Source: Saccharopolyspora ipomoeae
Lineage (GTDB): Bacteria; Actinomycetota; Actinomycetes; Mycobacteriales; Pseudonocardiaceae
Reading direction: 5' to 3'
DNA length: 64,000 nucleotides
Assembly (NCBI RefSeq): GCF_029952525.1
Contig: NZ_JASAOF010000002.1
Coordinates: forward strand, 434,001-498,000
The notes under the pieces are model-generated. The model worked only from the letters and a program-made list of their open reading frames with translations, was not told where the DNA came from and did no database searches. This document shows, piece after piece, positions 1 through 64,000 of this stretch. The position numbers and the translations under genes are program-made. Position 1 is the stretch's first letter. Each line of letters starts with the position of its first letter.

Positions 1-1
1 G

Positions 2-529
2 GCGCTCGACAGCCTCGCCTTGGCGCCCGGGAGCCTGCTGGCCGTCACCGGTGCCGCGGGCACGCTCGGCGGCTACGTCGTGCAACTGGCCAAGGCCGAC
101 GGGCTGCGGGTCCTCGCCGACGCGAAGGACTCCGACCGCGAGCTGGTTGCCTCCTTCGGTGCCGACGAGATCGTCGAGCGCGGCGAGGACGTCGCGACCC
201 GCTTCCGCGAGATCGCGCCCGACGGCGTGGACGCGGTCGTGGACGCCGCGGTGCTCGACGACAAGGTCGAGCCCGCCGTGCGCGACGGCGGCGGTCTCGC
301 GACGGTGCGCTTCTTCTCCACCGAGTCCGACCGCGGGGTCACCTATCACCGGGTGCTGGTCAGCGACTACTGGAAGGAGCGGGACAAGCTCGACAAGCTG
401 CGGCAGCAGGCCGAGGACGGGGTGCTGACGCTGCGCGTCGCCGACACCATCCCGGCCGAGCGAGGCGCCGAGGCGCACCACCGCCTCGAAGCGGGCGGCA
501 CGCGCGGCCGCCTGGTCGTGCTGTTCTGA
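2..529 (+). CDS. Zinc-type alcohol dehydrogenase / quinone oxidoreductase family protein, C-terminal part
   Basis: The open frame enters from the left edge and about 175 residues are visible. A Rossmann nucleotide-binding segment (VTGAAGTLGGYVVQLA) lies near the visible start, followed by a VDAVVDAAV strand and a C-terminal GTRGRLVVLF. This is the usual end of medium-chain dehydrogenase/reductase (MDR) proteins of the NADPH:quinone reductase type. The N-terminal GroES-like domain lies outside the window, so metal ligands and substrate cannot be judged. A TTG at position 20 is inside the domain and is not the real start. The family assignment is firm and the substrate is unknown. Confidence 0.85.
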   Translation, partial: ALDSLALAPGSLLAVTGAAGTLGGYVVQLAKADGLRVLADAKDSDRELVASFGADEIVERGEDVATRFREIAPDGVDAVVDAAVLDDKVEPAVRDGGGLATVRFFSTESDRGVTYHRVLVSDYWKERDKLDKLRQQAEDGVLTLRVADTIPAERGAEAHHRLEAGGTRGRLVVLF

Positions 530-563
530 TCCCGCCTGTTCTGGTCCCGCGTGGAGGCCGGGC

Positions 564-1493
564 TCACCCGGCCTCCACCAGGTCTTCCCAGAGCTCCTCC
601 GGCACGGGCGCGTCGAAGGCTTCGGCGTGGCCGCGGACCTCGTCCGGCGTCCGCGCCCCGAGCACCACCGACGCCACCGCCGGGTGCCGCCGCGCGAAGG
701 CGATCGCGGCCTGCGGCAGCGACACCCCGCGCCGGTGGCAGATCTCGGCCAGCCGCTGCGCTCTCGCCACCAGTTGCGGCGGGGCGGGGCGGTAGTCGTA
801 GACCGCGTGGGCCGCCGGGTCGTCGGTGGCCAGCAGGCCGCCGTTGAACACGCCCGCCACCAGCACCGAGACGCCGCGCCGGGCGCATTCGTCGAGCAGC
901 GGTTCGCCGGAGGAGTCCAGCGGGGTGAAGCGGCCGGCGAGCATGACGGCGTCGACGTCGGTCTCGGTCGCGAAGCGGTGCAGCATCGGCCACTGGTTCA
1001 TGCCGACGCCGATCGCCCCGATGACTCCCTGCGCGCGCAGGTCGTGCAGGGCCGGGTAGGCCTCGTCGACGGCCTGCTGCCAGTGGTCGTCGGGATCGTG
1101 CAGCAGCACGAGGTCGACGTGGTCGAGCCCGAGCCTGTCCGCACTGGATTCCAGGGAGCGGCGGACGCCGTCGGCGCTGAAGTCCCACCGGCGGGCGAAA
1201 TCGGCGGGGACGGCGAACCCGGCCGCGTCGTCTCGGGTTCCGCGCGGGTTGTCGACCGGGTCGAGGATCCTCCCGACCTTCGTGGACACCGCGAACTCGT
1301 GTCGGGGGTGTCCCGCCAGGGCGGCACCGAGGCGGCGTTCGGCCAGGCCGAGTCCGTAGTGCGGGGCTGTGTCGAAGTAGCGGACCCCGGCGTTCCAGGC
1401 CGCGTCCACGGTGGCGGCGGCCGTGTCGTCGTCGACCTCGCGGTAGAGGTTGCCGATGACCGCTCCGCCGAAACCCCAAGGGCTCACCCGCAT
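564..1493 (-). CDS. Aldo/keto reductase (D-threo-aldose 1-dehydrogenase-like)
   Basis: The 309-residue protein is a single (beta/alpha)8 NAD(P)-dependent aldo/keto reductase. Visible family landmarks are MRVSPWGFGGAVIGN at the N-terminus, YFDTAPHYG (Asp and Tyr of the catalytic tetrad), STKVGR (Lys) and LLHDPD (His). A Gly-Ala-Arg segment near the C-terminus fits cofactor binding. N-terminal sequence and length resemble the L-fucose/D-threo-aldose dehydrogenase branch, so an aldose or lactol may be the substrate. It lies 3 bp downstream of an SDR gene on the same strand, and the two probably form one operon for sugar or polyol oxidation. The substrate assignment is inference. Confidence 0.85.
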   Translation of the reverse strand: MRVSPWGFGGAVIGNLYREVDDDTAAATVDAAWNAGVRYFDTAPHYGLGLAERRLGAALAGHPRHEFAVSTKVGRILDPVDNPRGTRDDAAGFAVPADFARRWDFSADGVRRSLESSADRLGLDHVDLVLLHDPDDHWQQAVDEAYPALHDLRAQGVIGAIGVGMNQWPMLHRFATETDVDAVMLAGRFTPLDSSGEPLLDECARRGVSVLVAGVFNGGLLATDDPAAHAVYDYRPAPPQLVARAQRLAEICHRRGVSLPQAAIAFARRHPAVASVVLGARTPDEVRGHAEAFDAPVPEELWEDLVEAG

Positions 1494-1496
1494 GCG

Positions 1497-2249
1497 TCAC
1501 TTCCGCAGCCGCAGGCCCTGCATGCCGCCGTCGACCGCCAGCGACGTCCCGGTCGTGGCCCCCGCCGACGGGCCCGCCAGGTAGGCGACCGCGGCCGCCA
1601 CCTCCTCGGCCGACACCAATCGGCCGGACGGCTGGCGGGCGTTGAGCGCGGCGAGTTCCGCGTCGGGATCGTCGGCGGCCGACAGCAACCGGCGCACCCA
1701 CGGGGTGTCGGCGGTTCCCGGGTTGACGCAGTTGACGCGGATGCCCTCGCGGATGTGATCGGCGGCCATCGCCTGCGTCAACGACAGCACCGCTCCCTTG
1801 CTCGCGCTGTAGGCCGCGCGATCCGGGAGTCCCGCCGTGGCCGCGATCGAGCAGGTGTTGACGATCGACGCCGCCGCCGACTTCCGCAGGTGCGGCAGAG
1901 CGGCCCGCGTGGTGCGCACGATGCCCAGCACGTTCACGTCGAACACGCGGTGCCACTCCTCGTAGGAGTTCGTCTCGACGGTGCCCTGGGCCCCGATCCC
2001 CGCGTTGTTGACCAGCACGTCCACCCCGCCGTGCCGCTGCACCGCCTCGTCCACGGCGACCCGCACGGACCCCTCGTCGCTCACATCGCACTTCAGGCCG
2101 AGAACCCCGGCAGGCACGTCACCCGGATCCAGGTCCAGAGCCGCGACCTTCGCACCGCGCGAGGCCAACTCCCGCACCACGGCCAAGCCGATCCCCGAAC
2201 CACCACCGGTGACCACCGCCGACAACCCGTCGAACTCCCCAACACCCAC
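1497..2249 (-). CDS. SDR family NAD(P)-dependent oxidoreductase
   Basis: This classical short-chain dehydrogenase is 250 residues from the chosen start. The TGGGSGIG cofactor motif is near the N-terminus, NNAG in the middle, and the Ser-Tyr-Lys catalytic set (NTCSIAATAG...YSASK) follows; the C-terminus ends in DGGMQG. An upstream ATG at 2294 exists, but the GTG at 2249 follows an AAGGGG ribosome site and gives the normal SDR N-terminus (VGVGEFDGLSAVVTG). The gene is immediately upstream of the aldo/keto reductase, suggesting co-transcription. The substrate cannot be read from sequence. Confidence 0.85.
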   Translation of the reverse strand: MGVGEFDGLSAVVTGGGSGIGLAVVRELASRGAKVAALDLDPGDVPAGVLGLKCDVSDEGSVRVAVDEAVQRHGGVDVLVNNAGIGAQGTVETNSYEEWHRVFDVNVLGIVRTTRAALPHLRKSAAASIVNTCSIAATAGLPDRAAYSASKGAVLSLTQAMAADHIREGIRVNCVNPGTADTPWVRRLLSAADDPDAELAALNARQPSGRLVSAEEVAAAVAYLAGPSAGATTGTSLAVDGGMQGLRLRK

Positions 2250-2395
2250 CGCGCAACCCCTTCGCTCGCCGAAGCCCTCCCGGACCTCTAGCACCCCGAA
2301 CGAACGAACAACAAGAACTCCTCGCCCCCGACGACCTCAACCCGGGACTCCACGACCTCCCCTTCCACGACCACCCCTGTCCCGTGGTCGGCGAA

Positions 2396-2409
2396 GTTCT
2401 CATGAAAAC
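2396..2409. repeat. GTTTTCATGAAAAC-type palindrome, diverged copy
   Basis: This 14-base near-palindrome (GTTCTCATGAAAAC) lies in the 2250-2624 gap between the SDR and sugar-symporter genes. It matches, with one change, the palindromes at 30223-30393 and is likewise followed by a CCTCCCC tract. The rest of the gap holds a terminator at 2574-2607 and no convincing gene. The short minus-strand frame at 2288-2512 reads through this palindrome and shows no family features. Confidence 0.6.
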
Positions 2410-2573
2410 CTCCCCCACCCACCTCGAACCACGGGAACCACCCCGAACTCCCCGGCCCCGGAACCTCGCCATCACCCACGACGTACCCCTCACACACCGA
2501 CGAACCCGGCACCCTACCGCCGCACGACGGTCACTCCACCGGATCGCCCCTCTCCCACCGTCGAAAACGCGAA

Positions 2574-2607
2574 AGCGGGGGCGTGACCTGGTGGTCGCGC
2601 CCCCGCT
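2574..2607 (-). terminator. Intrinsic terminator of the sugar symporter gene
   Basis: AGCGGGGGCG (2574-2583) pairs perfectly with CGCCCCCGCT (2598-2607), and inner pairs extend the stem around a TGGT loop. Read on the minus strand the hairpin is followed by TTTCGCGTTTTC. It lies 18 bases past the stop of the minus-strand transporter gene. Confidence 0.8.
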
Positions 2608-2624
2608 GGCGGTGGAACGTGGGA

Positions 2625-4043
2625 TCAGCCCATCTGCTCCAGGGTTCGGCCCTTGGTCTCCGGGATCCACTTCCAGACGAAGTAGATCGACAGGACCGCG
2701 AAGGCCGTGTAGCCGATGTAGGCGCCGGAGAGGCTGGACTCGGACAGGGACGGGAACGTCACCGTGACGGCCCAGTTGGTGACCCACTGAGCCGCGGCGG
2801 CCACGGCCAGTCCCGAGGCGCGGATGCGGTTCGGGAACATCTCGCCGAGCAGGACCCACACCGCCGGGCCCCAGGAGATCGCGAAGAAGAACACGAACGC
2901 GTGCGCCGCGACCAGGGCGATCACGCCGTACGGGTCGGGCATCGTCGGCTCACCGTTGACCAGCTGGGCCTGCGCGAACGAGAACGCGGCCGCGCCCAGG
3001 GTGACGGCCATGCCCACCGAGCCGGTCAGCAGCAGCGGACGACGCCCCAGGCGGTCCAGCAGCACCAGGGCCACGATCGTGCCGGCGATGTTGAAGATCT
3101 GCGTGGACATGCTCAGCAGCAGCGAGCTGTCCTCGTTGATGCCGACCGACTGCCACAGCGCCGACGAGTAGTAGAAGATCACGTTGATGCCGACGAGCTG
3201 CTGCAGCATCGACAGCCCGATGCCGATCCACACGATCGGCAGCAGCGCGGTGCCCTTGGCCTTGAGGTCGCTCAGCCGGGGCTTGCGGTCGCTGCTGAGC
3301 GATTCCTCGATCTCCGACAGGCGGGTGTCCACATCGGTCGGTTCGAGCGCGACGAGCACCTCGCGCGCCTCGTCGGAGCGCCCCGTGGCCACCAGGTGCC
3401 GCGGCGATTCGGGGATGGTGAACGACAGCACGCCGTAGAGGATCGCGGGCACGGCGGCGACGCCGAGCATCCACTGCCAGGCGGACAGGAAGCCGAGCGG
3501 CTGGGTGGCGCCGCCCGCGGCTTCGGCGATGCCCCAGTCGACGACCTGCGAGATCGCGATGCCGAGCACGATCGCGAGCTGCTGCAGGGTTCCGAGCTTG
3601 CCGCGCTGCGAGGCGGGCGCGATCTCGGCGATGTAGGCGGGGGCGATCACCGAGGCCATGCCGATGGCGACGCCGCCGACCAGTCGCCAGAACCCGAGGT
3701 CCCAGGCGGAGAACGGGACGGCGGACCCGATCGCGCTGATGCAGAACAGGATCGCGGCCAGGCGCATCGCGAAGAGCCGGCCGGAGCGGTCCGCGATGGA
3801 CCCGGCGAACCAGGCGCCGACGGCTGATCCGAGCAGGGCGATGGCGACGGTGACGCCGGTGGCCACTGCATCGATCTGGAAATGATCTCGAATGGCGTTG
3901 ACGGCGCCGTTGATCACGGCGGTGTCGTAGCCGAAGAGGAATCCGCCGAGGGCCGCGACGCAGGCGAAGTGCAATGCCTTCACACGTCGCGGACCGGCTG
4001 TTCTTCCGTCACCCGGGGTGACGGTCCTGGCGCTTTCCGCCAT
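2625..4043 (-). CDS. Sugar porter family MFS transporter (sugar:H+ symporter)
   Basis: The 472-residue integral membrane protein has about 12 hydrophobic segments. Sugar-porter signatures appear in order: GFLFGYDTAVINGA in helix 1, DRSGR in the loop between helices 2 and 3, PESPRHLV after helix 6, DRLGRRPLLL between helices 8 and 9, and PETKGRTLEQM at the end. Known relatives (XylE, GlcP, AraE) import pentoses or hexoses with protons. The ATG at 4043 gives a normal N-terminus; the longer frame to 4112 adds an atypical 23 residues. The ROK and LacI regulators start divergently from the other side, so it is probably part of their regulon. Confidence 0.9.
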   Translation of the reverse strand: MAESARTVTPGDGRTAGPRRVKALHFACVAALGGFLFGYDTAVINGAVNAIRDHFQIDAVATGVTVAIALLGSAVGAWFAGSIADRSGRLFAMRLAAILFCISAIGSAVPFSAWDLGFWRLVGGVAIGMASVIAPAYIAEIAPASQRGKLGTLQQLAIVLGIAISQVVDWGIAEAAGGATQPLGFLSAWQWMLGVAAVPAILYGVLSFTIPESPRHLVATGRSDEAREVLVALEPTDVDTRLSEIEESLSSDRKPRLSDLKAKGTALLPIVWIGIGLSMLQQLVGINVIFYYSSALWQSVGINEDSSLLLSMSTQIFNIAGTIVALVLLDRLGRRPLLLTGSVGMAVTLGAAAFSFAQAQLVNGEPTMPDPYGVIALVAAHAFVFFFAISWGPAVWVLLGEMFPNRIRASGLAVAAAAQWVTNWAVTVTFPSLSESSLSGAYIGYTAFAVLSIYFVWKWIPETKGRTLEQMG

Positions 4044-4190
4044 GGCGTTGCTCCGTTGCAGTGCGTTGTTCTCTTGCGCCGCGTGTGCGGCGCGGGTTAG
4101 TAAAGGACACATACCAACTCATCGTCAAGGGAGGCGGTGCCCGCCTTGGCCACACCACCGCGCCCTCGCCCGCCCGGGCATACTTCCCCG

Positions 4191-5372
4191 GTGTCCCCGA
4201 ACGGCCCGCAGATGGTGCGACAGCTCAACCGCCGACTGGTCCTCGACCTGTTCCGCGACGGTGAGGTCCGGTCGCGCGCGGACGTCGCCCGGCAGACCGG
4301 CCTGACGAAGCCGTCCGCCTCCGCCATCACCGACGGACTGCTCGCCGAGGGATTCCTCCTCGACGCCGGTGTCGGCGAACCCGGCTCGGCGGGAGGCCGG
4401 CGGCCGAACCTGCTGCGCTTCAACGAGCGCCACCGCGCCTACGTCGGCGTGCACTTCGGGGCGCAGCGGACGATGGTGACCCTCGCCGACGCGCTGGGGA
4501 ACCCGCTGGCCCGCGCCTCGACCGCCAGCTCCCTCGGCGACGCCGAGCGCGGCCTGCGCGCCGCCCGGACGCTGGTGCTGCGCGCGTGCGGGCGCGCCGA
4601 CATGGCGATCGACCTGGTGGCGGCCGTCGGCGTCTCGGTGGAGGGCCTGGTCGACCAGACCTCGGGCCGCTGCCTGCTCGCCCCCAACCTGGGCTGGCGG
4701 GACGTGCCGATCCAGGCGCGGATGGAGGAGCTGGTCGGGGCTCCGGCGACGGTGTTCAACGAGGCCCACGCAGGCGCGCTGGCGGAGCACCACGCCGGTG
4801 TGGCGGTGGGCGTGGAGTCGTTCGTCCGGCTCAGCGTCGGCACCGGTGTCGGCTCCGGCGTGGTGCTGGGATCGCAGCTGTTCTCGGGCAGCACGGGCAT
4901 CGCCGGGGAGATCGGGCACTGCCGCGTCGAGGACGACGGCCTGGAGTGCGGCTGCGGGAACACGGGCTGCCTGGAGACGGTCGCCGGCGAGCCGGCCATC
5001 ACCAGGGCCGTGGACGTCGCGCTGCGCGACGGCCGGTTCAGCGCCCTGCGCGAGGGGAGCCACCTGCGCCTGATCATCGATGCGGCGCACGAGGGCGACG
5101 AGGCCGCCCGCGCGGCGCTGGCGCGAGCGGGACGCGGCCTGGCGCGCGGCATCTCGTACCTGCTCAACGTGCTGGACCCGGATCTGGTGGTGATCGGCGG
5201 CGCCGTGCGCGGGGCCGGGGAGCTGCTGCTGGGGCCGTTGCGGGAGGAACTGCCCCGGTCGTCGTTGCCGCAGCACCGCGCGCGCCAGGTCGTCTTCAGC
5301 GACGTGCCGCAGGCCGAGCTCGACGGGGCGGTGCTGCTGGCGCGGCGGCTGGACGAGGCCGTGGCGCCGTGA
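4191..5372 (+). CDS. ROK family transcriptional repressor
   Basis: The 393-residue protein has an N-terminal winged helix-turn-helix (SRADVARQTGLTKPSASAITDGLL) followed by a ROK kinase-like domain. The zinc-binding motif CGCGNTGCLE is intact and a phosphate-binding glycine run (VIGGAVRGAG) is near the end. This architecture matches NagC/XylR/Mlc-type regulators that sense sugars or sugar phosphates. The GTG at 4191 is preferred; an ATG at 4137 would add 18 proline-rich residues. The stop overlaps the GTG of the LacI gene (GTGA), so both regulators are translated from one message. It is divergent from the sugar symporter. Confidence 0.88.
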   Translation: MSPNGPQMVRQLNRRLVLDLFRDGEVRSRADVARQTGLTKPSASAITDGLLAEGFLLDAGVGEPGSAGGRRPNLLRFNERHRAYVGVHFGAQRTMVTLADALGNPLARASTASSLGDAERGLRAARTLVLRACGRADMAIDLVAAVGVSVEGLVDQTSGRCLLAPNLGWRDVPIQARMEELVGAPATVFNEAHAGALAEHHAGVAVGVESFVRLSVGTGVGSGVVLGSQLFSGSTGIAGEIGHCRVEDDGLECGCGNTGCLETVAGEPAITRAVDVALRDGRFSALREGSHLRLIIDAAHEGDEAARAALARAGRGLARGISYLLNVLDPDLVVIGGAVRGAGELLLGPLREELPRSSLPQHRARQVVFSDVPQAELDGAVLLARRLDEAVAP

Positions 5373-6388
5373 AGCGCCCGACGATCATCGACATCGCCCG
5401 CGAGGTCGGGGTGTCGAAGGCGGCGGTGTCCTACGCGCTCAACGGGCGCGGCGGCGTCTCGCAGGAGACGCGGGAGCGGATCCTGGACGTGGCCGCCGAG
5501 CTGGGCTGGCGCGCCAGCAGCGCCGCGCGGGCGCTGTCGAGCGACCGGGCGGCCACGGTGGGCGTCGTGCTGGCCCGCTCGCCGGAGGTGCTGCGGACCG
5601 AGCCGTTCTTCATGCAGGTGGTGGCGGGCCTGGAGAAAACCCTGTCGGCGCACGGCTTCTCGTTGCAGCTGGCGCTGGCCTCGGACACGGCGACTGAGCT
5701 GGAGACCTACCGGCGCTGGTGGGCCGAGCGCCGCGTCGACGGCGTGCTGCTGACGGACCTGCGGGTCGACGACCCGCGCCCGGCCCTGCTGCGCGAGCTG
5801 CGGGTTCCGGCGGTCTTCTTCGGCACCGAGCGGCCGATGGCGGGCATCCCGGTGCTGTGGGTCGACGAGCGCGACATCGCGGCGAGCGCCGTGGGGCACC
5901 TGGCGGCGCTGGGCCACCGGCGGATCGGGCACGTGCAGGGCCCGGAGCAGCTGCGCCACACCGCCCGCCGGGAGCGGGAGTTGCGCTGCGCGGTCGCCGA
6001 GATGCCGGGAACGGAGCTGGTTCCCGCGCACGGCGACTACACCGAGGCCGGTGGCGTGGCGGCCGCGGCCCGGTTGCTGGGTGCTGCGCGGCCGCCGACG
6101 GCGATCATCTTCGACAACGACGTGATGGCGGTGGCCGCGGTCGCCCGCGCCGACGAGCTGGGAGTGCGCGTACCGGGCGATCTCTCGGTGCTGGCGTGGG
6201 ACGACTCGATGCTGTGCCGGGTGGTCCGCCCCGCGATCACCGCGTTCTCGCACGACGTCGGCGGGGCCGCCGAGCGGGCGGCGCTGATGCTGCTGGAGCT
6301 GATCGAGACGGGCGTGGCCGACGACGCCCGGATGCACCCGCGCGAGTTGATCACGCGCGACAGCACGGGCGAAGCGCCCGTGCGCTGA
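5369..6388 (+). CDS. LacI family transcriptional regulator
   Basis: The 339-residue protein starts with a LacI helix-turn-helix (IIDIAREVGVSKAAVSYALNGRGGVSQETRERI) and the hinge helix region (SSAARALSSDRA), followed by a periplasmic-binding-like sensor domain. The GTG start overlaps the preceding ROK stop codon. A palindrome TTAACCGGTTAA with a central CG sits 64 bases downstream of the stop, in front of the ABC importer operon, and is the obvious operator candidate. The expected role is repression of the importer and glycosidase genes, relieved by a sugar; the ligand is not identifiable. Confidence 0.9.
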   Translation: MKRPTIIDIAREVGVSKAAVSYALNGRGGVSQETRERILDVAAELGWRASSAARALSSDRAATVGVVLARSPEVLRTEPFFMQVVAGLEKTLSAHGFSLQLALASDTATELETYRRWWAERRVDGVLLTDLRVDDPRPALLRELRVPAVFFGTERPMAGIPVLWVDERDIAASAVGHLAALGHRRIGHVQGPEQLRHTARRERELRCAVAEMPGTELVPAHGDYTEAGGVAAAARLLGAARPPTAIIFDNDVMAVAAVARADELGVRVPGDLSVLAWDDSMLCRVVRPAITAFSHDVGGAAERAALMLLELIETGVADDARMHPRELITRDSTGEAPVR

Positions 6389-6452
6389 TCGGAGCAGCGA
6401 AGGGCCGTCAGCGGTAACGAATCGGTCACGCCGGTCGTACCGGACCTTCTGA

Positions 6453-6464
6453 TTAACCGGTTAA
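6453..6464. promoter_or_regulatory. Palindromic operator TTAACCGGTTAA
   Basis: This perfect 12-base palindrome with a central CG step is the usual format of a LacI-family operator. It lies 59 bases before the substrate-binding protein start and just upstream of a TAGCTT (6470-6475) that could serve as the -10 element. Binding by the adjacent LacI protein (or the ROK protein) is inferred. Confidence 0.65.
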
Positions 6465-6522
6465 GTCCCTAGCTTGAGCGGCGGGCCCAACGACGGGTCC
6501 GACGAGGCCGAGGAGTCGTTTC

Positions 6523-7830
6523 GTGATCAAACGCTCGCTCGCGACGGTGTCGCTCATCGCCGCCGTGCTCGCCGCAACGCTGACCGGCTGCGCAGGCTCG
6601 GCCGACGACCAGAACACGATCACCTACTGGGCCAGCAACCAGGGCGAGAGCGCCGAGCAGGACATGGAGGTCCTGCACGACGACCTGGCCCGGTTCACCG
6701 CCGAGACCGGCATCGAGGTGAACGTCGAGGTCATCGGCTGGAACGATCTGCTGAACCGGATCCTGGGCGCGGCGACCTCCGGAGTCGGACCGGACGTGGT
6801 GAACCTGGGCAACACCTGGTCGGCCTCGCTGCAGGCGACCGGAGCGTTCGTGCCGTTCGACGACGAGCTCATGCAGCGCTTCGGCGGCCGGGAACGCTTC
6901 CTGGACAGCAGCATGAGCTCCACCGGCATGGCGGGGCAGGTTCCGACGTCGCTGCCGCTGTACGGCCTGAGCTACGGCGTGTTCTACAACAAGAAGCTCT
7001 TCGCCGAGGCCGGGGTGGCCCCGCCGCGCGACTGGGACGAGTTCGTCGCGGCGGCGAAGAAGCTCACCGATCCGGCCCGCAACCGCTGGGGGCTGACGAT
7101 CGCCGGCGCGAGCTACACCGAGAACTCGCACTTCGCCTTCATGTTCGCCCGGTGGCAGGGCGTCGACCTGATCACCCGCCACGGCCCCGACTTCGACTCG
7201 CCGGGCGCCGTCTCGGCCGTCCAGCGCTACCTCGACCTGATGTCGACGCAGAAGGTCGTGAGCCCGGGCGACGCCGAGGAGGGCACCACCTCCAGCGCCG
7301 CCGAGGACTTCACCGACGGCAACGCGGCGATGCTCATCGCGCAGAACAGCGTGATCCCCACGCTGGAGGACAACGGCATGTCCGGCGACGCCTACGGCGT
7401 GGTGCGGCTGCCCGCGCCCGATCCGCTGCCGCCGGGCGGGACCCCGGCGCTGAGCCACGTCGCGGGCTCGAACGTCGCGGTGTTCGCCGACAGCCCGAAG
7501 CGCGAGCAGGCCCTCGAACTCGTGCGGTTCCTGACCAGCAAGGACACCCAGGCGTCGCTGAACAAGAAGTACGGGACGCTGCCGGTGGTCACCGACGCCT
7601 ACGACGACCCCGCGTTCCGCACCGAGCGGGACAGGGTCTTCTCGGACGTGCTGGCCAACTACTCCGAGCCCGCTCCGATGATCCCGACCGAAGCGCACTT
7701 CGAGACCACGGTGGGCTCGGCGATGCGGGACCTGTTCGCCGAGATCGCCACCGGCCGCGAGGTCACCACCGAGGACGTGCGGGCGGCCCTGGCCGACGCC
7801 GAGCAGAAGATGCGAGGTACCGGAAGTTGA
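6523..7830 (+). CDS. Sugar ABC transporter substrate-binding lipoprotein
   Basis: The 435-residue extracellular solute-binding protein is of the family 1 (maltose-type) class. The N-terminus is a lipoprotein signal with basic residues, a hydrophobic stretch and the lipobox LTGC, with Cys23 as the lipidated residue. The mature part carries the expected N-terminal ITYWAS strand and the LYGLSYGVFYNKKLF segment common in sugar binders. The GTG start is preceded by AGGAG at 6511-6515. It is the first gene of an importer operon with two permeases and a glycoside hydrolase. It likely captures an oligosaccharide; the exact sugar is unknown. Confidence 0.9.
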   Translation: MIKRSLATVSLIAAVLAATLTGCAGSADDQNTITYWASNQGESAEQDMEVLHDDLARFTAETGIEVNVEVIGWNDLLNRILGAATSGVGPDVVNLGNTWSASLQATGAFVPFDDELMQRFGGRERFLDSSMSSTGMAGQVPTSLPLYGLSYGVFYNKKLFAEAGVAPPRDWDEFVAAAKKLTDPARNRWGLTIAGASYTENSHFAFMFARWQGVDLITRHGPDFDSPGAVSAVQRYLDLMSTQKVVSPGDAEEGTTSSAAEDFTDGNAAMLIAQNSVIPTLEDNGMSGDAYGVVRLPAPDPLPPGGTPALSHVAGSNVAVFADSPKREQALELVRFLTSKDTQASLNKKYGTLPVVTDAYDDPAFRTERDRVFSDVLANYSEPAPMIPTEAHFETTVGSAMRDLFAEIATGREVTTEDVRAALADAEQKMRGTGS

Positions 7831-8795
7831 CCAGTACCGCCACCTCCCCCACCGCACCGGTCGCCCCGCCCGATCCTCCGCCGGGCCGCCGGTGGACGCC
7901 GAGCAGGCGGCTGCTGCCGTACCTGCTGGTGGCTCCGGCGCTGTGCTTCGAACTGCTGGTGCACCTGCTGCCGATGCTCGGCGGGCTGTACATGAGCGTG
8001 CTGGAGCTGACCCAGTTCTACCTGCGGGACTGGTTGCACGCGCCGTGGGCGGGTCTGGCGAACTTCCGCTTCGCGCTGGACTTCGACGGTGCCGTCGGCG
8101 CGGCGCTGGTCCGCTCGTTCGCGGTCACCGCCGGGTTCTCGGTGCTGACCGTCGGGTTGTCGTGGCTGCTGGGGGTGTTCGCGGCGACGCTGCTGCAGCG
8201 CTCGTTCCGGGGGCGAGCGGTGCTGCGGACGCTGTTCCTGGTGCCCTACGCCCTGCCGGTCTACACCGCGGCGATGGTCTGGAAGTTCCTGCTGGACCAG
8301 GACGACGGCATGGTCAACGCGACGCTGAGCGGGCTGGGCATCACCGACGGTCAGACGTTCTGGCTGCTGGGCGACAACGCGTTCCTGGCCACGGTGGCGA
8401 CGGCGACGTGGCGGTTGTGGCCGTTCGCGTTCCTGGTGCTGATGGCCGGCATGCAGTCGATCCCGCACGACGTCTACGAGTCGGCGACGGTGGACGGCGC
8501 GGGGCTGTGGCAGCAGTTCCGGTCGATCACGCTGCCGATGCTGCGGCCGGTGAACCAGGTCCTGGTGCTGGTGCTGTTCCTGTGGACGTTCAACGACTTC
8601 AACGTGCCCTACGTCCTGTTCGACAAGTCGGTGCCCAGCGCGGCGAACCTGCTGTCGATCCACATCTACAACAACTCGTTCATCACCTGGAACTTCGGGA
8701 TGGGTTCGGCGATGTCGACGTTGCTGCTGCTGTTCCTGCTGGTCGTCACGGCCGGGTACCTGGCCTTCACATCGCGGAGGATGAAGGATGCCTGA
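7827..8795 (+). CDS. Sugar ABC transporter permease, MalF type
   Basis: The 322-residue membrane protein has about six transmembrane helices after a proline-rich cytoplasmic N-terminus. The EAA loop that docks with the ATPase is YESATVDGAGLWQQFRSITLPMLRP. The start is a TTG whose last bases overlap the stop of the binding-protein gene (TTGA), which implies translational coupling. The C-terminus overlaps the next permease by 8 bases. It forms the first half of the membrane channel of the importer. Confidence 0.88.
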   Translation: MTSTATSPTAPVAPPDPPPGRRWTPSRRLLPYLLVAPALCFELLVHLLPMLGGLYMSVLELTQFYLRDWLHAPWAGLANFRFALDFDGAVGAALVRSFAVTAGFSVLTVGLSWLLGVFAATLLQRSFRGRAVLRTLFLVPYALPVYTAAMVWKFLLDQDDGMVNATLSGLGITDGQTFWLLGDNAFLATVATATWRLWPFAFLVLMAGMQSIPHDVYESATVDGAGLWQQFRSITLPMLRPVNQVLVLVLFLWTFNDFNVPYVLFDKSVPSAANLLSIHIYNNSFITWNFGMGSAMSTLLLLFLLVVTAGYLAFTSRRMKDA

Positions 8796-9627
8796 GCCGA
8801 GGTGGTTCCGCGTCCTGCGGGTCGTGGGCCTGGTGGCGCTGACGCTGTTCACGGTCATCCCGCTGTACGTGATGGTGACCTCGGCGCTGAAACCGCTGGG
8901 CGAGGTGCGGGACCGGTTCGAGTGGTTCCCGGGGAACCTGACCTTCGAGCCGTTCGTGGACATGTGGTCGACGATCGACCTGGCCGACTACTTCCTCAAC
9001 AGCGCGATCGTGGCGCTGGGCGCGGCGGCGGTGTCGCTGGCGATCGCGATCCTGGCCGCCTACGCGGTGAGCCGCTACCGGTTCCGGGGTCGCGACGGGT
9101 TCCGGATCGTGGTGCTGTCGACGCAGATGTTCCCGGGCATCCTGTTCCTGCTGCCGCTGTACCTGATCTACGCGACGATCGGCCGCTACACCGGCATCGA
9201 GCTCTACGGCAGCCTGCTCGGGCTCGTCGTCACGTACCTGACGTTCTCGCTGCCGTTCGCGATCTGGATGATGGTCGGCTACTTCGACACGATCCCGCGC
9301 GATCTCGACGAGGCCGCGCTGATCGACGGGGCGAGCCCGCTGGGCGCGCTGTGGCGGGTGGTGCTGCCCGCGGCGCGGCCGGGCATCGCGGCGGTGGGCA
9401 TCTACGCGTTCATGACGGCGTGGGGCGAGACCCTGTTCGCGTCGATCATGACGGATTCGGATTCGCGGACGCTGGCGGTCGGTCTGCGCGAGTACTCGAC
9501 GGAGACCTCGGTGTACTGGAACGAGGTGATGGCCGCGTCGCTGGTGGTCAGCATCCCGGTGGTCATCGGGTTCCTGGCGCTGCAGCGCTACCTCGCGCAG
9601 GGGCTGACGGCGGGCGCGGTGAAGTGA
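8788..9627 (+). CDS. Carbohydrate ABC transporter permease, MalG type
   Basis: The 279-residue protein has about six transmembrane helices and the EAA loop DEAALIDGASPLGALWRVVLPAARPG, as in MalG-like permeases. It partners the preceding MalF-like subunit. No ATP-binding subunit is encoded in this operon. Known actinomycete sugar importers of this kind share a general ATPase (MsiK) encoded elsewhere, and the same is presumed here. The next gene, a glycoside hydrolase, begins 63 bases downstream in the same direction. Confidence 0.9.
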   Translation: MPEPRWFRVLRVVGLVALTLFTVIPLYVMVTSALKPLGEVRDRFEWFPGNLTFEPFVDMWSTIDLADYFLNSAIVALGAAAVSLAIAILAAYAVSRYRFRGRDGFRIVVLSTQMFPGILFLLPLYLIYATIGRYTGIELYGSLLGLVVTYLTFSLPFAIWMMVGYFDTIPRDLDEAALIDGASPLGALWRVVLPAARPGIAAVGIYAFMTAWGETLFASIMTDSDSRTLAVGLREYSTETSVYWNEVMAASLVVSIPVVIGFLALQRYLAQGLTAGAVK

Positions 9628-9690
9628 CTCGGCCGGTGCGGGACCGGTCGTGGTGTTCCGTGCAGTTTCCATCGCTGCGGAAGGGTTCTC

Positions 9691-11625
9691 ATGCGACGCA
9701 ACACCGCCAAGGTGACCGCGGACGGGCGACCGGAGGTGTGGTTGGGCGCGAACTTCTGGTCGCGCACCGGTGGCCCGCTGATGTGGCGCGACTACTCCCC
9801 CGAGGTCGTGCGCGAGGAGCTGCGGGTGCTCCACGAGCACGGCCTGCGGCAGACCCGGTCGTTCTTCTACTGGCCCGACTTCATGCCGGCCCCGAACGAG
9901 GTGGACGAGCAGAAGGTCGCGCACTACCAGGACTTCCTGGACGCGCACGCCGAGGTCGGGATGACCTCGATCCCCACGTTCATCGTCGGGCACATGTCCG
10001 GCGACAACTGGGACCCGGAGTGGCGCGGCGGTCGTGATCTCTACGCCGACGTGTGGCTGGTGTCCCAGCAGGCGTGGTTCGTGCAGCGGATGACCGAGCG
10101 CTTCGCCGGACACGAGGCGGTGGCGGGTTGGCTGATCAGCAACGAGATGCCGATCTACGGCCGTCTGCGGCACGAGCCGAAGGCCCCGACCGAGCAGGTC
10201 AGCGCGTGGGCGCGGCTGATGGTGCAGGCGGTGCGCGCCGGCGGCGGGACCCAGCCGGTGTCGCTGGGCGACGGCGCGTGGGGCATCGAGGTCACCGGCG
10301 TCGACAACGGCTTCTCGGTGCGCGAGACCGGCGCGATGGTGGACTTCGTGGGCCCGCACGTGTACCGGATCGACAGCGACCCGGTGCGCCAGCACCTGAT
10401 CGCGGCGTTCGTGTGCGAGCTCTCGGCGGTGGCGGGAAAACCGGTGGTGCTGGAGGAGTTCGGGCTGTCCGGCGACCAGGTGTCGCCGGAGAACGCCGCC
10501 CACTACTACCGGCAGACGTTGCACAACTCGCTGCTGGCCGGGTCGACGGGCTGGGTGGCGTGGAACAACACCGACTACGACGACCTGATCGGCCGGGGCC
10601 CGTACTCGCACCACCCGTTCGAGATGCACTTCGGGATCACCGACTCCACCGGGGCTCCGAAACCGCCGCTGCGGGAGCTGGCGTCGTTCGCCGAGGTGCT
10701 GGAGCGGGTGGACTTCGCCCGCTGCGAGCGCAGCGACGCCCGCGCCGCGCTGGTGGTGACCGAGTACCTGGAGCGCGGCTACCCGTTCACGCAGGACGAC
10801 GACCGCCCGCTGATCTTCGACACGCTGCACCAGGCGTACGTGGCGGCGCGGGAGGCGGATCTGCCGGTCGGTTTCACGCGGGAGCGCGACGGCATCGACG
10901 CCGAGGTCGACCTGTACCTGCTGCCGTGCGTCAAGCAGATCCAGGGACCGACGTGGCAACGCCTGCGCGAGCGCGTGCGCGAGGGCGCGGTGCTGTACCT
11001 GTCGTACACGGCCGGTGAGGTGGGGCATCACCGGCAGCCGTGGATCCCCTACTTCGACGAGACCTTCGGGGTGCGCAAGAACATCACCTACGGGGTGGTG
11101 GACGAGGTGGTCGACGAGGAGGTGCGGTTCGACTTCGCCGAGGACTTCGGCGGCATCGGCGCGGGCGAGTCGTTGCGGTTCCGGGTGTCGGGCAACGTGC
11201 ACAGCCGCGCCTTCCTCCCGGTCACGCCGCGGGGCGCGACGGTGGTGGCGACCGACGCGCACGGCAACCCGGCGCTGCTGCGGTACGCGACGGGCGCGGG
11301 CGAGGCGGTGCTGTGCACCTACCCGGTGGAGCTGTTCGCGGCCCGCAGCACGCGGGTGAACCCGGACGACAGCCACCGCCTCTACGCAGCGCTGGCCGCG
11401 ATCTCCGGGGTCGAGCGGGAGGTCGTGGTCGACGACCCGCGGGTGTTCGCCGACGTCCTGGTGCACGAGGACGGCCGCCGATTCGCCTGGCTGGTCAGCC
11501 AGCACTCCCGGGAAACGACGGTCTCGCCGCAGTGCGCGGGCTCGGTGCGGAGCCTGTCCGGCGAGCCGCTGTCGGAGGTGCTCCTGGCGCCGTACGGCGT
11601 CGAGGTGGTCGAGCTCAAGCCCTGA
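9691..11625 (+). CDS. Cellulase/mannanase-like TIM-barrel glycoside hydrolase
   Basis: The 644-residue protein has an N-terminal (beta/alpha)8 catalytic domain of the GH5-like clan. The acid/base candidate is Glu152 in LISNEMP and the nucleophile candidate is Glu256 in VVLEEFG; both lie at the ends of predicted strands as the clan requires. After about residue 370 comes a glutamine-amidotransferase-like region and a beta-rich C-terminus, typical of long beta-mannanase/beta-galactosidase-like proteins. No signal peptide is seen, so it probably acts in the cytoplasm on oligosaccharides delivered by the adjacent importer. Substrate specificity (mannoside, glucoside or galactoside) is not resolved. 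Confidence 0.75.
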   Translation: MRRNTAKVTADGRPEVWLGANFWSRTGGPLMWRDYSPEVVREELRVLHEHGLRQTRSFFYWPDFMPAPNEVDEQKVAHYQDFLDAHAEVGMTSIPTFIVGHMSGDNWDPEWRGGRDLYADVWLVSQQAWFVQRMTERFAGHEAVAGWLISNEMPIYGRLRHEPKAPTEQVSAWARLMVQAVRAGGGTQPVSLGDGAWGIEVTGVDNGFSVRETGAMVDFVGPHVYRIDSDPVRQHLIAAFVCELSAVAGKPVVLEEFGLSGDQVSPENAAHYYRQTLHNSLLAGSTGWVAWNNTDYDDLIGRGPYSHHPFEMHFGITDSTGAPKPPLRELASFAEVLERVDFARCERSDARAALVVTEYLERGYPFTQDDDRPLIFDTLHQAYVAAREADLPVGFTRERDGIDAEVDLYLLPCVKQIQGPTWQRLRERVREGAVLYLSYTAGEVGHHRQPWIPYFDETFGVRKNITYGVVDEVVDEEVRFDFAEDFGGIGAGESLRFRVSGNVHSRAFLPVTPRGATVVATDAHGNPALLRYATGAGEAVLCTYPVELFAARSTRVNPDDSHRLYAALAAISGVEREVVVDDPRVFADVLVHEDGRRFAWLVSQHSRETTVSPQCAGSVRSLSGEPLSEVLLAPYGVEVVELKP

Positions 11626-11689
11626 CCACCGGGGCGGCCTCGGTCGCTCGGGGGATCGGGGCCCGCACTCCTACCTTCCGAAGGGCTGT

Positions 11690-11722
11690 GGGGCCGGCCG
11701 CCCTGCGCCGGCGGCCGACCCC
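11690..11722. terminator. Possible terminator hairpin after the glycoside hydrolase
   Basis: GGGGCCGGCCGCC pairs with GGCGGCCGACCCC with one mismatch around a short loop. There is no T tract, so this is only a candidate. It lies 65 bases past the glycoside hydrolase stop and before the convergent small membrane gene. Confidence 0.4.
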
Positions 11723-11792
11723 CGGCGGGTCGCGCCGGGGCGGAATCCTGCGGCTGAGGGGCGGATTCCGGCGCGGCGCGACCGAGTTCTGC

Positions 11793-12011
11793 TCAGCGCC
11801 GCCGGTGCTGGGCGAACAGGGCGACGGCGCAGGCGGTGGTGAGCAGGCCGAGCAGGAACGGGACCGCCGGTGGGCGCTGGGCGAAGGAGGTCACGGCGTT
11901 GGTGACCACGCAGATCGCGAAGGTGCTCCAGAGCAGGATCTTGACCTTGCGGGACATGCGCATCGCGCTGCCGCTCACTCTGGCGACGATGCGGGTGGCG
12001 TCATCGGGCAT
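11793..12011 (-). CDS. Small membrane protein of unknown function
   Basis: The 72-residue protein has two hydrophobic segments (ILLWSTFAICVVTNAVTSF and VPFLLGLLTTACAVALFA) flanked by basic residues, and ends in HRRR. I do not recognise a family. It is divergent from the two-component genes, with 124 bases between starts, so it could share their control region. It could be a membrane accessory of the sensor kinase, but nothing in the sequence shows this. Confidence 0.6.
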   Translation of the reverse strand: MPDDATRIVARVSGSAMRMSRKVKILLWSTFAICVVTNAVTSFAQRPPAVPFLLGLLTTACAVALFAQHRRR

Positions 12012-12135
12012 GCCGGAAAGCTAGTCCCGCCCGGCGGTCCCGGCGATCCAGCGGACGCGACGCCCGGTGGTAGAGCCTGCACTACCGCGCCGCTCCCCCT
12101 GCGCCGGTTAGGGTTTCGCGGGAACAGGGGGTGTC

Positions 12136-13383
12136 ATGTGGCAGCGGAACACCCGGGCCCGGTTGACCCACCGCGCGCACGTCACGTTCGACGCGCTGGA
12201 GCACGTGGTGGGCGGGTTGGGCACCTCGGTGCTGGCGTTGATCGCGGTGCTGCTGGTGGTGGTGTGCGCGGCGCTGGTCCCGCTGGGCGTCGGGATCGTG
12301 CTGGCGCCGCTCGTGCTGCGGTTCGCGCACGTGGTGGCCGAGCAGGAGCGCACCCGCTTGACGCGCTGGGGCCCGGATGTCATCGGCCCCGGCCCGGTGC
12401 CCGGATCGCTGGTGGCGGCGTTGCGGGCACGCGCGGTGCGCCGGGAGCTCGCGTGGGTCGCGATGCACGCGGTGACCGGGTTCGCGCTCGGCGTGGTGGG
12501 CCTGACGCTGGCGCTGAACACCGTGCGGGACGGCACGTTCCCGCTGTGGTGGTTCCTGCTTCCCCCTGCCGACGCGACGGCGTCGCTGGGCCTGTGGCAG
12601 GTGCGCGACGTCGCGGGCTCGCTGCTGGTGTCGCTGATGGGCCTGGGATGGGTGCTGGCGTGCCTGGTTCTGCTGCCGGGAATGGCGCGGTGGCAGGCGC
12701 TTCCGGGGCGTCGGCTGCTCGGGCTGGGACCGGAGGCGGACCTGGCGATGCGGGTGGCGCACCTGACGGCGACGCGAGCGGCGGCGCTGGACGCGCACTC
12801 GGCCGAGCTGCGGCGCATCGAGCGGTCCCTGCACGACGGAGCGCAGAACCGCCTGGTGGCGGTGACGGTGCTGGTGGGAGCGGCCCGGAGGGCCGTTCGG
12901 CGCGGACCGGAGGAGGCCGAGGAGATGCTCGGCCGCGCGCAGGACGCCGCCGAGCAGGCGCTGCGGGAGTTGCGCGCGGTGGTGCGCGGCCTCATGCCCC
13001 CGGTGCTGCTGGAGCGGAGCCTGCCGGACGCCTTGGCCGCGCTCGCCGCGGACTGCCCGGCCGAGTGCCGGATCGACGCCGACCTGCCCGGCCGGTGCGC
13101 GGCCTCGGTCGAGGCGTCGGTGTACTTCGCGGTGGCCGAGTCGCTGAGCAACGTCGCCAAGCACAGCGGGGCCCGCACGGCCTCGGTCCTGCTGCGCCGC
13201 ACCGAGGACGACCGGCTCCGGGTGGTGGTCACCGACGACGGCCGCGGCGGCGCCGACGAGCGCGGCGGCTCGGGCCTGGAGGGCATCCGGCGCCGGGTGG
13301 AGGCCCACGACGGCACGTTCGACCTGGTGAGCCCGGTGGGCGGCCCGACATCGGTGGAGGTGAGCCTGCCGTGCGGATTGTGA
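12136..13383 (+). CDS. Two-component sensor histidine kinase, NarL/LuxR-partner type
   Basis: The 415-residue protein has about four transmembrane helices in the first 200 residues and no large extracellular sensor domain. It then has a HisKA_3 dimerisation/phosphoacceptor helix (RRIERSLHDGAQNRLVAV) with the phosphorylated His at 233. The HATPase domain shows SLSNVAKHSG (N box), VVTDDGRGG (G1) and GSGLEGIRRRVEAHDG (G2). The stimulus is probably sensed within or at the membrane. The last 13 bases overlap the response regulator gene, so the two are co-translated. Confidence 0.9.
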   Translation: MWQRNTRARLTHRAHVTFDALEHVVGGLGTSVLALIAVLLVVVCAALVPLGVGIVLAPLVLRFAHVVAEQERTRLTRWGPDVIGPGPVPGSLVAALRARAVRRELAWVAMHAVTGFALGVVGLTLALNTVRDGTFPLWWFLLPPADATASLGLWQVRDVAGSLLVSLMGLGWVLACLVLLPGMARWQALPGRRLLGLGPEADLAMRVAHLTATRAAALDAHSAELRRIERSLHDGAQNRLVAVTVLVGAARRAVRRGPEEAEEMLGRAQDAAEQALRELRAVVRGLMPPVLLERSLPDALAALAADCPAECRIDADLPGRCAASVEASVYFAVAESLSNVAKHSGARTASVLLRRTEDDRLRVVVTDDGRGGADERGGSGLEGIRRRVEAHDGTFDLVSPVGGPTSVEVSLPCGL

Positions 13384-14027
13384 TCGCCGAGGACGACCCG
13401 CTGCTGCGCGAGGGTGTGGCGCTGCTGCTGCGCGCCGAGGGCCTCGACGTGGTGGCCACGGCCGAGGACCCGGCGGGGTTCCTGCGGGCGGTGGACGAGC
13501 ACGGGCCCGACGTCGCGGTGGTCGACGTGCGGATGCCGCCGACGCACACCGACGAGGGCATCGTGGCCGCTGTGGAGGCGCGGCGGAGGTGCCCGGCGCT
13601 GGCGGTGCTGGTGCTCTCGGCCTACGTGGAGCAGGCTTTCGCCACCGAGCTGCTGTCCTCGGGCAGCGCCCGGCTGGGTTACCTGCTCAAGGAGCGGGTG
13701 GGCCGCGTCGAGGAGTTCATGGCGGCCCTGCACCGCGTCGCCGACGGCGGCACGGCGATCGACCCGGACGTGATCGCGCAGCTGCTGACCCGGTCCGGCT
13801 CGGGCCTGGACCGGCTGAGCCCCCGGGAGCGCGACGTGCTGGCTCTGATGGCGGAGGGCCTGGGAAACGGCGCGATCGCCGAGCGCCTGGTGGTCACCGA
13901 AGGCGCCGTGCACAAGCACATCCGCAGCATCTTCGCCAAGCTCGACCTGCCACCGGACGACCGCGCGGACCGCCGGGTGACGGCGGTGCTGCGCTACTTG
14001 GAGCGCTCGCCGTCGACCCGGTCGTGA
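13371..14027 (+). CDS. NarL-family response regulator
   Basis: The 218-residue protein has a receiver domain (IVIAEDDPLLREG acidic pair, phosphoacceptor Asp52 in VVDVRMPP, and a Lys in the YLLKERVG loop) followed by a LuxR helix-turn-helix (LSPRERDVLALMAEGLGNGAIAERLVVTEGAVHKHIRSIFAKL). The GTG start lies inside the kinase gene's end, which marks the pair as cognate. The target genes are not visible; the adjacent small membrane gene is one possibility. Confidence 0.92.
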   Translation: MRIVIAEDDPLLREGVALLLRAEGLDVVATAEDPAGFLRAVDEHGPDVAVVDVRMPPTHTDEGIVAAVEARRRCPALAVLVLSAYVEQAFATELLSSGSARLGYLLKERVGRVEEFMAALHRVADGGTAIDPDVIAQLLTRSGSGLDRLSPRERDVLALMAEGLGNGAIAERLVVTEGAVHKHIRSIFAKLDLPPDDRADRRVTAVLRYLERSPSTRS

Positions 14028-14029
14028 TC

Positions 14030-14068
14030 GCGCCGGTCGGCGGCCTGCCCCTGGCCGCCGACCGGCGC
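14030..14068. terminator. Bidirectional terminator between convergent genes
   Basis: This is a perfect 16-bp stem, GCGCCGGTCGGCGGCC with its complement, around a 7-base loop. It sits in the 46-base gap between the response regulator stop and the convergent permease stop. The T tract is weak on both sides, but location and stem strength support termination. Confidence 0.65.
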
Positions 14069-14073
14069 CCTCC

Positions 14074-14892
14074 TCACTTGCCCGCGCCCGCGGTGAGTCC
14101 GGCGATCATGAACCGGCGGCCGAGGATGTAGAGCACCAGCACCGGGATCGCCGAGAGCACGACACCGGCCATGATGGCCGGGACGTTGACCGTGTACTGG
14201 CCCTGGAACTGCCAGAGCATCACCGGCAGCATCGCGGTCTCCTCGCGCTGGGTGAGGATCAGCGGGAACAGCAGCCCGTTCCACACCTGCAGCGCCTGGT
14301 AGATGCCGACGGCCAGCAGCGCCGGTCGCGACAGCGGCAGCACCAGGTTCACCAGCACCCGGAACTGCCCCGCTCCGTCGAGGCACATGGACTCGTAGAG
14401 CTCCTCGGGGATGTCGCGCAGGAAGTTGCTCAGGATGAGCACCGACAGCGGCATCGCGAAGGCGATGGCGGGCAGGATGATGGCCAGCAGGCTGTCGTAG
14501 AGACCGGCCTCGACGATCATCACGTAGACCGGGATGATCGTGGCCTGCAGCGGGATCGCCAGGCCCGCCAGGAACATCCGGAACAACCACTGGTGCCGCC
14601 GACGCCGCCCGCGCACGACCACGTAGGCCGCGGGCAGCGCCGTGGCGAGCACGACGACGACCGTGATCGCGGTGGTGAGCAGGCTGTTGAACAGGAACCC
14701 GGCGAACCCGTCGGAGAACACCAGCCCGTAGTTGTCCAGGGTCGGGATGGCCGGTAGCGACAGCGGGTTCTCGGTCACCGCGGCGTCTTCGCCGCGCAGG
14801 CTGGTGACCACCACGTAGTACAGCGGGATGGCCACGACCAGCGCCCACAGCAGGGCGGCGGCGTTGGGCAGCAGACCTCTGATTCGCAGCAT
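14074..14892 (-). CDS. Carbohydrate ABC transporter permease, MalG type
   Basis: The 272-residue membrane protein has about six helices and the EAA loop EELYESMCLDGAGQFRVLVNLVLPLSRPAL. The C-terminal RRFMIAGLTAGAGK is typical of MalG-like subunits. The ATG at 14892 overlaps the preceding permease stop (ATGA), so it is the last gene of a three-gene importer operon running leftward. No ATPase gene is present, as in the first sugar importer of this window. Confidence 0.9.
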   Translation of the reverse strand: MLRIRGLLPNAAALLWALVVAIPLYYVVVTSLRGEDAAVTENPLSLPAIPTLDNYGLVFSDGFAGFLFNSLLTTAITVVVVLATALPAAYVVVRGRRRRHQWLFRMFLAGLAIPLQATIIPVYVMIVEAGLYDSLLAIILPAIAFAMPLSVLILSNFLRDIPEELYESMCLDGAGQFRVLVNLVLPLSRPALLAVGIYQALQVWNGLLFPLILTQREETAMLPVMLWQFQGQYTVNVPAIMAGVVLSAIPVLVLYILGRRFMIAGLTAGAGK

Positions 14893-15824
14893 CACGCGCC
14901 CTCCTGCTCGCTGCGCATCCGGGCGAAGCCGGAGTACTTGGTCAGTCCCAGCGACAGGGCGGTGCCCAGCGCCACGAGCAGCAGCGCGATCGCGCTGGCG
15001 TAGCCCAGCTGGTACTGCTGGAAGCCGGTGACGTACATGTTCACCGGCAGGATCCGGGTGGCATCGCCCGGACCGCCCTCGCTGAGCACGTAGAACAGGT
15101 CGAAGTAGGTCAGCGAGCCGACCAGCATCAGCGTGCTGGAGGTGACGATGGTGTTGCGCAGCTGCGGCAGCGTGATCCTGAAGAACTGCTGCACCGGTCC
15201 GGCGCCGTCGAGCTCGGCGGCCTCGTAGAGCTGCGCGGGGATCTGCCGCACGCCCGCCTGGTAGATGAGCGTGTGGAACGGGATGAACTGCCAGGACACC
15301 ACGAAGATGAGGGTGTGGAGCGCGAAGTTCGCGTCCCCCAGCAGGTTCAGGCCGGGCAGGCCGAGCGCGGGCAGCACGCCGAACTCGGGGTCCACCAGGT
15401 TGCGCCACACGATGCCGATGCCGGTGGACGACAGCACCAGCGGCAGGAAGAACAGGGCGGCGAGCACGGCCCGGTGCTTCTGCTTCCCGGCGACGTAGAC
15501 GCCGAGCAGGATGCTGATCGGGGTCTGCACGACCCAGCACAGGATCATGACCTGCAGCGACACCCACACCGAGTGCCACATGCCGGAGTCGGTGGCCAGC
15601 TCGCTCCAGTTCTCCGCCGCGTTGAGCCGCGGCGCCGAGATGCCGTTCCAGTCCATCATGGACAGCACGATGACGACGACGATCGGCGCGATGACCAGCG
15701 CGGCGAAGAACAGCAGGGCGGGAGCGGCGAACCAGGTGGACGGCTCGGTCCAGTGCCGCGCGGGGCGGCGTCGCCGTGGGGCTGGGGCGGGCGCGGTCGG
15801 GCGCAGGGCCTCGGTGGCGGTCAT
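14892..15824 (-). CDS. Sugar ABC transporter permease, MalF type
   Basis: The 310-residue membrane protein has a proline/arginine-rich N-terminus, about six helices and an EAA loop (QLYEAAELDGAGPVQQFFRITLPQLRN). It pairs with the MalG-like subunit just downstream. Its ATG at 15824 overlaps the stop of the substrate-binding protein gene (ATGA), indicating translational coupling through the whole operon. Confidence 0.9.
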   Translation of the reverse strand: MTATEALRPTAPAPAPRRRRPARHWTEPSTWFAAPALLFFAALVIAPIVVVIVLSMMDWNGISAPRLNAAENWSELATDSGMWHSVWVSLQVMILCWVVQTPISILLGVYVAGKQKHRAVLAALFFLPLVLSSTGIGIVWRNLVDPEFGVLPALGLPGLNLLGDANFALHTLIFVVSWQFIPFHTLIYQAGVRQIPAQLYEAAELDGAGPVQQFFRITLPQLRNTIVTSSTLMLVGSLTYFDLFYVLSEGGPGDATRILPVNMYVTGFQQYQLGYASAIALLLVALGTALSLGLTKYSGFARMRSEQEGA

Positions 15825-17119
15825 CGCGAGGACTCCTCCATCAGCTGGGAGAACTCTTCCGGGCTGATCTGGTCGAGGAACAGCTTCTGCAGGTTGATCA
15901 GCACGTTCTGGGCGGGGCCGGGCGGCAGCGCCTGGTCCCAGGACTGCTGGAAGTGCGGCGCGTTCTTGGCGAGGTCGTAGACGAAGGTCATGTAGTCGGC
16001 GTCGTCGGAGGCGCGCAGCTGCTCCTCCACGCCCGCCGCCGGTGGCACGTCGCCGCGTTCGATGAGGCCCCGGGTGAACTCGGGGCTGGAGAGCTCCTCG
16101 CGGAGGTAGTCGATCGCGACCTGCTGGTCGGGTCCGGCGGTGGCGGACATGAAGGTGGTGGGGTTGCCGACGAGGTTGGCGGGATCGCCCTTGCCGCCCT
16201 CGACGGCGGGGAACGGCGCCCAGCCGAGGTGGCCTTCGCGCACCCACTTCTCGTCGTCGCCGAGCATGTCGGAGTAGCCGGCGCCCAGGTGGACCATCAT
16301 CGCGGCGCGCCCGCTGCGCAGCAGCGTTCGCTGCTGGCCGAGTTCGGCGCTGGTGGAGGCGAAGGCGTTGCCGAAGGCTCCCCGGCGCACGAGGTCCTGC
16401 AGCATGGTGTTGGCCTTGATGATGTCGGGGTTGAGCCAGGCGCCGGGCTTCCCGTCCAGGACCGCCTGGAACGCCTCGGGACCGGCGACGCGGTCGACGA
16501 TCGCCTCCTCCCACATCAGGTAGGTCCAGGAGTCGGCGCCGCCCAGGGAGATCGGCAGGTATCCGGCCTGCTGGAGCTTCGGGATCTGGTCGAGCAGTTC
16601 GTTCCAGGTGCGCGGCGGCTGCAGCCCGGTCTCGGCGTAGACGTCCTCGTTGAAGTAGAGGAGCACGGGCTGCATGCCGCCGATGGGGATGCCGTAGGTG
16701 CCGCCCCGGATGTCGACCGGGCTCATGACGCTGGGCAGGAAGTGCTCGCGCCACTCGGGGTGTTCGCGCATCGCGGGTCCGAGGTCGGCGACCTTGCCCG
16801 CGTCGAGGAACGCTTCGAGCGCTCCCCCGCCCCAGCCGAAGAACGTGTCGGGAGGGGTGCCCGAGCCCATCGAGACCCAGAGCTTGTTCTTGTAGGGGTC
16901 GTTCTGGAAGAACTGGGTCTGCATCGGGCGGCCGGTCCGCTGCTCGAACTTCTCGCCCTCGACGGGCATCAGCTCTTCCTCACCGCCGCCGCTGATCGCC
17001 CAGGTGGTGACCAGGTCGGCGCTGCCTTCGCTGGGTGGCAGCAGAACGGCGCACCCGGTCGAGGTCAGGGCGAGCGCCAGCGCCGCCCCCATCGCGCACA
17101 GACGTCGCAGTCCACGCAT
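15821..17119 (-). CDS. Sugar ABC transporter substrate-binding lipoprotein
   Basis: The 432-residue family 1 extracellular solute-binding protein starts with MRGLRRLC, a hydrophobic stretch and a lipobox-like STGC with Cys23 as the anchor. The mature protein shows a typical sugar-binder fold pattern (FEQRTGRPMQTQFFQNDPYKNKL, LLYFNEDVYAETGLQPPRTWNELLDQI). The gene is the first of the leftward importer operon and is divergent from a GH3 glycosidase. Operator-like repeats of the CGAAACTTTCG type lie just upstream (17141 and 17245). It probably binds the oligosaccharide that the GH3 enzyme later cleaves. Confidence 0.9.
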   Translation of the reverse strand: MRGLRRLCAMGAALALALTSTGCAVLLPPSEGSADLVTTWAISGGGEEELMPVEGEKFEQRTGRPMQTQFFQNDPYKNKLWVSMGSGTPPDTFFGWGGGALEAFLDAGKVADLGPAMREHPEWREHFLPSVMSPVDIRGGTYGIPIGGMQPVLLYFNEDVYAETGLQPPRTWNELLDQIPKLQQAGYLPISLGGADSWTYLMWEEAIVDRVAGPEAFQAVLDGKPGAWLNPDIIKANTMLQDLVRRGAFGNAFASTSAELGQQRTLLRSGRAAMMVHLGAGYSDMLGDDEKWVREGHLGWAPFPAVEGGKGDPANLVGNPTTFMSATAGPDQQVAIDYLREELSSPEFTRGLIERGDVPPAAGVEEQLRASDDADYMTFVYDLAKNAPHFQQSWDQALPPGPAQNVLINLQKLFLDQISPEEFSQLMEESSR

Positions 17120-17140
17120 CGTCGCTCCCGTCGCACCGTT

Positions 17141-17150
17141 GCGAACTTTC
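17141..17150. promoter_or_regulatory. LacI-type operator half (GCGAACTTTC)
   Basis: A diverged copy of the CGAAACTTTCG-like motif lies 22 bases upstream of the substrate-binding protein start. One arm is well conserved and the other is weak. It is probably bound by the LacI regulator encoded at 19801. Confidence 0.4.
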
Positions 17151-17244
17151 CACGATCTCCGGAGGTGGTGTGCACGCGGTCACACCCGGCTGCCGGACGG
17201 CGAGACGGTACCGCAGCGGCCGAACGATCGACAAGACTGAGTTT

Positions 17245-17257
17245 CCAAAACTTTCAC
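17245..17257. promoter_or_regulatory. LacI-type operator candidate (CCAAAACTTTCAC)
   Basis: This motif has the AAACTTTC core shared with the site at 19757, within the 299-base divergent control region between the importer operon and the GH3 gene. Confidence 0.45.
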
Positions 17258-17357
17258 AGACCGACCTCCCCGGCATTTATCGGGATCCATGCAGGACATT
17301 CGGCGGACGATGTGGCAATCTGTCGATCGTTACACCCCGGTGACCGGACCACGACGC

Positions 17358-17374
17358 CGAAACTGTTTCGAAAG
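17358..17374. promoter_or_regulatory. Palindromic operator upstream of the GH3 gene
   Basis: CGAAAC-T-GTTTCG (17358-17370) is a perfect 6-bp inverted repeat, and the overlapping TTTCGAAA (17367-17374) is also palindromic. It lies 44 bases before the GH3 start, a normal position for repression by a LacI-family protein. Confidence 0.65.
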
Positions 17375-17418
17375 TGTCGACGCGGACGGCCGCCCAACCA
17401 CGACGGGAGTCGCAGCAC

Positions 17419-19731
17419 ATGCCGCAGTCGCGCCCGACCGAGGACCGCCAGCCCTACCGCGATCCCGCACTACCGGTCGAGGAGCGGGTCGCCGATCTGG
17501 TGTCCCGCATGACGCTGGAGGAGAAGCTCAACCAGCTCGTCGGGATGTGGATCTACGTCTCCGGCGCCGAGGAGCGCGTCGCCCCGCACCAGGAGGACTT
17601 CGCCGACGACACCCCGCCCTGGGACGAGATGATCAAGAGCGGGCTCGGTCAGCTCACCCGCGTCTTCGGCAGCGCGCCCATCGAACCCGACTGCGGCGCA
17701 GCCGCTCTCACCCGGCTGCAGCGCGAGATCACCACCTCCAGCCGCTTCGGCATCCCGGCGGTGGCGCACGAGGAGTGCCTGGCCGGGTTCACCGCCTGGG
17801 GCGCCACCGCGTACCCGGTGCCGCTGTCCTGGGGCGCCTCCTTCGACCCGGGACTGGTCGGCGAGATGGCCGCGAGCATCGGAGCCGACATGCGCTCGGC
17901 GGGCGTGCACCAGGGTCTGGCGCCGGTGCTGGACGTGGTGCGGGACCTGCGGTGGGGCCGGGTCGAGGAGACCCTCGGCGAGGACCCGTACTTGATCGGC
18001 GCCGTCGGCTCGGCCTACGTCGCAGGCCTGGAGTCCAGCGGGATCGTGGCCACCCTCAAGCACTTCGCCGGCTACTCGGCCTCCCGCGCGGGCCGCAACC
18101 TGGCACCGGTGAGCATGGGTCCGCGCGAGTTCGCCGACGTGGTGCTGCCGCCGTTCGAGATGGCGCTGCGGCTCGGCGGCGCCCGCTCGGTGATGCACTC
18201 CTACACCGACGTCGACGGCATGCCCTCGGCCGCCGACGAGGTGCTGCTGACCGATCTGCTGCGCGACGAGCTGGGTTTCACCGGCACCGTCGTCGCCGAC
18301 TACTTCGGCGTGTCGTTCCTGCACAAGCTGCACGGCGTCGCCGGGGGACCGGGCGAGGCCGGTGCGGCCGCGCTGCGCGCCGGGGTGGACGTGGAGCTGC
18401 CCAACGCCCGCTGCTACGTCGACCCGCTGGCGCGGCTGGTGCGCTCGGGCGAGGTCGACGAGACGTTGGTGGACCGGGCGCTGGGCCGGGTGCTGGGCCA
18501 GAAGGTCGAACTCGGCCTGCTGGACCCGGATTGGTCACCGGAGGCGCCGGGACCGCGCGAGTTCGACTCGGCCGCCAACCGGGACCTGGCGCGACGGCTC
18601 GCCGAGGAGTCGGTGGTGCTGGTCGCCAACGACGGGACGCTTCCGGTGCGCGAGCCCGGCCGGGTGGCGGTGGTCGGCCCGCTGGCCGACGACCCGTTCG
18701 CGCTGCTGGGCTGCTACTCGTTCCCCGCTCACATCGGTGTGTCCTACCCGGACTGGCCGCACGGCATCGACCTGCCGACGTTCCGCGACGAGATCGCCCG
18801 CGTCGCTGAGCACGTCGACCACGTCAAGGGCTGCGACCTGCCGTCCGGTGGAGCGGATTTCGACGCCGCGCGAGCAGCGGCGGCGGGCGCGGACCTGTGC
18901 GTGGCGGTGGTCGGCGACCGCGCGGGCCTGTTCGGCCGCGGCACCTCCGGGGAGGGCTGCGACGCCGCGGACCTGCGATTGCCGGGTGACCAGCAGGAGC
19001 TGGTGGAGGCGCTGATCGAGACCGGGACCCCGGTGGTGCTGGTGGTCTCCAGCGGCCGCCCGTACGCGCTGGGCGCGCTGGCCGACCGGGTCGCGGCGGT
19101 GGTGCAGGTGTTCTTCCCCGGTGAGGCGGGCGCTGCGGCGCTGACCGGCGTGCTCACCGGAGAGGTGAACCCGTCGGGTCGGCTGCCGGTGTCGATCCCG
19201 GTGACGCCGGGCGGCAACCCGGGCACCTACCTGACCGCTCCCCTCGGCGCGGCCAGCGAGGTCAGCTCGCTGGACCCGACGGCGCTGTTCCCGTTCGGGC
19301 ACGGCCTGTCCTACACCGATTTCGCCTACTCGGACCTGCAGGTCAGCGCCGAGGAGGTCGGCACCGACGGCGCGGTGGAGGTGGCGTGCACGGTCACCAA
19401 CACCGGCGACCGCGACGGCGACGAGGTCGTGCAGCTCTACCTGCGGGACCCGGTGGCCCAGGTGACCCGCCCGGTGCGGCAGCTGGCCGGTTTCGCCCGG
19501 GTTTCGGTCCCCGCGGGCGAGAGCAGGCGGGTGTCGTTCCGGTTGCACGCCGACCGGACGGCCTACGCGGGTGCGCGCGGGAAGCGGATCGTCGACCCCG
19601 GTCTGATCGAGGTCCACGTCGGCGGCGACAGCGCGAACCCCCGTCTCTCCGGCGAGTTCCGCCTCGTCGGAGAGGTCCGCGAGGTCGGTGCGGACCGCGT
19701 GCTGGACACCCCGGTGACGATCTCGGAGTGA
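17419..19731 (+). CDS. Glycoside hydrolase family 3 protein (beta-glucosidase/beta-xylosidase)
   Basis: The 770-residue protein has the three-part GH3 layout. First is a (beta/alpha)8 barrel with the nucleophile candidate Asp294 in TGTVVADYFGVSF. Next is an alpha/beta sandwich containing VVVGDRAGLFGRGTSGEG. Last is a C-terminal fibronectin type III-like domain (CTVTNTGDRDGDEVVQLYLRD). There is no signal peptide, so it should act on imported oligosaccharides in the cytoplasm. The ATG at 17419 follows GGGAG; a GTG at 17374 would add 15 residues but overlaps the operator. The LacI gene downstream and the divergent importer make one regulon. Confidence 0.9.
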   Translation: MPQSRPTEDRQPYRDPALPVEERVADLVSRMTLEEKLNQLVGMWIYVSGAEERVAPHQEDFADDTPPWDEMIKSGLGQLTRVFGSAPIEPDCGAAALTRLQREITTSSRFGIPAVAHEECLAGFTAWGATAYPVPLSWGASFDPGLVGEMAASIGADMRSAGVHQGLAPVLDVVRDLRWGRVEETLGEDPYLIGAVGSAYVAGLESSGIVATLKHFAGYSASRAGRNLAPVSMGPREFADVVLPPFEMALRLGGARSVMHSYTDVDGMPSAADEVLLTDLLRDELGFTGTVVADYFGVSFLHKLHGVAGGPGEAGAAALRAGVDVELPNARCYVDPLARLVRSGEVDETLVDRALGRVLGQKVELGLLDPDWSPEAPGPREFDSAANRDLARRLAEESVVLVANDGTLPVREPGRVAVVGPLADDPFALLGCYSFPAHIGVSYPDWPHGIDLPTFRDEIARVAEHVDHVKGCDLPSGGADFDAARAAAAGADLCVAVVGDRAGLFGRGTSGEGCDAADLRLPGDQQELVEALIETGTPVVLVVSSGRPYALGALADRVAAVVQVFFPGEAGAAALTGVLTGEVNPSGRLPVSIPVTPGGNPGTYLTAPLGAASEVSSLDPTALFPFGHGLSYTDFAYSDLQVSAEEVGTDGAVEVACTVTNTGDRDGDEVVQLYLRDPVAQVTRPVRQLAGFARVSVPAGESRRVSFRLHADRTAYAGARGKRIVDPGLIEVHVGGDSANPRLSGEFRLVGEVREVGADRVLDTPVTISE

Positions 19732-19756
19732 CGTGATCGGGTGTGGGCGGCAGGCC

Positions 19757-19768
19757 CGAAACTTTCAG
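19757..19768. promoter_or_regulatory. LacI-type operator CGAAACTTTCAG (autoregulation)
   Basis: GAAA-C-TTTC is a perfect inverted repeat, 32 bases before the LacI start. It shares the AAACTTTC core with the divergent control region at 17.2 kb, which suggests the repressor controls its own gene. Confidence 0.55.
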
Positions 19769-19800
19769 GTACGGTGACGTCGGTCGAGCTAGGAGGCACG

Positions 19801-20820
19801 GTGACCGAGGCGAAGAAGAACCGCGTGACGATCAGCGACATCGCGCGGGAGGCCGGTGTCTCGGTGCCGACCGTGTCGAAGGTGCTCAACGGCCGTCCGG
19901 AGGTCGCCGCCCACACCCGGGAGCGGGTCGAGAAGCTCATCACCCGCTACAACTACTCCCGCCGGGCCAGTCACGGCAGCGGCCGGGCCGGGCTGATCGA
20001 CCTGGTCTTCCACACGCTCGACAACGAGTGGGTGCTGGAGATAGTGCGCGGCGTCGAGAGCGTCACGCACGACGCCGGGGTCGGGATGGTCGTCTCGGCG
20101 GTGCACGACGGGCGCAAGACCGAGCGCGCGTGGCTGGACAACCTCACCTCGCGGCGTTCGGACGGGATCATCCTGGCGGTCACCGAGCTCGGCCCGCGCC
20201 ACGCCGAGCAGCTGCACGGCCTGGGCGTGCCGGTGATCATCATCGACTCGCTGGGCCAGCCGGACGCGCGGGTGGCCTCGGTGGGAGCGACGAACTGGAG
20301 CGGTGCGCGCGCCGCCGTCGAGCACCTGCTCGAACTGGGCCACCGGCGGATCGGGTTCATCGGCGGACCCCCGCAGCTGCAGTGCTCGGTGGCGCGGCTG
20401 GACGGCTACCGGTCGGCGCTGATGGCGGCCGAGATCGGCGTCGACGACGCTCTCGTCGCCGACGGCGACTTCACCCACGACCGGGGCGAGCGGGCCGCCG
20501 AGGAGCTGCTGGCGCTGCCCGACCCGCCGACCGCGATCTTCGCCGCCAACGACCAGCAGGCGCTCGGCGCCTACCGGGCCGCGGAGCGGCGCGGTAGGCG
20601 CCTCCCGGACGACCTCAGCGTGGTGGGCTTCGACAACCTGCCGATGGCCCAGTGGATCTCACCGGCGCTGACCACGGTGAACCAGCCGGTGGCGACGATG
20701 GCGGCGGAGGCAGCGCGGATGGTGCTGCGCCACTCCGAGACCGGCCGCTTCGACACCCACCGCGTGGAGCTGGCCACCGATCTCGTCGTTCGCGGCAGCA
20801 CCGCCGGCCCCCGGTCCTGA
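19801..20820 (+). CDS. LacI family transcriptional regulator of the GH3/ABC locus
   Basis: The 339-residue protein has an N-terminal LacI helix-turn-helix ([38 protein letters not shown]) and a periplasmic-binding-like effector domain with [11 protein letters not shown] and [25 protein letters not shown] at 19801 is preceded by AGGAGG at 19791-19796; the open frame extends to 19741 but lacks a ribosome site there. The position directly after the GH3 gene and the repeated operator-like motif argue that it represses the divergent importer, the GH3 gene and itself. Confidence 0.92.
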
Positions 20821-20965
20821 CGCTGCGCGTCCGCCCGGTCACGGCGCGCAGGCAGGGCCAGATCACAGGCGGGCCCGGAAATATCGACGTTTCGCTCCGC
20901 GTTGGCACGGGAAGGGCGGGACGTGGTGTCCCGCGGTGTTCTCGTGTGGAAAGGCTGATCCTGCC

Positions 20966-21952
20966 GTGACTGTGGCTCTCTCCGTTCTCGACCTGGCGCA
21001 CATCGGCGACGGGGAGACCGCCGCGGACAGCTTCACCGCGAGCGTCGACATGGCCCAGCGCGCGGAACGCTGGGGCTATCACCGCATCTGGTACGCCGAG
21101 CACCACAACATGCCCACCATCGCCTCGTCGGCGACGAGCGTGCTGATCGGTCACGTGGCGGCGCAGACCAGTTCGATCCGGCTGGGCGCGGGCGGCATCA
21201 TGCTGCCGAACCACTCCCCGCTGACGATCGCCGAGCAGTTCGGCACCCTCGAAACCCTGTTCCCGGGCCGCATCGACCTCGGCCTGGGCCGCGCGCCCGG
21301 CAGCGACCAGCGCACGATGCGCGCGCTGCGCCGCGACCCCACCTCGGCCGACTCGTTCCCGCAGGACGTGCTGGAGCTGCAGGGCTACCTGGCCGGTGAG
21401 TCCCGCGTCGCCGGTGTCAACGCCACCCCGGGCTACGGCACGAACGTGCCGCTGTACGTGCTGGGTTCGTCGATGTTCGGCGCGCAGCTGGCGGCCCTGC
21501 TGGGCCTGCCGTACGCGTTCGCCTCGCACTTCGCCCCGGACGCGCTGGAAGCGGCCACCTCGCACTACCGCAAGGAGTTCAAGCCCTCGGCGCAGCTGTC
21601 GGAGCCCTACGTGATCGCCGGGGTGAACGTGATCGCCGCCGACACCACCGACTACGCCGAGGAGCAGCTGCTGGAGGCCAAGCGCTACCGCGCGGGCCGG
21701 ATGCTGGCCCAGGGCCGCAAGCTCAGCACCGAGGAGATCGACGCCCTGCTGGCCTCCCCCGCCGGCCGCCAGGTCCAGTCGATGGCCCGCTACAGCGCCG
21801 TCGGCACCCCCGACGAGGTCGACGAGTACCTGGACGGCTTCGCCAAGCAGGCCCAGGCCGACGAGCTGATGATCGTCTCCTCCGCGGTCGACCGCACCGC
21901 CTGGCTCCGCTCGCTGGAACTCCTCGCCGACGTCCGCGGCCTCGGCAGCTGA
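20966..21952 (+). CDS. LLM class flavin-dependent oxidoreductase (MsnO8-like)
   Basis: The 328-residue protein is a luciferase-like monooxygenase. Typical segments are [19 protein letters not shown] at the N-terminus, [45 protein letters not shown], and [23 protein letters not shown]. The GTG at 20966 gives the canonical N-terminus; a longer start at 20936 adds ten atypical residues. These proteins use reduced FMN and oxygen, but the substrate is not predictable. The gene stands alone between a LacI gene and a clear terminator. Confidence 0.88.
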
Positions 21953-21968
21953 CCCGCTGTTCCACGCA

Positions 21969-22008
21969 ACCGCCCTGCCCCTGGAACTCCAGGAGCAGGG
22001 CGGTTTTT
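21969..22008 (+). terminator. Intrinsic terminator
   Basis: ACCGCCCTGC (21969-21978) pairs with GCAGGGCGGT (21995-22004), an inner CCTGGA/TCCAGG stem extends it, and five T follow. It ends the luciferase-like gene and may also serve the convergent siderophore-binding protein gene. Confidence 0.88.
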
Positions 22009-22048
22009 CGTCCTCACCGTCCGGACGAAGCGGACTGCTCGACCCACC

Positions 22049-23056
22049 TCACGCCGCGAGGCGGGACTCCAGCTGGTCGGCGAGCTCGTTCATGATCTTG
22101 GCGTAGCTCGCGTGGCTCATCGGGGCGACCGCGTCCCACTCCGCGAAGCGCCCGGCCGCGGCCGCGGGCGTGTTGGCGAAGACCGGGTTCTGCATCATCT
22201 GCTCCGGGGTCATCGACGCCGAGCGGGCGTCCCACAGCATGATGTCGCCCGGGTAGGTGTTGGCCTTCTCCCAGGACAGCCGCTCGTAGTAGCCGCCGCT
22301 GGCCTGGTCGGGGTTGTTCGGCGTGGTGATCGGCAGGCCGAGCTCGGTGACGTAGTAGTCCAGGTCGGGGTTGCGACCGGGCACGACGACGAAGAACTCC
22401 TCCTTCGTGCCGCCGATCGCCAGGATCGACCGGCCCTCGGCCTTCATCCGGGCGCCGATGCCGCGCAGCCGTTCGGCGGCGGCGTGGAACGCCTGCTCGT
22501 CGGCCTTCACCTTCGGCGAGTCGACGTCGGCGCCCAGCGCGCGGGCGAGCTCCCGGTACTTGCCGATCGCCGCCGGCAGCGCGATGCCCGACTGCTGCAC
22601 GCCGAGGGTCGGCACGATCTCGGCGACCTTCTTCTCCTGGTCCTCCACGAGGTGCCAGAGCCCGGGGTACTCCGCGTACTTGCCGCTGACCAGCAGGTCG
22701 GGCTGCAGCGCGGTGAGCCGCTCCAGGTTGATCTCGCCGTAGCCCGCGCCGGTGACGTCGGTGACCTTCGCGGGGTCGAGACCGGCGGCTTCGGGTTCGA
22801 CGGAGCCGTCGTCGCGCACCAGCGGACCGAACGTTCCGGCGACCTGCACGCCGAAGTCCTGCAGCGCGGCGGCGGAGGAGACCTGGGCGACGATCTGCTG
22901 CGGACGTTCGGGGCGGGTGACCGTGGTGCCGCGATCGTCGGTGTAGGACCAGCCGGTGCCGGTCTGCTCGGGCTGCGAGGGTCCGCACGCGGACAGCGTG
23001 CCGACGGCAGCTAAGGACGCCGCGATCACCGCAGCGGCCCTGATCGTGTGACGCAA
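22049..23056 (-). CDS. Iron-siderophore ABC transporter substrate-binding lipoprotein
   Basis: The 335-residue FepB/FecB-type binding protein starts with a lipoprotein signal ending LSAC. The mature domain shows the DDRGTTVTRPERPQQIVAQ opening common to ferric-siderophore binders, followed by INLERLTALQPDLLV and a long connecting helix. The start is a TTG preceded by GGGAGG. An IdeR/DmdR-type iron box lies between it and the divergent siderophore-interacting protein, so expression should rise under iron starvation. No permease or ATPase for siderophore uptake is in the window, so the partner subunits must be elsewhere. Confidence 0.9.
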   Translation of the reverse strand: MRHTIRAAAVIAASLAAVGTLSACGPSQPEQTGTGWSYTDDRGTTVTRPERPQQIVAQVSSAAALQDFGVQVAGTFGPLVRDDGSVEPEAAGLDPAKVTDVTGAGYGEINLERLTALQPDLLVSGKYAEYPGLWHLVEDQEKKVAEIVPTLGVQQSGIALPAAIGKYRELARALGADVDSPKVKADEQAFHAAAERLRGIGARMKAEGRSILAIGGTKEEFFVVVPGRNPDLDYYVTELGLPITTPNNPDQASGGYYERLSWEKANTYPGDIMLWDARSASMTPEQMMQNPVFANTPAAAAGRFAEWDAVAPMSHASYAKIMNELADQLESRLAA

Positions 23057-23075
23057 GGTCGACCTCCCATTGTTA

Positions 23076-23094
23076 TAAGGCTAGGCTAACCTAG
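23076..23094. promoter_or_regulatory. IdeR/DtxR-type iron box
   Basis: The 19-base site has the core TAGGCTAACCTA and matches the known IdeR/DmdR consensus TTAGGTTAGGCTAACCTAA at 16 of 19 positions. It is midway between two divergent iron-uptake genes and can silence both when iron is plentiful. Confidence 0.85.
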
Positions 23095-23116
23095 CACCAC
23101 GATCGGGAGGTTTCGG

Positions 23117-24046
23117 ATGACAGGGACGCGCAACGGGCGAACGGAGCAGGCCAAGCCGGGCTACCGCCTGTTCCCCGTGGAGGTCGCCCGCGTGCTGCGG
23201 CTCGGCCCGAGCTTCGTGCGGATCACCTTCGGCGGCGCCTGCCTGTCCGGGTTCGGCTTCGGCGGGCACGACCAGCGCATCAAGATCGTGCTGCCCAAGC
23301 CCGGCCGCGCGCTCGACGACTTCCCCGAGGGCGACGACTGGTACCCGCGCTGGCTGGGCCTGCCCGAGGACGTCCGCCCGGACCTGCGCACCTACACCGT
23401 CCGCGACTACCGGCCCGAGTCCTGCGAGGTCGACGTCGACTTCGTGCTGCACGGCCTGGACGACGGTCACGCCGGACCGGCCTCCACCTTCGCCGCCGGA
23501 GCGCGGCCCGGCCAGGTCATCGGCCTGTTCGCCCCGGACCGCCCGGGCACCGGGCGGATGTGGGGCTGCGAGTGGGCTCCGCCGGACTCGGCCGACCGCC
23601 TCGTGCTGGCCGGCGACGAGACCGCGGTGCCCGCGCTGGCGGCCATCGTCGAGTCGCTGCCCGCCGACGCGCGCGGCGTGGTGTGCGTGGAGGTCCCCGA
23701 GGAGGACGACCGGCAGGAGTGGGCGTGCCCGGCCGGGGTGCGGGTGCGCTGGTACGCGCGCACCGGCGCGCCGCACGGCAAGCTGCTCGGCGAGGGCGTC
23801 GCCGCGGCGCTGAACGAGCTGTGCCCGGCGGAGTCCTCCGGCTCGCGGGACGGCGCGCTGGAGGACGTCGACGTCGACACCGGCGTGCTGTGGGAGGTCC
23901 CGGAGGACTCCACCGGCTCGATCTACGGGTTCCTCGCGGGCGAGGCCGCGGTGATCAAGCGCCTGCGGCGGCTGCTCGTCGACGAGCACGGCATCCCGAA
24001 GCGCTCGGTGGCGTTCATGGGCTATTGGCGCGAAGGTCGGAGCTGA
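23117..24046 (+). CDS. Siderophore-interacting protein (ferric-siderophore reductase)
   Basis: The 309-residue protein is of the SIP/ViuB class. It has an N-terminal FAD-binding beta-barrel with the signature DLRTYTVRDYRPE, then an NAD(P)H domain with LVLAGDETAVPALAAIVESLP and the C-terminal GYWREGRS. Family members reduce Fe(III)-siderophores in the cytoplasm and so release iron. An insert of about 15 residues (AESSGSRDGALEDVDVD) sits before the last strand. The ATG follows GGGAGG, and the iron box upstream is shared with the binding-protein gene. Confidence 0.92.
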   Translation: MTGTRNGRTEQAKPGYRLFPVEVARVLRLGPSFVRITFGGACLSGFGFGGHDQRIKIVLPKPGRALDDFPEGDDWYPRWLGLPEDVRPDLRTYTVRDYRPESCEVDVDFVLHGLDDGHAGPASTFAAGARPGQVIGLFAPDRPGTGRMWGCEWAPPDSADRLVLAGDETAVPALAAIVESLPADARGVVCVEVPEEDDRQEWACPAGVRVRWYARTGAPHGKLLGEGVAAALNELCPAESSGSRDGALEDVDVDTGVLWEVPEDSTGSIYGFLAGEAAVIKRLRRLLVDEHGIPKRSVAFMGYWREGRS

Positions 24047-24118
24047 CCTTCTTGTCGGAGCAGCGCGCTACGGTCTTCGGCATCGGGTCGGGCCACCTCT
24101 CACCGAAGGGCCAGCGCC

Positions 24119-25102
24119 ATGCCAGTCACGACGACCGCGCCAACCGATGACTTCGTCGCGCAGGCGGACTCCTACCGCCGCGAGCTGCTCGCGCACTGCT
24201 ACCGGATGCTCGGGTCGTTGCAGGACGCCGAGGACCTCGTGCAGGAGACCTACCTGAAGGCGTGGCGCTCCTACGCCGGCTTCGAGGGCCGCAGCTCGCT
24301 GCGCACCTGGCTCTACAAGATCGCGACCACGACCTGCCTGACCGCGTTGGAGGGCCGCAAGCGGCGGCCGCTGCCCAGCGGCCTGGGCGCACCGACCGAC
24401 GAGGTGCCTCGGGAGAAGGTCGTCGAGTCCGGCGAGGTGCCGTGGCTGCAGCCGATCCCGGACGGGATGATCGCTGACCAGGCCACCGACCCCGCCTCGA
24501 TCGTGGGGCTGCGGGAGAGCACGCGGTTGGCGTTCATCGCGGCCCTGCAGCACCTGCCCGCGCGGCAGCGGGCGGTGCTGATCCTGCGCGACGTGCTCAA
24601 GTGGCGCGCCGCCGAGGTCGCCGACGCGCTGCACATCTCCACGGCCGCGGTCAACAGCGTCCTGCAGCGCGCCCGCGCCCAGCTCGCCGACGCCGCCCCC
24701 TCCGAGGACGACCGCCCGCAGCCGCTGACCGCCGAGCAGGAGCAGCTGCTGGAGCGCTACGTCGCGGCGTTCGAGGCCAAGGACGTGGACGCGATCGTGG
24801 GCCTGTTCACCGCCGAGGCCGTGTGGGAGATGCCGCCGTTCGAGCTGTGGGTGCGGGGAGGTGAGCTGATCGCGCAGCTCACCGCGCGGCAGTGCCCGGC
24901 GGGTCCGGACGGGTTGCGGCTGCGACCGACCCGCGCCAACGGCCAGCTCGCCTACGGCGTCTACATCCGCTGCGACGACGACGTGTTCCGCCCCTTTCAA
25001 CTGCACGTCCTGGAACTCGACGACGAGCGGGTCGGGCACGTGGTGTGCTTCTTCGACGTCGACTTCGCCCGGTTCGGGCTGCCGGAGTCGGTGAGCTCCT
25101 GA
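24119..25102 (+). CDS. RNA polymerase sigma-70 factor, SigG-like with C-terminal SnoaL-like domain
   Basis: The 327-residue ECF-type sigma factor has region 2 (LLAHCYRMLGSLQDAEDLVQETYLKAWRSYAGFEGRSSLRTWLYKIATTTCL) and region 4 (LPARQRAVLILRDVLKWRAAEVADALHISTAAVNSVLQRARAQL), followed by a ~125-residue SnoaL/NTF2-like domain (YVAAFEAKDVDAIVGLFTAEAVWEMPP). No anti-sigma gene is adjacent; in this class the C-terminal domain is thought to control activity. The selenocysteine tRNA gene starts 37 bases downstream, but a functional link is not evident. Confidence 0.9.
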   Translation: MPVTTTAPTDDFVAQADSYRRELLAHCYRMLGSLQDAEDLVQETYLKAWRSYAGFEGRSSLRTWLYKIATTTCLTALEGRKRRPLPSGLGAPTDEVPREKVVESGEVPWLQPIPDGMIADQATDPASIVGLRESTRLAFIAALQHLPARQRAVLILRDVLKWRAAEVADALHISTAAVNSVLQRARAQLADAAPSEDDRPQPLTAEQEQLLERYVAAFEAKDVDAIVGLFTAEAVWEMPPFELWVRGGELIAQLTARQCPAGPDGLRLRPTRANGQLAYGVYIRCDDDVFRPFQLHVLELDDERVGHVVCFFDVDFARFGLPESVSS

Positions 25103-25139
25103 TCTGTGGAGCCGGGCCCGTTCTCCTACAGTGGGCGGC

Positions 25140-25234
25140 GGAGACGTTCGGGGTCTGGTGACCCCCGCGGCCTTCAAAGCCGTTGGCGCCGAGCAACTCG
25201 ACGCGGCGGGTTCGATTCCCGTCCGTCTCCGCCA
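25140..25234 (+). tRNA. selC: tRNA-Sec (anticodon TCA)
   Basis: The 95-nt gene has encoded CCA (25232-25234), discriminator G, and anticodon TCA at 25174-25176 in the loop CTTCAAA closed by GGC/GCC. The T arm is GCGGG-TTCGATT-CCCGT. A long variable arm (GGCGCCGAG-CAA-CTCG...) and an extended acceptor stem are present. Length and layout match known bacterial tRNA-Sec, which decodes UGA with SelB. Seven acceptor pairs are perfect, but the eighth position shows T opposite C. selD follows 35 bases later, so the two probably form one unit. Confidence 0.95.
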
Positions 25235-25268
25235 AAGACCTCTGCCACCGACCGCGAGGACGGGTTCG

Positions 25269-26267
25269 ATGGGCGGCTACCGGCTGACGCAGTACGCGCA
25301 CGGCGGCGGGTGCGCCTGCAAGATCCCACCGGGCGAGCTGGAGGACGTCGTCGGTTCCCTCGTGCCGGACGTGCCCGAGCCGAACGCCAAGCTGCTGGTC
25401 GGCACGGACACCGGCGACGACGCGGCGGTGGTGTGCACCGACGAGGGCACCGGGATCGTGGTGACCACCGACTTCTTCACGCCCGTGGTCGACGACCCCT
25501 ACGACTGGGGCCGGATCGCGGCGGCCAACGCGCTCTCGGACGTCTACGCGATGGGCGGCACGCCGGTGCTCGGGGTGAACCTGCTGGGCTGGCCCCGGGA
25601 GGTGCTGCCGTTCGAGCTTGCCGGTGAGGTGCTGCGCGGCGGCACCGACGTCGCCGCCAGCGCCGGGTGCCACCTCGGCGGCGGGCACAGCGTGGACGAT
25701 CCGGAGCCGAAGTACGGGCTGGCGGTGACCGGCCTGGTCGATCCGGTCCGGATGCTGCGCAACGACGCGGCGCGGCCGGGTCTGCCGCTGTCGTTGACCA
25801 AGCCGCTGGGGGTCGGGGTGCTCAACACCCGGCACAAGCGGACCGGGCAGCTCTTCGATCACGCGGTGGCGGTGATGACCGAGCTCAACCGCGACGCCTC
25901 CCGCGCCGCGCTGCGGGCGGGAGCGGTGTGCGCCACCGACGTCACCGGTTTCGGCCTGCTGGGGCACCTGTTCAAGACGATGCGCGCCTCCGGCACGTCC
26001 GCGGAGATCGACGTGGCGGCCGTCCCGGTCGTCGACGGCGCGCGGGAAGCGGTCCGCGACGGCTTCATCAGCGGAGGCACCCGCCGCAACCTCGACTGGG
26101 TCCGCCCGCACCTCGACCCGGGCGGCACCAGCGCCGAAGACCTGTTCCTCCTCGCCGACGCCCAGACCTCCGGCGGCCTCCTCGTCGTGGGCGAGGTCCC
26201 CGGTTCCCCGGTCATCGGCCACGTCCTCCCCCACCGCACCGACGACATCCGCATCACGTTGCGCTGA
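25269..26267 (+). CDS. selD: Selenide, water dikinase
   Basis: The 332-residue enzyme makes selenophosphate from selenide and ATP for selenocysteine synthesis. The N-terminal motif is HGGGCACK, with catalytic Cys15, Cys17 and Lys18. This form uses Cys rather than selenocysteine, and Ala replaces the usual Gly between the cysteines. TDTGDDAAVV, ANALSDVYAMGGTPV and HLGGGHSVDDPEPKYGLAVTG match the ATP-binding and metal-binding segments of the family. The ATG at 25269 matches the usual N-terminus; frames extending upstream run into the tRNA gene. selA, selB and any selenoprotein gene are not in the window. Confidence 0.95.
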   Translation: MGGYRLTQYAHGGGCACKIPPGELEDVVGSLVPDVPEPNAKLLVGTDTGDDAAVVCTDEGTGIVVTTDFFTPVVDDPYDWGRIAAANALSDVYAMGGTPVLGVNLLGWPREVLPFELAGEVLRGGTDVAASAGCHLGGGHSVDDPEPKYGLAVTGLVDPVRMLRNDAARPGLPLSLTKPLGVGVLNTRHKRTGQLFDHAVAVMTELNRDASRAALRAGAVCATDVTGFGLLGHLFKTMRASGTSAEIDVAAVPVVDGAREAVRDGFISGGTRRNLDWVRPHLDPGGTSAEDLFLLADAQTSGGLLVVGEVPGSPVIGHVLPHRTDDIRITLR

Positions 26268-26366
26268 AACTCCCGCAACACGGCAGTCCTCCGGTCCCCG
26301 AATACGGCAGTTTTCCGACAACGGATTACCGCCGTTTTCCAGGCGGTGCCCACATCTCGGACCGCG

Positions 26367-26395
26367 TTGACGGGGTCGAGGCGCGGTTCTAGCTT
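26367..26395 (+). promoter_or_regulatory. Promoter of the leader peptide/flavin monooxygenase operon
   Basis: TTGACG (26367-26372) and TAGCTT (26390-26395) are 17 bases apart, matching the SigA/HrdB consensus. Transcription would start about where the leader peptide ATG (26403) is, so the transcript may be leaderless or nearly so. Confidence 0.6.
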
Positions 26396-26402
26396 GGGAG
26401 GC

Positions 26403-26480
26403 ATGGCTCTCCGGCTGCGATTGGTCACGCGCGACCACATCGACCTGCTCCGGGTCATCGCCGCCGCCTGTCCCCGCTGA
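26403..26480 (+). CDS. Short leader peptide with C-terminal Cys, probable cysteine-responsive uORF
   Basis: The 25-codon frame reads MALRLRLVTRDHIDLLRVIAAACPR and stops with TGA. The RxHIDLxRV...CxR pattern matches the short leader peptides annotated in actinomycetes upstream of sulfur and cysteine genes. GGGAGG precedes the ATG, and a promoter-like TTGACG/TAGCTT pair is just upstream. The single Cys codon sits three codons before the stop, where ribosome stalling on low Cys-tRNA could alter the hairpin at 26512-26547. Three flavin monooxygenases of a type often used in organosulfur scavenging follow. The regulatory role is inferred from the pattern. Confidence 0.75.
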   Translation: MALRLRLVTRDHIDLLRVIAAACPR

Positions 26481-26511
26481 CGGGCGAGTTCCGGCCGCTC
26501 TCCCCCGTTCT

Positions 26512-26547
26512 CCGCTCGTCGCCCGGTCTCGTGACCGGGTCGAGCGG
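26512..26547 (+). promoter_or_regulatory. Hairpin between leader peptide and first structural gene
   Basis: CCCGGTC-TCGT-GACCGGG (26522-26539) forms a perfect 7-bp stem, extended outward by CCGCTCG (26512-26518) with CGAGCGG (26541-26547). It lies 31 bases after the leader peptide stop and ends 72 bases before the first monooxygenase gene. There is no T tract, so Rho-dependent control or control of translation is more likely than intrinsic attenuation. Confidence 0.5.
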
Positions 26548-26619
26548 TAATTCCCGAACCGCATCGCAGCGGCGTTCCCACCCCTCGACCCGCGCAGCAG
26601 GCGCAGGGAGGACACGAGG

Positions 26620-27741
26620 ATGGTTCAACCCACGCAGTGGCATCTGGCCGTGGCCCTCGACGGGACCGGCGCGCACCCGGCCTCGTGGCGGTCCGCGCAG
26701 GCCAGACCCGAGGACCTGTTCACCGCCGGGTACTGGCTGGACCTGGTTTCGCGCGCCGAGTCCGGGTTGCTGGACCTCGTCACGTTCGCCGACTCGCTGG
26801 GCCCGCAGTCCAGCGATCCGGACGGCCCCGACGAGCGCACCGACCGGGTGCGCGGCCGGCTCGACGCCGGGCTGATCGCGGCGCGCGTCGCGCCCCGGAC
26901 CCGGCACGTCGGGCTGGTCCCGGTCGCCGTGGTGACCCACACCGAGCCGTTCCACATCTCCAAGGCGATCGCGACGCTGGACTACGTCTCCGGCGGCCGG
27001 GCCGGCTGGTTGCCGCAGGTCAGCGCGAGCGCCGGGGACAACGCGCACTTCGGTCGCCGCGCGATCGAGCCGGATCGGCTGCTCGACGAGGCCGCCGATC
27101 ACGTGGAGGTGGTGCGCCGGTTGTGGGACTCCTGGGAGGACGACGCGGAGATCCGCGACGTGGCCACCGGCCGGTTCATCGACCGGGACAAGCTGCACCA
27201 CATCGACTTCCGGGGCGAGTGGTTCAGCGTCAAGGGCCCGTCGATCACGCCCCGCCCGCCCCAGGGGCAGCCGCTGGTGACCGCGACCGCCTCGGACGAG
27301 GCCGGGTTCGGCTTCGCCCGCCGCTCCGCGGACGTGGTGTTCACCCCGCTGCCCGACCCGGGCGTCGCGGACCGGGCGGTGGCCCTGGCCGGTGCGCTGC
27401 CCGTCTTCGGGGACCTGGTGGTCCACCTGGGAACCGACGCCGCGGAGCGCAAGGCACGTCTCGACTCTCTCGATCCGTCCACATCGGACCTGCCCGAGTT
27501 CGTCGGCGACGCGCGGGATTTGGCCGACCTGCTGGCGGAGCTGGCCGAACGTGGCGTGACGGGGTTCCGGCTGCACCCGGGTGAGCTTCCCGTCGACCTG
27601 GCCGCCATCACCGACGAGCTGGTGCCGGAGCTGCAGCGGCGCGGGGTGTTCCGCACCGGCTACGACGCCGGGACGCTGCGCGACCGGCTGGGGCTGGCCC
27701 GGCCGGTCAACCGCTACGCGAGCGCTGGAGGCACGCCGTGA
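26620..27741 (+). CDS. LLM class flavin-dependent oxidoreductase
   Basis: The 373-residue luciferase-like monooxygenase has an N-terminal barrel with AVALDGTGAHPASWR, a VTHTEPFHISKAIATLDYVSGGRAGWLPQVS segment and a long insertion before FSVKGPSITPRPPQGQPLVTATA. The ATG at 26620 follows GGAGGAC. It overlaps the next gene by 4 bases. With two further flavin monooxygenases it forms an operon headed by a Cys-containing leader peptide, so an organosulfur substrate is plausible. No flavin reductase is visible in the operon. Confidence 0.85.
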   Translation: MVQPTQWHLAVALDGTGAHPASWRSAQARPEDLFTAGYWLDLVSRAESGLLDLVTFADSLGPQSSDPDGPDERTDRVRGRLDAGLIAARVAPRTRHVGLVPVAVVTHTEPFHISKAIATLDYVSGGRAGWLPQVSASAGDNAHFGRRAIEPDRLLDEAADHVEVVRRLWDSWEDDAEIRDVATGRFIDRDKLHHIDFRGEWFSVKGPSITPRPPQGQPLVTATASDEAGFGFARRSADVVFTPLPDPGVADRAVALAGALPVFGDLVVHLGTDAAERKARLDSLDPSTSDLPEFVGDARDLADLLAELAERGVTGFRLHPGELPVDLAAITDELVPELQRRGVFRTGYDAGTLRDRLGLARPVNRYASAGGTP

Positions 27742-29075
27742 CCAAGCAGATCCATCTCGCCGCGCACTTCCCCGGCGTCAACAACACGACGGTGTGGAGC
27801 GATCCGCGATCGCTGAGCCAGATCGAGTTCTCCTCGTTCACCCACCTGGCCGGCACCGCCGAGCGGGCGCGGTTCGACTTCCTGTTCCTCGCCGAGGGCC
27901 TGCGGCTGCGCGAGCACGCCGGACGCATCCACGACCTCGACGTCGTGGGACGGCCGGACACGTTCACGGTGCTGGCGGCGTTGGCCGGGACGACCGACCG
28001 GCTGGGGCTGGCGGGCACCATCAACTCCACGTTCAACGAGCCCTACGAGGTGGCGCGCCAGTTCGCCAGCCTGGACCACCTCTCGGCGGGACGGGCGGCG
28101 TGGAACGTGGTGACGTCGTGGGACGCGTTCACCGGCGAGAACTTCCGGCGCGGCGGGTTCCTGCCGGAGGACCAGCGCTACGAGCGCGCGCGGCGGTTCC
28201 TGGAGACCGCGACGGAGCTGTTCGACTCGTGGCGCGGCGACGAGATCCTCGCCGACAAGGACTCCGGTGCGTTCCTGTCCGATCCGCGCGCCGGGGAGTT
28301 CGAGCACTCCGACGCGCACTTCGACATCCGCGGCCGGTTCACCGTGCCGCGCAGCCCGCAGGGAAGGCCGGTGATCTTCCAGGCGGGGGATTCCGAGGCC
28401 GGGCGGGAGTTCGCGGCCTCGGCGGCAGACGCGATCTTCACCAGGCACTCGACGTTGCAGGCGGGCAAGGACTTCTACGCCGACGTCAAGTCCCGGCTGG
28501 CCGCGCACGGCCGCGACCGCGAGGAGCTGCTGGTGTTCCCGGCGACCTCGGTGGTCGTCGGCGACACCGATGCCGATGCCCAGGAGCAGGCGGCGATCAT
28601 CCGCGAGCAGCAGGTCAGCGGCCCGACCGCGATCTCGTTCCTGGAGCAGCTGTGGAACACCGACCTCAGCGAGCTCGACCCGGACGGCCCGCTGCCGGAG
28701 TTCGACCCGGTCGTCGACGGCGACGCCATCACCCAGGGCCGGGCGAGCACCCGCATGTTCGGCGACCGGCTGGCCACCGCCCGCGGCTGGCGCGAGCTCG
28801 CCGAGGCCGAGAAGCTCTCGATCCGGGAGCTGATCATCGAGGTCACGGCGCGGCAGTCGTTCATCGGCAGCCCGTCGACGGTGGCCGAGGAGATGAACCG
28901 GTTCGTGCAGGAGGACGCCTCCGACGGGTTCATCCTCGTACCGCACCTGACGCCGGGCGGACTGGACGACTTCGCCGATCGCGTCGTGCCGCTGCTGCAG
29001 GAGCGCGGCGTCTACCGAACCGAGTACCCGGGGACGACGCTGCGCGAGAACCTCGGTCTGCCACCCGTTCCCTAG
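27738..29075 (+). CDS. NtaA/DmoA/SnaA family FMN-dependent monooxygenase
   Basis: The 445-residue protein has the longer form typical of nitrilotriacetate, dibenzothiophene-sulfone and dimethyl-sulfide monooxygenases. Landmarks are IHLAAHFPGVNNTTVW at the start, ARFDFLFLAEGLRLREH, FTVLAALAGTTDRLGLAGTINSTFNEPYEVARQFASLDHLSAGRAAWNVVTSWD, and RGRFTVPRSPQGRPVIFQAGDSEAGREFAA. These enzymes act with a separate NADH:FMN reductase. The GTG start overlaps the previous stop. Sulfur scavenging is a good guess because of the leader peptide, but nitrogen compounds are also substrates in this family. Confidence 0.88.
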   Translation: MTKQIHLAAHFPGVNNTTVWSDPRSLSQIEFSSFTHLAGTAERARFDFLFLAEGLRLREHAGRIHDLDVVGRPDTFTVLAALAGTTDRLGLAGTINSTFNEPYEVARQFASLDHLSAGRAAWNVVTSWDAFTGENFRRGGFLPEDQRYERARRFLETATELFDSWRGDEILADKDSGAFLSDPRAGEFEHSDAHFDIRGRFTVPRSPQGRPVIFQAGDSEAGREFAASAADAIFTRHSTLQAGKDFYADVKSRLAAHGRDREELLVFPATSVVVGDTDADAQEQAAIIREQQVSGPTAISFLEQLWNTDLSELDPDGPLPEFDPVVDGDAITQGRASTRMFGDRLATARGWRELAEAEKLSIRELIIEVTARQSFIGSPSTVAEEMNRFVQEDASDGFILVPHLTPGGLDDFADRVVPLLQERGVYRTEYPGTTLRENLGLPPVP

Positions 29076-29090
29076 AGCCCGGAGGCTTCG

Positions 29091-30215
29091 ATGCCAGTCC
29101 CCCTGTCGGTCCTGGACCTCTCGCCCATCGTCTCCGGGCAGACCGCAGCCGATGCCCTGCGCAACACGCTCGACCTCGCGCGCCGCACCGAGGAGTTCGG
29201 CTACCGCCGCTACTGGATCGCCGAGCACCACCTCACGCCGGGTGTCGCCTCGGCGGCTCCGGCGGTGCTGCTGACCGCGATCGCCGGTGTCACCAGCACG
29301 ATCCGGGTCGGCTCGGCCGCGGTGCTGCTGGGGCAGCACTCGCCGTTGACGGTCGCCGAGCAGTTCGGCACTCTCGCGCAGCTGCACCCGGGGCGGGTGG
29401 ACCTGGGCGTGGGCCGGTCGGGCAAGAAGCGCACCCGGGAGCTCACCGAGCGGCTGACCGCCCCGGTCGAGCACGAGGGCAGCACGGTCGACGGGCTGGT
29501 GGTGCCGGCGAAACCGCGCGCCGTGGCGCGGTCGGAGAAGTACGCGGCCCGCCTGCGCCAGCAGGCCGAGCTCGTCGGTGCCCCGGCAGAGGAGCTCACC
29601 TACCGGGAGCAGGTCCAGCGGGTGCGGTGGTTCCTGGAGGGCGGGTTCCCCGGGCCGGACGGGAAGCCGGTGCGCGCCAACCCGGCCGAGGGCGCCGACC
29701 TGCAGATGTGGGTCCTGGCCTCCAGCGGCGGCGAGAGCGCCGTCACCGCAGGGGAATTGGGGATCCCGTTCGCGGCGAGCTACCACATCACGCCGTCGAC
29801 GGTGCTGGAGACCGTGGAGGCCTACCGCGAGCACTTCCGGCCCTCGGCCCACCTGGACCGGCCGCACGTGGTGGTCTCGGCGGACGTCGTGGTGGCCGAC
29901 ACGACCGAGCGCGCCCGCGAACTGGCCTCCCCCTACGGCATGTGGGTGCACAGCATCCGCGCGGGCGCGGGTGCGATCCCGTTCCCCTCCCCCGCCGAGG
30001 CCGCCGAGTTCGAGTGGGACGACGAAGCCCGCGACGTCGTCGCCGACCGGCTGGCCACCCAGTTCGTCGGCACCCCGGACGACGTCGCCGACCGGCTCGC
30101 GACCCTGCGACGCGTCACGGACGCCGACGAACTCGTCATCACCACCATCACCCACGACCACGCGGACCGAGTCCGCTCCTACGACCTCCTCGCCAAGTCC
30201 TGGGCCGGCTCGTGA
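29091..30215 (+). CDS. LLM class flavin-dependent oxidoreductase (MsnO8-like)
   Basis: The 374-residue luciferase-like protein resembles the one at 20966: LSVLDLSPIVSGQTAADALRNTLDLARRTEEFGYRRYWIAEHHLTPGVASAAP, and TIRVGSAAVLLGQHSPLTVAEQFGTLAQLHPGRVDLGVGRSGKKR. It has an extra segment of about 45 residues rich in basic residues after that motif. It is the third gene of the operon, 15 bases after the NtaA-type gene, with GGAGG before the ATG. The substrate is unknown. Confidence 0.87.
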   Translation: MPVPLSVLDLSPIVSGQTAADALRNTLDLARRTEEFGYRRYWIAEHHLTPGVASAAPAVLLTAIAGVTSTIRVGSAAVLLGQHSPLTVAEQFGTLAQLHPGRVDLGVGRSGKKRTRELTERLTAPVEHEGSTVDGLVVPAKPRAVARSEKYAARLRQQAELVGAPAEELTYREQVQRVRWFLEGGFPGPDGKPVRANPAEGADLQMWVLASSGGESAVTAGELGIPFAASYHITPSTVLETVEAYREHFRPSAHLDRPHVVVSADVVVADTTERARELASPYGMWVHSIRAGAGAIPFPSPAEAAEFEWDDEARDVVADRLATQFVGTPDDVADRLATLRRVTDADELVITTITHDHADRVRSYDLLAKSWAGS

Positions 30216-30222
30216 GGCGCGC

Positions 30223-30393
30223 AGTTTTCATGAAAACTTCCCTCCTCCAGAGAACCCGACGTTTCCGCTGAATCCTCGGATTTCCGGTGGTGAGGGAGTT
30301 ATCGCCAGAAACCTCCCTCACCAGGAGAGGGGACGTTTTCATGAAAACCTCCCCGTCCCCCGGTCTTCGGGGTGGTGAGGTTTTCATGAGAAC
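30223..30393. repeat. Cluster of GTTTTCATGAAAAC palindromes
   Basis: Three copies lie in the 187-base gap between convergent genes. AGTTTTCATGAAAACT (30223-30238) and GTTTTCATGAAAAC (30335-30348) are perfect palindromes; GTTTTCATGAGAAC (30380-30393) has one change. Between them GGTGAGGGAG (30289-30298) pairs with CTCCCTCACC (30313-30322). CTTCC or CCTCCCC runs follow the first two palindromes. Small open frames here are produced by the repeats and are not credible genes. Confidence 0.75.
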
Positions 30394-30402
30394 CGCGCGT
30401 TC

Positions 30403-31146
30403 TCAGCCACGTCCGATGAACGGCATGGTGGTCGCGGTGATGGTCATGAACTGGACGTTGGCCTCCAGCGGGAGACCGGCCATGTAGAGGACGGCGTCGG
30501 CGACGTGCCGGGGGTCGAAGGTCGGTTCGGGGCTCACCGAGCCGTCGGCCTGGGTGGCGCCGGTGGCGATGCCGGAGGTCATGTCGGTGGCCGCGTTGCC
30601 GATGTCGATCTGACCGCAGGCGATGTCGTGCGCCCGGCCGTCCAGCGAGATCGACTTGGTCAGCCCGGTGATCGCGTGCTTGGTGGTGGTGTAGGCGACG
30701 CTGCGCGGCCGGGGCGCGTGGGCCGAGATCGAGCCGTTGTTGATGATCCGCCCGCCGCGCGGTGCCTGCTCGGACATGATCCGGAACGCGTGGTGCGCGC
30801 ACAGGAACGAGCCGGTGAGGTTGGCCCGCACGACGGCGTCGAAGTCGTCGGGCGCGAGTTCGCCGACGTCACCGGCGGGCCCGAAGGTGCCGGCGTTGTT
30901 GACCAGCAGGTCGACGCGTCCCCACTCCTGCCGGACGGTGTCGAACAGGGCGGCCACCGAGGCGGCGTCGGTGACGTTGGTGGGGATCGCGCGGGCCGCG
31001 GTGGACTCGCCCGCGGTCTCGGCGAGGGGTTCGGGGCGGCGCCCGGCCAGCGCCACCCGGTAGCCCTCGGCGAGCAGGGCTCGGGCGATCACCCGCCCCA
31101 GCCCGGTTCCGGCTCCGGTCACCACCGCGACTCGCTCGTTGCTCAT
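30403..31146 (-). CDS. SDR family oxidoreductase
   Basis: The 247-residue short-chain dehydrogenase has the cofactor motif [17 protein letters not shown], and a catalytic Ser...Tyr-x-x-x-Lys set ([24 protein letters not shown]). The C-terminus ends PFIGRG. The ATG at 31146 is preferred because a GGAG lies a few bases upstream of it. It is an isolated gene next to the palindrome cluster, and its substrate is unknown. Confidence 0.87.
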
Positions 31147-31220
31147 GCGCTCCATGATGCAGGGCCGGGCGTCAGAATCCCCAGCCGCCTCCGTAGCCCC
31201 AGCGCCAGTCCCACACGTGC

Positions 31221-32540
31221 CTACCTCCTCGCGGCCAGTCGTTCGGTGCTCAGCACGAAGTCCTGGTCACCGGATCGCCCGCTGCGGACGGGCACGCGGT
31301 CCACGGCCGGTCGCCTGCCCTGGGCGGACACGACGACGGTCGCGAAGCCCTCGGGCAGGTCGTGGACCTCGTACTCGCCGTCGGTGGAGGTCACCAGCCG
31401 GGCCAGCTGCAGCCCGGACTGGTCGGTGATGGTCAGGATCGCGCCGGGAACCGGGGTTCCGTCGCCGTCGCGGACGGTACCCGAAAGCGTCCGGTGCTTG
31501 CGGGGTTTCGGCGCTTCCAGCACCGGGTCGACGACGACGTCTCCGTCGTCCTCGTGCTCGTAGGTGCCCGCCGCGGTGACGGCCGCCGGGTCGCCCTTGC
31601 GCCGCACCCACAGCCGGTGACCGACGACCAGGGCGATGCCGAGGGCGTACCAGCAGCACAGGCCGATGATGCCGCGCGGGGCTCCGACGCCGTCGAAGTA
31701 GAGGATGCCGCGCATCGCGTCGACGGCCTGGCCCAGCGGCAGGAACCCGTGCAGCGCCTGGAAGAACGGTGGCACCAGCTCCTTCGGGATCGCGCCGCCG
31801 GAGGAGGGCATGCTCAGCAGCACGAAGGTCCCCATCGCCACGCCGGGCAGGAACTGCTTGACGAAGGGCACCAGCCCGAAGCTGGTCCAGCCGACGGCCT
31901 GGGTGAGCAGGAAGCCGACGAGCAGCAGCAGCGGCCGGTTGTAGATCACGCCCATCGCCAGGGCGGCGCTGTAGCAGACGACGGCCGCGAAGGCGCCGAC
32001 ACCGACGAGCGCGGCGAGCTTCTGGCGGGTGCGCAGTTCGGCGCGCAGCAGCATCATCACCGTGACGTAGGGCGGGATGTTCATCGCCAGCAGGCAGTAC
32101 AGCAGGCCGGTGCCCATGACGTCGCCGGGCGCGGAGGGCGCGAGATCGGTGAGGACCAGGTGGTGTCCGGTGGCCGAGGCCACGGGGGTGAAGATCTGCT
32201 GCAGGATCATCATCAGCGCCGACCCGTTGGCCTTGGCGTAGAGCAGCTCACCGTTGTCGGGGTCGTACCCGGCGACGGCCTCGCGCTGGGTGATGGCCTC
32301 GCGCGCACCGGCTTCGTCGGGGACCGCCGTGACGTCGAAGCCCCCGGGCATCGCCGCCTCGAAGGTGGTGGCGAGCTGGTGCGCGGCCTGGTCGCCGACG
32401 ACGACCACCGGCATGTCGTGGGGTTTCGGGGCGTGCAGCGGCAGTAGGTAGCAGAGCATGAACCCGCAGATGAAGAACGCGGGGAACCACAGGGTGTTGA
32501 CCAGCGTGCGCACCGTCGAGGGTGGCTGTGGCTCGGTCAA
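31221..32540 (-). CDS. ABC-2/YhgE-type membrane permease with C-terminal carboxypeptidase-regulatory-like domain
   Basis: The 439-residue protein has one N-terminal helix ([23 protein letters not shown]), an extracytoplasmic domain of about 120 residues, then five or so helices in the arrangement of DUF3533/ABC-2 membrane proteins. After the last helix there is an acidic linker ([11 protein letters not shown]) and a beta-sandwich of the carboxypeptidase-regulatory type ([25 protein letters not shown]...[22 protein letters not shown]). The TTG at 32540 follows GGAGG. There is no ATPase partner. The fused sandwich is unusual for this membrane family. The role is unknown; export or envelope anchoring is possible. 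Confidence 0.72.
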
Positions 32541-32725
32541 GGAACCTCCTTCTTCTCGGCACGGGGTTCCCGTGCGCCGGACCCGGAGACGGTTGACTCG
32601 AACAACCATTAGCAAGACTAACTTATTCCGGATCGCGCCCCACCCGACGCCCACGACCTCGATCGAAATGCGAATTCTTTCCAGATACGTAGTCTGAGCT
32701 GCGGGGGGAAGGAGTTCGCGGCATC

Positions 32726-33676
32726 ATGCGCATCCGCTCACGCACGTTCTCCGCCGCACTGGCCGCGCTCGCGCTCGCGGGCATCAGCGCGTGCCAACCG
32801 GCACCGGCACCACCGCAGCAGGGCGGCGGCGTCACCTCCGACCAGCAGGGCGGCGCGGGAGCGCCGGACGGGCCGCCGGTGGTCGCCGTCAAGATCGACA
32901 ACGCTGCCGAGGGCCGCCCGCCGGTGGGCCTGGAAGCCGCCGACGTGGTCTACCTCGAACCCGTCGAAGGCGGACTGAGCCGCATCCTGGCCCTGTTCGC
33001 CACCCACAAGCCCACCACCATCGGCCCGGTGCGCAGCGCCCGCGAGACCGACGCCGAGATCCTGCCGCAGTACGGCCGCCCCACCCTGGCCTACTCCGGC
33101 GCCGCACCCGAGGTGCTGCCGACGATCGACGCGGCCCCGCTCACCGACGCCTCCGACGCGCGCGTGCCCGACGCGTACTCCCGCGACGATTCCCGCCCGG
33201 TGCCGCACAACCTGTTCGTCGACTCCACCAAGCTCCCGCCCGGGCAGCCCTGGTCGGGCGCCTCCCGCCCGCTCGTCGGCGACGCGCCCGCCGGGGGCGC
33301 GCCCACCGAGCGCTACGAGGTCCACTACACGGCGGCCACCGCCGGGTTCTTCTTCAACCACGACAACCGCCGCTGGATGATCTCGATGGACGGCGAGCCC
33401 TACGCCGCGGTCAACAGCGGACGCCTGGGCGTGTCCACGGTGATCGTCCAGAAGGTCCGCACCCACGATTCGGTGGTGCGCGATGCGGCGGGCAACACCT
33501 CCCCGGTCGCCGAGACGATCGGCAGCGGCCAGGCGATCGTGCTGCGCGACGGCAAGAGCTACACGGGCACCTGGAACCGCCCCTCCCCCGAAGCCCCGAC
33601 CACCTACGCAGACCAGGCCGGCGCACCACTGCCTGTGGCGGCCGGCCAGGTCTGGGTGGTGCTGGAGCCGAACTAA
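32726..33676 (+). CDS. DUF3048 domain lipoprotein (YerB-like)
   Basis: The 316-residue lipoprotein has a signal with the lipobox ISAC (Cys23) and a Gly/Gln-rich spacer. The DUF3048 domain begins VVAVKIDNAAEGRPPVGLEAADVVYLEPVEGGLSRILALFATHKP and includes GPVRSARETDAEILPQYGRPTLAYSGAAPEV. The C-terminal part (VRTHDSVVRDAAGNTSPVAETIGSGQAIVLRDGKSYTGTWNRP) fits the second half of the family. Its biochemical role in relatives is not known. It is alone in its transcription unit. Confidence 0.88.
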   Translation: MRIRSRTFSAALAALALAGISACQPAPAPPQQGGGVTSDQQGGAGAPDGPPVVAVKIDNAAEGRPPVGLEAADVVYLEPVEGGLSRILALFATHKPTTIGPVRSARETDAEILPQYGRPTLAYSGAAPEVLPTIDAAPLTDASDARVPDAYSRDDSRPVPHNLFVDSTKLPPGQPWSGASRPLVGDAPAGGAPTERYEVHYTAATAGFFFNHDNRRWMISMDGEPYAAVNSGRLGVSTVIVQKVRTHDSVVRDAAGNTSPVAETIGSGQAIVLRDGKSYTGTWNRPSPEAPTTYADQAGAPLPVAAGQVWVVLEPN

Positions 33677-33769
33677 GAAATCGCTCCTGAGGTTGCTTTG
33701 CTCAGCGGTGCGGTGGCGGCTGAGTCCCACACCTGAGACAGCGGCTGGCGCCGCAACCGGAACAGCCCT

Positions 33770-35215
33770 CTAGAACTGGTCGATGAGCAGGGCGATGGAG
33801 AAGTAGCCGTAGAAGACCACAGCCACGCCCATCATCACCAGGCGCCAGCCGCCGAGGCGGATGACCCGGGGCAGGAACCGGCGGTTGATGACGATCAGCA
33901 GCATCGAGTACAGGAACATCACCACGCCGCCCGCCGACGAGGAGATCAGGATCAGCGCGAGCGGTTCCTCGGTGCCCGACAGCAGGATCGCCGACCCGGC
34001 GATGATCATCGCCCAGATCACCGCGAAGTAGATGCGGCTCTCGGTGACCTTGGTGCTGTCGCGGAAGAACGTGACCTTGACGGTGTCGGCGGTCAACCGG
34101 CTCACCCAGTCCATGATGCCCAGCTGGGTGGAGAACAGCGCGATCGCACCGGCGCACCAGAACGCCATCTGGAACCAGAGGCCGAAGTTCTGCCCGAAGA
34201 TCTCGCCCTCGGCCTTGATGAAGTCGAAGTCGTCCTCGGGCAGCGGGTGGCCGAACACCGTGGCGTAGGCCAGCACCGACATGATCACCAGGGTGCCGCA
34301 GCCGAGCACGAAGAAGGTGCCGAACTGCTCGACGTTGGCGACCTTCCACCAGCCCTTCCAGCGGCGCCGGTTGTCGTCGCTGTCGAGGAACATGTGCCCG
34401 GTCCCGGCCGCGGCGGCCTCCTCGCCGGTGAACGGCGAGGTCACCCGAGGCATGAACTGCCCCATGCCCATCTGCTTGTCGCGCACCCAGTTGCTCTGCA
34501 CGAGGTTGTTGCCGCCACCGGCTCCGGCGAAGGCGATCGCGCCCAGCAGCGCGGCGACGCCGCCGACCTCCTCCATCGGCGGCAGCTGGCCCACGCTGGC
34601 GAAGCTGGCGCCGAAGGCGGCCCAGTCCGACAGGCCGGTGCCGACGAACAGCGCCACCACCAGGAACACCGCGATGCCGCCCACCAGCACCATCTCGACG
34701 CGCTCCACGGTCCGGTAGACCACTTTGGACAGGGTGAGCGCGGATCCGATGGCCACCATCGCCACGATCGCGATCGGCACCGGTGCTCCGGCGCCCGCCA
34801 CGTAGGTCACGATCGTCGCCGCGCCGGTCGCCCAGCCCGGCCAGAGGTTGGGGATGATCGCGATGACGGTGATCAGCACGCCCAGCGGGGGCCAGATCCT
34901 GGTGAAGCCGGTGACCGCGGTCTCGCCGGTGGCCAGCGTGTACCGCTCGATCTCCATGTTGAGGATGTACTGCATGAAGAACCCGAGCACGGCGGTCCAC
35001 ATGAGAACGAGACCGACCTGGCTGGTGATGTAGGGCCACAGCACGAACTCACCGGAGCCGATCGCGGTGGCGGTGAGGATGATGCTGGCGCCGAAGATCT
35101 GCCGGAACCGGCGCGGCTCGGGCAGGTCCCGGTACCTGGCCGGGGGGAGGAACTTGCTCGGCAGTTCGCGGGCGACGGCCCCTGCTTCCGGTATCTCTCG
35201 GTCCTGGATGGCCAC
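33770..35215 (-). CDS. Nramp family divalent metal transporter
   Basis: The 481-residue membrane protein has about eleven transmembrane helices. It starts with a hydrophilic N-terminus, and helix 1 carries the ASIILTATAIGSGEFVLWPY pattern. In place of the canonical DPGN metal motif it reads A-IGSGE, so it belongs to the Nramp-related branch whose true substrate may not be Mn or Fe. The GTG at 35215 follows GGAGG closely. It is divergent from the NUDIX gene. Confidence 0.8.
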   Translation of the reverse strand: MAIQDREIPEAGAVARELPSKFLPPARYRDLPEPRRFRQIFGASIILTATAIGSGEFVLWPYITSQVGLVLMWTAVLGFFMQYILNMEIERYTLATGETAVTGFTRIWPPLGVLITVIAIIPNLWPGWATGAATIVTYVAGAGAPVPIAIVAMVAIGSALTLSKVVYRTVERVEMVLVGGIAVFLVVALFVGTGLSDWAAFGASFASVGQLPPMEEVGGVAALLGAIAFAGAGGGNNLVQSNWVRDKQMGMGQFMPRVTSPFTGEEAAAAGTGHMFLDSDDNRRRWKGWWKVANVEQFGTFFVLGCGTLVIMSVLAYATVFGHPLPEDDFDFIKAEGEIFGQNFGLWFQMAFWCAGAIALFSTQLGIMDWVSRLTADTVKVTFFRDSTKVTESRIYFAVIWAMIIAGSAILLSGTEEPLALILISSSAGGVVMFLYSMLLIVINRRFLPRVIRLGGWRLVMMGVAVVFYGYFSIALLIDQF

Positions 35216-35420
35216 GGTGCCTCCTGGGTGGAGCGGATACGGCCGATCAGGTGTAGCAACCCGACATCCGCTTGTGAACCAGCTCACACATCTGGATCCA
35301 TCCCGAATGTCCGAATCGAAAGCCGTGCGCAGCGGAAACACCCCGCCGAAAGCCGGTGCGGTCAGGCCGCTCTCCGGTAAAGTGATCTTTTCTGACTCGA
35401 TGGCGAAGGGACCCGCACCG

Positions 35421-35906
35421 ATGCCCAAGTTCTCCTGGCACACCGACCCCGTTCCGGCGGGCCTGGCGGTGCGGCAGGTGTACGGGTTCCTGTTCGTCCC
35501 CGACGGCAGGCTGCTGATCCGCCTCGACGGCAGCAAGCACACGCTGCCCGGCGGTCGGCCGGAGCCGGGCGAGGTCGCCTACGCCGACATCCTGCGCCGC
35601 GAGGCGATGGAAGAGGTCACCGTCGACATCGACGAGCCGCACTACCTCGGGTACCAGCGCGTCGACGACGGCATCTCCCCCTACGCCCAGGTCCGGATGG
35701 CCGCGGTGATCTCGTGCGCCTACCCGCCCGCGCCGGACCCGGACAGCGGCCGCACCTACCGGCGCCTGCTGGTGCACCCGAGCAAGGCCGGTGACCTGCT
35801 GGCCTGGGGCGAGACCGGCTACCTGCAGGCCACCTGCGCCGCCGAGGCGGCCGTGGACGTGCTCGGGCTGCCCGCCGAGGGACTGCCCCCGTCCGGCGAT
35901 CTCTGA
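35421..35906 (+). CDS. NUDIX hydrolase
   Basis: The 161-residue protein has a central Nudix box, GGRPEPGEVAYADILRREAMEEVTVDI. It fits the G-x5-E-x7-R-E-U-x-E-E consensus except for one extra residue before RE and a Thr where Gly is usual. It would hydrolyse a nucleoside-diphosphate-linked substrate, but the substrate is unknown. An in-frame ATG at 35400 is an alternative start; the chosen ATG is better spaced from AAGGGA. The gene is 69 bases before the protocatechuate cluster inverted repeat but is probably separate. Confidence 0.82.
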   Translation: MPKFSWHTDPVPAGLAVRQVYGFLFVPDGRLLIRLDGSKHTLPGGRPEPGEVAYADILRREAMEEVTVDIDEPHYLGYQRVDDGISPYAQVRMAAVISCAYPPAPDPDSGRTYRRLLVHPSKAGDLLAWGETGYLQATCAAEAAVDVLGLPAEGLPPSGDL

Positions 35907-35967
35907 CCCCTCCACCGCGCGTCGACCAGGCACGACCTCTCTTGACCGGGACCTCGCATCTCCCCTA

Positions 35968-36005
35968 TTGTTCGCATGCAGCACATCTGTTCACTATGCG
36001 CACAA
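35968..36005. promoter_or_regulatory. Inverted repeat upstream of the pca operon (candidate PcaR site)
   Basis: TTGTTCGCAT (35968-35977) and ATGCGCACAA (35996-36005) form a near-perfect 10-bp inverted repeat (one mismatch) with an 18-base spacer that contains TGTTCAC. It lies just before the first pca gene. IclR-type Pca regulators bind repeats of the GTTCG/CGAAC kind, so the pcaR product at the operon end is the likely ligand. Confidence 0.55.
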
Positions 36006-36020
36006 CAAGGGGTGGTCGGG

Positions 36021-36842
36021 GTGGCACGCATCCTGAGCCTTCGCGAGGCCGTCGCGGAGCTCGTCCACGACGGCGACACGGTCGCGCTGGAGGGCTTCAC
36101 GCATCTCATCCCGGTCGCCGCCGGACACGAGATCATCCGGCAAGGCCGCAAGGACCTGACGCTGATCCGCATGACGCCGGACATCGTCTACGACCAGATG
36201 ATCGGTGCCGGATGCGCGCGCAAGCTGATCTTCTCCTGGGGCGGCAACCCCGGCGTCGGCTCGCTGCACCGCTTCCGCGACGCCATCCAGAACTCCTGGC
36301 CGGTGCCCCTGGAGATCGAGGAGCACAGCCACGCCGGCATGGCCAACCGCTACGCCGCCGGGGCCTCCGGGCTGCCGTTCGCCGTGCTGCGCGGCTACAC
36401 CGGCACCGACCTGCCGGCCCAGACCGAGACGATCAAGCCGATCGAGTGCCCGTTCACCGGCGAGCGCCTCACCGCCGTCCCGGCGGTGAACCCGGACGTG
36501 GGCATCATCCACGCGCAGCGCGCCGACCGGGCGGGCAACGTGCAGATGTGGGGCATCACCGGCGTGCAGAAGGAGACGGTGCTGGCCTCGGCGCGGTCGC
36601 TGGCGACCGTGGAGGAGATCGTCGACGAGCTCGAACCGGTGCCGGGCGCCGTCGTGCTGCCGCAGTGGGCGGTCACCGCCGTCGCCGAGGTGCCGCGAGG
36701 CGCGCACCCCTCGTACGCGCAGGGCTACTACGAACGCGACAACAGCTACTACCAGGAGTGGGATCCGATCGGCCGGGACCGCGAGCGGTTCGAGCAGTGG
36801 CTGGCCACCGAGGTCCGCGGTGCGGAGAGGAGCGCGCGATGA
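36021..36842 (+). CDS. pcaI: 3-oxoadipate CoA-transferase subunit A
   Basis: The 273-residue protein is the alpha subunit of a family I CoA transferase, with SLREAVAELVHDGDTVALEGFTHLIPVAAGHEIIRQGRKDLTLIRMTPDIVYDQMIGAG near the N-terminus. It transfers CoA from succinyl-CoA to 3-oxoadipate with the beta subunit. Its place as the first gene of a pca operon specifies the substrate. The GTG at 36021 is chosen; the ATG at 35976 overlaps the operator-like repeat. The stop overlaps the next ATG (ATGA). Confidence 0.88.
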   Translation: MARILSLREAVAELVHDGDTVALEGFTHLIPVAAGHEIIRQGRKDLTLIRMTPDIVYDQMIGAGCARKLIFSWGGNPGVGSLHRFRDAIQNSWPVPLEIEEHSHAGMANRYAAGASGLPFAVLRGYTGTDLPAQTETIKPIECPFTGERLTAVPAVNPDVGIIHAQRADRAGNVQMWGITGVQKETVLASARSLATVEEIVDELEPVPGAVVLPQWAVTAVAEVPRGAHPSYAQGYYERDNSYYQEWDPIGRDRERFEQWLATEVRGAERSAR

Positions 36843-37594
36843 GCCTGGAGTTCACCTCCGACGAGATGATGACGGTCGGGGCGGCCCGGTCGCTGGAGGA
36901 CGGCGCGAAGTGCTTCGTGGGCATCGGATTGCCCAGCACCGCGGCCAACCTGGCGCGCCGCACCCACGCCCCGAACCTGGTGCTGATCTACGAGTCGGGC
37001 ACCCTGGGCGCCAAGCCCGACCGGCTGCCGCTGTCCATCGGTGACGGCGTGCTGGCCGACACCGCCGACTCGGTGATCAGCGTGCCGGAGATCTTCAACT
37101 ACTGGTTGCAGCCGGGCCGCATCGACATCGGCTTCCTCGGCGGCGCGCAGGTCGACAAGTTCGGCAACATCAACACCACCGTCATCGGCGGCGACTACAG
37201 CAACCCGAAGGTGCGGCTGCCCGGCGCGGGCGGCGCCCCGGAGATCGCGGCCTCGTGCCGCGAGGTGCTGATCGTGATGCGGATGAGCCCGCGCAGCTTC
37301 GTCGACCGCGTGGACTTCGTGACCTCGCTGGGCTACGGCACCGGCAAGGGCGACCGCGAGGAGCTGGGCCTGCGCGGCAAGGGCCCGGTCAAGGTCATCA
37401 CCGACCTCGGCGTGCTGCGCCCGGATCCCGACACCTGCGAGCTCACCCTCACCGAGCTGAGCCCCGGTTCCACCGTCGAGCAGGCCAAGGAAGCGGCGGG
37501 CTGGGACCTCAAGGTCTCGGACGACCTCGGCACCCAGGATCCGCCCAGTGAAAACGAGCTGGAAGTCCTGCGCGCCCTCAAAGCTACGGTCTAA
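36839..37594 (+). CDS. pcaJ: 3-oxoadipate CoA-transferase subunit B
   Basis: The 251-residue protein is the beta subunit carrying the catalytic Glu: Glu52 in LIYESGTLG, which forms the glutamyl-CoA thioester in family I transferases. GGAQVDKFGNINTTVIGGDYSNPKVRLPGAGGAPEIAASCREVLIVM is typical of this subunit. It is coupled to subunit A by a 4-base overlap. A 176-nt structured repeat starts one base after its stop codon, separating it from pcaH. Confidence 0.9.
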   Translation: MSLEFTSDEMMTVGAARSLEDGAKCFVGIGLPSTAANLARRTHAPNLVLIYESGTLGAKPDRLPLSIGDGVLADTADSVISVPEIFNYWLQPGRIDIGFLGGAQVDKFGNINTTVIGGDYSNPKVRLPGAGGAPEIAASCREVLIVMRMSPRSFVDRVDFVTSLGYGTGKGDREELGLRGKGPVKVITDLGVLRPDPDTCELTLTELSPGSTVEQAKEAAGWDLKVSDDLGTQDPPSENELEVLRALKATV

Positions 37595-37770
37595 CCGTCA
37601 GGCAAGCACCGAAGGTGCTTCCTCTTTGCCCCAAGCAAGCAACCGGCACCGCCGCGGGTTCTGAGCGGCTCTCTGGTGAGGACAGCCGTAGCGCCGTGTA
37701 TTGGAATACATCAGTCTCGGATCCCGGAGCCAGAGAGCCGCTCAGGTTCCGCCACCCGCACCGCCAAGCA
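37595..37770 (+). repeat. 176-nt structured repeat element, copy 1 (after pcaJ)
   Basis: A small hairpin AAGCACC-GAA-GGTGCTT (37604-37620) is followed by a pyrimidine/CTTT tract. A large stem follows: GCGGGT (37654-37659) with ACCCGC (37754-37759), and TGAGCGGCTCTCTGG (37662-37676) with its exact complement (37730-37744). A middle hairpin GTGTAT-TGGA-ATACAT lies inside. GCACCGCC flanks the outer stem on both sides as a direct repeat. Two more copies with different stems but the same framework are at 42455 and 58456. It lies inside the pca operon and should be transcribed. Confidence 0.85.
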
Positions 37771-37812
37771 CAAGGACCACCGAGATTTGACCCAAGTTCA
37801 AGGAGTCCACTT

Positions 37813-38565
37813 ATGACTGTTCATGAGACTCGGTCGGATTCCGGTCTCATCCTGCCCGAGTACCTGCCCGACGAGGGTTCGCACCCGCCGCTGGATTCCC
37901 CCGGGTACCGGTCCTCGGCGCTGCGGCACCCGAAGCAGCCGCTGCAGTACCTGCCGCAGAACCTCACCGAGGTCACCGGGCCGCTGCTGGGGCAGGACCG
38001 GTGCGGCGAGCAGGACCACGACCTGACCGCGCAGCACGACGGGGAGCCGCTGGGCGAGCGGATCATCGTCAGCGGCAAGGTGCTCGACTCGGCGGGCAAG
38101 CCGATCCCGAACACGCTGGTGGAGATCTGGCAGGCGAACTCGTCGGGTCGCTACCTGCACCAGGGCGACCGGCACCCCGCTCCGCTGGACCCGAACTTCT
38201 CCGGCACCGGGCGGTGCATGACCGACGCCGAGGGCAACTACCGGTTCATCACCATCAAGCCCGGCGCCTACCCGTGGCGCAACCACGACAACGCGTGGCG
38301 CCCGGCGCACATCCACTTCTCGCTGTTCGGGCAGGCGTTCACGCAGCGGCTGATCACCCAGATGTACTTCCCGGGCGACCCGCTGTTCTACCAGGACCCG
38401 ATCTTCAACTCGGTGCGCGACGAGAAGGCCCGCGAGCGGATGATCTCCCGGTTCGACCTGGACTCCACGGTTCCCGAGTGGGCGCTGAGCTTCAAGTGGG
38501 ACATCGTGCTGCGCGGCCCGCAGGCCACCGTGTTCGAGGACGAGGAAGAGGAGGACGACGACTGA
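37813..38565 (+). CDS. pcaH: Protocatechuate 3,4-dioxygenase beta subunit
   Basis: The 250-residue subunit carries the non-heme Fe(III) site. Candidate ligands are Tyr114, Tyr153, His166 and His168; their spacing (39, 13, 2) equals that of the Pseudomonas ligands Tyr408, Tyr447, His460 and His462. LVEIWQANSSGRYLHQGD and PAHIHFSLFG are family hallmarks. It cleaves protocatechuate to 3-carboxy-cis,cis-muconate with the alpha subunit. AGGAG at 37801 precedes the ATG. The C-terminus ends in an acidic run (EDEEEEDDD), which is unusual. Confidence 0.93.
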   Translation: MTVHETRSDSGLILPEYLPDEGSHPPLDSPGYRSSALRHPKQPLQYLPQNLTEVTGPLLGQDRCGEQDHDLTAQHDGEPLGERIIVSGKVLDSAGKPIPNTLVEIWQANSSGRYLHQGDRHPAPLDPNFSGTGRCMTDAEGNYRFITIKPGAYPWRNHDNAWRPAHIHFSLFGQAFTQRLITQMYFPGDPLFYQDPIFNSVRDEKARERMISRFDLDSTVPEWALSFKWDIVLRGPQATVFEDEEEEDDD

Positions 38566-39125
38566 TGGGCGTTCCCGCCACCACCCCGTCGCAGACGGTC
38601 GGCCCGTTCTACGCCCTGCCGGACGGGATCCTGTGGGACGACGGGCCCGAGCTCGTGCCCGCCGACCGCGACGGCGCGTTCGTGCTGCACGGCGTTCTCC
38701 GCGACGGCAACGGCGATCCGGTCCCGGACGGGGTGATCGAGATCTGGCAGGCCGACGAGCAGGGCCGTTTCGACCACCCCGACGACCCGCGCCCGGACTC
38801 CTCGGGCTGGCAGGGCTTCGGCCGCTGCCCCACCGACACCGAGGGCCGGTTCTGGTTCCGCACGGTCAAACCCGGTGCGCTTCCCACCCCGGGCGGCGAG
38901 ACCGAGGCACCCCACATCGACGTGACCGTGCTCGCCCGGGGCATGCTCAACCGCGTGGTGACCCGCGTGTACTTCCCCGGCGAGGCGGCCAACGACGCCG
39001 ACCCGGTGCTGGCGGCGGTGCCCGCCGAGCGGCGCGACACGCTGCTGGGCGTCACCGACGAGCAGGGGCTGCGGTTCGACGTCCGCCTGCAGGGCGATGG
39101 CGAAACGGTGTTCTTCGCGGTCTGA
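38565..39125 (+). CDS. pcaG: Protocatechuate 3,4-dioxygenase alpha subunit
   Basis: The 186-residue alpha subunit has the same beta-sandwich fold (VPDGVIEIWQADEQGRFDHPDD, APHIDVTVLARGMLNRVVTRVYFPGE) but lacks the iron-ligand tyrosine/histidine set, as expected. The start shares one base with the pcaH stop (TGATG), so the two subunits are translated together. Confidence 0.92.
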   Translation: MGVPATTPSQTVGPFYALPDGILWDDGPELVPADRDGAFVLHGVLRDGNGDPVPDGVIEIWQADEQGRFDHPDDPRPDSSGWQGFGRCPTDTEGRFWFRTVKPGALPTPGGETEAPHIDVTVLARGMLNRVVTRVYFPGEAANDADPVLAAVPAERRDTLLGVTDEQGLRFDVRLQGDGETVFFAV

Positions 39126-39163
39126 TGGGGCGGTCAGTCCACAGGAGATCGAAGGAGTCGGGT

Positions 39164-40480
39164 GTGTTCGGTTCGATGTTCAGCACTCCGGAGGCCACCG
39201 AGCGCACCGGCGACGCGGCCTGGCTGCAGGCGATGCTGGACTTCGAGTCGGCGCTCGCCGCGGCGCAGGCCAAGGCCGGGATCGTGCCACCCGAGGCGGC
39301 CGAGGACATCGCGGCGCACTGCCGCGCGGAGCTGTTCGACGCGGCCTCGATCGGCGATCGCGCGGTGGCCTCAGCGACGCCGGTGATCGCGCTGGTCAAG
39401 GACCTCGCGGCGGCGGTCGGCCCGGGGTCGCGTCCGCACGTGCACCGGGGCGCGACCAGCCAGGACGTCATCGACACCGCGGCGATGCTGCTGACGCGCG
39501 ACGTGCTGGAGCTGGTCGTCGAGGACCTGCTGGCGGCGGCGCGGGAGTGCGCGAGGCTGGCCGATCAGCATCGCGGGACGGTGCTCATCGCGCGTTCGCT
39601 GCTGCAGCAGGCGCTTCCGACGACGTTCGGGCTGCGCTGCGCCGGCTGGCTGACCTCGCTGGACGAGGCGATCACCGGGCTGCGGCGGGTTCGTCCGGCG
39701 GTGCAGTTCGGCGGCGCGGCGGGCACGTTGGCGTCGCTGGGCGACGGCGGCACCGAGGTGCTGGGCGGGGTCGCCGAGCGGTTGGGGCTGGCCGAGCCGG
39801 TGCTGCCGTGGCACACCGACCGCGCCCGGATCGCCGAGCTGGCGGGTGCTCTCGGCACCGCGTGCGGGGTGCTGGGCAAGATCGCGCTGGACGTGGAGCT
39901 GCACGCCCAGACCGAGGTCGGCGAACTCACCGAGGGCAGGCCCGGCGGGTCCTCGGCCATGCCGCACAAGCAGAACCCGGCCACGTCGGTGCTGATCACG
40001 GCCGCGACCCAACGCGTTCCGGGGTTGGTGGCGACGCTGCTGTCGGCGATGCCGCAGTCCTACGAGCGCGCGGCCGGTGCCTGGCAGTCGGAGTGGGAAC
40101 CGCTGACCGAGCTGCTGCGCCTGTCGGCAGCGGCGGCCCGGCGGACGCGGGAACTGCTGGAGGACCTGGAGGTTCACCCGGACCGGATGGCCGAGAACCT
40201 CGACCTCACCCGCGGGCTGGTGCTCGCGGAGAACGCCGCAGGGCGACTCATGGGCGCGCTGGGCCGCACCGACGCGCAAGCGCTGGTCGCCGAGCTGTGC
40301 CGGCGCACCACCGGGAACGGCAGCACGCTGCGCGCGGAGCTCCTCGCCGAACCCCGGGTGCGCGAGGTGCTCTCGGAGGACGACGTGGTCGCGGCGACCT
40401 CGGCGAGCGACTACCTGGGGTCGGCGTCGGAATTCATCGATCGGGCTTTGGCCGCGCACACCGGAATGGAGGAGCGTTGA
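39164..40480 (+). CDS. pcaB: 3-carboxy-cis,cis-muconate cycloisomerase
   Basis: The 438-residue enzyme belongs to the fumarase/aspartase superfamily. The superfamily signature GSSAMPHKQNP and the HRGATSQDVIDTA segment are intact. It lactonises 3-carboxymuconate to 4-carboxymuconolactone. The GTG at 39164 follows GAAGGAG by 6 bases; an ATG at 39125 would add 13 residues and overlap pcaG. It is coupled to pcaD by a TTGA overlap. Confidence 0.92.
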   Translation: MFGSMFSTPEATERTGDAAWLQAMLDFESALAAAQAKAGIVPPEAAEDIAAHCRAELFDAASIGDRAVASATPVIALVKDLAAAVGPGSRPHVHRGATSQDVIDTAAMLLTRDVLELVVEDLLAAARECARLADQHRGTVLIARSLLQQALPTTFGLRCAGWLTSLDEAITGLRRVRPAVQFGGAAGTLASLGDGGTEVLGGVAERLGLAEPVLPWHTDRARIAELAGALGTACGVLGKIALDVELHAQTEVGELTEGRPGGSSAMPHKQNPATSVLITAATQRVPGLVATLLSAMPQSYERAAGAWQSEWEPLTELLRLSAAAARRTRELLEDLEVHPDRMAENLDLTRGLVLAENAAGRLMGALGRTDAQALVAELCRRTTGNGSTLRAELLAEPRVREVLSEDDVVAATSASDYLGSASEFIDRALAAHTGMEER

Positions 40481-41235
40481 ACGTCAACCACGAGCTGACC
40501 GGGCCCGAGGGGGCTCCGGTGGTGGTGCTGTCCAACTCGCTGGGAACCGACCTGCGCCTGTGGGACGAGCAGGTCCCCGCGCTGCGCGAGCACTTCCGGG
40601 TGCTGCGCTACGACCAGCGCGGGCACGGCGGCACGAAGGCCGAGCCGGGCCCGTACTCGCTGGCCGACCTGGGCGGCGACGCGCTGGAGCTGCTGGACCG
40701 GCTGGGCGTCGAGCGAGCCCACTTCGCCGGGGTGTCGCTGGGCGGCATGACCGGGATGTGGCTGGCCGAGAACGCGCCGGAGCGCATCGCCTCGCTGGCG
40801 TTGCTGTGCACCTCGGCGGATCTGGGCGGCCCGTCGTGGTCGGAGCGGGCGGCGACGGTGCGCGCGAACGGCATGGCGGCGATGGTCGACTCGTCGCTGC
40901 CGCGCTGGTTCACCCCCGCCGCGGTCGGGAACCCGGAGATCCGGGAGAAGTTCACCGACATGATCCTCAGCGCCGACCCGGAGGGCTACGCGGGCTGCTG
41001 CGAGGCGATCGCCGAGATGGACCTCGCCGACGGCCTGCCGGGGATCACCGCGCCGACGCTGGTGATCGCCGGTGCCGAGGACCCTGCCACTCCCCCGTCG
41101 CACGCCGAGCGCATCGCCGCCGGTGTGCCCGGGGCGCGGGTCGAGGTCCTCTCACCCGCCGCGCACCTGGCCAACGCCGAGCAGCCGGAGGCCGTGAACC
41201 GGTTGCTGCTGGAGCACTTCGGGGGTGCCGCGTGA
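40477..41235 (+). CDS. pcaD: 3-oxoadipate enol-lactonase
   Basis: The 252-residue alpha/beta hydrolase has the nucleophile elbow GVSLGG, an acid in AGAEDPAT and the His in AAHLANAEQ. It opens 3-oxoadipate enol-lactone to 3-oxoadipate. The TTG start overlaps the pcaB stop. In many actinomycetes pcaD is fused to pcaC as pcaL; here the two are separate frames overlapping by 4 bases. Confidence 0.9.
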   Translation: MNVNHELTGPEGAPVVVLSNSLGTDLRLWDEQVPALREHFRVLRYDQRGHGGTKAEPGPYSLADLGGDALELLDRLGVERAHFAGVSLGGMTGMWLAENAPERIASLALLCTSADLGGPSWSERAATVRANGMAAMVDSSLPRWFTPAAVGNPEIREKFTDMILSADPEGYAGCCEAIAEMDLADGLPGITAPTLVIAGAEDPATPPSHAERIAAGVPGARVEVLSPAAHLANAEQPEAVNRLLLEHFGGAA

Positions 41236-41615
41236 GCGACGAGAGCCGCTACGACGCGGGCATGGCGGTGCGGCGCGAGGTGCTCGGCGACGCGCACGTC
41301 GACCGCGCCAACGCCCGCAAGACCGACTTCACCGAGGGCTTCCAGGACTTCATCACCCGCTACGCGTGGGGCGAGGTGTGGACCGGCGACGGCGTCGACC
41401 GGCCGACCCGCAGCATGCTGACGCTGGCGATCCTGGCCGCCACCGGCTGCGAGGACGAGTTCGCGATGCACGTGCGCGCGGCCCGCCGCAACGGCCTGGA
41501 GCCCGAGCGGATCAAGGAGGTGCTGATGCACGTGGCGATCTACGCGGGCGTGCCCCGCGCCAACACCGCGTTCGGCATCGCCAATACGATCCTGAGCGAG
41601 GAAGAGCCGGGGTAG
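41232..41615 (+). CDS. pcaC: 4-carboxymuconolactone decarboxylase
   Basis: The 127-residue protein is a complete CMD-type decarboxylase: RREVLGDAHVDRANARKTDFTEGFQDFITRYAWGEVW, TRSMLTLAILAATGCEDEFAMHVRAARRNGL, and EVLMHVAIYAGVPRANTAF. It decarboxylates 4-carboxymuconolactone to the enol-lactone. The GTG start overlaps the pcaD stop (GTGA). It precedes the regulator gene by 38 bases. Confidence 0.92.
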   Translation: MSDESRYDAGMAVRREVLGDAHVDRANARKTDFTEGFQDFITRYAWGEVWTGDGVDRPTRSMLTLAILAATGCEDEFAMHVRAARRNGLEPERIKEVLMHVAIYAGVPRANTAFGIANTILSEEEPG

Positions 41616-41653
41616 TTTCATCCGAGGCCGTTCCGCCGACGAGGGGATCATCG

Positions 41654-42454
41654 ATGGAGTCCGAGTCCGACACCAGCAGCGGCTACGTGCAGTCGCTGGC
41701 GCGGGGGCTTGCGGTGATTCGCGCGTTCAGCGAGTCCAGTCCGGAGATGACGCTCTCGGAGGTCGCCCGCGCGACGGACCTGTCGCGCGCGGCGGCCCGC
41801 CGGTTCCTGCACACCCTGGTCGGCCTGGGCTACGTGTGGACCGACGGGCGGGTGTTCGCGCTGACGCCGCGGGTGCTGGAGCTGGGGTTCTCGTACCTGT
41901 CCAGCGTGTCGCTGCCGGAGATCGCCCAGCCCCACCTGGAGGGCCTGGTCTCGGAGGTGCACGAGTCGGCGTCGGTGTCGGTGCTCGACGGCACCGACAT
42001 CGTCTACGTGGCGCGGGTTCCCACGTCGCGGATCATGACGGTCTCGATCAACATCGGCACCCGCTTCCCGGCCTACGCGACGTCGATGGGCCGGGTGATG
42101 ATGGCCGACCTGCCCGAGGACCGGCTGCGCGCCCACCTCGACCAGGTCGACCTCGCACCACTGGGCCCGCACACGATCACCGGGCGCGAGGCGCTGCAGG
42201 AGGAGCTGGCGCGGGTCCGCGAGCAGGGCTGGGCGCTGGTCGACCAGGAGCTGGAGGCGGGGCTGCGCTCGATCGCGGCTCCGATCCGGGACCGCTACGG
42301 CCGGGCGGTGGCGGCGGTGAACATCTCCTCGCACGCCAGCCGCACCACCCGCGAAGCGGCCGAGAAGGACCTGCTGCCACCGCTGCTGGCCACCGCCGGG
42401 CGCATCGCCGGAGATCTGGCGGTCTCGCCGCAGTCCCGCGCCGTGGTGCGCTAG
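41654..42454 (+). CDS. pcaR: IclR family transcriptional regulator of the pca operon
   Basis: The 266-residue protein has an N-terminal winged helix-turn-helix (EMTLSEVARATDLSRAAARRFLHTLVGLGYV) and an IclR effector domain with DIVYVARVPTSRIMTVSINIGTRFPAYATSMGRVMMA. It is close in pattern to PcaR/PobR-type regulators that respond to beta-ketoadipate or protocatechuate. As the last gene of the pca operon it likely controls the promoter at 35968. A copy of the 176-nt element begins immediately after its TAG. Confidence 0.88.
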   Translation: MESESDTSSGYVQSLARGLAVIRAFSESSPEMTLSEVARATDLSRAAARRFLHTLVGLGYVWTDGRVFALTPRVLELGFSYLSSVSLPEIAQPHLEGLVSEVHESASVSVLDGTDIVYVARVPTSRIMTVSINIGTRFPAYATSMGRVMMADLPEDRLRAHLDQVDLAPLGPHTITGREALQEELARVREQGWALVDQELEAGLRSIAAPIRDRYGRAVAAVNISSHASRTTREAAEKDLLPPLLATAGRIAGDLAVSPQSRAVVR

Positions 42455-42629
42455 CTTCCTGCCATGCGGCGACGCCGCATTCTCCTTTCACCACCCAAGG
42501 CACTGGCACCGCCGCGGGTTCTGATCGGCTTCGTGGCGAGTACGCCGGGACGCCGCGAATTGGCAACTCAAGGAACGGCGCACGGAGTCCACGGAGCCGA
42601 TCAGGTTCTGCTACCCGCACCGCCAAGCA
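42455..42629 (+). repeat. 176-nt structured repeat element, copy 2 (after pcaR)
   Basis: The small hairpin is ATGCGGC-GAC-GCCGCAT (42464-42480). The large stem has GCGGGT (42514-42519) with ACCCGC (42613-42618), and TGATCGGCTTCGTGG (42522-42536) with CCACGGAGCCGATCA (42589-42603), one G-U wobble. GCACCGCC flanks as in the other copies. This copy is the most diverged in its middle region. It begins at the base after the pcaR stop and ends 27 bases before the convergent GntR stop, so it could act as a transcript end. Confidence 0.8.
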
Positions 42630-42656
42630 AGGCGATACCTCAACGCCGAAAAGAGC

Positions 42657-43412
42657 TCACAGGTCGTCCTGAGCCCAGCCGTGGCGGTAGAAGGCGCGGA
42701 TGTGGGCCGCGGTGCGCTCCTCGGCGGCTTCGGCGTCGCCGTCGCGCAGGGCCTGGTAGATCGCCCGGTGGTCGGCGCGGAGTTCGTCGGCGATGGGGTC
42801 CCAGTCGTCGCCGAGGGCGTCGAAGGCGGCCAGCAGCGGGCGGCGCATCGACTCGCGGATCGCGATGGTCATGTCGGCGACCAGGCGGTTGCCGCCGGCT
42901 TCGGCGATGCGCACGTGGAACTCGGTGTCGAGATCGTTGAACCGGGCCCGGTCGCAGTCGGGTGAGTCCATCTCGTCGAGGAGTTCGGCGAGCCTGGCCA
43001 GGTCGTCGGGCCGGGCGCGGGCGGCGGCGTGCCGGGCGCTCTCCCGTTCGAGCATGAGCCGGGCGCGCACCACGTCGGCGACGGGGAAGTTGGCCAGCGC
43101 CACGTGCAACCGCAGCAGCCGGGTGAGCGCCTGGCTGGGCAGCGCGGCCACCGTCGTGCCGGAGTCGGGCCCGGTTCCCACTCCCATCCGCAGCACGCCC
43201 TGGGCCTCCAGCGCGCGGAACGCCTCGCGGACCGCGGCGCGGCTGACGCCGAGCATCTTGGCGAGGTCGCGCTCGGCCGGAAGCCGGTCACCGACCTTGA
43301 GCGCACCGGTGACGATCTGCTCCTCGACGCGGTCGATGACCAGCTCGTAGGTGCGGGTGCGGGCGACGGGACGCCAGTCGGCGTCGCCCGCGTCGGCTTC
43401 GAATCCGCTCAC
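42657..43412 (-). CDS. FadR-subfamily GntR regulator, LldR/LutR-like
   Basis: The 251-residue regulator has a GntR winged helix-turn-helix (ERDLAKMLGVSRAAVREAFRALEAQGVLRM) and an FCD helical effector domain (LDTEFHVRIAEAGGNRLV). It is divergent from lutABC, and the intervening region contains CTATGGT-CGG-ACCATAG, which fits the TGGTNNNACCA operator of lactate-responsive LldR/LutR proteins. It therefore probably represses lutABC until L-lactate is present. The GTG at 43412 is a reasonable start. Confidence 0.85.
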   Translation of the reverse strand: MSGFEADAGDADWRPVARTRTYELVIDRVEEQIVTGALKVGDRLPAERDLAKMLGVSRAAVREAFRALEAQGVLRMGVGTGPDSGTTVAALPSQALTRLLRLHVALANFPVADVVRARLMLERESARHAAARARPDDLARLAELLDEMDSPDCDRARFNDLDTEFHVRIAEAGGNRLVADMTIAIRESMRRPLLAAFDALGDDWDPIADELRADHRAIYQALRDGDAEAAEERTAAHIRAFYRHGWAQDDL

Positions 43413-43460
43413 TCGGTCCCCTTTACACGCGCCGTCCGTGATCCCTAGGGTAAGTGCCGC

Positions 43461-43477
43461 CTATGGTCGGACCATAG
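43461..43477. promoter_or_regulatory. LldR/LutR-type operator overlapping the lut promoter
   Basis: CTATGGT-CGG-ACCATAG is a perfect 7-bp inverted repeat containing TGGTCGGACCA. A -10-like TAGAAT (43475-43480) overlaps its right arm, so bound repressor would block transcription of lutABC. Confidence 0.75.
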
Positions 43478-43556
43478 AATGGTCGACAAGTCGGGTGTCG
43501 TGGCGTTCGGTGCGCGAGGATTCCGGCGAGGACGGAGAGGAACCGGTGATGCGCGC

Positions 43557-44291
43557 ATGAGGGTGGCCCTGTTCGCGACCTGCCTCGGCGACACGCTGTT
43601 CCCGGAGGCGCCGAAGGCGACGGTGCGGCTCCTGGAACGGCTGGGGTGCGAGGTCGACTTCCCGGCCGCGCAGACCTGCTGCGGCCAGATGCACACCAAC
43701 ACCGGCTACCGCAAGCAGGCCCGCTCCTCGGTGCGGACGTTCGTCGAGGCCTTCGCCGACTACGACGCGGTCGTGGCGCCGTCGGGTTCGTGCGTGGCCT
43801 CGGTGCGCCACCAGCACACCCAGGTCGCCGACGGCGACCGCGCGCTCACCCGCGCGGTGGAGCGCACCGCGCCGAAGGTGCACGAGCTCTCGGAGTTCCT
43901 GGTCGACGTGCTGGGCGTGACCGACGTGGGCGCCTACTTCCCGCACCGCGTCACCTACCACCCCACCTGCCACTCGGCGCGGCTGCTGCGCGTCGGCGAG
44001 CGCCCGCTGCGGTTGCTGCGCGCGGTGCGCTCGCTGGACCTGGTGGAGCTGCCCGCCTCAGAGCAGTGCTGCGGGTTCGGCGGCACGTTCGCGCTGAAGA
44101 ACCCCGACGTGTCGGTGGCGATGGGCGCCGACAAGGCCCGGCACGTGCGCGAGACCGGCGCGGAGGTGCTCTGCGCCGGGGACGCGTCGTGCCTGATGCA
44201 CATCGGGGGCCTGCTGTCGCGGCAGCGCTCGGGCGTCCGGGTGCTGCACCTGGCCGAGATCCTGGCCTCGACGGAAGGAGACCAGCGGTGA
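43557..44291 (+). CDS. lutA: L-lactate utilisation Fe-S protein LutA
   Basis: The 244-residue protein has the two cysteine-rich CCG domains of LutA/LldE: CLGDTLFPE...CCGQMHTNTG and CHSARLL...CCGFGGTF. It acts with LutB and LutC to oxidise L-lactate to pyruvate. The ATG at 43557 gives the normal MRVALFATCLGD N-terminus; the frame is open from 43479 but that extension would start inside the operator region. It overlaps lutB by 4 bases. Confidence 0.9.
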   Translation: MRVALFATCLGDTLFPEAPKATVRLLERLGCEVDFPAAQTCCGQMHTNTGYRKQARSSVRTFVEAFADYDAVVAPSGSCVASVRHQHTQVADGDRALTRAVERTAPKVHELSEFLVDVLGVTDVGAYFPHRVTYHPTCHSARLLRVGERPLRLLRAVRSLDLVELPASEQCCGFGGTFALKNPDVSVAMGADKARHVRETGAEVLCAGDASCLMHIGGLLSRQRSGVRVLHLAEILASTEGDQR

Positions 44292-45742
44292 GCGCCACTC
44301 CCCTGGGGATGCCCTCGTTCCCGACCGCCGCCAAGCGGGAGCTGGCCGATTCGCAGCTGCGGCACAACCTGGCCAACGCCACCTCCACGATCCGCCGCAA
44401 GCGCGCCGACGTGGTCGGCGAGCTCGACGACTGGGCGCAGCTGCGCGACGCGGGCGCGGCAATCAAGGCCCACACGCTGTCCAACCTGGACACCTACCTG
44501 GAGCGGTTCGAGACCGCGGTGACCGAGGCCGGGGGCACGGTGCACTGGGCCCGCGACGCCGCGGAGGCCAACCGGATCGTCACCGATCTCGTCCGGGCGA
44601 CCGGTGAGCGGGAGGTCGTGAAGGTCAAGTCGATGGCCACGCAGGAGATCGAGCTCAACGAGGCGCTGGCCGAGGCCGGGATCGACGCGTGGGAGACCGA
44701 TCTGGCCGAGTTGATCGTCCAGTTGGGGCACGACACGCCCAGCCACATCCTGGTTCCGGCGATCCACCGCAACCGCGCGGAGATCCGGGAGATCTTCCGC
44801 CGCGAGATGGGCGCCGTCGGCACCCCGGCTCCCGAGGACCTCACCGACGAGCCCGCGCGGCTGGCCGAGGCGGCGCGGCGGCACCTGCGGGAGAAGTTCC
44901 TGCGGGCCAAGGTCGCGGTCTCGGGCGCGAACTTCGCGGTCGCCGACTCCGGCACGCTGGTGGTGGTCGAGTCCGAGGGCAACGGGCGGATGTGCCTGAC
45001 GCTGCCGGAGACGCTGATCAGCGTGGTGGGCATCGAGAAGGTGGTGCCGAGCTGGCGGGACCTGGAGGTGTTCCTGCAGCTGCTGCCGCGGTCGAGCACC
45101 GGTGAGCGGATGAACCCCTACACCTCGACCTGGACGGGCGTCACGGCCGGGGACGGGCCGCAGGAGTTCCACGTGGTGCTGCTGGACAACGGGCGCACCG
45201 ACGCGCTGGCCGACGAGGTGGGCCGCCAGGCGTTGCGCTGCATCCGCTGCTCGGCGTGCCTGAACGTGTGCCCGGTGTACGAGCGCACGGGTGGCCACGC
45301 CTACGGCTCGGTGTACCCGGGGCCGATCGGGGCGGTGCTGACGCCGCAGCTGCGCGGCACGGCGTCCGAAGTGGACAAGTCGTTGCCGTACGCGTCGTCG
45401 TTGTGCGGCGCGTGCTACGACGTGTGCCCGGTGGCCATCGACATCCCGGACCTCCTGGTGCACCTGCGGACTCGCGTCGTCGAGGAGCACTCGGCGAAGG
45501 ACAAGCCGATGGACGCGCTGATGGGCTTGGCGTCGTGGGTGTTCGGCGACGCCAAGCGGTTGGCGGCGGTGCAGAAGGTGGCGTCGTGGAGCCGGAAGGT
45601 GATCGGACGGCGCGGCACGATCGGCCGGCTGCCGGGTCCGCTGTCGGGGTGGACCGACGCGCGGGACGCACCCGCTCCGGCGCAGGAGTCGTTCCGCTCG
45701 TGGTGGCAGCGCACCCGCGGCGAGGAAGGGGGCGGGCGATGA
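44288..45742 (+). CDS. lutB: L-lactate utilisation Fe-S protein LutB
   Basis: The 484-residue protein has an N-terminal LUD domain and a C-terminal ferredoxin-like region with two [4Fe-4S] motifs, CIRCSACLNVCP and CGACYDVCP. These carry electrons from lactate oxidation. The GTG start overlaps the lutA stop and the stop overlaps the lutC start, giving a tightly coupled operon. Confidence 0.93.
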   Translation: MSATPLGMPSFPTAAKRELADSQLRHNLANATSTIRRKRADVVGELDDWAQLRDAGAAIKAHTLSNLDTYLERFETAVTEAGGTVHWARDAAEANRIVTDLVRATGEREVVKVKSMATQEIELNEALAEAGIDAWETDLAELIVQLGHDTPSHILVPAIHRNRAEIREIFRREMGAVGTPAPEDLTDEPARLAEAARRHLREKFLRAKVAVSGANFAVADSGTLVVVESEGNGRMCLTLPETLISVVGIEKVVPSWRDLEVFLQLLPRSSTGERMNPYTSTWTGVTAGDGPQEFHVVLLDNGRTDALADEVGRQALRCIRCSACLNVCPVYERTGGHAYGSVYPGPIGAVLTPQLRGTASEVDKSLPYASSLCGACYDVCPVAIDIPDLLVHLRTRVVEEHSAKDKPMDALMGLASWVFGDAKRLAAVQKVASWSRKVIGRRGTIGRLPGPLSGWTDARDAPAPAQESFRSWWQRTRGEEGGGR

Positions 45743-46374
45743 AGTCGGATTCGGCGCGCGAGGCGGTGCTGGGCAGGGTTCGTCGAGCGCTGCGCGACAC
45801 CGAGCGCACACCGCTGTCGGCGGTACCGCGCGACTACCGCTCCACGCGCCCGCGGGCGGATCTGGTGGCGGCGTTCTGCGAGGCGGTCGCCGACTACAAG
45901 GCCACTGTGGACCGGGCTGCCGCCGATGAGGTGGTCTCCCGGATCGCCGGGATCGTCCGGGACGCGGGCGCGCGCCGCCTGCTCGTCCCGGACGGGGCAC
46001 CACAGGCGTGGTCCGCGGCGCTGGGCGAGGAGTTCGAGCTCGTCGACCCCGAGGCGTCGACGACGGCGTTGGAGCAGGTCGACGCGGTGATCACCACAGC
46101 CGCGGTGGGCATCGCCTCGACCGGCACGATCGTGCTGGACCACGGCCCGGGCCAGGGCCGCCGCGCGGTGACCCTGGTGCCGGATCTGCACGTGTGCGTC
46201 GTCGCCGAGCCCCAGGTCGCCGACGACGTCCCGGCGGCCCTGGCCCGCCTGGACCCGGCCCGCCCCACGACCTTCATCAGCGGGCCCTCGGCCACCAGCG
46301 ACATCGAGCTCAACCGGGTCGAGGGCGTCCACGGCCCCCGAACCCTCCACGTCCTGGTCGCACCGTCGGCCTGA
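45739..46374 (+). CDS. lutC: L-lactate utilisation protein LutC (LUD domain)
   Basis: The 211-residue LUD domain protein has the TTAAVGIASTGTIVLDHGPGQGRRAVTLVPDLHVCVV segment and the SGPSATSDIELNRVEGVHGPRTLHVLV end that are characteristic of LutC. The start overlaps lutB by 4 bases. It completes the LutABC lactate-oxidising system. The convergent DUF3616 gene ends one base after its stop. Confidence 0.92.
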   Translation: MKSDSAREAVLGRVRRALRDTERTPLSAVPRDYRSTRPRADLVAAFCEAVADYKATVDRAAADEVVSRIAGIVRDAGARRLLVPDGAPQAWSAALGEEFELVDPEASTTALEQVDAVITTAAVGIASTGTIVLDHGPGQGRRAVTLVPDLHVCVVAEPQVADDVPAALARLDPARPTTFISGPSATSDIELNRVEGVHGPRTLHVLVAPSA

Positions 46375-46375
46375 G

Positions 46376-47407
46376 CTAGAGCGGGAGGACGTCGGCGAGG
46401 ACCACCCCGGGTTCGGTCAGGCGGTGGGCGGCGGGGCTGTCGTAGACGACGAGGAGCTCCCCGGAGGGCAGCAGCGCCAGCCCTTCGGCGTGGTCGTCGC
46501 CCTCGCCGTGGGGGACGTCGAGCTCGCGGTGGAGTTCGGCGCGGTGCACGACGTCGGCGGTGTCGAGGGCGGCGGCGCCGGGCCAGCGGTAGACGCGGAC
46601 CGGACCGTCGAGGGCCATCGAAGGCCCGGCGAGCAGCAGCAGGTCGTCGCCGTGCACGCACATGTCGCGGATGCCCAGTCCGTCGAGGTCGAGGAAGATC
46701 TTCGCGTAGCGCTCGTCGTCGATCTTGCGCAGTTCCAGTTCGCCGTCGTCCTCGCGGGGTTCGAGCAGCAGCACCACGGCCCAGCCGCGCAGCACGGGGC
46801 CGCGCAGTCCGAGGTAGACGCGCTCGTGGCCGGGTTCGCCGTGCACCGCGATGCCTTCGACGTCGAGCCCGTTGTCCTTGCCGGGGATGGACAGGAACGG
46901 GGCCAGGTGGTCGTCGTCGGCGAGCAGGTCGATCAGCCCTCCCCTGCCCAGCGCGGCGCTGCGGGCGCCTTCGGGGGTGCGTTCGGCGGGCACGTCGTCG
47001 GACAGGGCGATGCGGGCGAGCACGCGGCGGCTGGGTTCGGCGCTGACCGAGGCCAGCCGCTTGGCGGCCTTGGCGTCGGTGTGGTGCTCCTTGATCTTGC
47101 GCCGCTTGGCGCTGTGCGAGCCCACGACCCACAGGAACGGGCCGTTGCGGGAGATGCCCTCGACGTCGACCTCCTCGTCGGCCTCGCCGGGCAGGTCGAC
47201 GACGTCGGCGAGCGGGAAGGTGACGTGCTCGCGGTACTCGGCGGGCCGGTCCGGGTCGTCGCAGCGGAGCCGTTCGACGGTGGCGGTCTCGTCGCCTGCG
47301 ATCCACAGGTGCTCGCCGTCGGTGCGCACCGCGGAGAGGTTGACGTGGGTGTCGGATTCGACCGCCCCGGCGGTGAAGATCAGGCGCACCGTTCGTGCTA
47401 CGTTCAT
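46376..47407 (-). CDS. DUF3616 domain-containing protein
   Basis: The 343-residue protein is likely a beta-propeller, with repeated strands such as LSAVRTDGEHLWIAGDETATVERL, VEGISRNGPFLWVVGSHS, GLDVEGIAVHGEPGHERVYLGLRGPVLRGWAVVLLLE and DMCVHGDDLLLLAGPSMALDG. This pattern matches DUF3616, whose function is not established. There is no signal peptide. It is a single gene convergent with lutC. Confidence 0.8.
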   Translation of the reverse strand: MNVARTVRLIFTAGAVESDTHVNLSAVRTDGEHLWIAGDETATVERLRCDDPDRPAEYREHVTFPLADVVDLPGEADEEVDVEGISRNGPFLWVVGSHSAKRRKIKEHHTDAKAAKRLASVSAEPSRRVLARIALSDDVPAERTPEGARSAALGRGGLIDLLADDDHLAPFLSIPGKDNGLDVEGIAVHGEPGHERVYLGLRGPVLRGWAVVLLLEPREDDGELELRKIDDERYAKIFLDLDGLGIRDMCVHGDDLLLLAGPSMALDGPVRVYRWPGAAALDTADVVHRAELHRELDVPHGEGDDHAEGLALLPSGELLVVYDSPAAHRLTEPGVVLADVLPL

Positions 47408-47571
47408 CCATCGCTTTCTACCAGGCGGTTCCGCGACGAGCTCCTCGATCAGGGAGTCCGGATGTTCTCCTCGCCCACACGATCAAGTGACTGCTGGAAC
47501 CGTCGCGCCGGGGGTGCGGTCCTAGGCGATGTCGTTGTCCACGCGTCCATGGGAGAAGGAAAGGGGTCGCC

Positions 47572-47784
47572 GTGCCAGACATCCGGGTCCGGCTCCGCGG
47601 TGGGCCGCAGGACGGTCAGGAGCTGACCGTCTCGGCCGACTCATCGGGCAAACCGATCCCGCGCATCACCCTGCCCGCCCGCGCTCGCAATCCCGAGGCC
47701 GTACCGCCTCGGCTGATCTACGAGCGCTCCGGCAAGCACGGTGATGGAACCTGGGAGTTCCGCTACGTGGGTGCCGAGACCTGA
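47572..47784 (+). CDS. Small conserved-looking protein of unknown function
   Basis: The 70-residue protein begins MPDIRVRLRGGPQDGQELTVSADSSGKPIPRI and ends GTWEFRYVGAET. The GGPQDGQ and Y-x-F-x-Y-x-G patterns are seen in small actinomycete proteins of unknown role, which supports coding. GAAGGAAAGGGG precedes the GTG start. I do not recognise a function. Confidence 0.65.
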   Translation: MPDIRVRLRGGPQDGQELTVSADSSGKPIPRITLPARARNPEAVPPRLIYERSGKHGDGTWEFRYVGAET

Positions 47785-47841
47785 CACCCCGCGGCGGCGG
47801 CAGGGCACGGAGCCGGGTGCCCTGCCGGTCGTCACCGATCA

Positions 47842-49323
47842 TCACCGCCGGGCGAGGGCCTCCGGGCTGCGCATGACCGTGGCCCGCGCGCCCGCTCCGA
47901 TCCGGGCGTACACCTCGGGTTTCGCCCGCTTGAGCAGCATCCCCCACGCCGATCCGACGGCGAAGACGCCCGCCAGACCCGACGGCACCACCCAGCCCAG
48001 CGCGTGCCCGGGCGCGACGCCCAGCGTCGTCCGGTACGAGAGCACCGCCGCCACCAGCACCAGCGCCAGCAGCGCGGCGGCCAGCGCGGGCGCGATGGTG
48101 GTGGGCCAGGCGCCGTGCCCGTGACCGCCGGTGCGGCGGAAGAACCCGACGACGGCCACCGATGTCAGCAGCACCAGCAGCAGCACGCCGAGCGCACCGG
48201 TCGTGGCGCCCCGGGAGAACAGGTGCACCGCCGGGTCCAGCTCCAGCACAGCGGTGACCGCGACGGCCGCGGCGCTGACCGCCGTCGCGACCAGCGACCC
48301 GGCCACCGGCGCACCGGTCCGGGCGCTGGTGCGCACCCACCAGCGGGCTCCGACGCCTTCCAGCCCGAGCGAGAACAGGTAGCGGGCGCACACGTGGTGG
48401 AAGGCCAAGGCGGCGGCGAACATCGAGGTCAGGTACAGGACGTTGCCGACGTCGACCAGGGTCGCGGGCAGCCGCTGGGCGGCCAGGGCGAACAGCAGCC
48501 GGGTGGAGTCGCGGTCGGCGGCGGCCACGACCGATCCGGGCCCGGTCGCCACCGTCATCGCCCAGGTGGATGCGGAGAACAGCCCGCCGATGACCAGCAG
48601 CGAGATGGCCGCGGCGTGGATGACGGTGCGCGGATCGCGGGCCTCGCGGGCCAGCACGGTGAGGTTGGCGAACCCGATGAACCCCGTGAAGGCGACGAGC
48701 AGGATCGCCCCGGCCGAACCGGTCAGCAGCACCGACGGGTCCAGCGCTCCGAAGGTGAGGCCCTCGGGCCCGGGGGCCGCCACGAACGCCACGTCGTAGA
48801 CCACGAGCGCCGTCACCTCGGCGAGCAGCAGCAGCGCCAGCACGCGCCCGTTGACGTCGATGCGCTGCAGCCCGAGCGCGGCCACCAGCGCGATCGCCGC
48901 CGCCGAGTACCACCACCAGGTCGGGTCGGCGCCGGTGAGGCGGCGGGCGAAGTCGGCCGCGCCGACGCCGAAACCGCCGACCAGCCCGCCGAGGATGAGC
49001 AGGTAGGACACCACGGCCACCGCGCCCGCACCGGCTCCGGCGGCCCGGCCCAGGCCCTTGGCGATGTAGGCGTAGAAGGCACCGGCGTTGTCGACGTGCC
49101 GGGACATGGTCACGTACCCGATCGCGAACACGCCGACGACCAGGGCCACCACCAAGTACCCGAGCGGCAGGCCGGGTGTGGCGGCGACCGCGAAGCCGTT
49201 GGCGGCCACACCGCCGACGATGGTGGCAGGGGCACCGGCGGCCACGGTGAAGAACACGATCGACAACACGCCCATCCGGGATCCGGCCAGCGTCGCCGAC
49301 ACCTTCGAAGGGGGCACGTTCAC
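47842..49323 (-). CDS. APC family amino acid permease
   Basis: The 493-residue protein has about twelve to fourteen transmembrane helices, with the APC-type first helix GVLSIVFFTVAAGAPATIVGGVAANGFAV and DNAGAFYAYIAKGLGRAAG. It is an amino acid/polyamine/organocation secondary transporter; the substrate is not determined. The gene begins 16 bases after the GPP34-like gene on the same strand, so they are likely co-transcribed. Confidence 0.88.
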   Translation of the reverse strand: MNVPPSKVSATLAGSRMGVLSIVFFTVAAGAPATIVGGVAANGFAVAATPGLPLGYLVVALVVGVFAIGYVTMSRHVDNAGAFYAYIAKGLGRAAGAGAGAVAVVSYLLILGGLVGGFGVGAADFARRLTGADPTWWWYSAAAIALVAALGLQRIDVNGRVLALLLLAEVTALVVYDVAFVAAPGPEGLTFGALDPSVLLTGSAGAILLVAFTGFIGFANLTVLAREARDPRTVIHAAAISLLVIGGLFSASTWAMTVATGPGSVVAAADRDSTRLLFALAAQRLPATLVDVGNVLYLTSMFAAALAFHHVCARYLFSLGLEGVGARWWVRTSARTGAPVAGSLVATAVSAAAVAVTAVLELDPAVHLFSRGATTGALGVLLLVLLTSVAVVGFFRRTGGHGHGAWPTTIAPALAAALLALVLVAAVLSYRTTLGVAPGHALGWVVPSGLAGVFAVGSAWGMLLKRAKPEVYARIGAGARATVMRSPEALARR

Positions 49324-49339
49324 GCTCCTAGTGCTCGGT

Positions 49340-50155
49340 TCAGTGCCGCGGGGTGATCGCCGACGCTCCGCGGGCCGCGCCGATCTCGTGGAGGAGGCTG
49401 CGCAGGGTTCCGGGCAGCAGCGATTCCCACGAGTTCATCCGGAACTCCCCCTGCCGCAGCGCGTTCTTGCTGAAGCGCAGGTGGCGCAGCACCCCGGTCT
49501 CGCGGGTCAGCAGCGCGAAGGTGATCTCGGTGAGCCGTTCGGGCACGGTGATCACGCCGTTGCCGGTGGCCGTGTCGGTCCCGGTGAACAGCTCTTCGAG
49601 CTCGGCGGTGGTGCCGCGGCGGGTGTCGGCGAGGCGCCAGGCGGCGGCCGCTCCCCCGCGCAGCCCGCCGGAGATGGGGACCTCCCGCAGCACGTCGACG
49701 AGCACCAGCCGCGACCGGACCTTCTCCACGGAGGTCTGGGCGAGGTACTCCAACCAGGTGCGCAGGTCGTGGCCGGCTTCGCGGCGGATCTCGCGCAGCA
49801 CCGTCCAGGACAGGAAGTCGGGGCAGCGCCCGTTGCCGCTGGGTCGGACGTCGGGGGTGAGGGCGATCTCCTCCTCCACGATCAGCTCGGCGAGCAGCCC
49901 GCCCGAGCACCCGAGGGCGAGCAGGTCGGCGTCGATGCGCGGCGAGATCCGGTTCTCGCCGCTGTGGGCGGCGAGGAAGAACCGGTCCGCGATGCGCAGC
50001 GGGAGCCGCGTGCCGTCGGGCTCGGAAACGCTCCGGCCATTCCTGGCCACGCCCTTCAACACGTGGTCGATCTCCTTCACCAGCCAGAACGCGTTCGTCG
50101 CGGGAGTTGCACTCCGGAAGGTGTCCAGGGCGGCACTCCGCGTGGTGAACCCCAT
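49340..50155 (-). CDS. GPP34 (GOLPH3/Vps74)-like protein
   Basis: The 271-residue protein has a GPP34-type core starting RLPLRIADRFFLAAHSGENRISPRIDADLLALGCSGGLLAELIVEEEIAL. It continues with FLSWTVLREI and TLRSLLHEIGAARG-like helices near the end. An N-terminal extension of about 45 residues (MGFTTRSAALDTFRSATPATNAFWLVKEIDHVLKG) is not part of the usual bacterial family. Eukaryotic GOLPH3 binds phosphoinositides; bacterial roles are unknown. It precedes an APC permease in an apparent two-gene operon. Confidence 0.7.
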   Translation of the reverse strand: MGFTTRSAALDTFRSATPATNAFWLVKEIDHVLKGVARNGRSVSEPDGTRLPLRIADRFFLAAHSGENRISPRIDADLLALGCSGGLLAELIVEEEIALTPDVRPSGNGRCPDFLSWTVLREIRREAGHDLRTWLEYLAQTSVEKVRSRLVLVDVLREVPISGGLRGGAAAAWRLADTRRGTTAELEELFTGTDTATGNGVITVPERLTEITFALLTRETGVLRHLRFSKNALRQGEFRMNSWESLLPGTLRSLLHEIGAARGASAITPRH

Positions 50156-50360
50156 CGTTCAAGATCAACGCCGGGTCGCGCATCGGCCGGGCGTCTGATG
50201 TGGCCGAATCGTTGTGGTGGCTAACCGTCCGTTTACCGGTCCGCGCTCAGCGCCGGAACCGGGCGGGAACAACCGGGACGCGCATTGACTTCCACCTGAG
50301 TCGAGGTTCGAGGATGGAACCACCCGAACGACACCACCACCACGTCACGAAGGACCTCCA

Positions 50361-52361
50361 GTGAACGCCAACTGGTCGACGATGCGCTCGTTCGCGAGCG
50401 ACAAGTCCGTCACCCGGCAACGCCTGTCCGCCGGCCTGCTCCGCCGCATCGGCGGCTACGCACGCCCCTACCTGCGCGACATCGTGCCGTTCCTGGTGCT
50501 GGTCGCGCTGGCCGCCGCGCTCGGCGTGGTCAACCCGCTGCTGTTCAAGGCCATCATCGACGACGGCATCGTGCCCCGGAACTTCTCGCTGGTCGTGTGG
50601 CTGGCCGTGGCGGTGGCCGGGGTGGCGGTGCTGGAGGCGGCGATGAGCCTGGCCCAGCGCTGGTACTCGGCCCGCCTCGGCGAGGGCCTGATCTACGACC
50701 TGCGCCGGGAGGTCTTCGACCACGTGCAGCGGATGCCGGTGGCGTTCTTCGTGCGCGCCCAGACCGGGGCGCTGGTCAGCCGCCTCAACAACGACGTGAT
50801 CGGCGCGCAGCGGGCGCTGACCTCGACGTTGTCGTCGGTGGTGTCCAACGTGCTGAGCCTGGTGCTGGTGCTGGTCACCATGTTCACGCTGTCCTGGCAG
50901 ATCACCGTGATCGCGCTGCTGCTGCTGCCGCTGTTCCTGCTGCCGGTGCGCTGGGTGGGCCGCCGGCTGCAGCGCATCACCCGCGAGCAGATGAAGCTCG
51001 ACGCCGAGATGAGCTCGCTGATGACCGAGCGCTTCGGGGTGGCCGGGGCGATGCTGGCCAAGCTCTACGGCCGCGCCGACGAGGAGTCCGAGCGCTTCGC
51101 CGCCCGCGCCGAGCGGGTGCGCGACATGGGCGTCATCTCGGCGATGTACAGCCGGGTGTTCATGGTGGCGCTGACGCTGCTGGCGGCGCTGGCCACGGCC
51201 GTGGTCTACGGCCTGGGCGGCGGCCTGGTGCTGGCGGGGGCGTTCCAGCTGGGCACGCTGGTGGCGCTGGCGACGCTGCTCAACCGCTTGTACGGGCCCC
51301 TGACGGCGCTGTCGAACGTGCACGTGGACGTGATGACGGCGCTGGTGAGCTTCGACCGGGTCTTCGAGATCCTGGACCTCAAGCCGATGATCACCGAGAA
51401 GCCGGATGCGCGGGTGCTGCCCGCGGGGGCCTCCGACGTGGAGTTCGACCACGTCTCGTTCCGCTACCCGGCCTCCAGCGAGGTGTCGCTGGCGTCGCTG
51501 GAGTCGGTGGCGCGGGCGGATCACTCCCCGGCGCACCCGGTGCTGCACGACATCAGCTTCCGGGCCGAGCCGGGCCGGACCGTCGCGCTGGTGGGGCATT
51601 CCGGGGCGGGCAAGACCACGATCACGAACCTGGCCGGGCGGCTCTACGACGTCGACGCGGGCGCGGTGCGCATCGGCGGCGTGGACGTGCGCGACACGTC
51701 GCTGGCCTCGCTGTACGACCACGTCGGGGTCGTCACGCAGGACGCGCACCTGTTCCACGACACGATCCGCGCCAACCTCACCTTCGCCCGCCCCGACGCG
51801 TCCGAGCAGGAGCTGACCGAGGCGCTGCGCACGGCTCAGCTCGGGCACCTGATCGACTCGCTGCCCGACGGCCTGGACACGGTGGTCGGCGACCGGGGGC
51901 ACCGCCTCTCCGGTGGCGAGAAGCAGCGCCTGGCGATCGCCCGCTTGCTGCTCAAGGCCCCGCCGATCGTCGTCCTCGACGAGGCCACGGCCCACCTCGA
52001 CTCGGAGTCCGAAGCCGCGGTGCAGCGCGCCCTGGCCACGGCCCTGTCCGGGCGCACGGCCCTGGTCATCGCCCACCGCCTCGCCACCATCCGCGAAGCC
52101 GACCGGATCCTGGTCATCGACGACGGCCGCATCGCCGAGGACGGCACCCACGAAGAGCTCCTCGCCCGAGGCGGCCACTACGCCGAGCTCTACCGAACCC
52201 AGTTCGCCCAGCAGACCGACCCCGACACCGAGCAGTCCGCCTCGAACGCTCAGCAGACCGGCCCGGACGCCGAGCAGTCCTACTCGGACGCTCAGCAGAC
52301 CCGCCCGGACACCCAGCGGACCGGTCCGGACGCGGCCTCGGACTCCGACGAAGCCGCCTAG
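50361..52361 (+). CDS. ABC transporter, fused membrane and ATP-binding domains (exporter type)
   Basis: The 666-residue half-transporter has about six transmembrane helices (residues ~30-320) followed by an ATPase with Walker A GHSGAGKTT, the signature LSGGEKQR, and Walker B IVVLDEATAHLD. The H-loop is ALVIAHRL. Such proteins dimerise to export drugs or lipids. After the ATPase comes a ~50-residue hydrophilic tail of imperfect repeats (AQQTGPDAEQS, AQQTRPDTQ) that is not seen in typical relatives. A hairpin terminator follows at 52380. Confidence 0.9.
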   Translation: MNANWSTMRSFASDKSVTRQRLSAGLLRRIGGYARPYLRDIVPFLVLVALAAALGVVNPLLFKAIIDDGIVPRNFSLVVWLAVAVAGVAVLEAAMSLAQRWYSARLGEGLIYDLRREVFDHVQRMPVAFFVRAQTGALVSRLNNDVIGAQRALTSTLSSVVSNVLSLVLVLVTMFTLSWQITVIALLLLPLFLLPVRWVGRRLQRITREQMKLDAEMSSLMTERFGVAGAMLAKLYGRADEESERFAARAERVRDMGVISAMYSRVFMVALTLLAALATAVVYGLGGGLVLAGAFQLGTLVALATLLNRLYGPLTALSNVHVDVMTALVSFDRVFEILDLKPMITEKPDARVLPAGASDVEFDHVSFRYPASSEVSLASLESVARADHSPAHPVLHDISFRAEPGRTVALVGHSGAGKTTITNLAGRLYDVDAGAVRIGGVDVRDTSLASLYDHVGVVTQDAHLFHDTIRANLTFARPDASEQELTEALRTAQLGHLIDSLPDGLDTVVGDRGHRLSGGEKQRLAIARLLLKAPPIVVLDEATAHLDSESEAAVQRALATALSGRTALVIAHRLATIREADRILVIDDGRIAEDGTHEELLARGGHYAELYRTQFAQQTDPDTEQSASNAQQTGPDAEQSYSDAQQTRPDTQRTGPDAASDSDEAA

Positions 52362-52379
52362 CGGTCAGCGCTCCTCGTT

Positions 52380-52420
52380 CCCCTGCCAACGGTCACGGTG
52401 ACAACGTCCGTTGGCAGGGG
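52380..52420 (+). terminator. Terminator-like hairpin after the ABC exporter
   Basis: A perfect 13-bp stem (CCCCTGCCAACGG with its complement at 52408-52420) lies 19 bases past the exporter stop, with TTTT a few bases beyond. It touches the inverted-repeat element that follows. Confidence 0.65.
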
Positions 52421-52491
52421 GCAGTTTTAGCCATAATCACCCATGATCAATGTCCGAAATGTCGGGACAATTATGGCTAAAACTGTCCCCC
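52417..52491. repeat. Inverted-repeat element with 16-bp perfect arms
   Basis: CAGTTTTAGCCATAAT (52422-52437) and its exact complement (52470-52485) flank 32 bases, bordered by GGGGG and CCCCC. A smaller TGTCC/GGACA pair lies inside. It is much more AT-rich than its surroundings and sits between the ABC exporter (+) and MarR (-) genes, whose ends converge. It could be a bidirectional terminator, an operator or a MITE-like remnant. No gene is seen between 52362 and 52610. Confidence 0.75.
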
Positions 52492-52610
52492 TCCAGAACC
52501 GCGAACCACCCGGAGGGACCTCGGGGGCAGGAGGTGCACCGAAGGGTGCCTCTGAGACGAGTCCCCGGAGGAAGATTTGGGAGGGGATTTTGAAAGGGGT
52601 TTTGGGCGGG

Positions 52611-53099
52611 TTATTCCCGGGGTGGTGCGACTGAGAGGGTGCCTCGGGGGTCGACCTGGGTGAGGAGGGCTGTGCAGAGGTCGTCGAGGAGGGTCACCTG
52701 GGACTCGTCGAGGGCGTCGACGATCAGCGAGCGGACCTTCTCCACGTGGCCGGGAGCCGAGGCGACGACCTTGGCCAGGCCGGCTTCGGTGAGCTCGGCG
52801 ATGCTGCCGCGGGCGTCGTCCTCGGCCTTGCGGCGGGCGACGAAGCCCTGCTGCTCCAGCCGGGACACCACGTGCGAGACCCGCGACGGCGAGGCGTTGG
52901 ACTGCTGCGCGAGGTGGCTCATCCGCAGCTCGCGCCCGGGCGCCTCCGACAGCATCGACAGCACCCAGTAGCCGAACATCGTCAGGCCCGCGTCGCGCTG
53001 CAGCTGCGCGTCCAGGGCGGCGGGAACCACCGTCATCAGGGCCGCCAGCTTCCGCCAGGCGCGCTGCTCGTCGTCGCTCAGCCAGCGCGTATCGCTCAC
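52611..53099 (-). CDS. MarR family transcriptional regulator
   Basis: The 162-residue protein has the MarR winged helix: LRMSHLAQQSNASPSRVSHVVSRLEQQGFVARRKAEDDARGSIAELTEAGLAKV, including the DxR-type wing. Its own promoter region carries the palindrome TTGAAGTTTCAA. The closest candidate target besides itself is the convergent ABC exporter, since MarR proteins often control efflux, but the two genes do not share a promoter. Confidence 0.92.
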   Translation of the reverse strand: MSDTRWLSDDEQRAWRKLAALMTVVPAALDAQLQRDAGLTMFGYWVLSMLSEAPGRELRMSHLAQQSNASPSRVSHVVSRLEQQGFVARRKAEDDARGSIAELTEAGLAKVVASAPGHVEKVRSLIVDALDESQVTLLDDLCTALLTQVDPRGTLSVAPPRE

Positions 53100-53118
53100 G
53101 ACCCGAGCTTAACAGGGG

Positions 53119-53130
53119 TTGAAGTTTCAA
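53119..53130. promoter_or_regulatory. MarR-type palindrome TTGAA-GT-TTCAA
   Basis: Perfect 5-bp arms with a 2-base spacer lie 20 bases upstream of the MarR start and overlap the stop codon of the next gene upstream. The position suits autoregulation. Confidence 0.5.
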
Positions 53131-54122
53131 AGAGGCCCTACGACCAGCGGCGACACGCCGCGCGCGGCGCAGAACGACCCGATCTCCTCCCGCAACCGAA
53201 CCGCCGCCGGGGCCGCCTGGAGCGGCGTGCGCTCCAGCGACCGGCCGAGCCGCCGCAGCCGCCGCAGCACGGCCTCGGTGCGCCGGGTGGTGGCCGCGGC
53301 GAGCACGAGGTCGACCTGCTCCGCGGCGCCGTCGACGTCGCGGCCCCGCAACCGCACCTCCGCCAGGTCCAGCCGGGCCAGGCACAGCTCCCCGATCCGC
53401 TGCCGCTCGGGCGGTTCCTGGGCGTAACCGGCGATGGCGGTGATCGCGTCCCGCTCGGCGTGGGCGAGGCCCACCTGCCCGCCCAGCCACAGCGCGGTGG
53501 AGGAGGCGTAGGCGTACTGCTTGGCGACCGGGAACTCCATCATCCCGGCCGGGAAGTCCGCCTCGGCGACCTCCTCGCGCGCCTGCTCGGCCCGGGTCAG
53601 GGCGCGTTCGGCGGCGTGGGCGTCGCCCAGGCGCGCGTGCGCGCGGGCCTCGATCGCGGCCAATCGCACTGCGGCGGTGCCGGATTCGGGCGGGTAGTGC
53701 AGTCCGTCGCGGGCGAGTTCGACGGCGTCGCGGCCGCGGTCGTCCCAGTAGGCCACCAGGCTCTGGGTGCCGCGCACCCAGCAGCGCAGCGCGTCGTCCC
53801 CGGCCTGATCGGCGCACTGGAAGGCGGTGCGCGCCTGCGCTTCGGCCGCTGCGGGGTGGCCGAGGTCGAAGGCGGCGGTGGACATCGCCGCGCAGATCAA
53901 CCCGGCGGTGCGGAACCAGTCGCGGGCGTGCTCGGCCGGGACCCTCCGCTCCAGCACCTTCAGCGCCCGGTCACGCAGCTCGCGCAGCTCCACGAACAGC
54001 GGGAACACCGGCTGGTGCGGGTAGTCGTCGATGATCCGCGCGACGTCGACGCGGAAGCGGTCGAGGCTCTGCGGCCCGCCGTGGCCGGACCGGGCGGGGG
54101 TGACGGGTTCGGTAGCAGGCAT
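53127..54122 (-). CDS. Helical-repeat protein of unknown function (TPR-like)
   Basis: The 331-residue protein is rich in Ala and Arg and made of predicted antiparallel helices (PAAAEAQARTAFQCADQAGDDALRCWVRGTQSLVAYWDDRGRDAVELARDGL, RLAAIEARAHARLGDAHAAERALTRAEQA). This resembles the C-terminal TPR part of actinomycete XRE-type regulators, but no helix-turn-helix is present. The ATG at 54122 follows GAGG; a GTG at 54140 is possible. Its role is unknown; a protein-interaction scaffold is the modest inference. Confidence 0.7.
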   Translation of the reverse strand: MPATEPVTPARSGHGGPQSLDRFRVDVARIIDDYPHQPVFPLFVELRELRDRALKVLERRVPAEHARDWFRTAGLICAAMSTAAFDLGHPAAAEAQARTAFQCADQAGDDALRCWVRGTQSLVAYWDDRGRDAVELARDGLHYPPESGTAAVRLAAIEARAHARLGDAHAAERALTRAEQAREEVAEADFPAGMMEFPVAKQYAYASSTALWLGGQVGLAHAERDAITAIAGYAQEPPERQRIGELCLARLDLAEVRLRGRDVDGAAEQVDLVLAAATTRRTEAVLRRLRRLGRSLERTPLQAAPAAVRLREEIGSFCAARGVSPLVVGPL

Positions 54123-54231
54123 GAGCGCCTCGCTCTCCACGTGGCCGTTGCCTCACGAGCCGGTCCGGACCTGGGATTTCGGCGGCTCAGGCGTACGGTG
54201 ACAGCCCGCCGACCCGGCCCGCAAGTGGGGT

Positions 54232-55221
54232 CTACCGGGCGATGTCCGCAGCCGGGCGGGTGTTGCGGACGCGGTCGGCACCGATGCCGCACTCCTCGGC
54301 GCGGGCGCAGCCGTGCACCAGCCAGTCGAGCTGGCCGGGCGCGTGGGCGTCGGAGTCGACGGTGAACTCGCAGCCCAGGTCGCGAGCCAGGCGCAGCAGT
54401 TCGCGAGGCGGGTCGAGCCGGTCGGGCCGCGAGTTGATCTCCACGGCGACGTCGTGGTCGCGGCACGCGGTGAAGACCTCGCGCGCGTCGAAGGTGGACT
54501 GCGGGCGCTTGCGGTCGCCGATGAGCCTGCCGGTGCAGTGCCCGAGCACGTCGACGTGCGGGTTGCTCGCGGCGGTGACCATGCGGCGGGTCATCGGCCC
54601 GGAGGCCATCCGCAGCTCGGAGTGCGCGCTGGCGACCACCACGTCGAGCTCGGCCAGCAGGTCCTCGTCCTGGTCGAGGGAGCCGTCGCCGAGGATGTCG
54701 ACCTCGATCCCGGTGAGGATCCGGAACGGCGCGAGCTCGCGGTTGAGCCGCGCGACCACGTCGAGCTGCTCGCGCAGCCGTTCGGCGGACAGACCCCGCG
54801 CGACCGTCAGCCGCGGCGAGTGGTCGGTCAGCGCCATCCACTCGTGCCCGAGCCAGCGGGCGGTGGTGGCCATCTCGGCGATCGGGCTGCCGCCGTCGGA
54901 CCAGTCGGAGTGGGCGTGGCAGTCGCCGCGCAGCGCCTCCCGCAGCGCGGTCCCGTTCTCCGGAACCTCGGCGGCGTCGCGGACTTTCACCAGGTAGTCG
55001 GGCGTCTCGCCGCGGTGGGCCTGGGCGATGACGGTGGCGGTGGTGCGGCCGATGCCCTCCAGGTCGGTGAGCGTGCCGCGCTCGACGCGCCGGTCGAGGT
55101 CGTCGACGTCGTCGAGGACGGCGGCGGCCCGCCGGAAGGCCCGCACCCGGTAGGTGGGCGCGTTCTGCCGCTCCAGCCAGAAGGCGATCTCGCGCAGCGC
55201 CGCGGTCGCGTCGTCGCTCAC
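54232..55221 (-). CDS. PHP domain hydrolase with N-terminal helix-hairpin-helix (PolX-like, no polymerase core)
   Basis: The 329-residue protein begins with a helical/HhH domain as in PolX (REIAFWLERQNAPTYRVRAFRRAAAVL, LEGIGRTTATVIAQAHRGETPDYLVKV). A PHP phosphoesterase domain follows with metal-binding motifs CHAHSDWSDGGS, LTDHSPR, GIEVDIL, SAHSELR, GHCTGR and DSDAHAPGQLD. The nucleotidyltransferase palm of DNA polymerase X is absent. A role as a metal-dependent phosphoesterase or nuclease in DNA repair is inferred. The GTG start overlaps the amidase stop. Confidence 0.85.
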   Translation of the reverse strand: MSDDATAALREIAFWLERQNAPTYRVRAFRRAAAVLDDVDDLDRRVERGTLTDLEGIGRTTATVIAQAHRGETPDYLVKVRDAAEVPENGTALREALRGDCHAHSDWSDGGSPIAEMATTARWLGHEWMALTDHSPRLTVARGLSAERLREQLDVVARLNRELAPFRILTGIEVDILGDGSLDQDEDLLAELDVVVASAHSELRMASGPMTRRMVTAASNPHVDVLGHCTGRLIGDRKRPQSTFDAREVFTACRDHDVAVEINSRPDRLDPPRELLRLARDLGCEFTVDSDAHAPGQLDWLVHGCARAEECGIGADRVRNTRPAADIAR

Positions 55222-56609
55222 CCGTCCTTGGTATCGGCTCCGGTCGCTCCGCGCCACCGTTGCAGCGCCGCGCCGATGCGCTCGGCCACGGCGAACAGCC
55301 GGTCCTCCTGGCCGGGGCTGCCGACCAGCTGCAGGCCGGCCGGGAGCCCGTCGACGGTTCCGACCGGGACCGACAGGGCGGGAGTTCCGGCGAGGTTCCA
55401 GGGCCGGGTGAGCCCGATCAGCGGTCCGCGCACCGGCAGCGGCGCGCCGCCGACCTCGATCTCGCGCTGGTCGACCTCGGGCGCGGCGACGCAGGTGGTG
55501 GGCATGGCCAGCAGGTCCACCTGGTCGAGCAGCGCACCGACCTCGGCGCGCCACTGCTCGCGCTCGGTCAGCGCCCGCACGTACTGCCACCCGGCGGTCT
55601 CCCCCGCCTGCCGCAGGATGGCCAGCACGTCGTCGGTGAACAGCTGCGGCGCCTCGGCGACGCGCTCGGCGTGCACGGCGTGGGCCTCGCTGAACTGGAT
55701 GGCGCCGAACGCCCGCAGCATCCCGTCCAGGCCGCCGGGCCGGATGTCGCGGATGTCGAGACCGTCGGCCCGCACCGCGGTGCGGGCGAGTTCGGCGATC
55801 CGAGGATCGGTGGGGTGCAGCAGGTCCGGCGGGATCCAGCCGACGCTCACCTCGGCTCCGCGCTCGCGGCGCGGCATCGGCCGCAGTCCGGCCAGCACCC
55901 GGTAGCCGGTGCGGCAGTCGTCGGCGCTGCCGGCGAGGACGCCGACGTGGTCGAGGGTCTGCGACAGCGGGAACACCCCGCCGGTGGGCACGGCGCCGTA
56001 GGCCGGTTTGAACCCGGCCACCCCGCACAGCGAGGCGGGGATGCGCACCGAACCGCCGGTGTCGGTGCCCAGGGCCAGCGGCACGATGCCGGCGGCGACC
56101 GCGGCGCCGCTGCCGCCGCTGGAACCGCCGGTCATCCGCCCGGGGTCGTGCGGGTTGCGGGAGGCCCCGTTGTGGGCGCGGTCGCCGGTGGGGCCGAAGG
56201 CGAACTCCTGGGTGGTGGTCTTGCCGATGATGATCGCCCCGGCCTCGCGCAGCCGCGTCACGCACTCGGCGTCCTGCGCGGGCACGTTGTCGGCGAAGTG
56301 CGCCGAGCCCATCGTGGTGCGCAGCCCGGCGACGTCGATGATGTCCTTGACCGCGACCGGGATGCCGTGCAGCGGCCCGCGGTCGCGCCCGTCGGCGAGT
56401 TCGGCGTCGGCGGTCTCGGCGGCGCGCAGCGCCCCGGCCCGGTCGACGGTGACGAAGGCGTTGAGCGTCCCGTCGAGCGCGTCGATCGCGGTCAGCGCAG
56501 CCTTGACGAGATCGACGGCGCGGATCTCGTCGGCGCGCAACCGCTCACCGAGCTCGGCGATGGTGCGGCCGCGGAAATATCCCGTCGTGTGCTGTGTTCC
56601 GGTGCTCAA
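55218..56609 (-). CDS. Amidase (amidase signature family)
   Basis: The 463-residue enzyme has the Ser-Ser-Lys triad region: Lys in GIPVAVKDIIDV, GGSSGGSGAAVAAGIVPLALGTDTGGSVRIPASLCGV for the two serines. It hydrolyses a carboxamide; GatA-like sequence is present, but no gatB or gatC is near, so a catabolic amidase is more likely. It is translationally coupled with the PHP hydrolase gene by a 4-base overlap; the pairing has no obvious meaning. Confidence 0.9.
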   Translation of the reverse strand: MSTGTQHTTGYFRGRTIAELGERLRADEIRAVDLVKAALTAIDALDGTLNAFVTVDRAGALRAAETADAELADGRDRGPLHGIPVAVKDIIDVAGLRTTMGSAHFADNVPAQDAECVTRLREAGAIIIGKTTTQEFAFGPTGDRAHNGASRNPHDPGRMTGGSSGGSGAAVAAGIVPLALGTDTGGSVRIPASLCGVAGFKPAYGAVPTGGVFPLSQTLDHVGVLAGSADDCRTGYRVLAGLRPMPRRERGAEVSVGWIPPDLLHPTDPRIAELARTAVRADGLDIRDIRPGGLDGMLRAFGAIQFSEAHAVHAERVAEAPQLFTDDVLAILRQAGETAGWQYVRALTEREQWRAEVGALLDQVDLLAMPTTCVAAPEVDQREIEVGGAPLPVRGPLIGLTRPWNLAGTPALSVPVGTVDGLPAGLQLVGSPGQEDRLFAVAERIGAALQRWRGATGADTKDG

Positions 56610-56669
56610 CGCGACTCCCGCCCCGAGTGGTCAGCGAAGAGCTCATCGTGCGCTCGCGGTCGGTGATCG

Positions 56670-57488
56670 TCAACGCCCCGAGCGCACGGCGGTGATCGCC
56701 CCGAGCACCACCACCAGCAGCGTCATCGTCAGCGACAGCGCGGTCACCGAGGCGTCCTGGGCGGGCCCGTGCCCGGCGATCCCGGCCAGCAGCGCTTCGA
56801 CGCCGAGGAACACCAGCACGGCCGCTCCGCCCACCGACGCTCCCGGCGCGCGGGAGCACAGCGGGGCGGCCGCGCGCACCAGGCGCGCGACGCCGAGCAG
56901 CGCCAGCAGGTTCGCGCACAGCACCAGCGGGGAGCTCCCGCCGGTGGCGGTCACGGCGAAGGCGCCGAGCACGACGGCGACCGGGATCGCGGCGAGCCGG
57001 GCGACCCGCACCTCGGGCAGCCCGGGTTCGTCCCGGCGGAACAGCCACCAGGCACCCACCAGCACCACGACCCCGGTGGCCGCCGAGAGCCACCCGAGCC
57101 CGGGGGCTCCGGTGCTCACCAGCACGATCCGGACCAGCGCCGAGGCGCCGACGGCGACCGGCACGCGTCGAGAACCGCTGCGGACGCGACGAACACCGGG
57201 GTTCTCGCCGGCGCCGGGTGCGCGGTGGGTGAGCAGGACCAGCAGCACGACGAGGTCGACGGTCATCGCCAGCGCCGCGCCCCAGGCGGCCAGGAACTCC
57301 GCCGCCTTCGCCGGGGCGTCGAGCGCGAGCGCGCCCGCGAGCAGAGGTGCGGCGAGCAGGCCGGCGCCGGCGACCAGCGGGTCGCGGCGGGTGGGCGCGC
57401 GCTCCCGGGCGCAGGTGAGCAGGTCGGCGGTCAGGGCCGCGAGCAGCAGGATCACCGCTGCGGACGGGACTAAGGCGGGCACGCTCAT
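56670..57488 (-). CDS. Multi-pass membrane protein of unknown function
   Basis: The 272-residue protein has about eight hydrophobic helices (SAAVILLLAALTADLLTC, AGLLAAPLLAGALAL, LAMTVDLVVLLVLL, LGWLSAATGVVVLVGAWWLF, and others) and few charged residues. No transporter motif is recognised. The ATG at 57488 is chosen; the frame continues upstream without a better start. The gene may be co-transcribed with the amidase gene 60 bases downstream. Confidence 0.65.
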   Translation of the reverse strand: MSVPALVPSAAVILLLAALTADLLTCARERAPTRRDPLVAGAGLLAAPLLAGALALDAPAKAAEFLAAWGAALAMTVDLVVLLVLLTHRAPGAGENPGVRRVRSGSRRVPVAVGASALVRIVLVSTGAPGLGWLSAATGVVVLVGAWWLFRRDEPGLPEVRVARLAAIPVAVVLGAFAVTATGGSSPLVLCANLLALLGVARLVRAAAPLCSRAPGASVGGAAVLVFLGVEALLAGIAGHGPAQDASVTALSLTMTLLVVVLGAITAVRSGR

Positions 57489-57621
57489 GGGCGCCTCCGG
57501 CGTGGGGAGTCGGTGATCCCCGCAGGCCACGGCTCTCGGGCCTGGCATCGGTGGTTCTAGTCGGGCGGAAGGGCGGTGTCCAGAACCACACCGCCGATCC
57601 ATCCGTTCGGCCCAAGGGGTG

Positions 57622-57634
57622 GTCCACACTGGAC
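57622..57634. promoter_or_regulatory. GTCCACACTGGAC motif, copy 1
   Basis: This 13-base inverted repeat (GTCCA-CAC-TGGAC) lies 114 bases before the GntR gene. An identical copy lies in the oxalate locus control region at 61359. The rest of the 57489-57747 gap holds the GntR-type site at 57679 and no gene. Confidence 0.5.
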
Positions 57635-57678
57635 GGCTCGGTCGGGGCCGTTCGCCGCGACCCGTCACGCATGGCGGG

Positions 57679-57689
57679 ATACTGTATGC
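57679..57689. promoter_or_regulatory. ATACNGTATGC operator, copy 1 (GntR gene promoter)
   Basis: ATAC-T-GTAT is a perfect inverted repeat, 59 bases before the GntR start, overlapping a -10-like TATGCT. The same ATACNGTATGC motif occurs twice in the oxalate locus control region. Confidence 0.6.
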
Positions 57690-57747
57690 TAAAGCCACGG
57701 GCTGAACCCGTGGACCGCATCGCCCACGAGCAACCGGAGCTGACCGC

Positions 57748-58443
57748 ATGTCCCTGACCTCGAAACCGTCCGAGGCCCTCGCCGCCCGCCAGGTGGCGCG
57801 CCCGGTCCCGCTGCGCGAGACGGTCTACGAGGCCATCCTCGAACTGATCATCACCGGCGAGCTCAAGCCGGGCCAGCACCTGGTCGAGAAGGAGCTGGCC
57901 GAGGCGCTGGGCGTGTCCCGCCAGCCGGTCCGCGAAGCCCTGCAGTGGCTCAAGAAGGACGAGTGGGTGGACCTGCGCCCGGGCTACGGCGCGTTCGTCC
58001 ACAGCCCCACGCCCGAGGAGGCCGACCAGCTGCTGGGCGTGCGCACCCTGCTGGAGGCCGAGTCAGCCCGGCTGGCCGCGCTGCACGCGACCAAGGACGG
58101 CGTCGCGGCCCTCAAGCAGATCTACAAGCGCGGCGTCGCCGCCCTCAAGGCCGACGACATCGACGCGGTCGTGGCCGCCAACTCCGAGCTGCACGCCACC
58201 ATCACGGAGCTCTCCGGCAACAAGGTCCTCATCGAACTCGCCTCGCAGATCAACCGCCGGGTCCGCTGGTACCACACCCCGGTCGCCAAGAGCCGGGGCA
58301 AGCAGGCCTGGGACGAGCACTCGGCCCTCATCGACGCCATCGCCAAGAAGGACGCCGACACAGCGGCCACCCTCATGCGAGAGCACACGGAGCACACCCG
58401 AAAGACCTACCTGGACCAGAGCGCAGACGCGGACGAGGACTGA
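57748..58443 (+). CDS. FadR-subfamily GntR regulator, probable regulator of oxalate genes
   Basis: The 231-residue protein has a GntR winged helix (LVEKELAEALGVSRQPVREALQWLKKDEWVDLRPGYGAFV) and an FCD effector domain (LLGVRTLLEAESARLAALHATKDG, LHATITELSGNKVLIELASQINRRVRWY). Operator-like ATACNGTATGC motifs lie before it and between the divergent ketopantoate-reductase-like and oxalyl-CoA decarboxylase genes, so it probably regulates both. A copy of the 176-nt repeat starts 12 bases after its stop. Confidence 0.88.
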   Translation: MSLTSKPSEALAARQVARPVPLRETVYEAILELIITGELKPGQHLVEKELAEALGVSRQPVREALQWLKKDEWVDLRPGYGAFVHSPTPEEADQLLGVRTLLEAESARLAALHATKDGVAALKQIYKRGVAALKADDIDAVVAANSELHATITELSGNKVLIELASQINRRVRWYHTPVAKSRGKQAWDEHSALIDAIAKKDADTAATLMREHTEHTRKTYLDQSADADED

Positions 58444-58455
58444 CGAGAGCAACCA

Positions 58456-58631
58456 CCGTCAGGCAAGCGCCGCAGGCGCTTTCCCTTTGCCCCGAGCAAG
58501 CACCTGGCACCGCCGCGGGTTCTGACACGTCTTCTGGGGAGGACAGCCGACGTGTCGTGCGTCGGCACGCACAAGCCTCGGATCCCGGAACGAGAAGGCG
58601 TGTCGGGTTCCGCCACCCGCACCGCCGAGCA
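58456..58631 (+). repeat. 176-nt structured repeat element, copy 3 (after GntR gene)
   Basis: The small hairpin is AAGCGCC-GCA-GGCGCTT (58465-58481). The large stem has GCGGGT (58515-58520) with ACCCGC (58615-58620), and GACACGTCTTCTGG (58524-58537) with CGAGAAGGCGTGTC (58591-58604). The middle hairpin is GTGCGT-CGGC-ACGCAC. It shares near-identical ends with copy 1 and the same total length, while the stems differ and stay paired. Confidence 0.85.
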
Positions 58632-58872
58632 AAGAGACCGCAGAGCCTTGTCAGTGGACGAAACCCCTAACCCCGCGAAACGATCATGACCTCGGATTTC
58701 CCATCGGTGAAAGTCCCGAGAAAGCCACATCGGGCATTATCCTTTTTGCCTGCCTGGGGCACAGGGCGTCCGCTGATTGGGTTCGACGGCCGCCCGGGTG
58801 GCCGGGCGTCGGTTCGATGAGGATGGGGGATTCGTCGCACCGGCGCCGGCGTCACCGTTCAGGAGGGGGACC

Positions 58873-58907
58873 AAAGGGCGGCCGCTTGTGGGGAGCGGTC
58901 GCCCTTT
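58873..58907. terminator. Terminator between the repeat element and the acyl-CoA dehydrogenase gene
   Basis: AAAGGGCGGCCGCT (58873-58886) pairs with AGCGGTCGCCCTTT (58894-58907) with one wobble. A-rich and T-rich ends let it work in both directions. The gap 58632-58949 also has a CGCCCGG/CCGGGCG hairpin near 58790 but no convincing gene. Confidence 0.75.
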
Positions 58908-58949
58908 CTCTTCGTTCGGCTCGCACAACATCGCGGTGGCCGCCGGGTT

Positions 58950-60059
58950 TCAGCTCAGCAGCGGTTGTCCGCAGGTCAGGCGGGCGAGGTGGTCGAGGGC
59001 CCGGTCGGCGGGCAGTTGGCCGTGGGCGGCGGTGTGGGCGTCGCGGAATCGGCGTTCGACGCCGTAGTCCTGGCGGAAGGCGTGCTGGCCGCACACCTTG
59101 ATGCCGAGTTCGGCGACCTGCACGGCGTTGTCGCCGGCGAGCGCTCGGGCTTGCAGGAGTCGTTCGAGTCCGTCGGCGTGCCAGTGGCTTCCGGCGGCGT
59201 CGGTGAGCACGAGCGCCGCGGTGTCGACCTTGGTGCGCATCCGGGCGAGGTCGGCCCGGACCTCGGGTTGCCGGCTGGGCGGGTCCTGCCAGCGCGACCA
59301 GGAGGGTTGCGGTCCGGTGACGCATTCGACGCTGCGGGTGAGCACGGCTTGCATGAGCCCGAGGGCGAGCGCGGCTTGCAGGGCGCACAGCCAGGGCAGG
59401 ACCTCGTCGACGAGCAGGGCCGTTCCGCCGCCTCGGGTGCCGAGCAGGGCGGAGTCGGGGACCCGCACGGGGTCGGCGGTGATGGTGGCGGTGGCGCTGC
59501 CGCGCAGCCCGACGGCGTCGGCGTGCGCGGGGACGCACAGCCCTGGGGCTTGGGAGGGGACCAGCCACCACGACAGGCCCTGCTCGTCTCGGCTGCACCA
59601 GAGGTAGCTGTCGGCTTCGCCGGCGGCGGTCACCCAGTTCTTGCGCGCGGACAGCGCGGTCACTCCCCCGCCCGACTCGGCGCGGCCGGTGGGGACCGTG
59701 CCGGGGTTGCCGGCCTCGGCCAGCGCGAGGGTGCTGAGGTGGCGTCCGGTGGCCAGGGCGCGCAGCAGCTCGGGCCCGGCGTGGCGGGCGAGTGCGGCGG
59801 TGGCGGTGTAGTGCGAGGCGAGGATCGCGGCGGTGGAGCCGCAGGCGCGGGCGAGGCGGGTGATCACCTCGGTGGCTTCGACCAGGCCGCGGCCTCCTCC
59901 GCCGCACCTGCTGGGCAGGGTGAGGCCGAGCAGGCCCGCTCCGGCCAGGGCGGCGAGGGTGTCGCGGGGGAAGCGGCCGCGGTCGTCGATCTCGCGGGCG
60001 CGGGGTTCGACGGCGGTGCGCAGGACGTGTCCGAGCGGGTCGCTCCGGTGGGCGGTCAT
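58950..60059 (-). CDS. Acyl-CoA dehydrogenase family protein
   Basis: The 369-residue flavoprotein has the N-terminal helical domain (AALAGAGLLGLTLPSRCGGGGRGLVEATEVITRLARACGSTAAIL), the mid-domain (LSTLALAEAGNPGTVPTGRAES) and the C-terminal helices (VCGQHAFRQDYGVERRFRDAHTAAHGQLPADRALDHLARL). The pattern is nearer to the DszC/acyl-CoA dehydrogenase-like group than to classical fatty acid enzymes. It is 64 bases downstream of the ketopantoate-reductase-like gene on the same strand. The substrate is unknown. Confidence 0.8.
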   Translation of the reverse strand: MTAHRSDPLGHVLRTAVEPRAREIDDRGRFPRDTLAALAGAGLLGLTLPSRCGGGGRGLVEATEVITRLARACGSTAAILASHYTATAALARHAGPELLRALATGRHLSTLALAEAGNPGTVPTGRAESGGGVTALSARKNWVTAAGEADSYLWCSRDEQGLSWWLVPSQAPGLCVPAHADAVGLRGSATATITADPVRVPDSALLGTRGGGTALLVDEVLPWLCALQAALALGLMQAVLTRSVECVTGPQPSWSRWQDPPSRQPEVRADLARMRTKVDTAALVLTDAAGSHWHADGLERLLQARALAGDNAVQVAELGIKVCGQHAFRQDYGVERRFRDAHTAAHGQLPADRALDHLARLTCGQPLLS

Positions 60060-60123
60060 GTCCGGTCCCGGGTCGGGCCCGCCGCGCGTGCGCGACGGGC
60101 CCGGGTGGTGCTCTCGTGCATGC

Positions 60124-61206
60124 TCACTCCCGTGAGTTCGGCCCGGCCCCTGCCGGTTCGCGCACCGCCGGTTCGCGCGGCGCGGGTTCGCGGGGCGCGG
60201 GTTCGCGGGGCGCGGGTTCGCGGGGCGCGGGTTCGCGGGGCGCGAGGCGTTGGCCGAGCAGGTCGCCGAGTGCGTTGACGGTGCGCAGGGTCGGGGCGTC
60301 GGCGCCCACGAGGTCGGCGAGTTCGACGACCGCGGTGAGCATCGCCGCCAGTTCCAGGGGTTTTCCCCGCTCCAGGTCTTGGAGGGTGGAGGTCTTGTGC
60401 TCGCCGGTGCGTTCGGCCCCGGCGAGGCGGCGTTCGACGGCGATGTCGGGGTGGCAGCCGAGCGCGGCGGCGATCTGGAGGGTTTCGCGCATCAGGGCGG
60501 CGACCAGTTCCCGCACCCCCGGGTGCCGGCACATGCCGGCGAGGGTGGCGCCGGTGAGGGCGCTGATCGGGTTGAAGGCGACGTTGCCCATCAGCTTGAT
60601 CCAGACGTCGCGGCGGATGTCGTCCTCGACGGGGCACTTGAGCCCACCGGCGATCATGGCGTCGCTGAACTCGCGGCAGCGCGCGCTGTCGCTGCCGTCG
60701 GGTTCGCCGATGGAGAAGCGGGTTCCTTCCCGGTGCCGCACCACGCCGGGGGCGTCGAGTTCGGTGGCGGCGTAGACGACGCAGCCGATGGCGCGGTGCG
60801 GGGGGAGGACTCGGCTGACCGCGCCGCCGGGGTCGACGGTCTCGATGCGGTGGCCTTCGTGCGGGCCGCGCAGTCCGTGGAAGTACCACCACGGGATGCC
60901 GTTCTGCGCGGCGATGACGGTGGTGTCCTCCTTGAGCAGGGGGTGGACCAGGGGTCCGGAGCTGGCGTAGGAGTAGGCCTTGAGGCCGAGGATGACGTGA
61001 TCCACCGGGCCGATCTCGGCGGGGTCGTCGGTGGCGTGCGGTGCGACCTGGAAGCCCCCTCGGGGGCTCAGGACCTCGACCCCGCGGCTGCGGAGGGCGG
61101 CGAGGTTGTCCCCGCGGGCGATGAGGCTCACGTCCGCGCCTGCCCGCTGCAGGCAGGCACCCATGTACGCGCCGATGGCACCGGCGCCGACAACAGCGAC
61201 TCTCAC
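60124..61206 (-). CDS. Ketopantoate reductase (ApbA/PanE)-like protein with APREP repeat tail
   Basis: The 360-residue protein begins MRVAVVGAGAIGAYMGACLQRAGADVSLIARG, an NADPH-binding Rossmann motif of the ApbA/PanE family, followed by KAYS and the helical C-terminal domain with KLMGNVAFNPISALTGATLAGMC. It should reduce a 2-oxo acid such as ketopantoate. The tail after about residue 315 is a run of (APREP) units encoded by 15-bp tandem repeats. Location opposite the oxalate genes suggests a role there instead of, or besides, pantothenate synthesis; this is inference. Confidence 0.85.
   Translation of the reverse strand: MRVAVVGAGAIGAYMGACLQRAGADVSLIARGDNLAALRSRGVEVLSPRGGFQVAPHATDDPAEIGPVDHVILGLKAYSYASSGPLVHPLLKEDTTVIAAQNGIPWWYFHGLRGPHEGHRIETVDPGGAVSRVLPPHRAIGCVVYAATELDAPGVVRHREGTRFSIGEPDGSDSARCREFSDAMIAGGLKCPVEDDIRRDVWIKLMGNVAFNPISALTGATLAGMCRHPGVRELVAALMRETLQIAAALGCHPDIAVERRLAGAERTGEHKTSTLQDLERGKPLELAAMLTAVVELADLVGADAPTLRTVNALGDLLGQRLAPREPAPREPAPREPAPREPAPREPAVREPAGAGPNSRE
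60170..60244. repeat. 15-bp tandem repeat encoding APREP
   Basis: Five units of GGTTCGCGGGGCGCG (the first, 60170-60184, with one change) lie within the 3' end of the ketopantoate-reductase-like gene. The unit keeps the reading frame, so copy-number changes would lengthen or shorten the tail without a frameshift. Confidence 0.85.
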
Positions 61207-61260
61207 TGGTGATCTCCACTCTGGTCATGCGGGCCAGGCGTGGGTGTCGGTGCACGCAGT

Positions 61261-61271
61261 ATACAGTATGC
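61261..61271. promoter_or_regulatory. ATACNGTATGC operator, copy 2
   Basis: ATACAGTATGC lies 55 bases upstream of the ketopantoate-reductase-like gene, within the 303-base divergent region. The inverted core is ATAC-A-GTAT, and a GT before it extends the pattern (GCAGTATACAGTATGC at 61256-61271). Confidence 0.6.
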
Positions 61272-61358
61272 GACTTCGCGGACAAGATTTCCGCACTCCT
61301 CAGGCCGTCGAGAGTCGCCTCCGAACCGCCTGCGACCAGGCTGAATCCGGACCTTTGA

Positions 61359-61371
61359 GTCCACACTGGAC
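61359..61371. promoter_or_regulatory. GTCCACACTGGAC motif, copy 2
   Basis: This is identical to the motif at 57622 and lies 139 bases before oxc. Identity over 13 bases in two linked control regions suggests a shared regulator. Confidence 0.5.
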
Positions 61372-61448
61372 GAATTCGGCGGGGCCCGGTTCCCCGGCTC
61401 GACCTATGGACACCCGGCTTCCGCTGGGGTATGCCTGAGACACACCTC

Positions 61449-61459
61449 ATACGGTATGC
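61449..61459. promoter_or_regulatory. ATACNGTATGC operator, copy 3 (oxc promoter)
   Basis: ATACGGTATGC is followed by AGTATG, giving a partly doubled site (61448-61465), 51 bases before the oxc start. Confidence 0.6.
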
Positions 61460-61509
61460 AGTATGTCGCCGACCGTAGACGCGGCCTTCTTCAAAGGGGA
61501 TGAGCGCAC

Positions 61510-63207
61510 ATGGCCCAGGCTTCCGACAACGCAGGCGAACCCGAGACGATCTCCGGCGGGCACCTCGTCGCCAAGGCGCTCAAGGCCGAAGGCGTGGACA
61601 CGATCTACACCCTCTGCGGTGGCCACATCATCGACATCTACGACGGCTGCGTGGACGAGGGCATCGACGTCGTCGACGTGCGCCACGAGCAGGTCGCCGC
61701 CCACGCCGCCGACGGCCACTCCCGCATCACCGGCAAGCCCGGCTGCGCGGTCGTGACCGCCGGCCCCGGCACCACCGACGCGGTCACCGGCGTGGCCAAC
61801 GCCTTCCGCGCGGAGAGCCCGATGCTGCTCATCGGCGGCCAGGGAGCCCTGTCGCAGCACAAGATGGGGTCGCTGCAGGACCTGCCGCACGTCGACATGA
61901 TGAACCCGATCACCAAGTTCGCCGCGACCGTGCCGCACACCGAGCGCGCCGCCGACATGGTGTCGATGGCCTTCCGCGAGTGCTACCACGGCTCCCCCGG
62001 CCCGTCGTTCCTGGAGATCCCGCGCGACGTCCTCGACGCCCGGGTTCCGGTCGAGCGCGCCCGCGTGCCGCGTCCCGGCGGCTACCGCGCCACCACCCGC
62101 TCCGCGGGCGACCCCGACGCGATCGAGAAGCTGGCCGACCTGCTGGTAAAGGCCGAGAAGCCCTGCATCCTGCTGGGCAGCCAGACCTGGACCTGCCGAG
62201 CCACGGACTCGGCGGTGAAGCTGGTCCGCGAGCTGAACGTGCCCGCGTTCTGCAACGGGGCCGGGAGGGGCACGCTTCCGCCCGCGGACCCGCTGCACTT
62301 CCAGCTGGCGCGCCGCTACGCCTTCCAGAACTCCGACCTGATCATCATCCTGGGCACCCCGTTCGACTTCCGGATGGGCTACGGCAAGCGCCTGTCGCCG
62401 CAGGCCACCGTCGTGCAGATCGACCTGGACTACCGCACGGTCGGCCGCAACCGCGACGTCGACCTGGGCATCGTCGGCGACGCCGACGCGGTGCTCACCG
62501 CCGTGGCCCAGGCCGCCTCCGGGCGCCTGAACAACGGCGCCGGCGGCCGCACGACCTGGGTGCAGGAGCTGCGCGAGGTCGAGACCGCCGCGCTGCAGAA
62601 GCGCCTGCCGCGCCAGCACTCCGACGCCTCCCCCATCGACCCCTACCGGCTGGTGCACGAGATCAACGAGTTCCTCACCGAGGACTCGATCTACATCGGC
62701 GACGGCGGTGACATCGTCACCTTCTCCGGCCAGGTCATCCAGCCCAAGTCCCCCGGCCACTGGATGGACCCGGGACCGCTGGGCACCCTCGGCGTCGGCG
62801 TGCCCTTCGCGATGGCCGCCAAGAAGGCCCGCCCCGACAAGGAGGTCGTGTGCCTGTTCGGCGACGGTGCCTTCAGCCTCACCGGCTGGGACTTCGAGAC
62901 GATGGTGCGCTTCGACCTGCCCTTCGTCGGCATCGTCGGCAACAACTCCTCGATGAACCAGATCCGCTACGGCCAGATCGCCAAGTACGGCGAGGACCGC
63001 GGCCGGGTCGGCAACACCCTCGGCGACATCTCCTACAGCAAGTTCGCGCAGATGCTCGGCGGTTACGGCGAGGAGGTCGACGACCCCGCCGACATCGCCC
63101 CCGCGCTGCAGCGCGCACGCGAGTCCGGCAAGCCGTCGTTGATCAACGTCTGGGTCGATCCCGAGGTCTACGCCCCGGGAACGATGAACCAGACCATGTA
63201 CAAGTGA
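61510..63207 (+). CDS. oxc: Oxalyl-CoA decarboxylase
   Basis: The 565-residue thiamine diphosphate enzyme has the N-terminal pyrimidine domain ([55 protein letters not shown]), a central domain and the C-terminal ThDP motif [29 protein letters not shown]. It converts oxalyl-CoA to formyl-CoA and CO2. The directly following formyl-CoA transferase gene supports the substrate; without it, a related 2-hydroxyacyl-CoA lyase would be an alternative. ATACNGTATGC sites lie upstream. Confidence 0.85.
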
Positions 63208-63218
63208 GGTGTGACGTC

Positions 63219-64000
63219 ATGAGCGCACTCGAAGGTGTCCGGGTCCTGGACATGACTCACGTGCAGTCGGGCCCGTCGGCGACCCAGATCCTGGCCTGGC
63301 TCGGGGCCGACGTGGTCAAGCTCGAAGCCCCCACCGGCGACATCACCCGCAAGCAGCTGCGCGACGTCGCCGACGCCGACAGCCTCTACTTCACGATGCT
63401 CAACTGCAACAAGCGCAGCATCACGCTGAACATGAAGTCCGAGGCGGGCAAGGAGATCTTCACCCGCCTGGTCGCCGAATCCGACGTGCTGGTGGAGAAC
63501 TTCGGCCCGGGCACCGTGGACCGGATGGGCTTCACCTGGGACAAGCTGCGCGAGATGAACCCGAAGCTGATCTACGCCTCGATCAAGGGCTTCGGCGAGG
63601 GCCCCTACACCCACTTCAAGGCCTACGAGGTCGTCGCCCAGGCGATGGGCGGGTCGATGTCGACCACCGGGTTCGAGGACGGGCCACCGCTGGCCACCGG
63701 AGCGCAGATCGGCGACTCGGGAACCGGGATCCACACCGTCGCCGGGATCCTCGCCGCGCTGCTGCAGCGCGAGCGCACCGGCGAGGGCCAGCGGGTGTCG
63801 GTGGCGATGCAGCACGCGGTGCTGAACCTGTGCCGGGTCAAGCTGCGCGACCAGCAGCGGTTGGCGCACGGCCCGCTGCGGGAGTACCCCAACGCCGAGT
63901 TCGGCGACGAGGTGCCGCGCTCGGGCAACGCCTCCGGTGGCGGCCAGCCCGGGTGGGCGGTGCGCTGCAAGCCCGGCGGCGACAACGACTACATCTACGT
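63219..64000 (+). CDS. frc: Formyl-CoA:oxalate CoA-transferase, N-terminal part
   Basis: About 260 residues are visible before the window ends. It is a family III CoA transferase with [49 protein letters not shown] and the nucleophile candidate Asp166 in QIGDSGTG, equivalent to Asp169 of the Oxalobacter enzyme. It moves CoA from formyl-CoA to oxalate, feeding oxc. The ATG is 11 bases after the oxc stop with GAGGTG before it. The C-terminus is outside the window. Confidence 0.88.

Follow-up and report, generated by a model that had tools for sequence, protein, structure and literature searches.

A large family of mobile, structure-conserving elements at gene ends in Saccharopolyspora and other Pseudonocardiaceae

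The window, a stretch of 64,000 nt from Saccharopolyspora ipomoeae, contains three copies of a structured element that lies next to stop codons. Each copy is made up of a small hairpin (P0) followed by a conserved core with a long hairpin, whose stems are numbered P1 to P4. Neighbouring genes were named from domain matches. Scores of the cores refer to a covariance model (R1) built from 46 copies of the host genome and of named genomes.

36839–37594, CoA-transferase gene, with its stop directly before copy 1
37595–37793, + strand, copy 1, whole element; the ends are approximate, there being no clean empty site
37604–37620, + strand, copy 1, P0 hairpin AAGCACC-GAA-GGTGCTT
37646–37771, + strand, copy 1, conserved core (GCACCGCC, long hairpin, YACCC, GCACCGCC); R1 positions 1–127, 132.9 bits
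37654–37752, + strand, copy 1, long hairpin; P1 GCGG 37654–37657 with CCGC 37749–37752, P2 37661–37676 with 37730–37745
37813, start of a protocatechuate 3,4-dioxygenase beta-type gene
42454, end of the stop of an IclR-family gene, converging with the GntR/FCD-family gene below
42457–42656, + strand, copy 2, whole element; empty site in the sister species (G015), with the two stops 2 nt apart
42464–42480, + strand, copy 2, P0 hairpin ATGCGGC-GAC-GCCGCAT with a T-rich tail, matching a simple terminator consensus
42506–42630, + strand, copy 2, conserved core; P2 arms 42521–42536 and 42589–42604, 116 bits
42657–42659, stop of the GntR/FCD-family gene
58443, stop of a GntR/FCD-family gene, about a dozen nt before copy 3
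58456–58660, + strand, copy 3, whole element; the ends are approximate, the sister species having no core here and no clean junctions
58465–58481, + strand, copy 3, P0 hairpin AAGCGCC-GCA-GGCGCTT
58507–58632, + strand, copy 3, conserved core; P2 arms 58522–58537 and about 58590–58605, 122.2 bits

The original prediction placed the copies at 37595–37770, 42455–42629 and 58456–58631, and all three were re-read there, on the + strand. It also described nearly invariant ends. The left motif, GCACCGCCGCGGGTTCTGA, has three exact matches in the window and no others at up to three mismatches (0.15 expected by chance), and the right motif has three exact matches at the same three copies, with six more in the window that each carry three mismatches. 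However, GCACCGCCGCGGGTTCTGA is not the left end of the element, as it lies about 51 nt inside, behind P0. Likewise, the main stem is present but begins further out than had been proposed, since the GCGG outside it pairs with the CCGC of GGTTCCGC. The length of about 176 nt was an underestimate: nine clean comparisons with empty sites give an inserted unit of 188–221 nt, which extends past the ends first assigned. At the copy 1 site the core is absent from the sister species, but 17 nt of the gap are unaligned. The changing yet matching arms of the main and small hairpins held up, both hairpins being reproduced by folding in copies 1, 2 and 3 (z −3.9, −2.6 and −1.6); the fold of copy 3 is weak when taken alone, with 11 of 200 shuffles equally stable. 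In a scan for the terminator consensus, P0 of copy 2 matched with its T run and P0 of copies 1 and 3 did not.

Read 5′ to 3′, the left half of the element consists of P0 with its variable stem, a GCACCGCC box, GCGG-GTT-CTSAG with a variable P2 arm, and a loop region around GCGAGGACAG. The middle holds a variable stem (P3), a small hairpin (P4, TGTAT-TGGC-ATACA) and a loop around AYCCCGSAG, and the right half the second P2 arm, CTSAG-GTT-CCGC, YACCC, the second GCACCGCC box and about 20–30 further nt. The long hairpin thus has two internal loops, within a core of 127 positions. A box stands on both sides of it, exact as GCACCGCC on the left in 78 of 89 copies from the host genome and as GCACCGC on the right in 82 of 89. 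P0 arms include AAGCACC, AAGCGCC, ATGCGGC, AACCGGC, AAGCGGC and others; the longest P0 stem measures 7 bp in 49 of the 89 copies, and nine arm sequences recur at least twice. P1 had been drawn as GCGGGT/ACCCGC, a version that was dropped: in 270 distinct copies GCGG/CCGC is a covarying pair, backed by GGGG/CCCC in 15 and GCAG/CTGC in 10. One locus (L022) has two P0-type hairpins in tandem upstream of a single core, which suggests that P0 may be a separate module. The copies at L104, L167 and L072, the last of which probably coincides with L158, carry some 50–100 extra nt in the hairpin with sequence like GAGGGGCGGTGGTCGGGCTGGCGGG; these extra-length copies, from Prauserella, Amycolatopsis and the genus here called g49, could form a subfamily of greater length or hold another repeat within the first.

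Conservation of structure with changing sequence, as originally proposed, is borne out by a strong covariation signal. With the corrected structure, 46 copies aligned by MAFFT (structure not used) gave a covariation score of 0.434, against 0.140 for shuffled and 0.063–0.120 for slid partners; the structure as first drawn gave 0.408. Of 1504 cells in this alignment 89.6 % are paired, and 24 of the 33 pairs have changed on both sides. Among 2310 cells of the P2 stems, G.U occurs 189 times and A.C 29 times, in 101 and 23 distinct contexts, respectively (ungapped P2 pairs of 154 distinct arm pairs, the 17 of 171 in which fewer than 11 of 15 positions pair being left out). Since each A.C here corresponds to a G.U on the opposite strand, it is the plus strand that folds. 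The folded molecule would be RNA, judging from these counts together with compensatory change at a fixed locus (see below), although single-stranded DNA gives the same strand bias.

The family is far larger than the three copies first reported. The host genome measures 6.63 Mb in 47 contigs; in it the left-motif pattern has 126 matches at up to three mismatches, compared with 4 for a reversed control pattern, and the covariance model finds at least 115 copies at E ≤0.001 when the best 150 candidates are scored. With the best 85 candidates of each genome scored, the same model detects copies in 21 of 22 genomes of the genus: at least 82–85 in 16 of them, 64 in G015, 31 in G021, 6 in G009, 3 in G018, 2 in G020 and none in G019. 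Copy number within a single genus therefore ranges from 0 to at least 85, and the four low-copy genomes (G009, G018, G019 and G020) amount to a natural loss experiment that could help in finding the mobiliser. Under stricter filters, and with the best 14 candidates per genome, copies occur in at least 68 of 249 genomes and at least 14 of 46 genera of the Pseudonocardiaceae. A class-wide draw of 394 genomes (stricter filters, best 8 candidates per genome) gave matches only in the host genome and one other member of the Pseudonocardiaceae. Among the matches listed in the pattern scan of named genomes, the genera are Saccharopolyspora, Actinopolyspora, Halopolyspora, Amycolatopsis and Prauserella. 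Plasmid and phage collections gave no match with copy 1 as the query.

The original prediction could not assign the element to a named family, and Rfam agrees. At gathering scores the only match in the window is a selenocysteine tRNA gene elsewhere (25140–25230, + strand; RF01852, 76.8 bits), with none for the element, and at a permissive threshold there are chance-level matches only, mostly to microRNA families. No description of the element was found in the literature searched, which was mostly open-access and included the available parts of PMC3610266, PMC3733652, PMC3827479, PMC2229807 and PMC2267715. Within the limits of that literature, this is a large and real family of mobile, structure-conserving gene-end elements that has gone without description.

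Copies in the host genome sit at gene ends. Of 89, 80 could be classified by context: 34 lie between converging genes, 33 between two genes on the minus strand, 11 between two on the plus strand and 2 between diverging genes. These counts are approximate, since the crude GC3-based gene caller overlooked some real genes, that for the CoA-transferase in the window being one. A stop codon adjoins 62 of the 80 copies, either 10–35 nt behind the core or 30–75 nt before it, whereas 12.5 % of random intergenic points in G015 fall within stop windows of the same width; the windows were set after the distances had been seen. Diverging gene pairs hold 2 of the 80 copies as against 23 % of intergenic bases. 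Copies from other species are placed in much the same way, although they avoid diverging pairs less strongly: of 94, 33 lie between converging genes, 33 between two minus-strand genes, 17 between two plus-strand genes and 11 between diverging genes. The suggestion of a 3′-UTR element was accordingly right in part, as to placement at gene 3′ ends. One copy in another genome (L148, G165) is flanked by genes for a ring-hydroxylating-dioxygenase beta subunit and a ferredoxin/NAD-oxidoreductase, a setting comparable to that of copy 1 beside its protocatechuate dioxygenase gene.

The family is mobile, so that the other suggestion, a hairpin mobilised by a transposase, was also right in part. About 2.0 Mb of the sister species G015 were compared with the 89 host-genome copies and their flanks. 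For 34 copies both flanks were found: 18 sites are without a core (gap below 90 nt) and 14 contain an element, 12 in the same orientation and 2 reversed (12 recognised by pattern, L006 and L266 by eye). The remaining two, inspected by eye, hold a remnant (L317) and an unrelated sequence (L309). The latter includes the inverted repeat CCAGTGGACAGTTTTAGCC / GGCTAAAACTGTCCACTGG and may be a different element that also makes use of gene ends. At least one of the 18, L028, represents a loss and not an insertion difference, as G015 still has the element's left part there. Nine of the 18 have no clean junction, window copies 1 and 3 among them. Of the nine sites with clean junctions (aligned within 5 nt), seven give target duplications of 5 nt (CTTAA), 4 nt (CTAG), 2 nt (three sites) and 0 nt (two sites), while in the other two 3 and 4 target nt are unaligned. 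No terminal inverted repeat is present at these nine sites, the longest match averaging 3.9 nt as against 4.0 in mismatched pairs. Shared flank words of at least 7 nt occur in 26 of 133 copies where about 14 are expected, a slight excess. Dyad symmetry of the target is not enriched in the small sample of 10 empty sites, where the longest dyads of 2–6 bp are like those of 916 gene-end controls.

Single gene pairs, compared by eye across the genus, show the same turnover. The IclR/GntR gap of copy 2 contains the element in the forward orientation in the host genome (G000, 202 nt) and in G013, and reversed in G016. What is left in G002 is P0 and the right end, a remnant that lacks the long hairpin. 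The gap is empty in G015, which is the nearest relative here and has its two stops separated by 2 nt, and in G004, G011, G012 and G020, with stops 1–3 nt apart; G005 and G017 have short gaps without the element. In the gap of copy 1 the element is found in G000 and G007, no core in G015 and G016, and remnants in G010 and perhaps G001. At L262 a copy of another subfamily lies reversed at the same site in G015. The median identity to the nearest copy is 89 %, and among the 87 host-genome copies with a long match only 3 reach 95 % or more; recent activity is therefore low. The three closest copies have unrelated flanks. In Saccharopolyspora dendranthemae, copies at L042, L066, L074, L088 and L128 are accompanied by another short repeat, similar to CTAAAACTGGGA, which occurs on both sides at L066 and L074 and may be a nested or outer repeat family.

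Two known kinds of enzyme were sought as mobilisers. HUH-Y1 (Y1_Tnp, PF01797) is matched in 9 of the 22 genus genomes; the 13 without a match include the host genome, G015, G001, G002, G003, G004, G007 and G013, which have from 64 to at least 85 copies. Reverse transcriptase (RVT_1, PF00078) is matched in 7 of the 22, the host genome being among the 15 without a match. With no match in the host genome or in many high-copy genomes, both were set aside as mobilisers. Clustering of 934 proteins encoded around loci L001–L173 gave no candidate partner gene that recurs beside copies; the largest clusters (11, 9, 8 and 8 loci), named by eye, are common enzyme and transporter families, and the neighbours at gatB recur as orthologues. 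A full-length version with a gene between its ends was also looked for by eye among unpaired ends from L031 onward, and no candidate was seen. Thus, either these searches hold no candidate mobiliser or the mobiliser has been lost.

A copy at a fixed position allows the stems to be followed between species. In the genus g49, 1–4 copies were detected in each of seven species, and in five of the seven one copy lies antisense at the end of gatB (GatB domains matched for L149). Across these five species 8 of the 16 P2 pairs vary, and all 8 have changed on both sides; all 16 pairs are intact in four species and 3 of 16 are broken in L155. Of the 77 core columns outside P1, P2 and P4, 16 are variable, and 10 of these belong to the P3 region. 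Taken together with 70 nt upstream, the element has diverged by 14–26 % between species, and four-fold sites of gatB by 19–24 % (four species, L155 having no usable gatB reading). Divergence of the element is thus close to that of four-fold sites, so that what is conserved is the paired and looped pattern of the core and not the whole stretch; the core loops are the only part clearly more conserved than four-fold sites. In G149, G129 and G102 the gatB copy is the sole copy detected, which makes conversion from donor copies unlikely. Compensatory stem change at this site suggests, from sequence comparison, a function after insertion. Correction of one arm from the other could mimic part of the pattern, yet would not keep the loop sequence or the G.U pairs. 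The 10 readable same-orientation sites common to G000 and G015 (3 more are unreadable) are too similar to be informative on compensation: of 150 stem cells 144 are the same, 3 are changed on one side with pairing kept, 2 are broken and 1 is doubly compensated.

These observations are probably best explained by a non-autonomous mobile element that also has an RNA-like role at gene ends, with some copies taken over by the host. An element of about 200 nt, in which no gene of its own is recognised, would have spread through the Pseudonocardiaceae by means of an enzyme acting in trans. Insertion would take place beside stop codons, often exactly between converging genes, with 0–5 nt duplicated. 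The feature recognised and kept would be the single-stranded fold of the plus strand, namely the long hairpin with two internal loops between GCACCGCC boxes and P0 before it. Once inserted, a copy may be transcribed within the 3′ untranslated end of the gene beside it, and its fold would there most likely protect or define the mRNA 3′ end, or else separate converging transcription. Some copies, as that at gatB, may have been taken over by the host and held by selection. The elements would then probably be both RNA tails at work and genome parasites. A purely selfish DNA hairpin, with a fold that serves only transposition as single-stranded DNA or a cruciform and has no host function, is possible though doubtful. 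The high copy number, its range from none to at least 85 in one genus, the insertion differences and opposite orientations at the same sites, and the deletion remnants (in the IclR/GntR gap of G002 and, in G015, at L028 and L317) are all as such an element would leave them, as are the little-changed stems common to G000 and G015. Pairing would then be due to new copies arising from paired parents, or to arm-templated replication (quasi-palindrome correction). However, the sole gatB copies of G149, G129 and G102 are compensated with no donor copy found, G.U pairs have been retained where correction would have removed them, and only 16 of 77 columns outside P1, P2 and P4 vary in the gatB copy, 10 of them in the P3 stem region.

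The converse reading, in which immobile host 3′-end elements (terminators or stabilisers of mRNA ends) are spread by recombination between gene ends, would account for the tight placement at stop codons and the rarity between diverging genes in the host genome, but is very improbable given cleanly inserted units of about 200 nt where the sister species has empty sites, the reversed copy of another subfamily at L262, and the unrelated flanks of the three closest copies. A REP/RAYT system, in which a HUH (Y1) transposase moves the element and P0 is a CGTC-tagged REP, seems scarcely probable: although the fold is strand-specific, insertion leaves little or no duplication, the right flank often begins with CT (by eye) and one subfamily begins with CGTC, PF01797 is unmatched in 13 of 22 genus genomes, including the host genome and further ones in which copies number from 64 to at least 85. 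Moreover, REP units of 20–40 bp with CGTC stems of 8–9 bp, as given in the available text of PMC3733652, are unlike both the 7-bp P0 and the long core; P0 was rejected as a CGTC-REP for its stem length and distribution. RNA-like covariation, the G.U bias and short duplications of variable length would suit a SINE-like RNA element copied by reverse transcriptase, but RVT_1 is unmatched in 15 of 22 genus genomes, the host genome included, and no tail was seen by eye. Such copying is disfavoured for current activity in the host genome, and we give it very little weight overall. A bolder version of the preferred reading, the mobile element with an RNA-like role at gene ends, is unlikely but deserves mention: a gene-end ‘RNA transposon’, the selected form of which would be a structured RNA that repeatedly supplies 3′ untranslated structures, has been domesticated at gatB in some lineages, and is moved by a class of enzyme new to miniature elements, neither HUH-Y1 nor reverse transcriptase.

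For small palindromic repeats of bacteria it is an old question whether the fold serves the host or only the element. The present family bears on it through a copy number of 0 to at least 85 in one genus, empty and filled sites at the same gene pairs, and a fixed, compensated copy in genomes with 1–4 detected copies; the single-locus gatB case points to host use of the element. The benefit of such a hairpin to the gene that it follows, and the identity of the enzyme that places it there, can both be tested in soil actinomycetes. Additionally, the covariance model could be employed to mark elements in industrially used Saccharopolyspora genomes.

Several described repeats share features with the element. 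RUP, Correia/NEMIS and other bacterial MITEs are alike as non-autonomous repeats of less than 200 bp. Most of them have terminal inverted repeats, which RUP shares with an IS, according to the available part of PMC2229807, whereas none was found in the element at nine sites. REP units measure 20–40 bp with a GTAG or CGTC tag in the available text of PMC3733652. The element resembles REP/BIME as a high-copy extragenic palindrome, but differs from REP/RAYT in its core of 127 positions, a P0 of mostly 7 bp, CGTC in part of the copies only, and no Y1 match in the host genome. REP and BIME sequences occur near stop codons. ERIC sequences form hairpins and lie in transcribed positions. The available parts of the sources describe ERIC (IRU, RU-1) as a repeat of about 127 bp (PMC2759123) with terminal inverted repeats and TA termini (PMC2229807). 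The present element is alike as a hairpin-forming repeat, but has no terminal inverted repeat.

By description only, the closest described kind appears to be YPAL/RU-2 of Yersinia; membership is not claimed. As far as the available part of PMC2229807 describes it, YPAL/RU-2 is a repeat of about 168 bp with many intergenic copies, internal and not terminal inverted repeats, and a composition that is not A+T-rich. The same account gives target duplications of 3–26 bp, targets that span or adjoin dyad symmetry, empty and filled sites between related strains, and a suggested influence on the RNA of the upstream gene. Set against that description, the two are alike in approximate size, large number of intergenic copies, internal hairpin, lack of terminal inverted repeats, a composition without A+T richness, variable duplications, empty sites and a proposed effect on upstream RNA. 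The element differs in that its insertion of 188–221 nt is somewhat longer than the roughly 130–170 bp of that kind, its duplications at clean sites are 0–5 nt instead of 3–26, and its targets have no dyad enrichment (10 sites). Within the class searched it occurs only in the Pseudonocardiaceae, its core has two GCACCGCC boxes and two internal loops, and compensatory differences are documented for it at a fixed locus.
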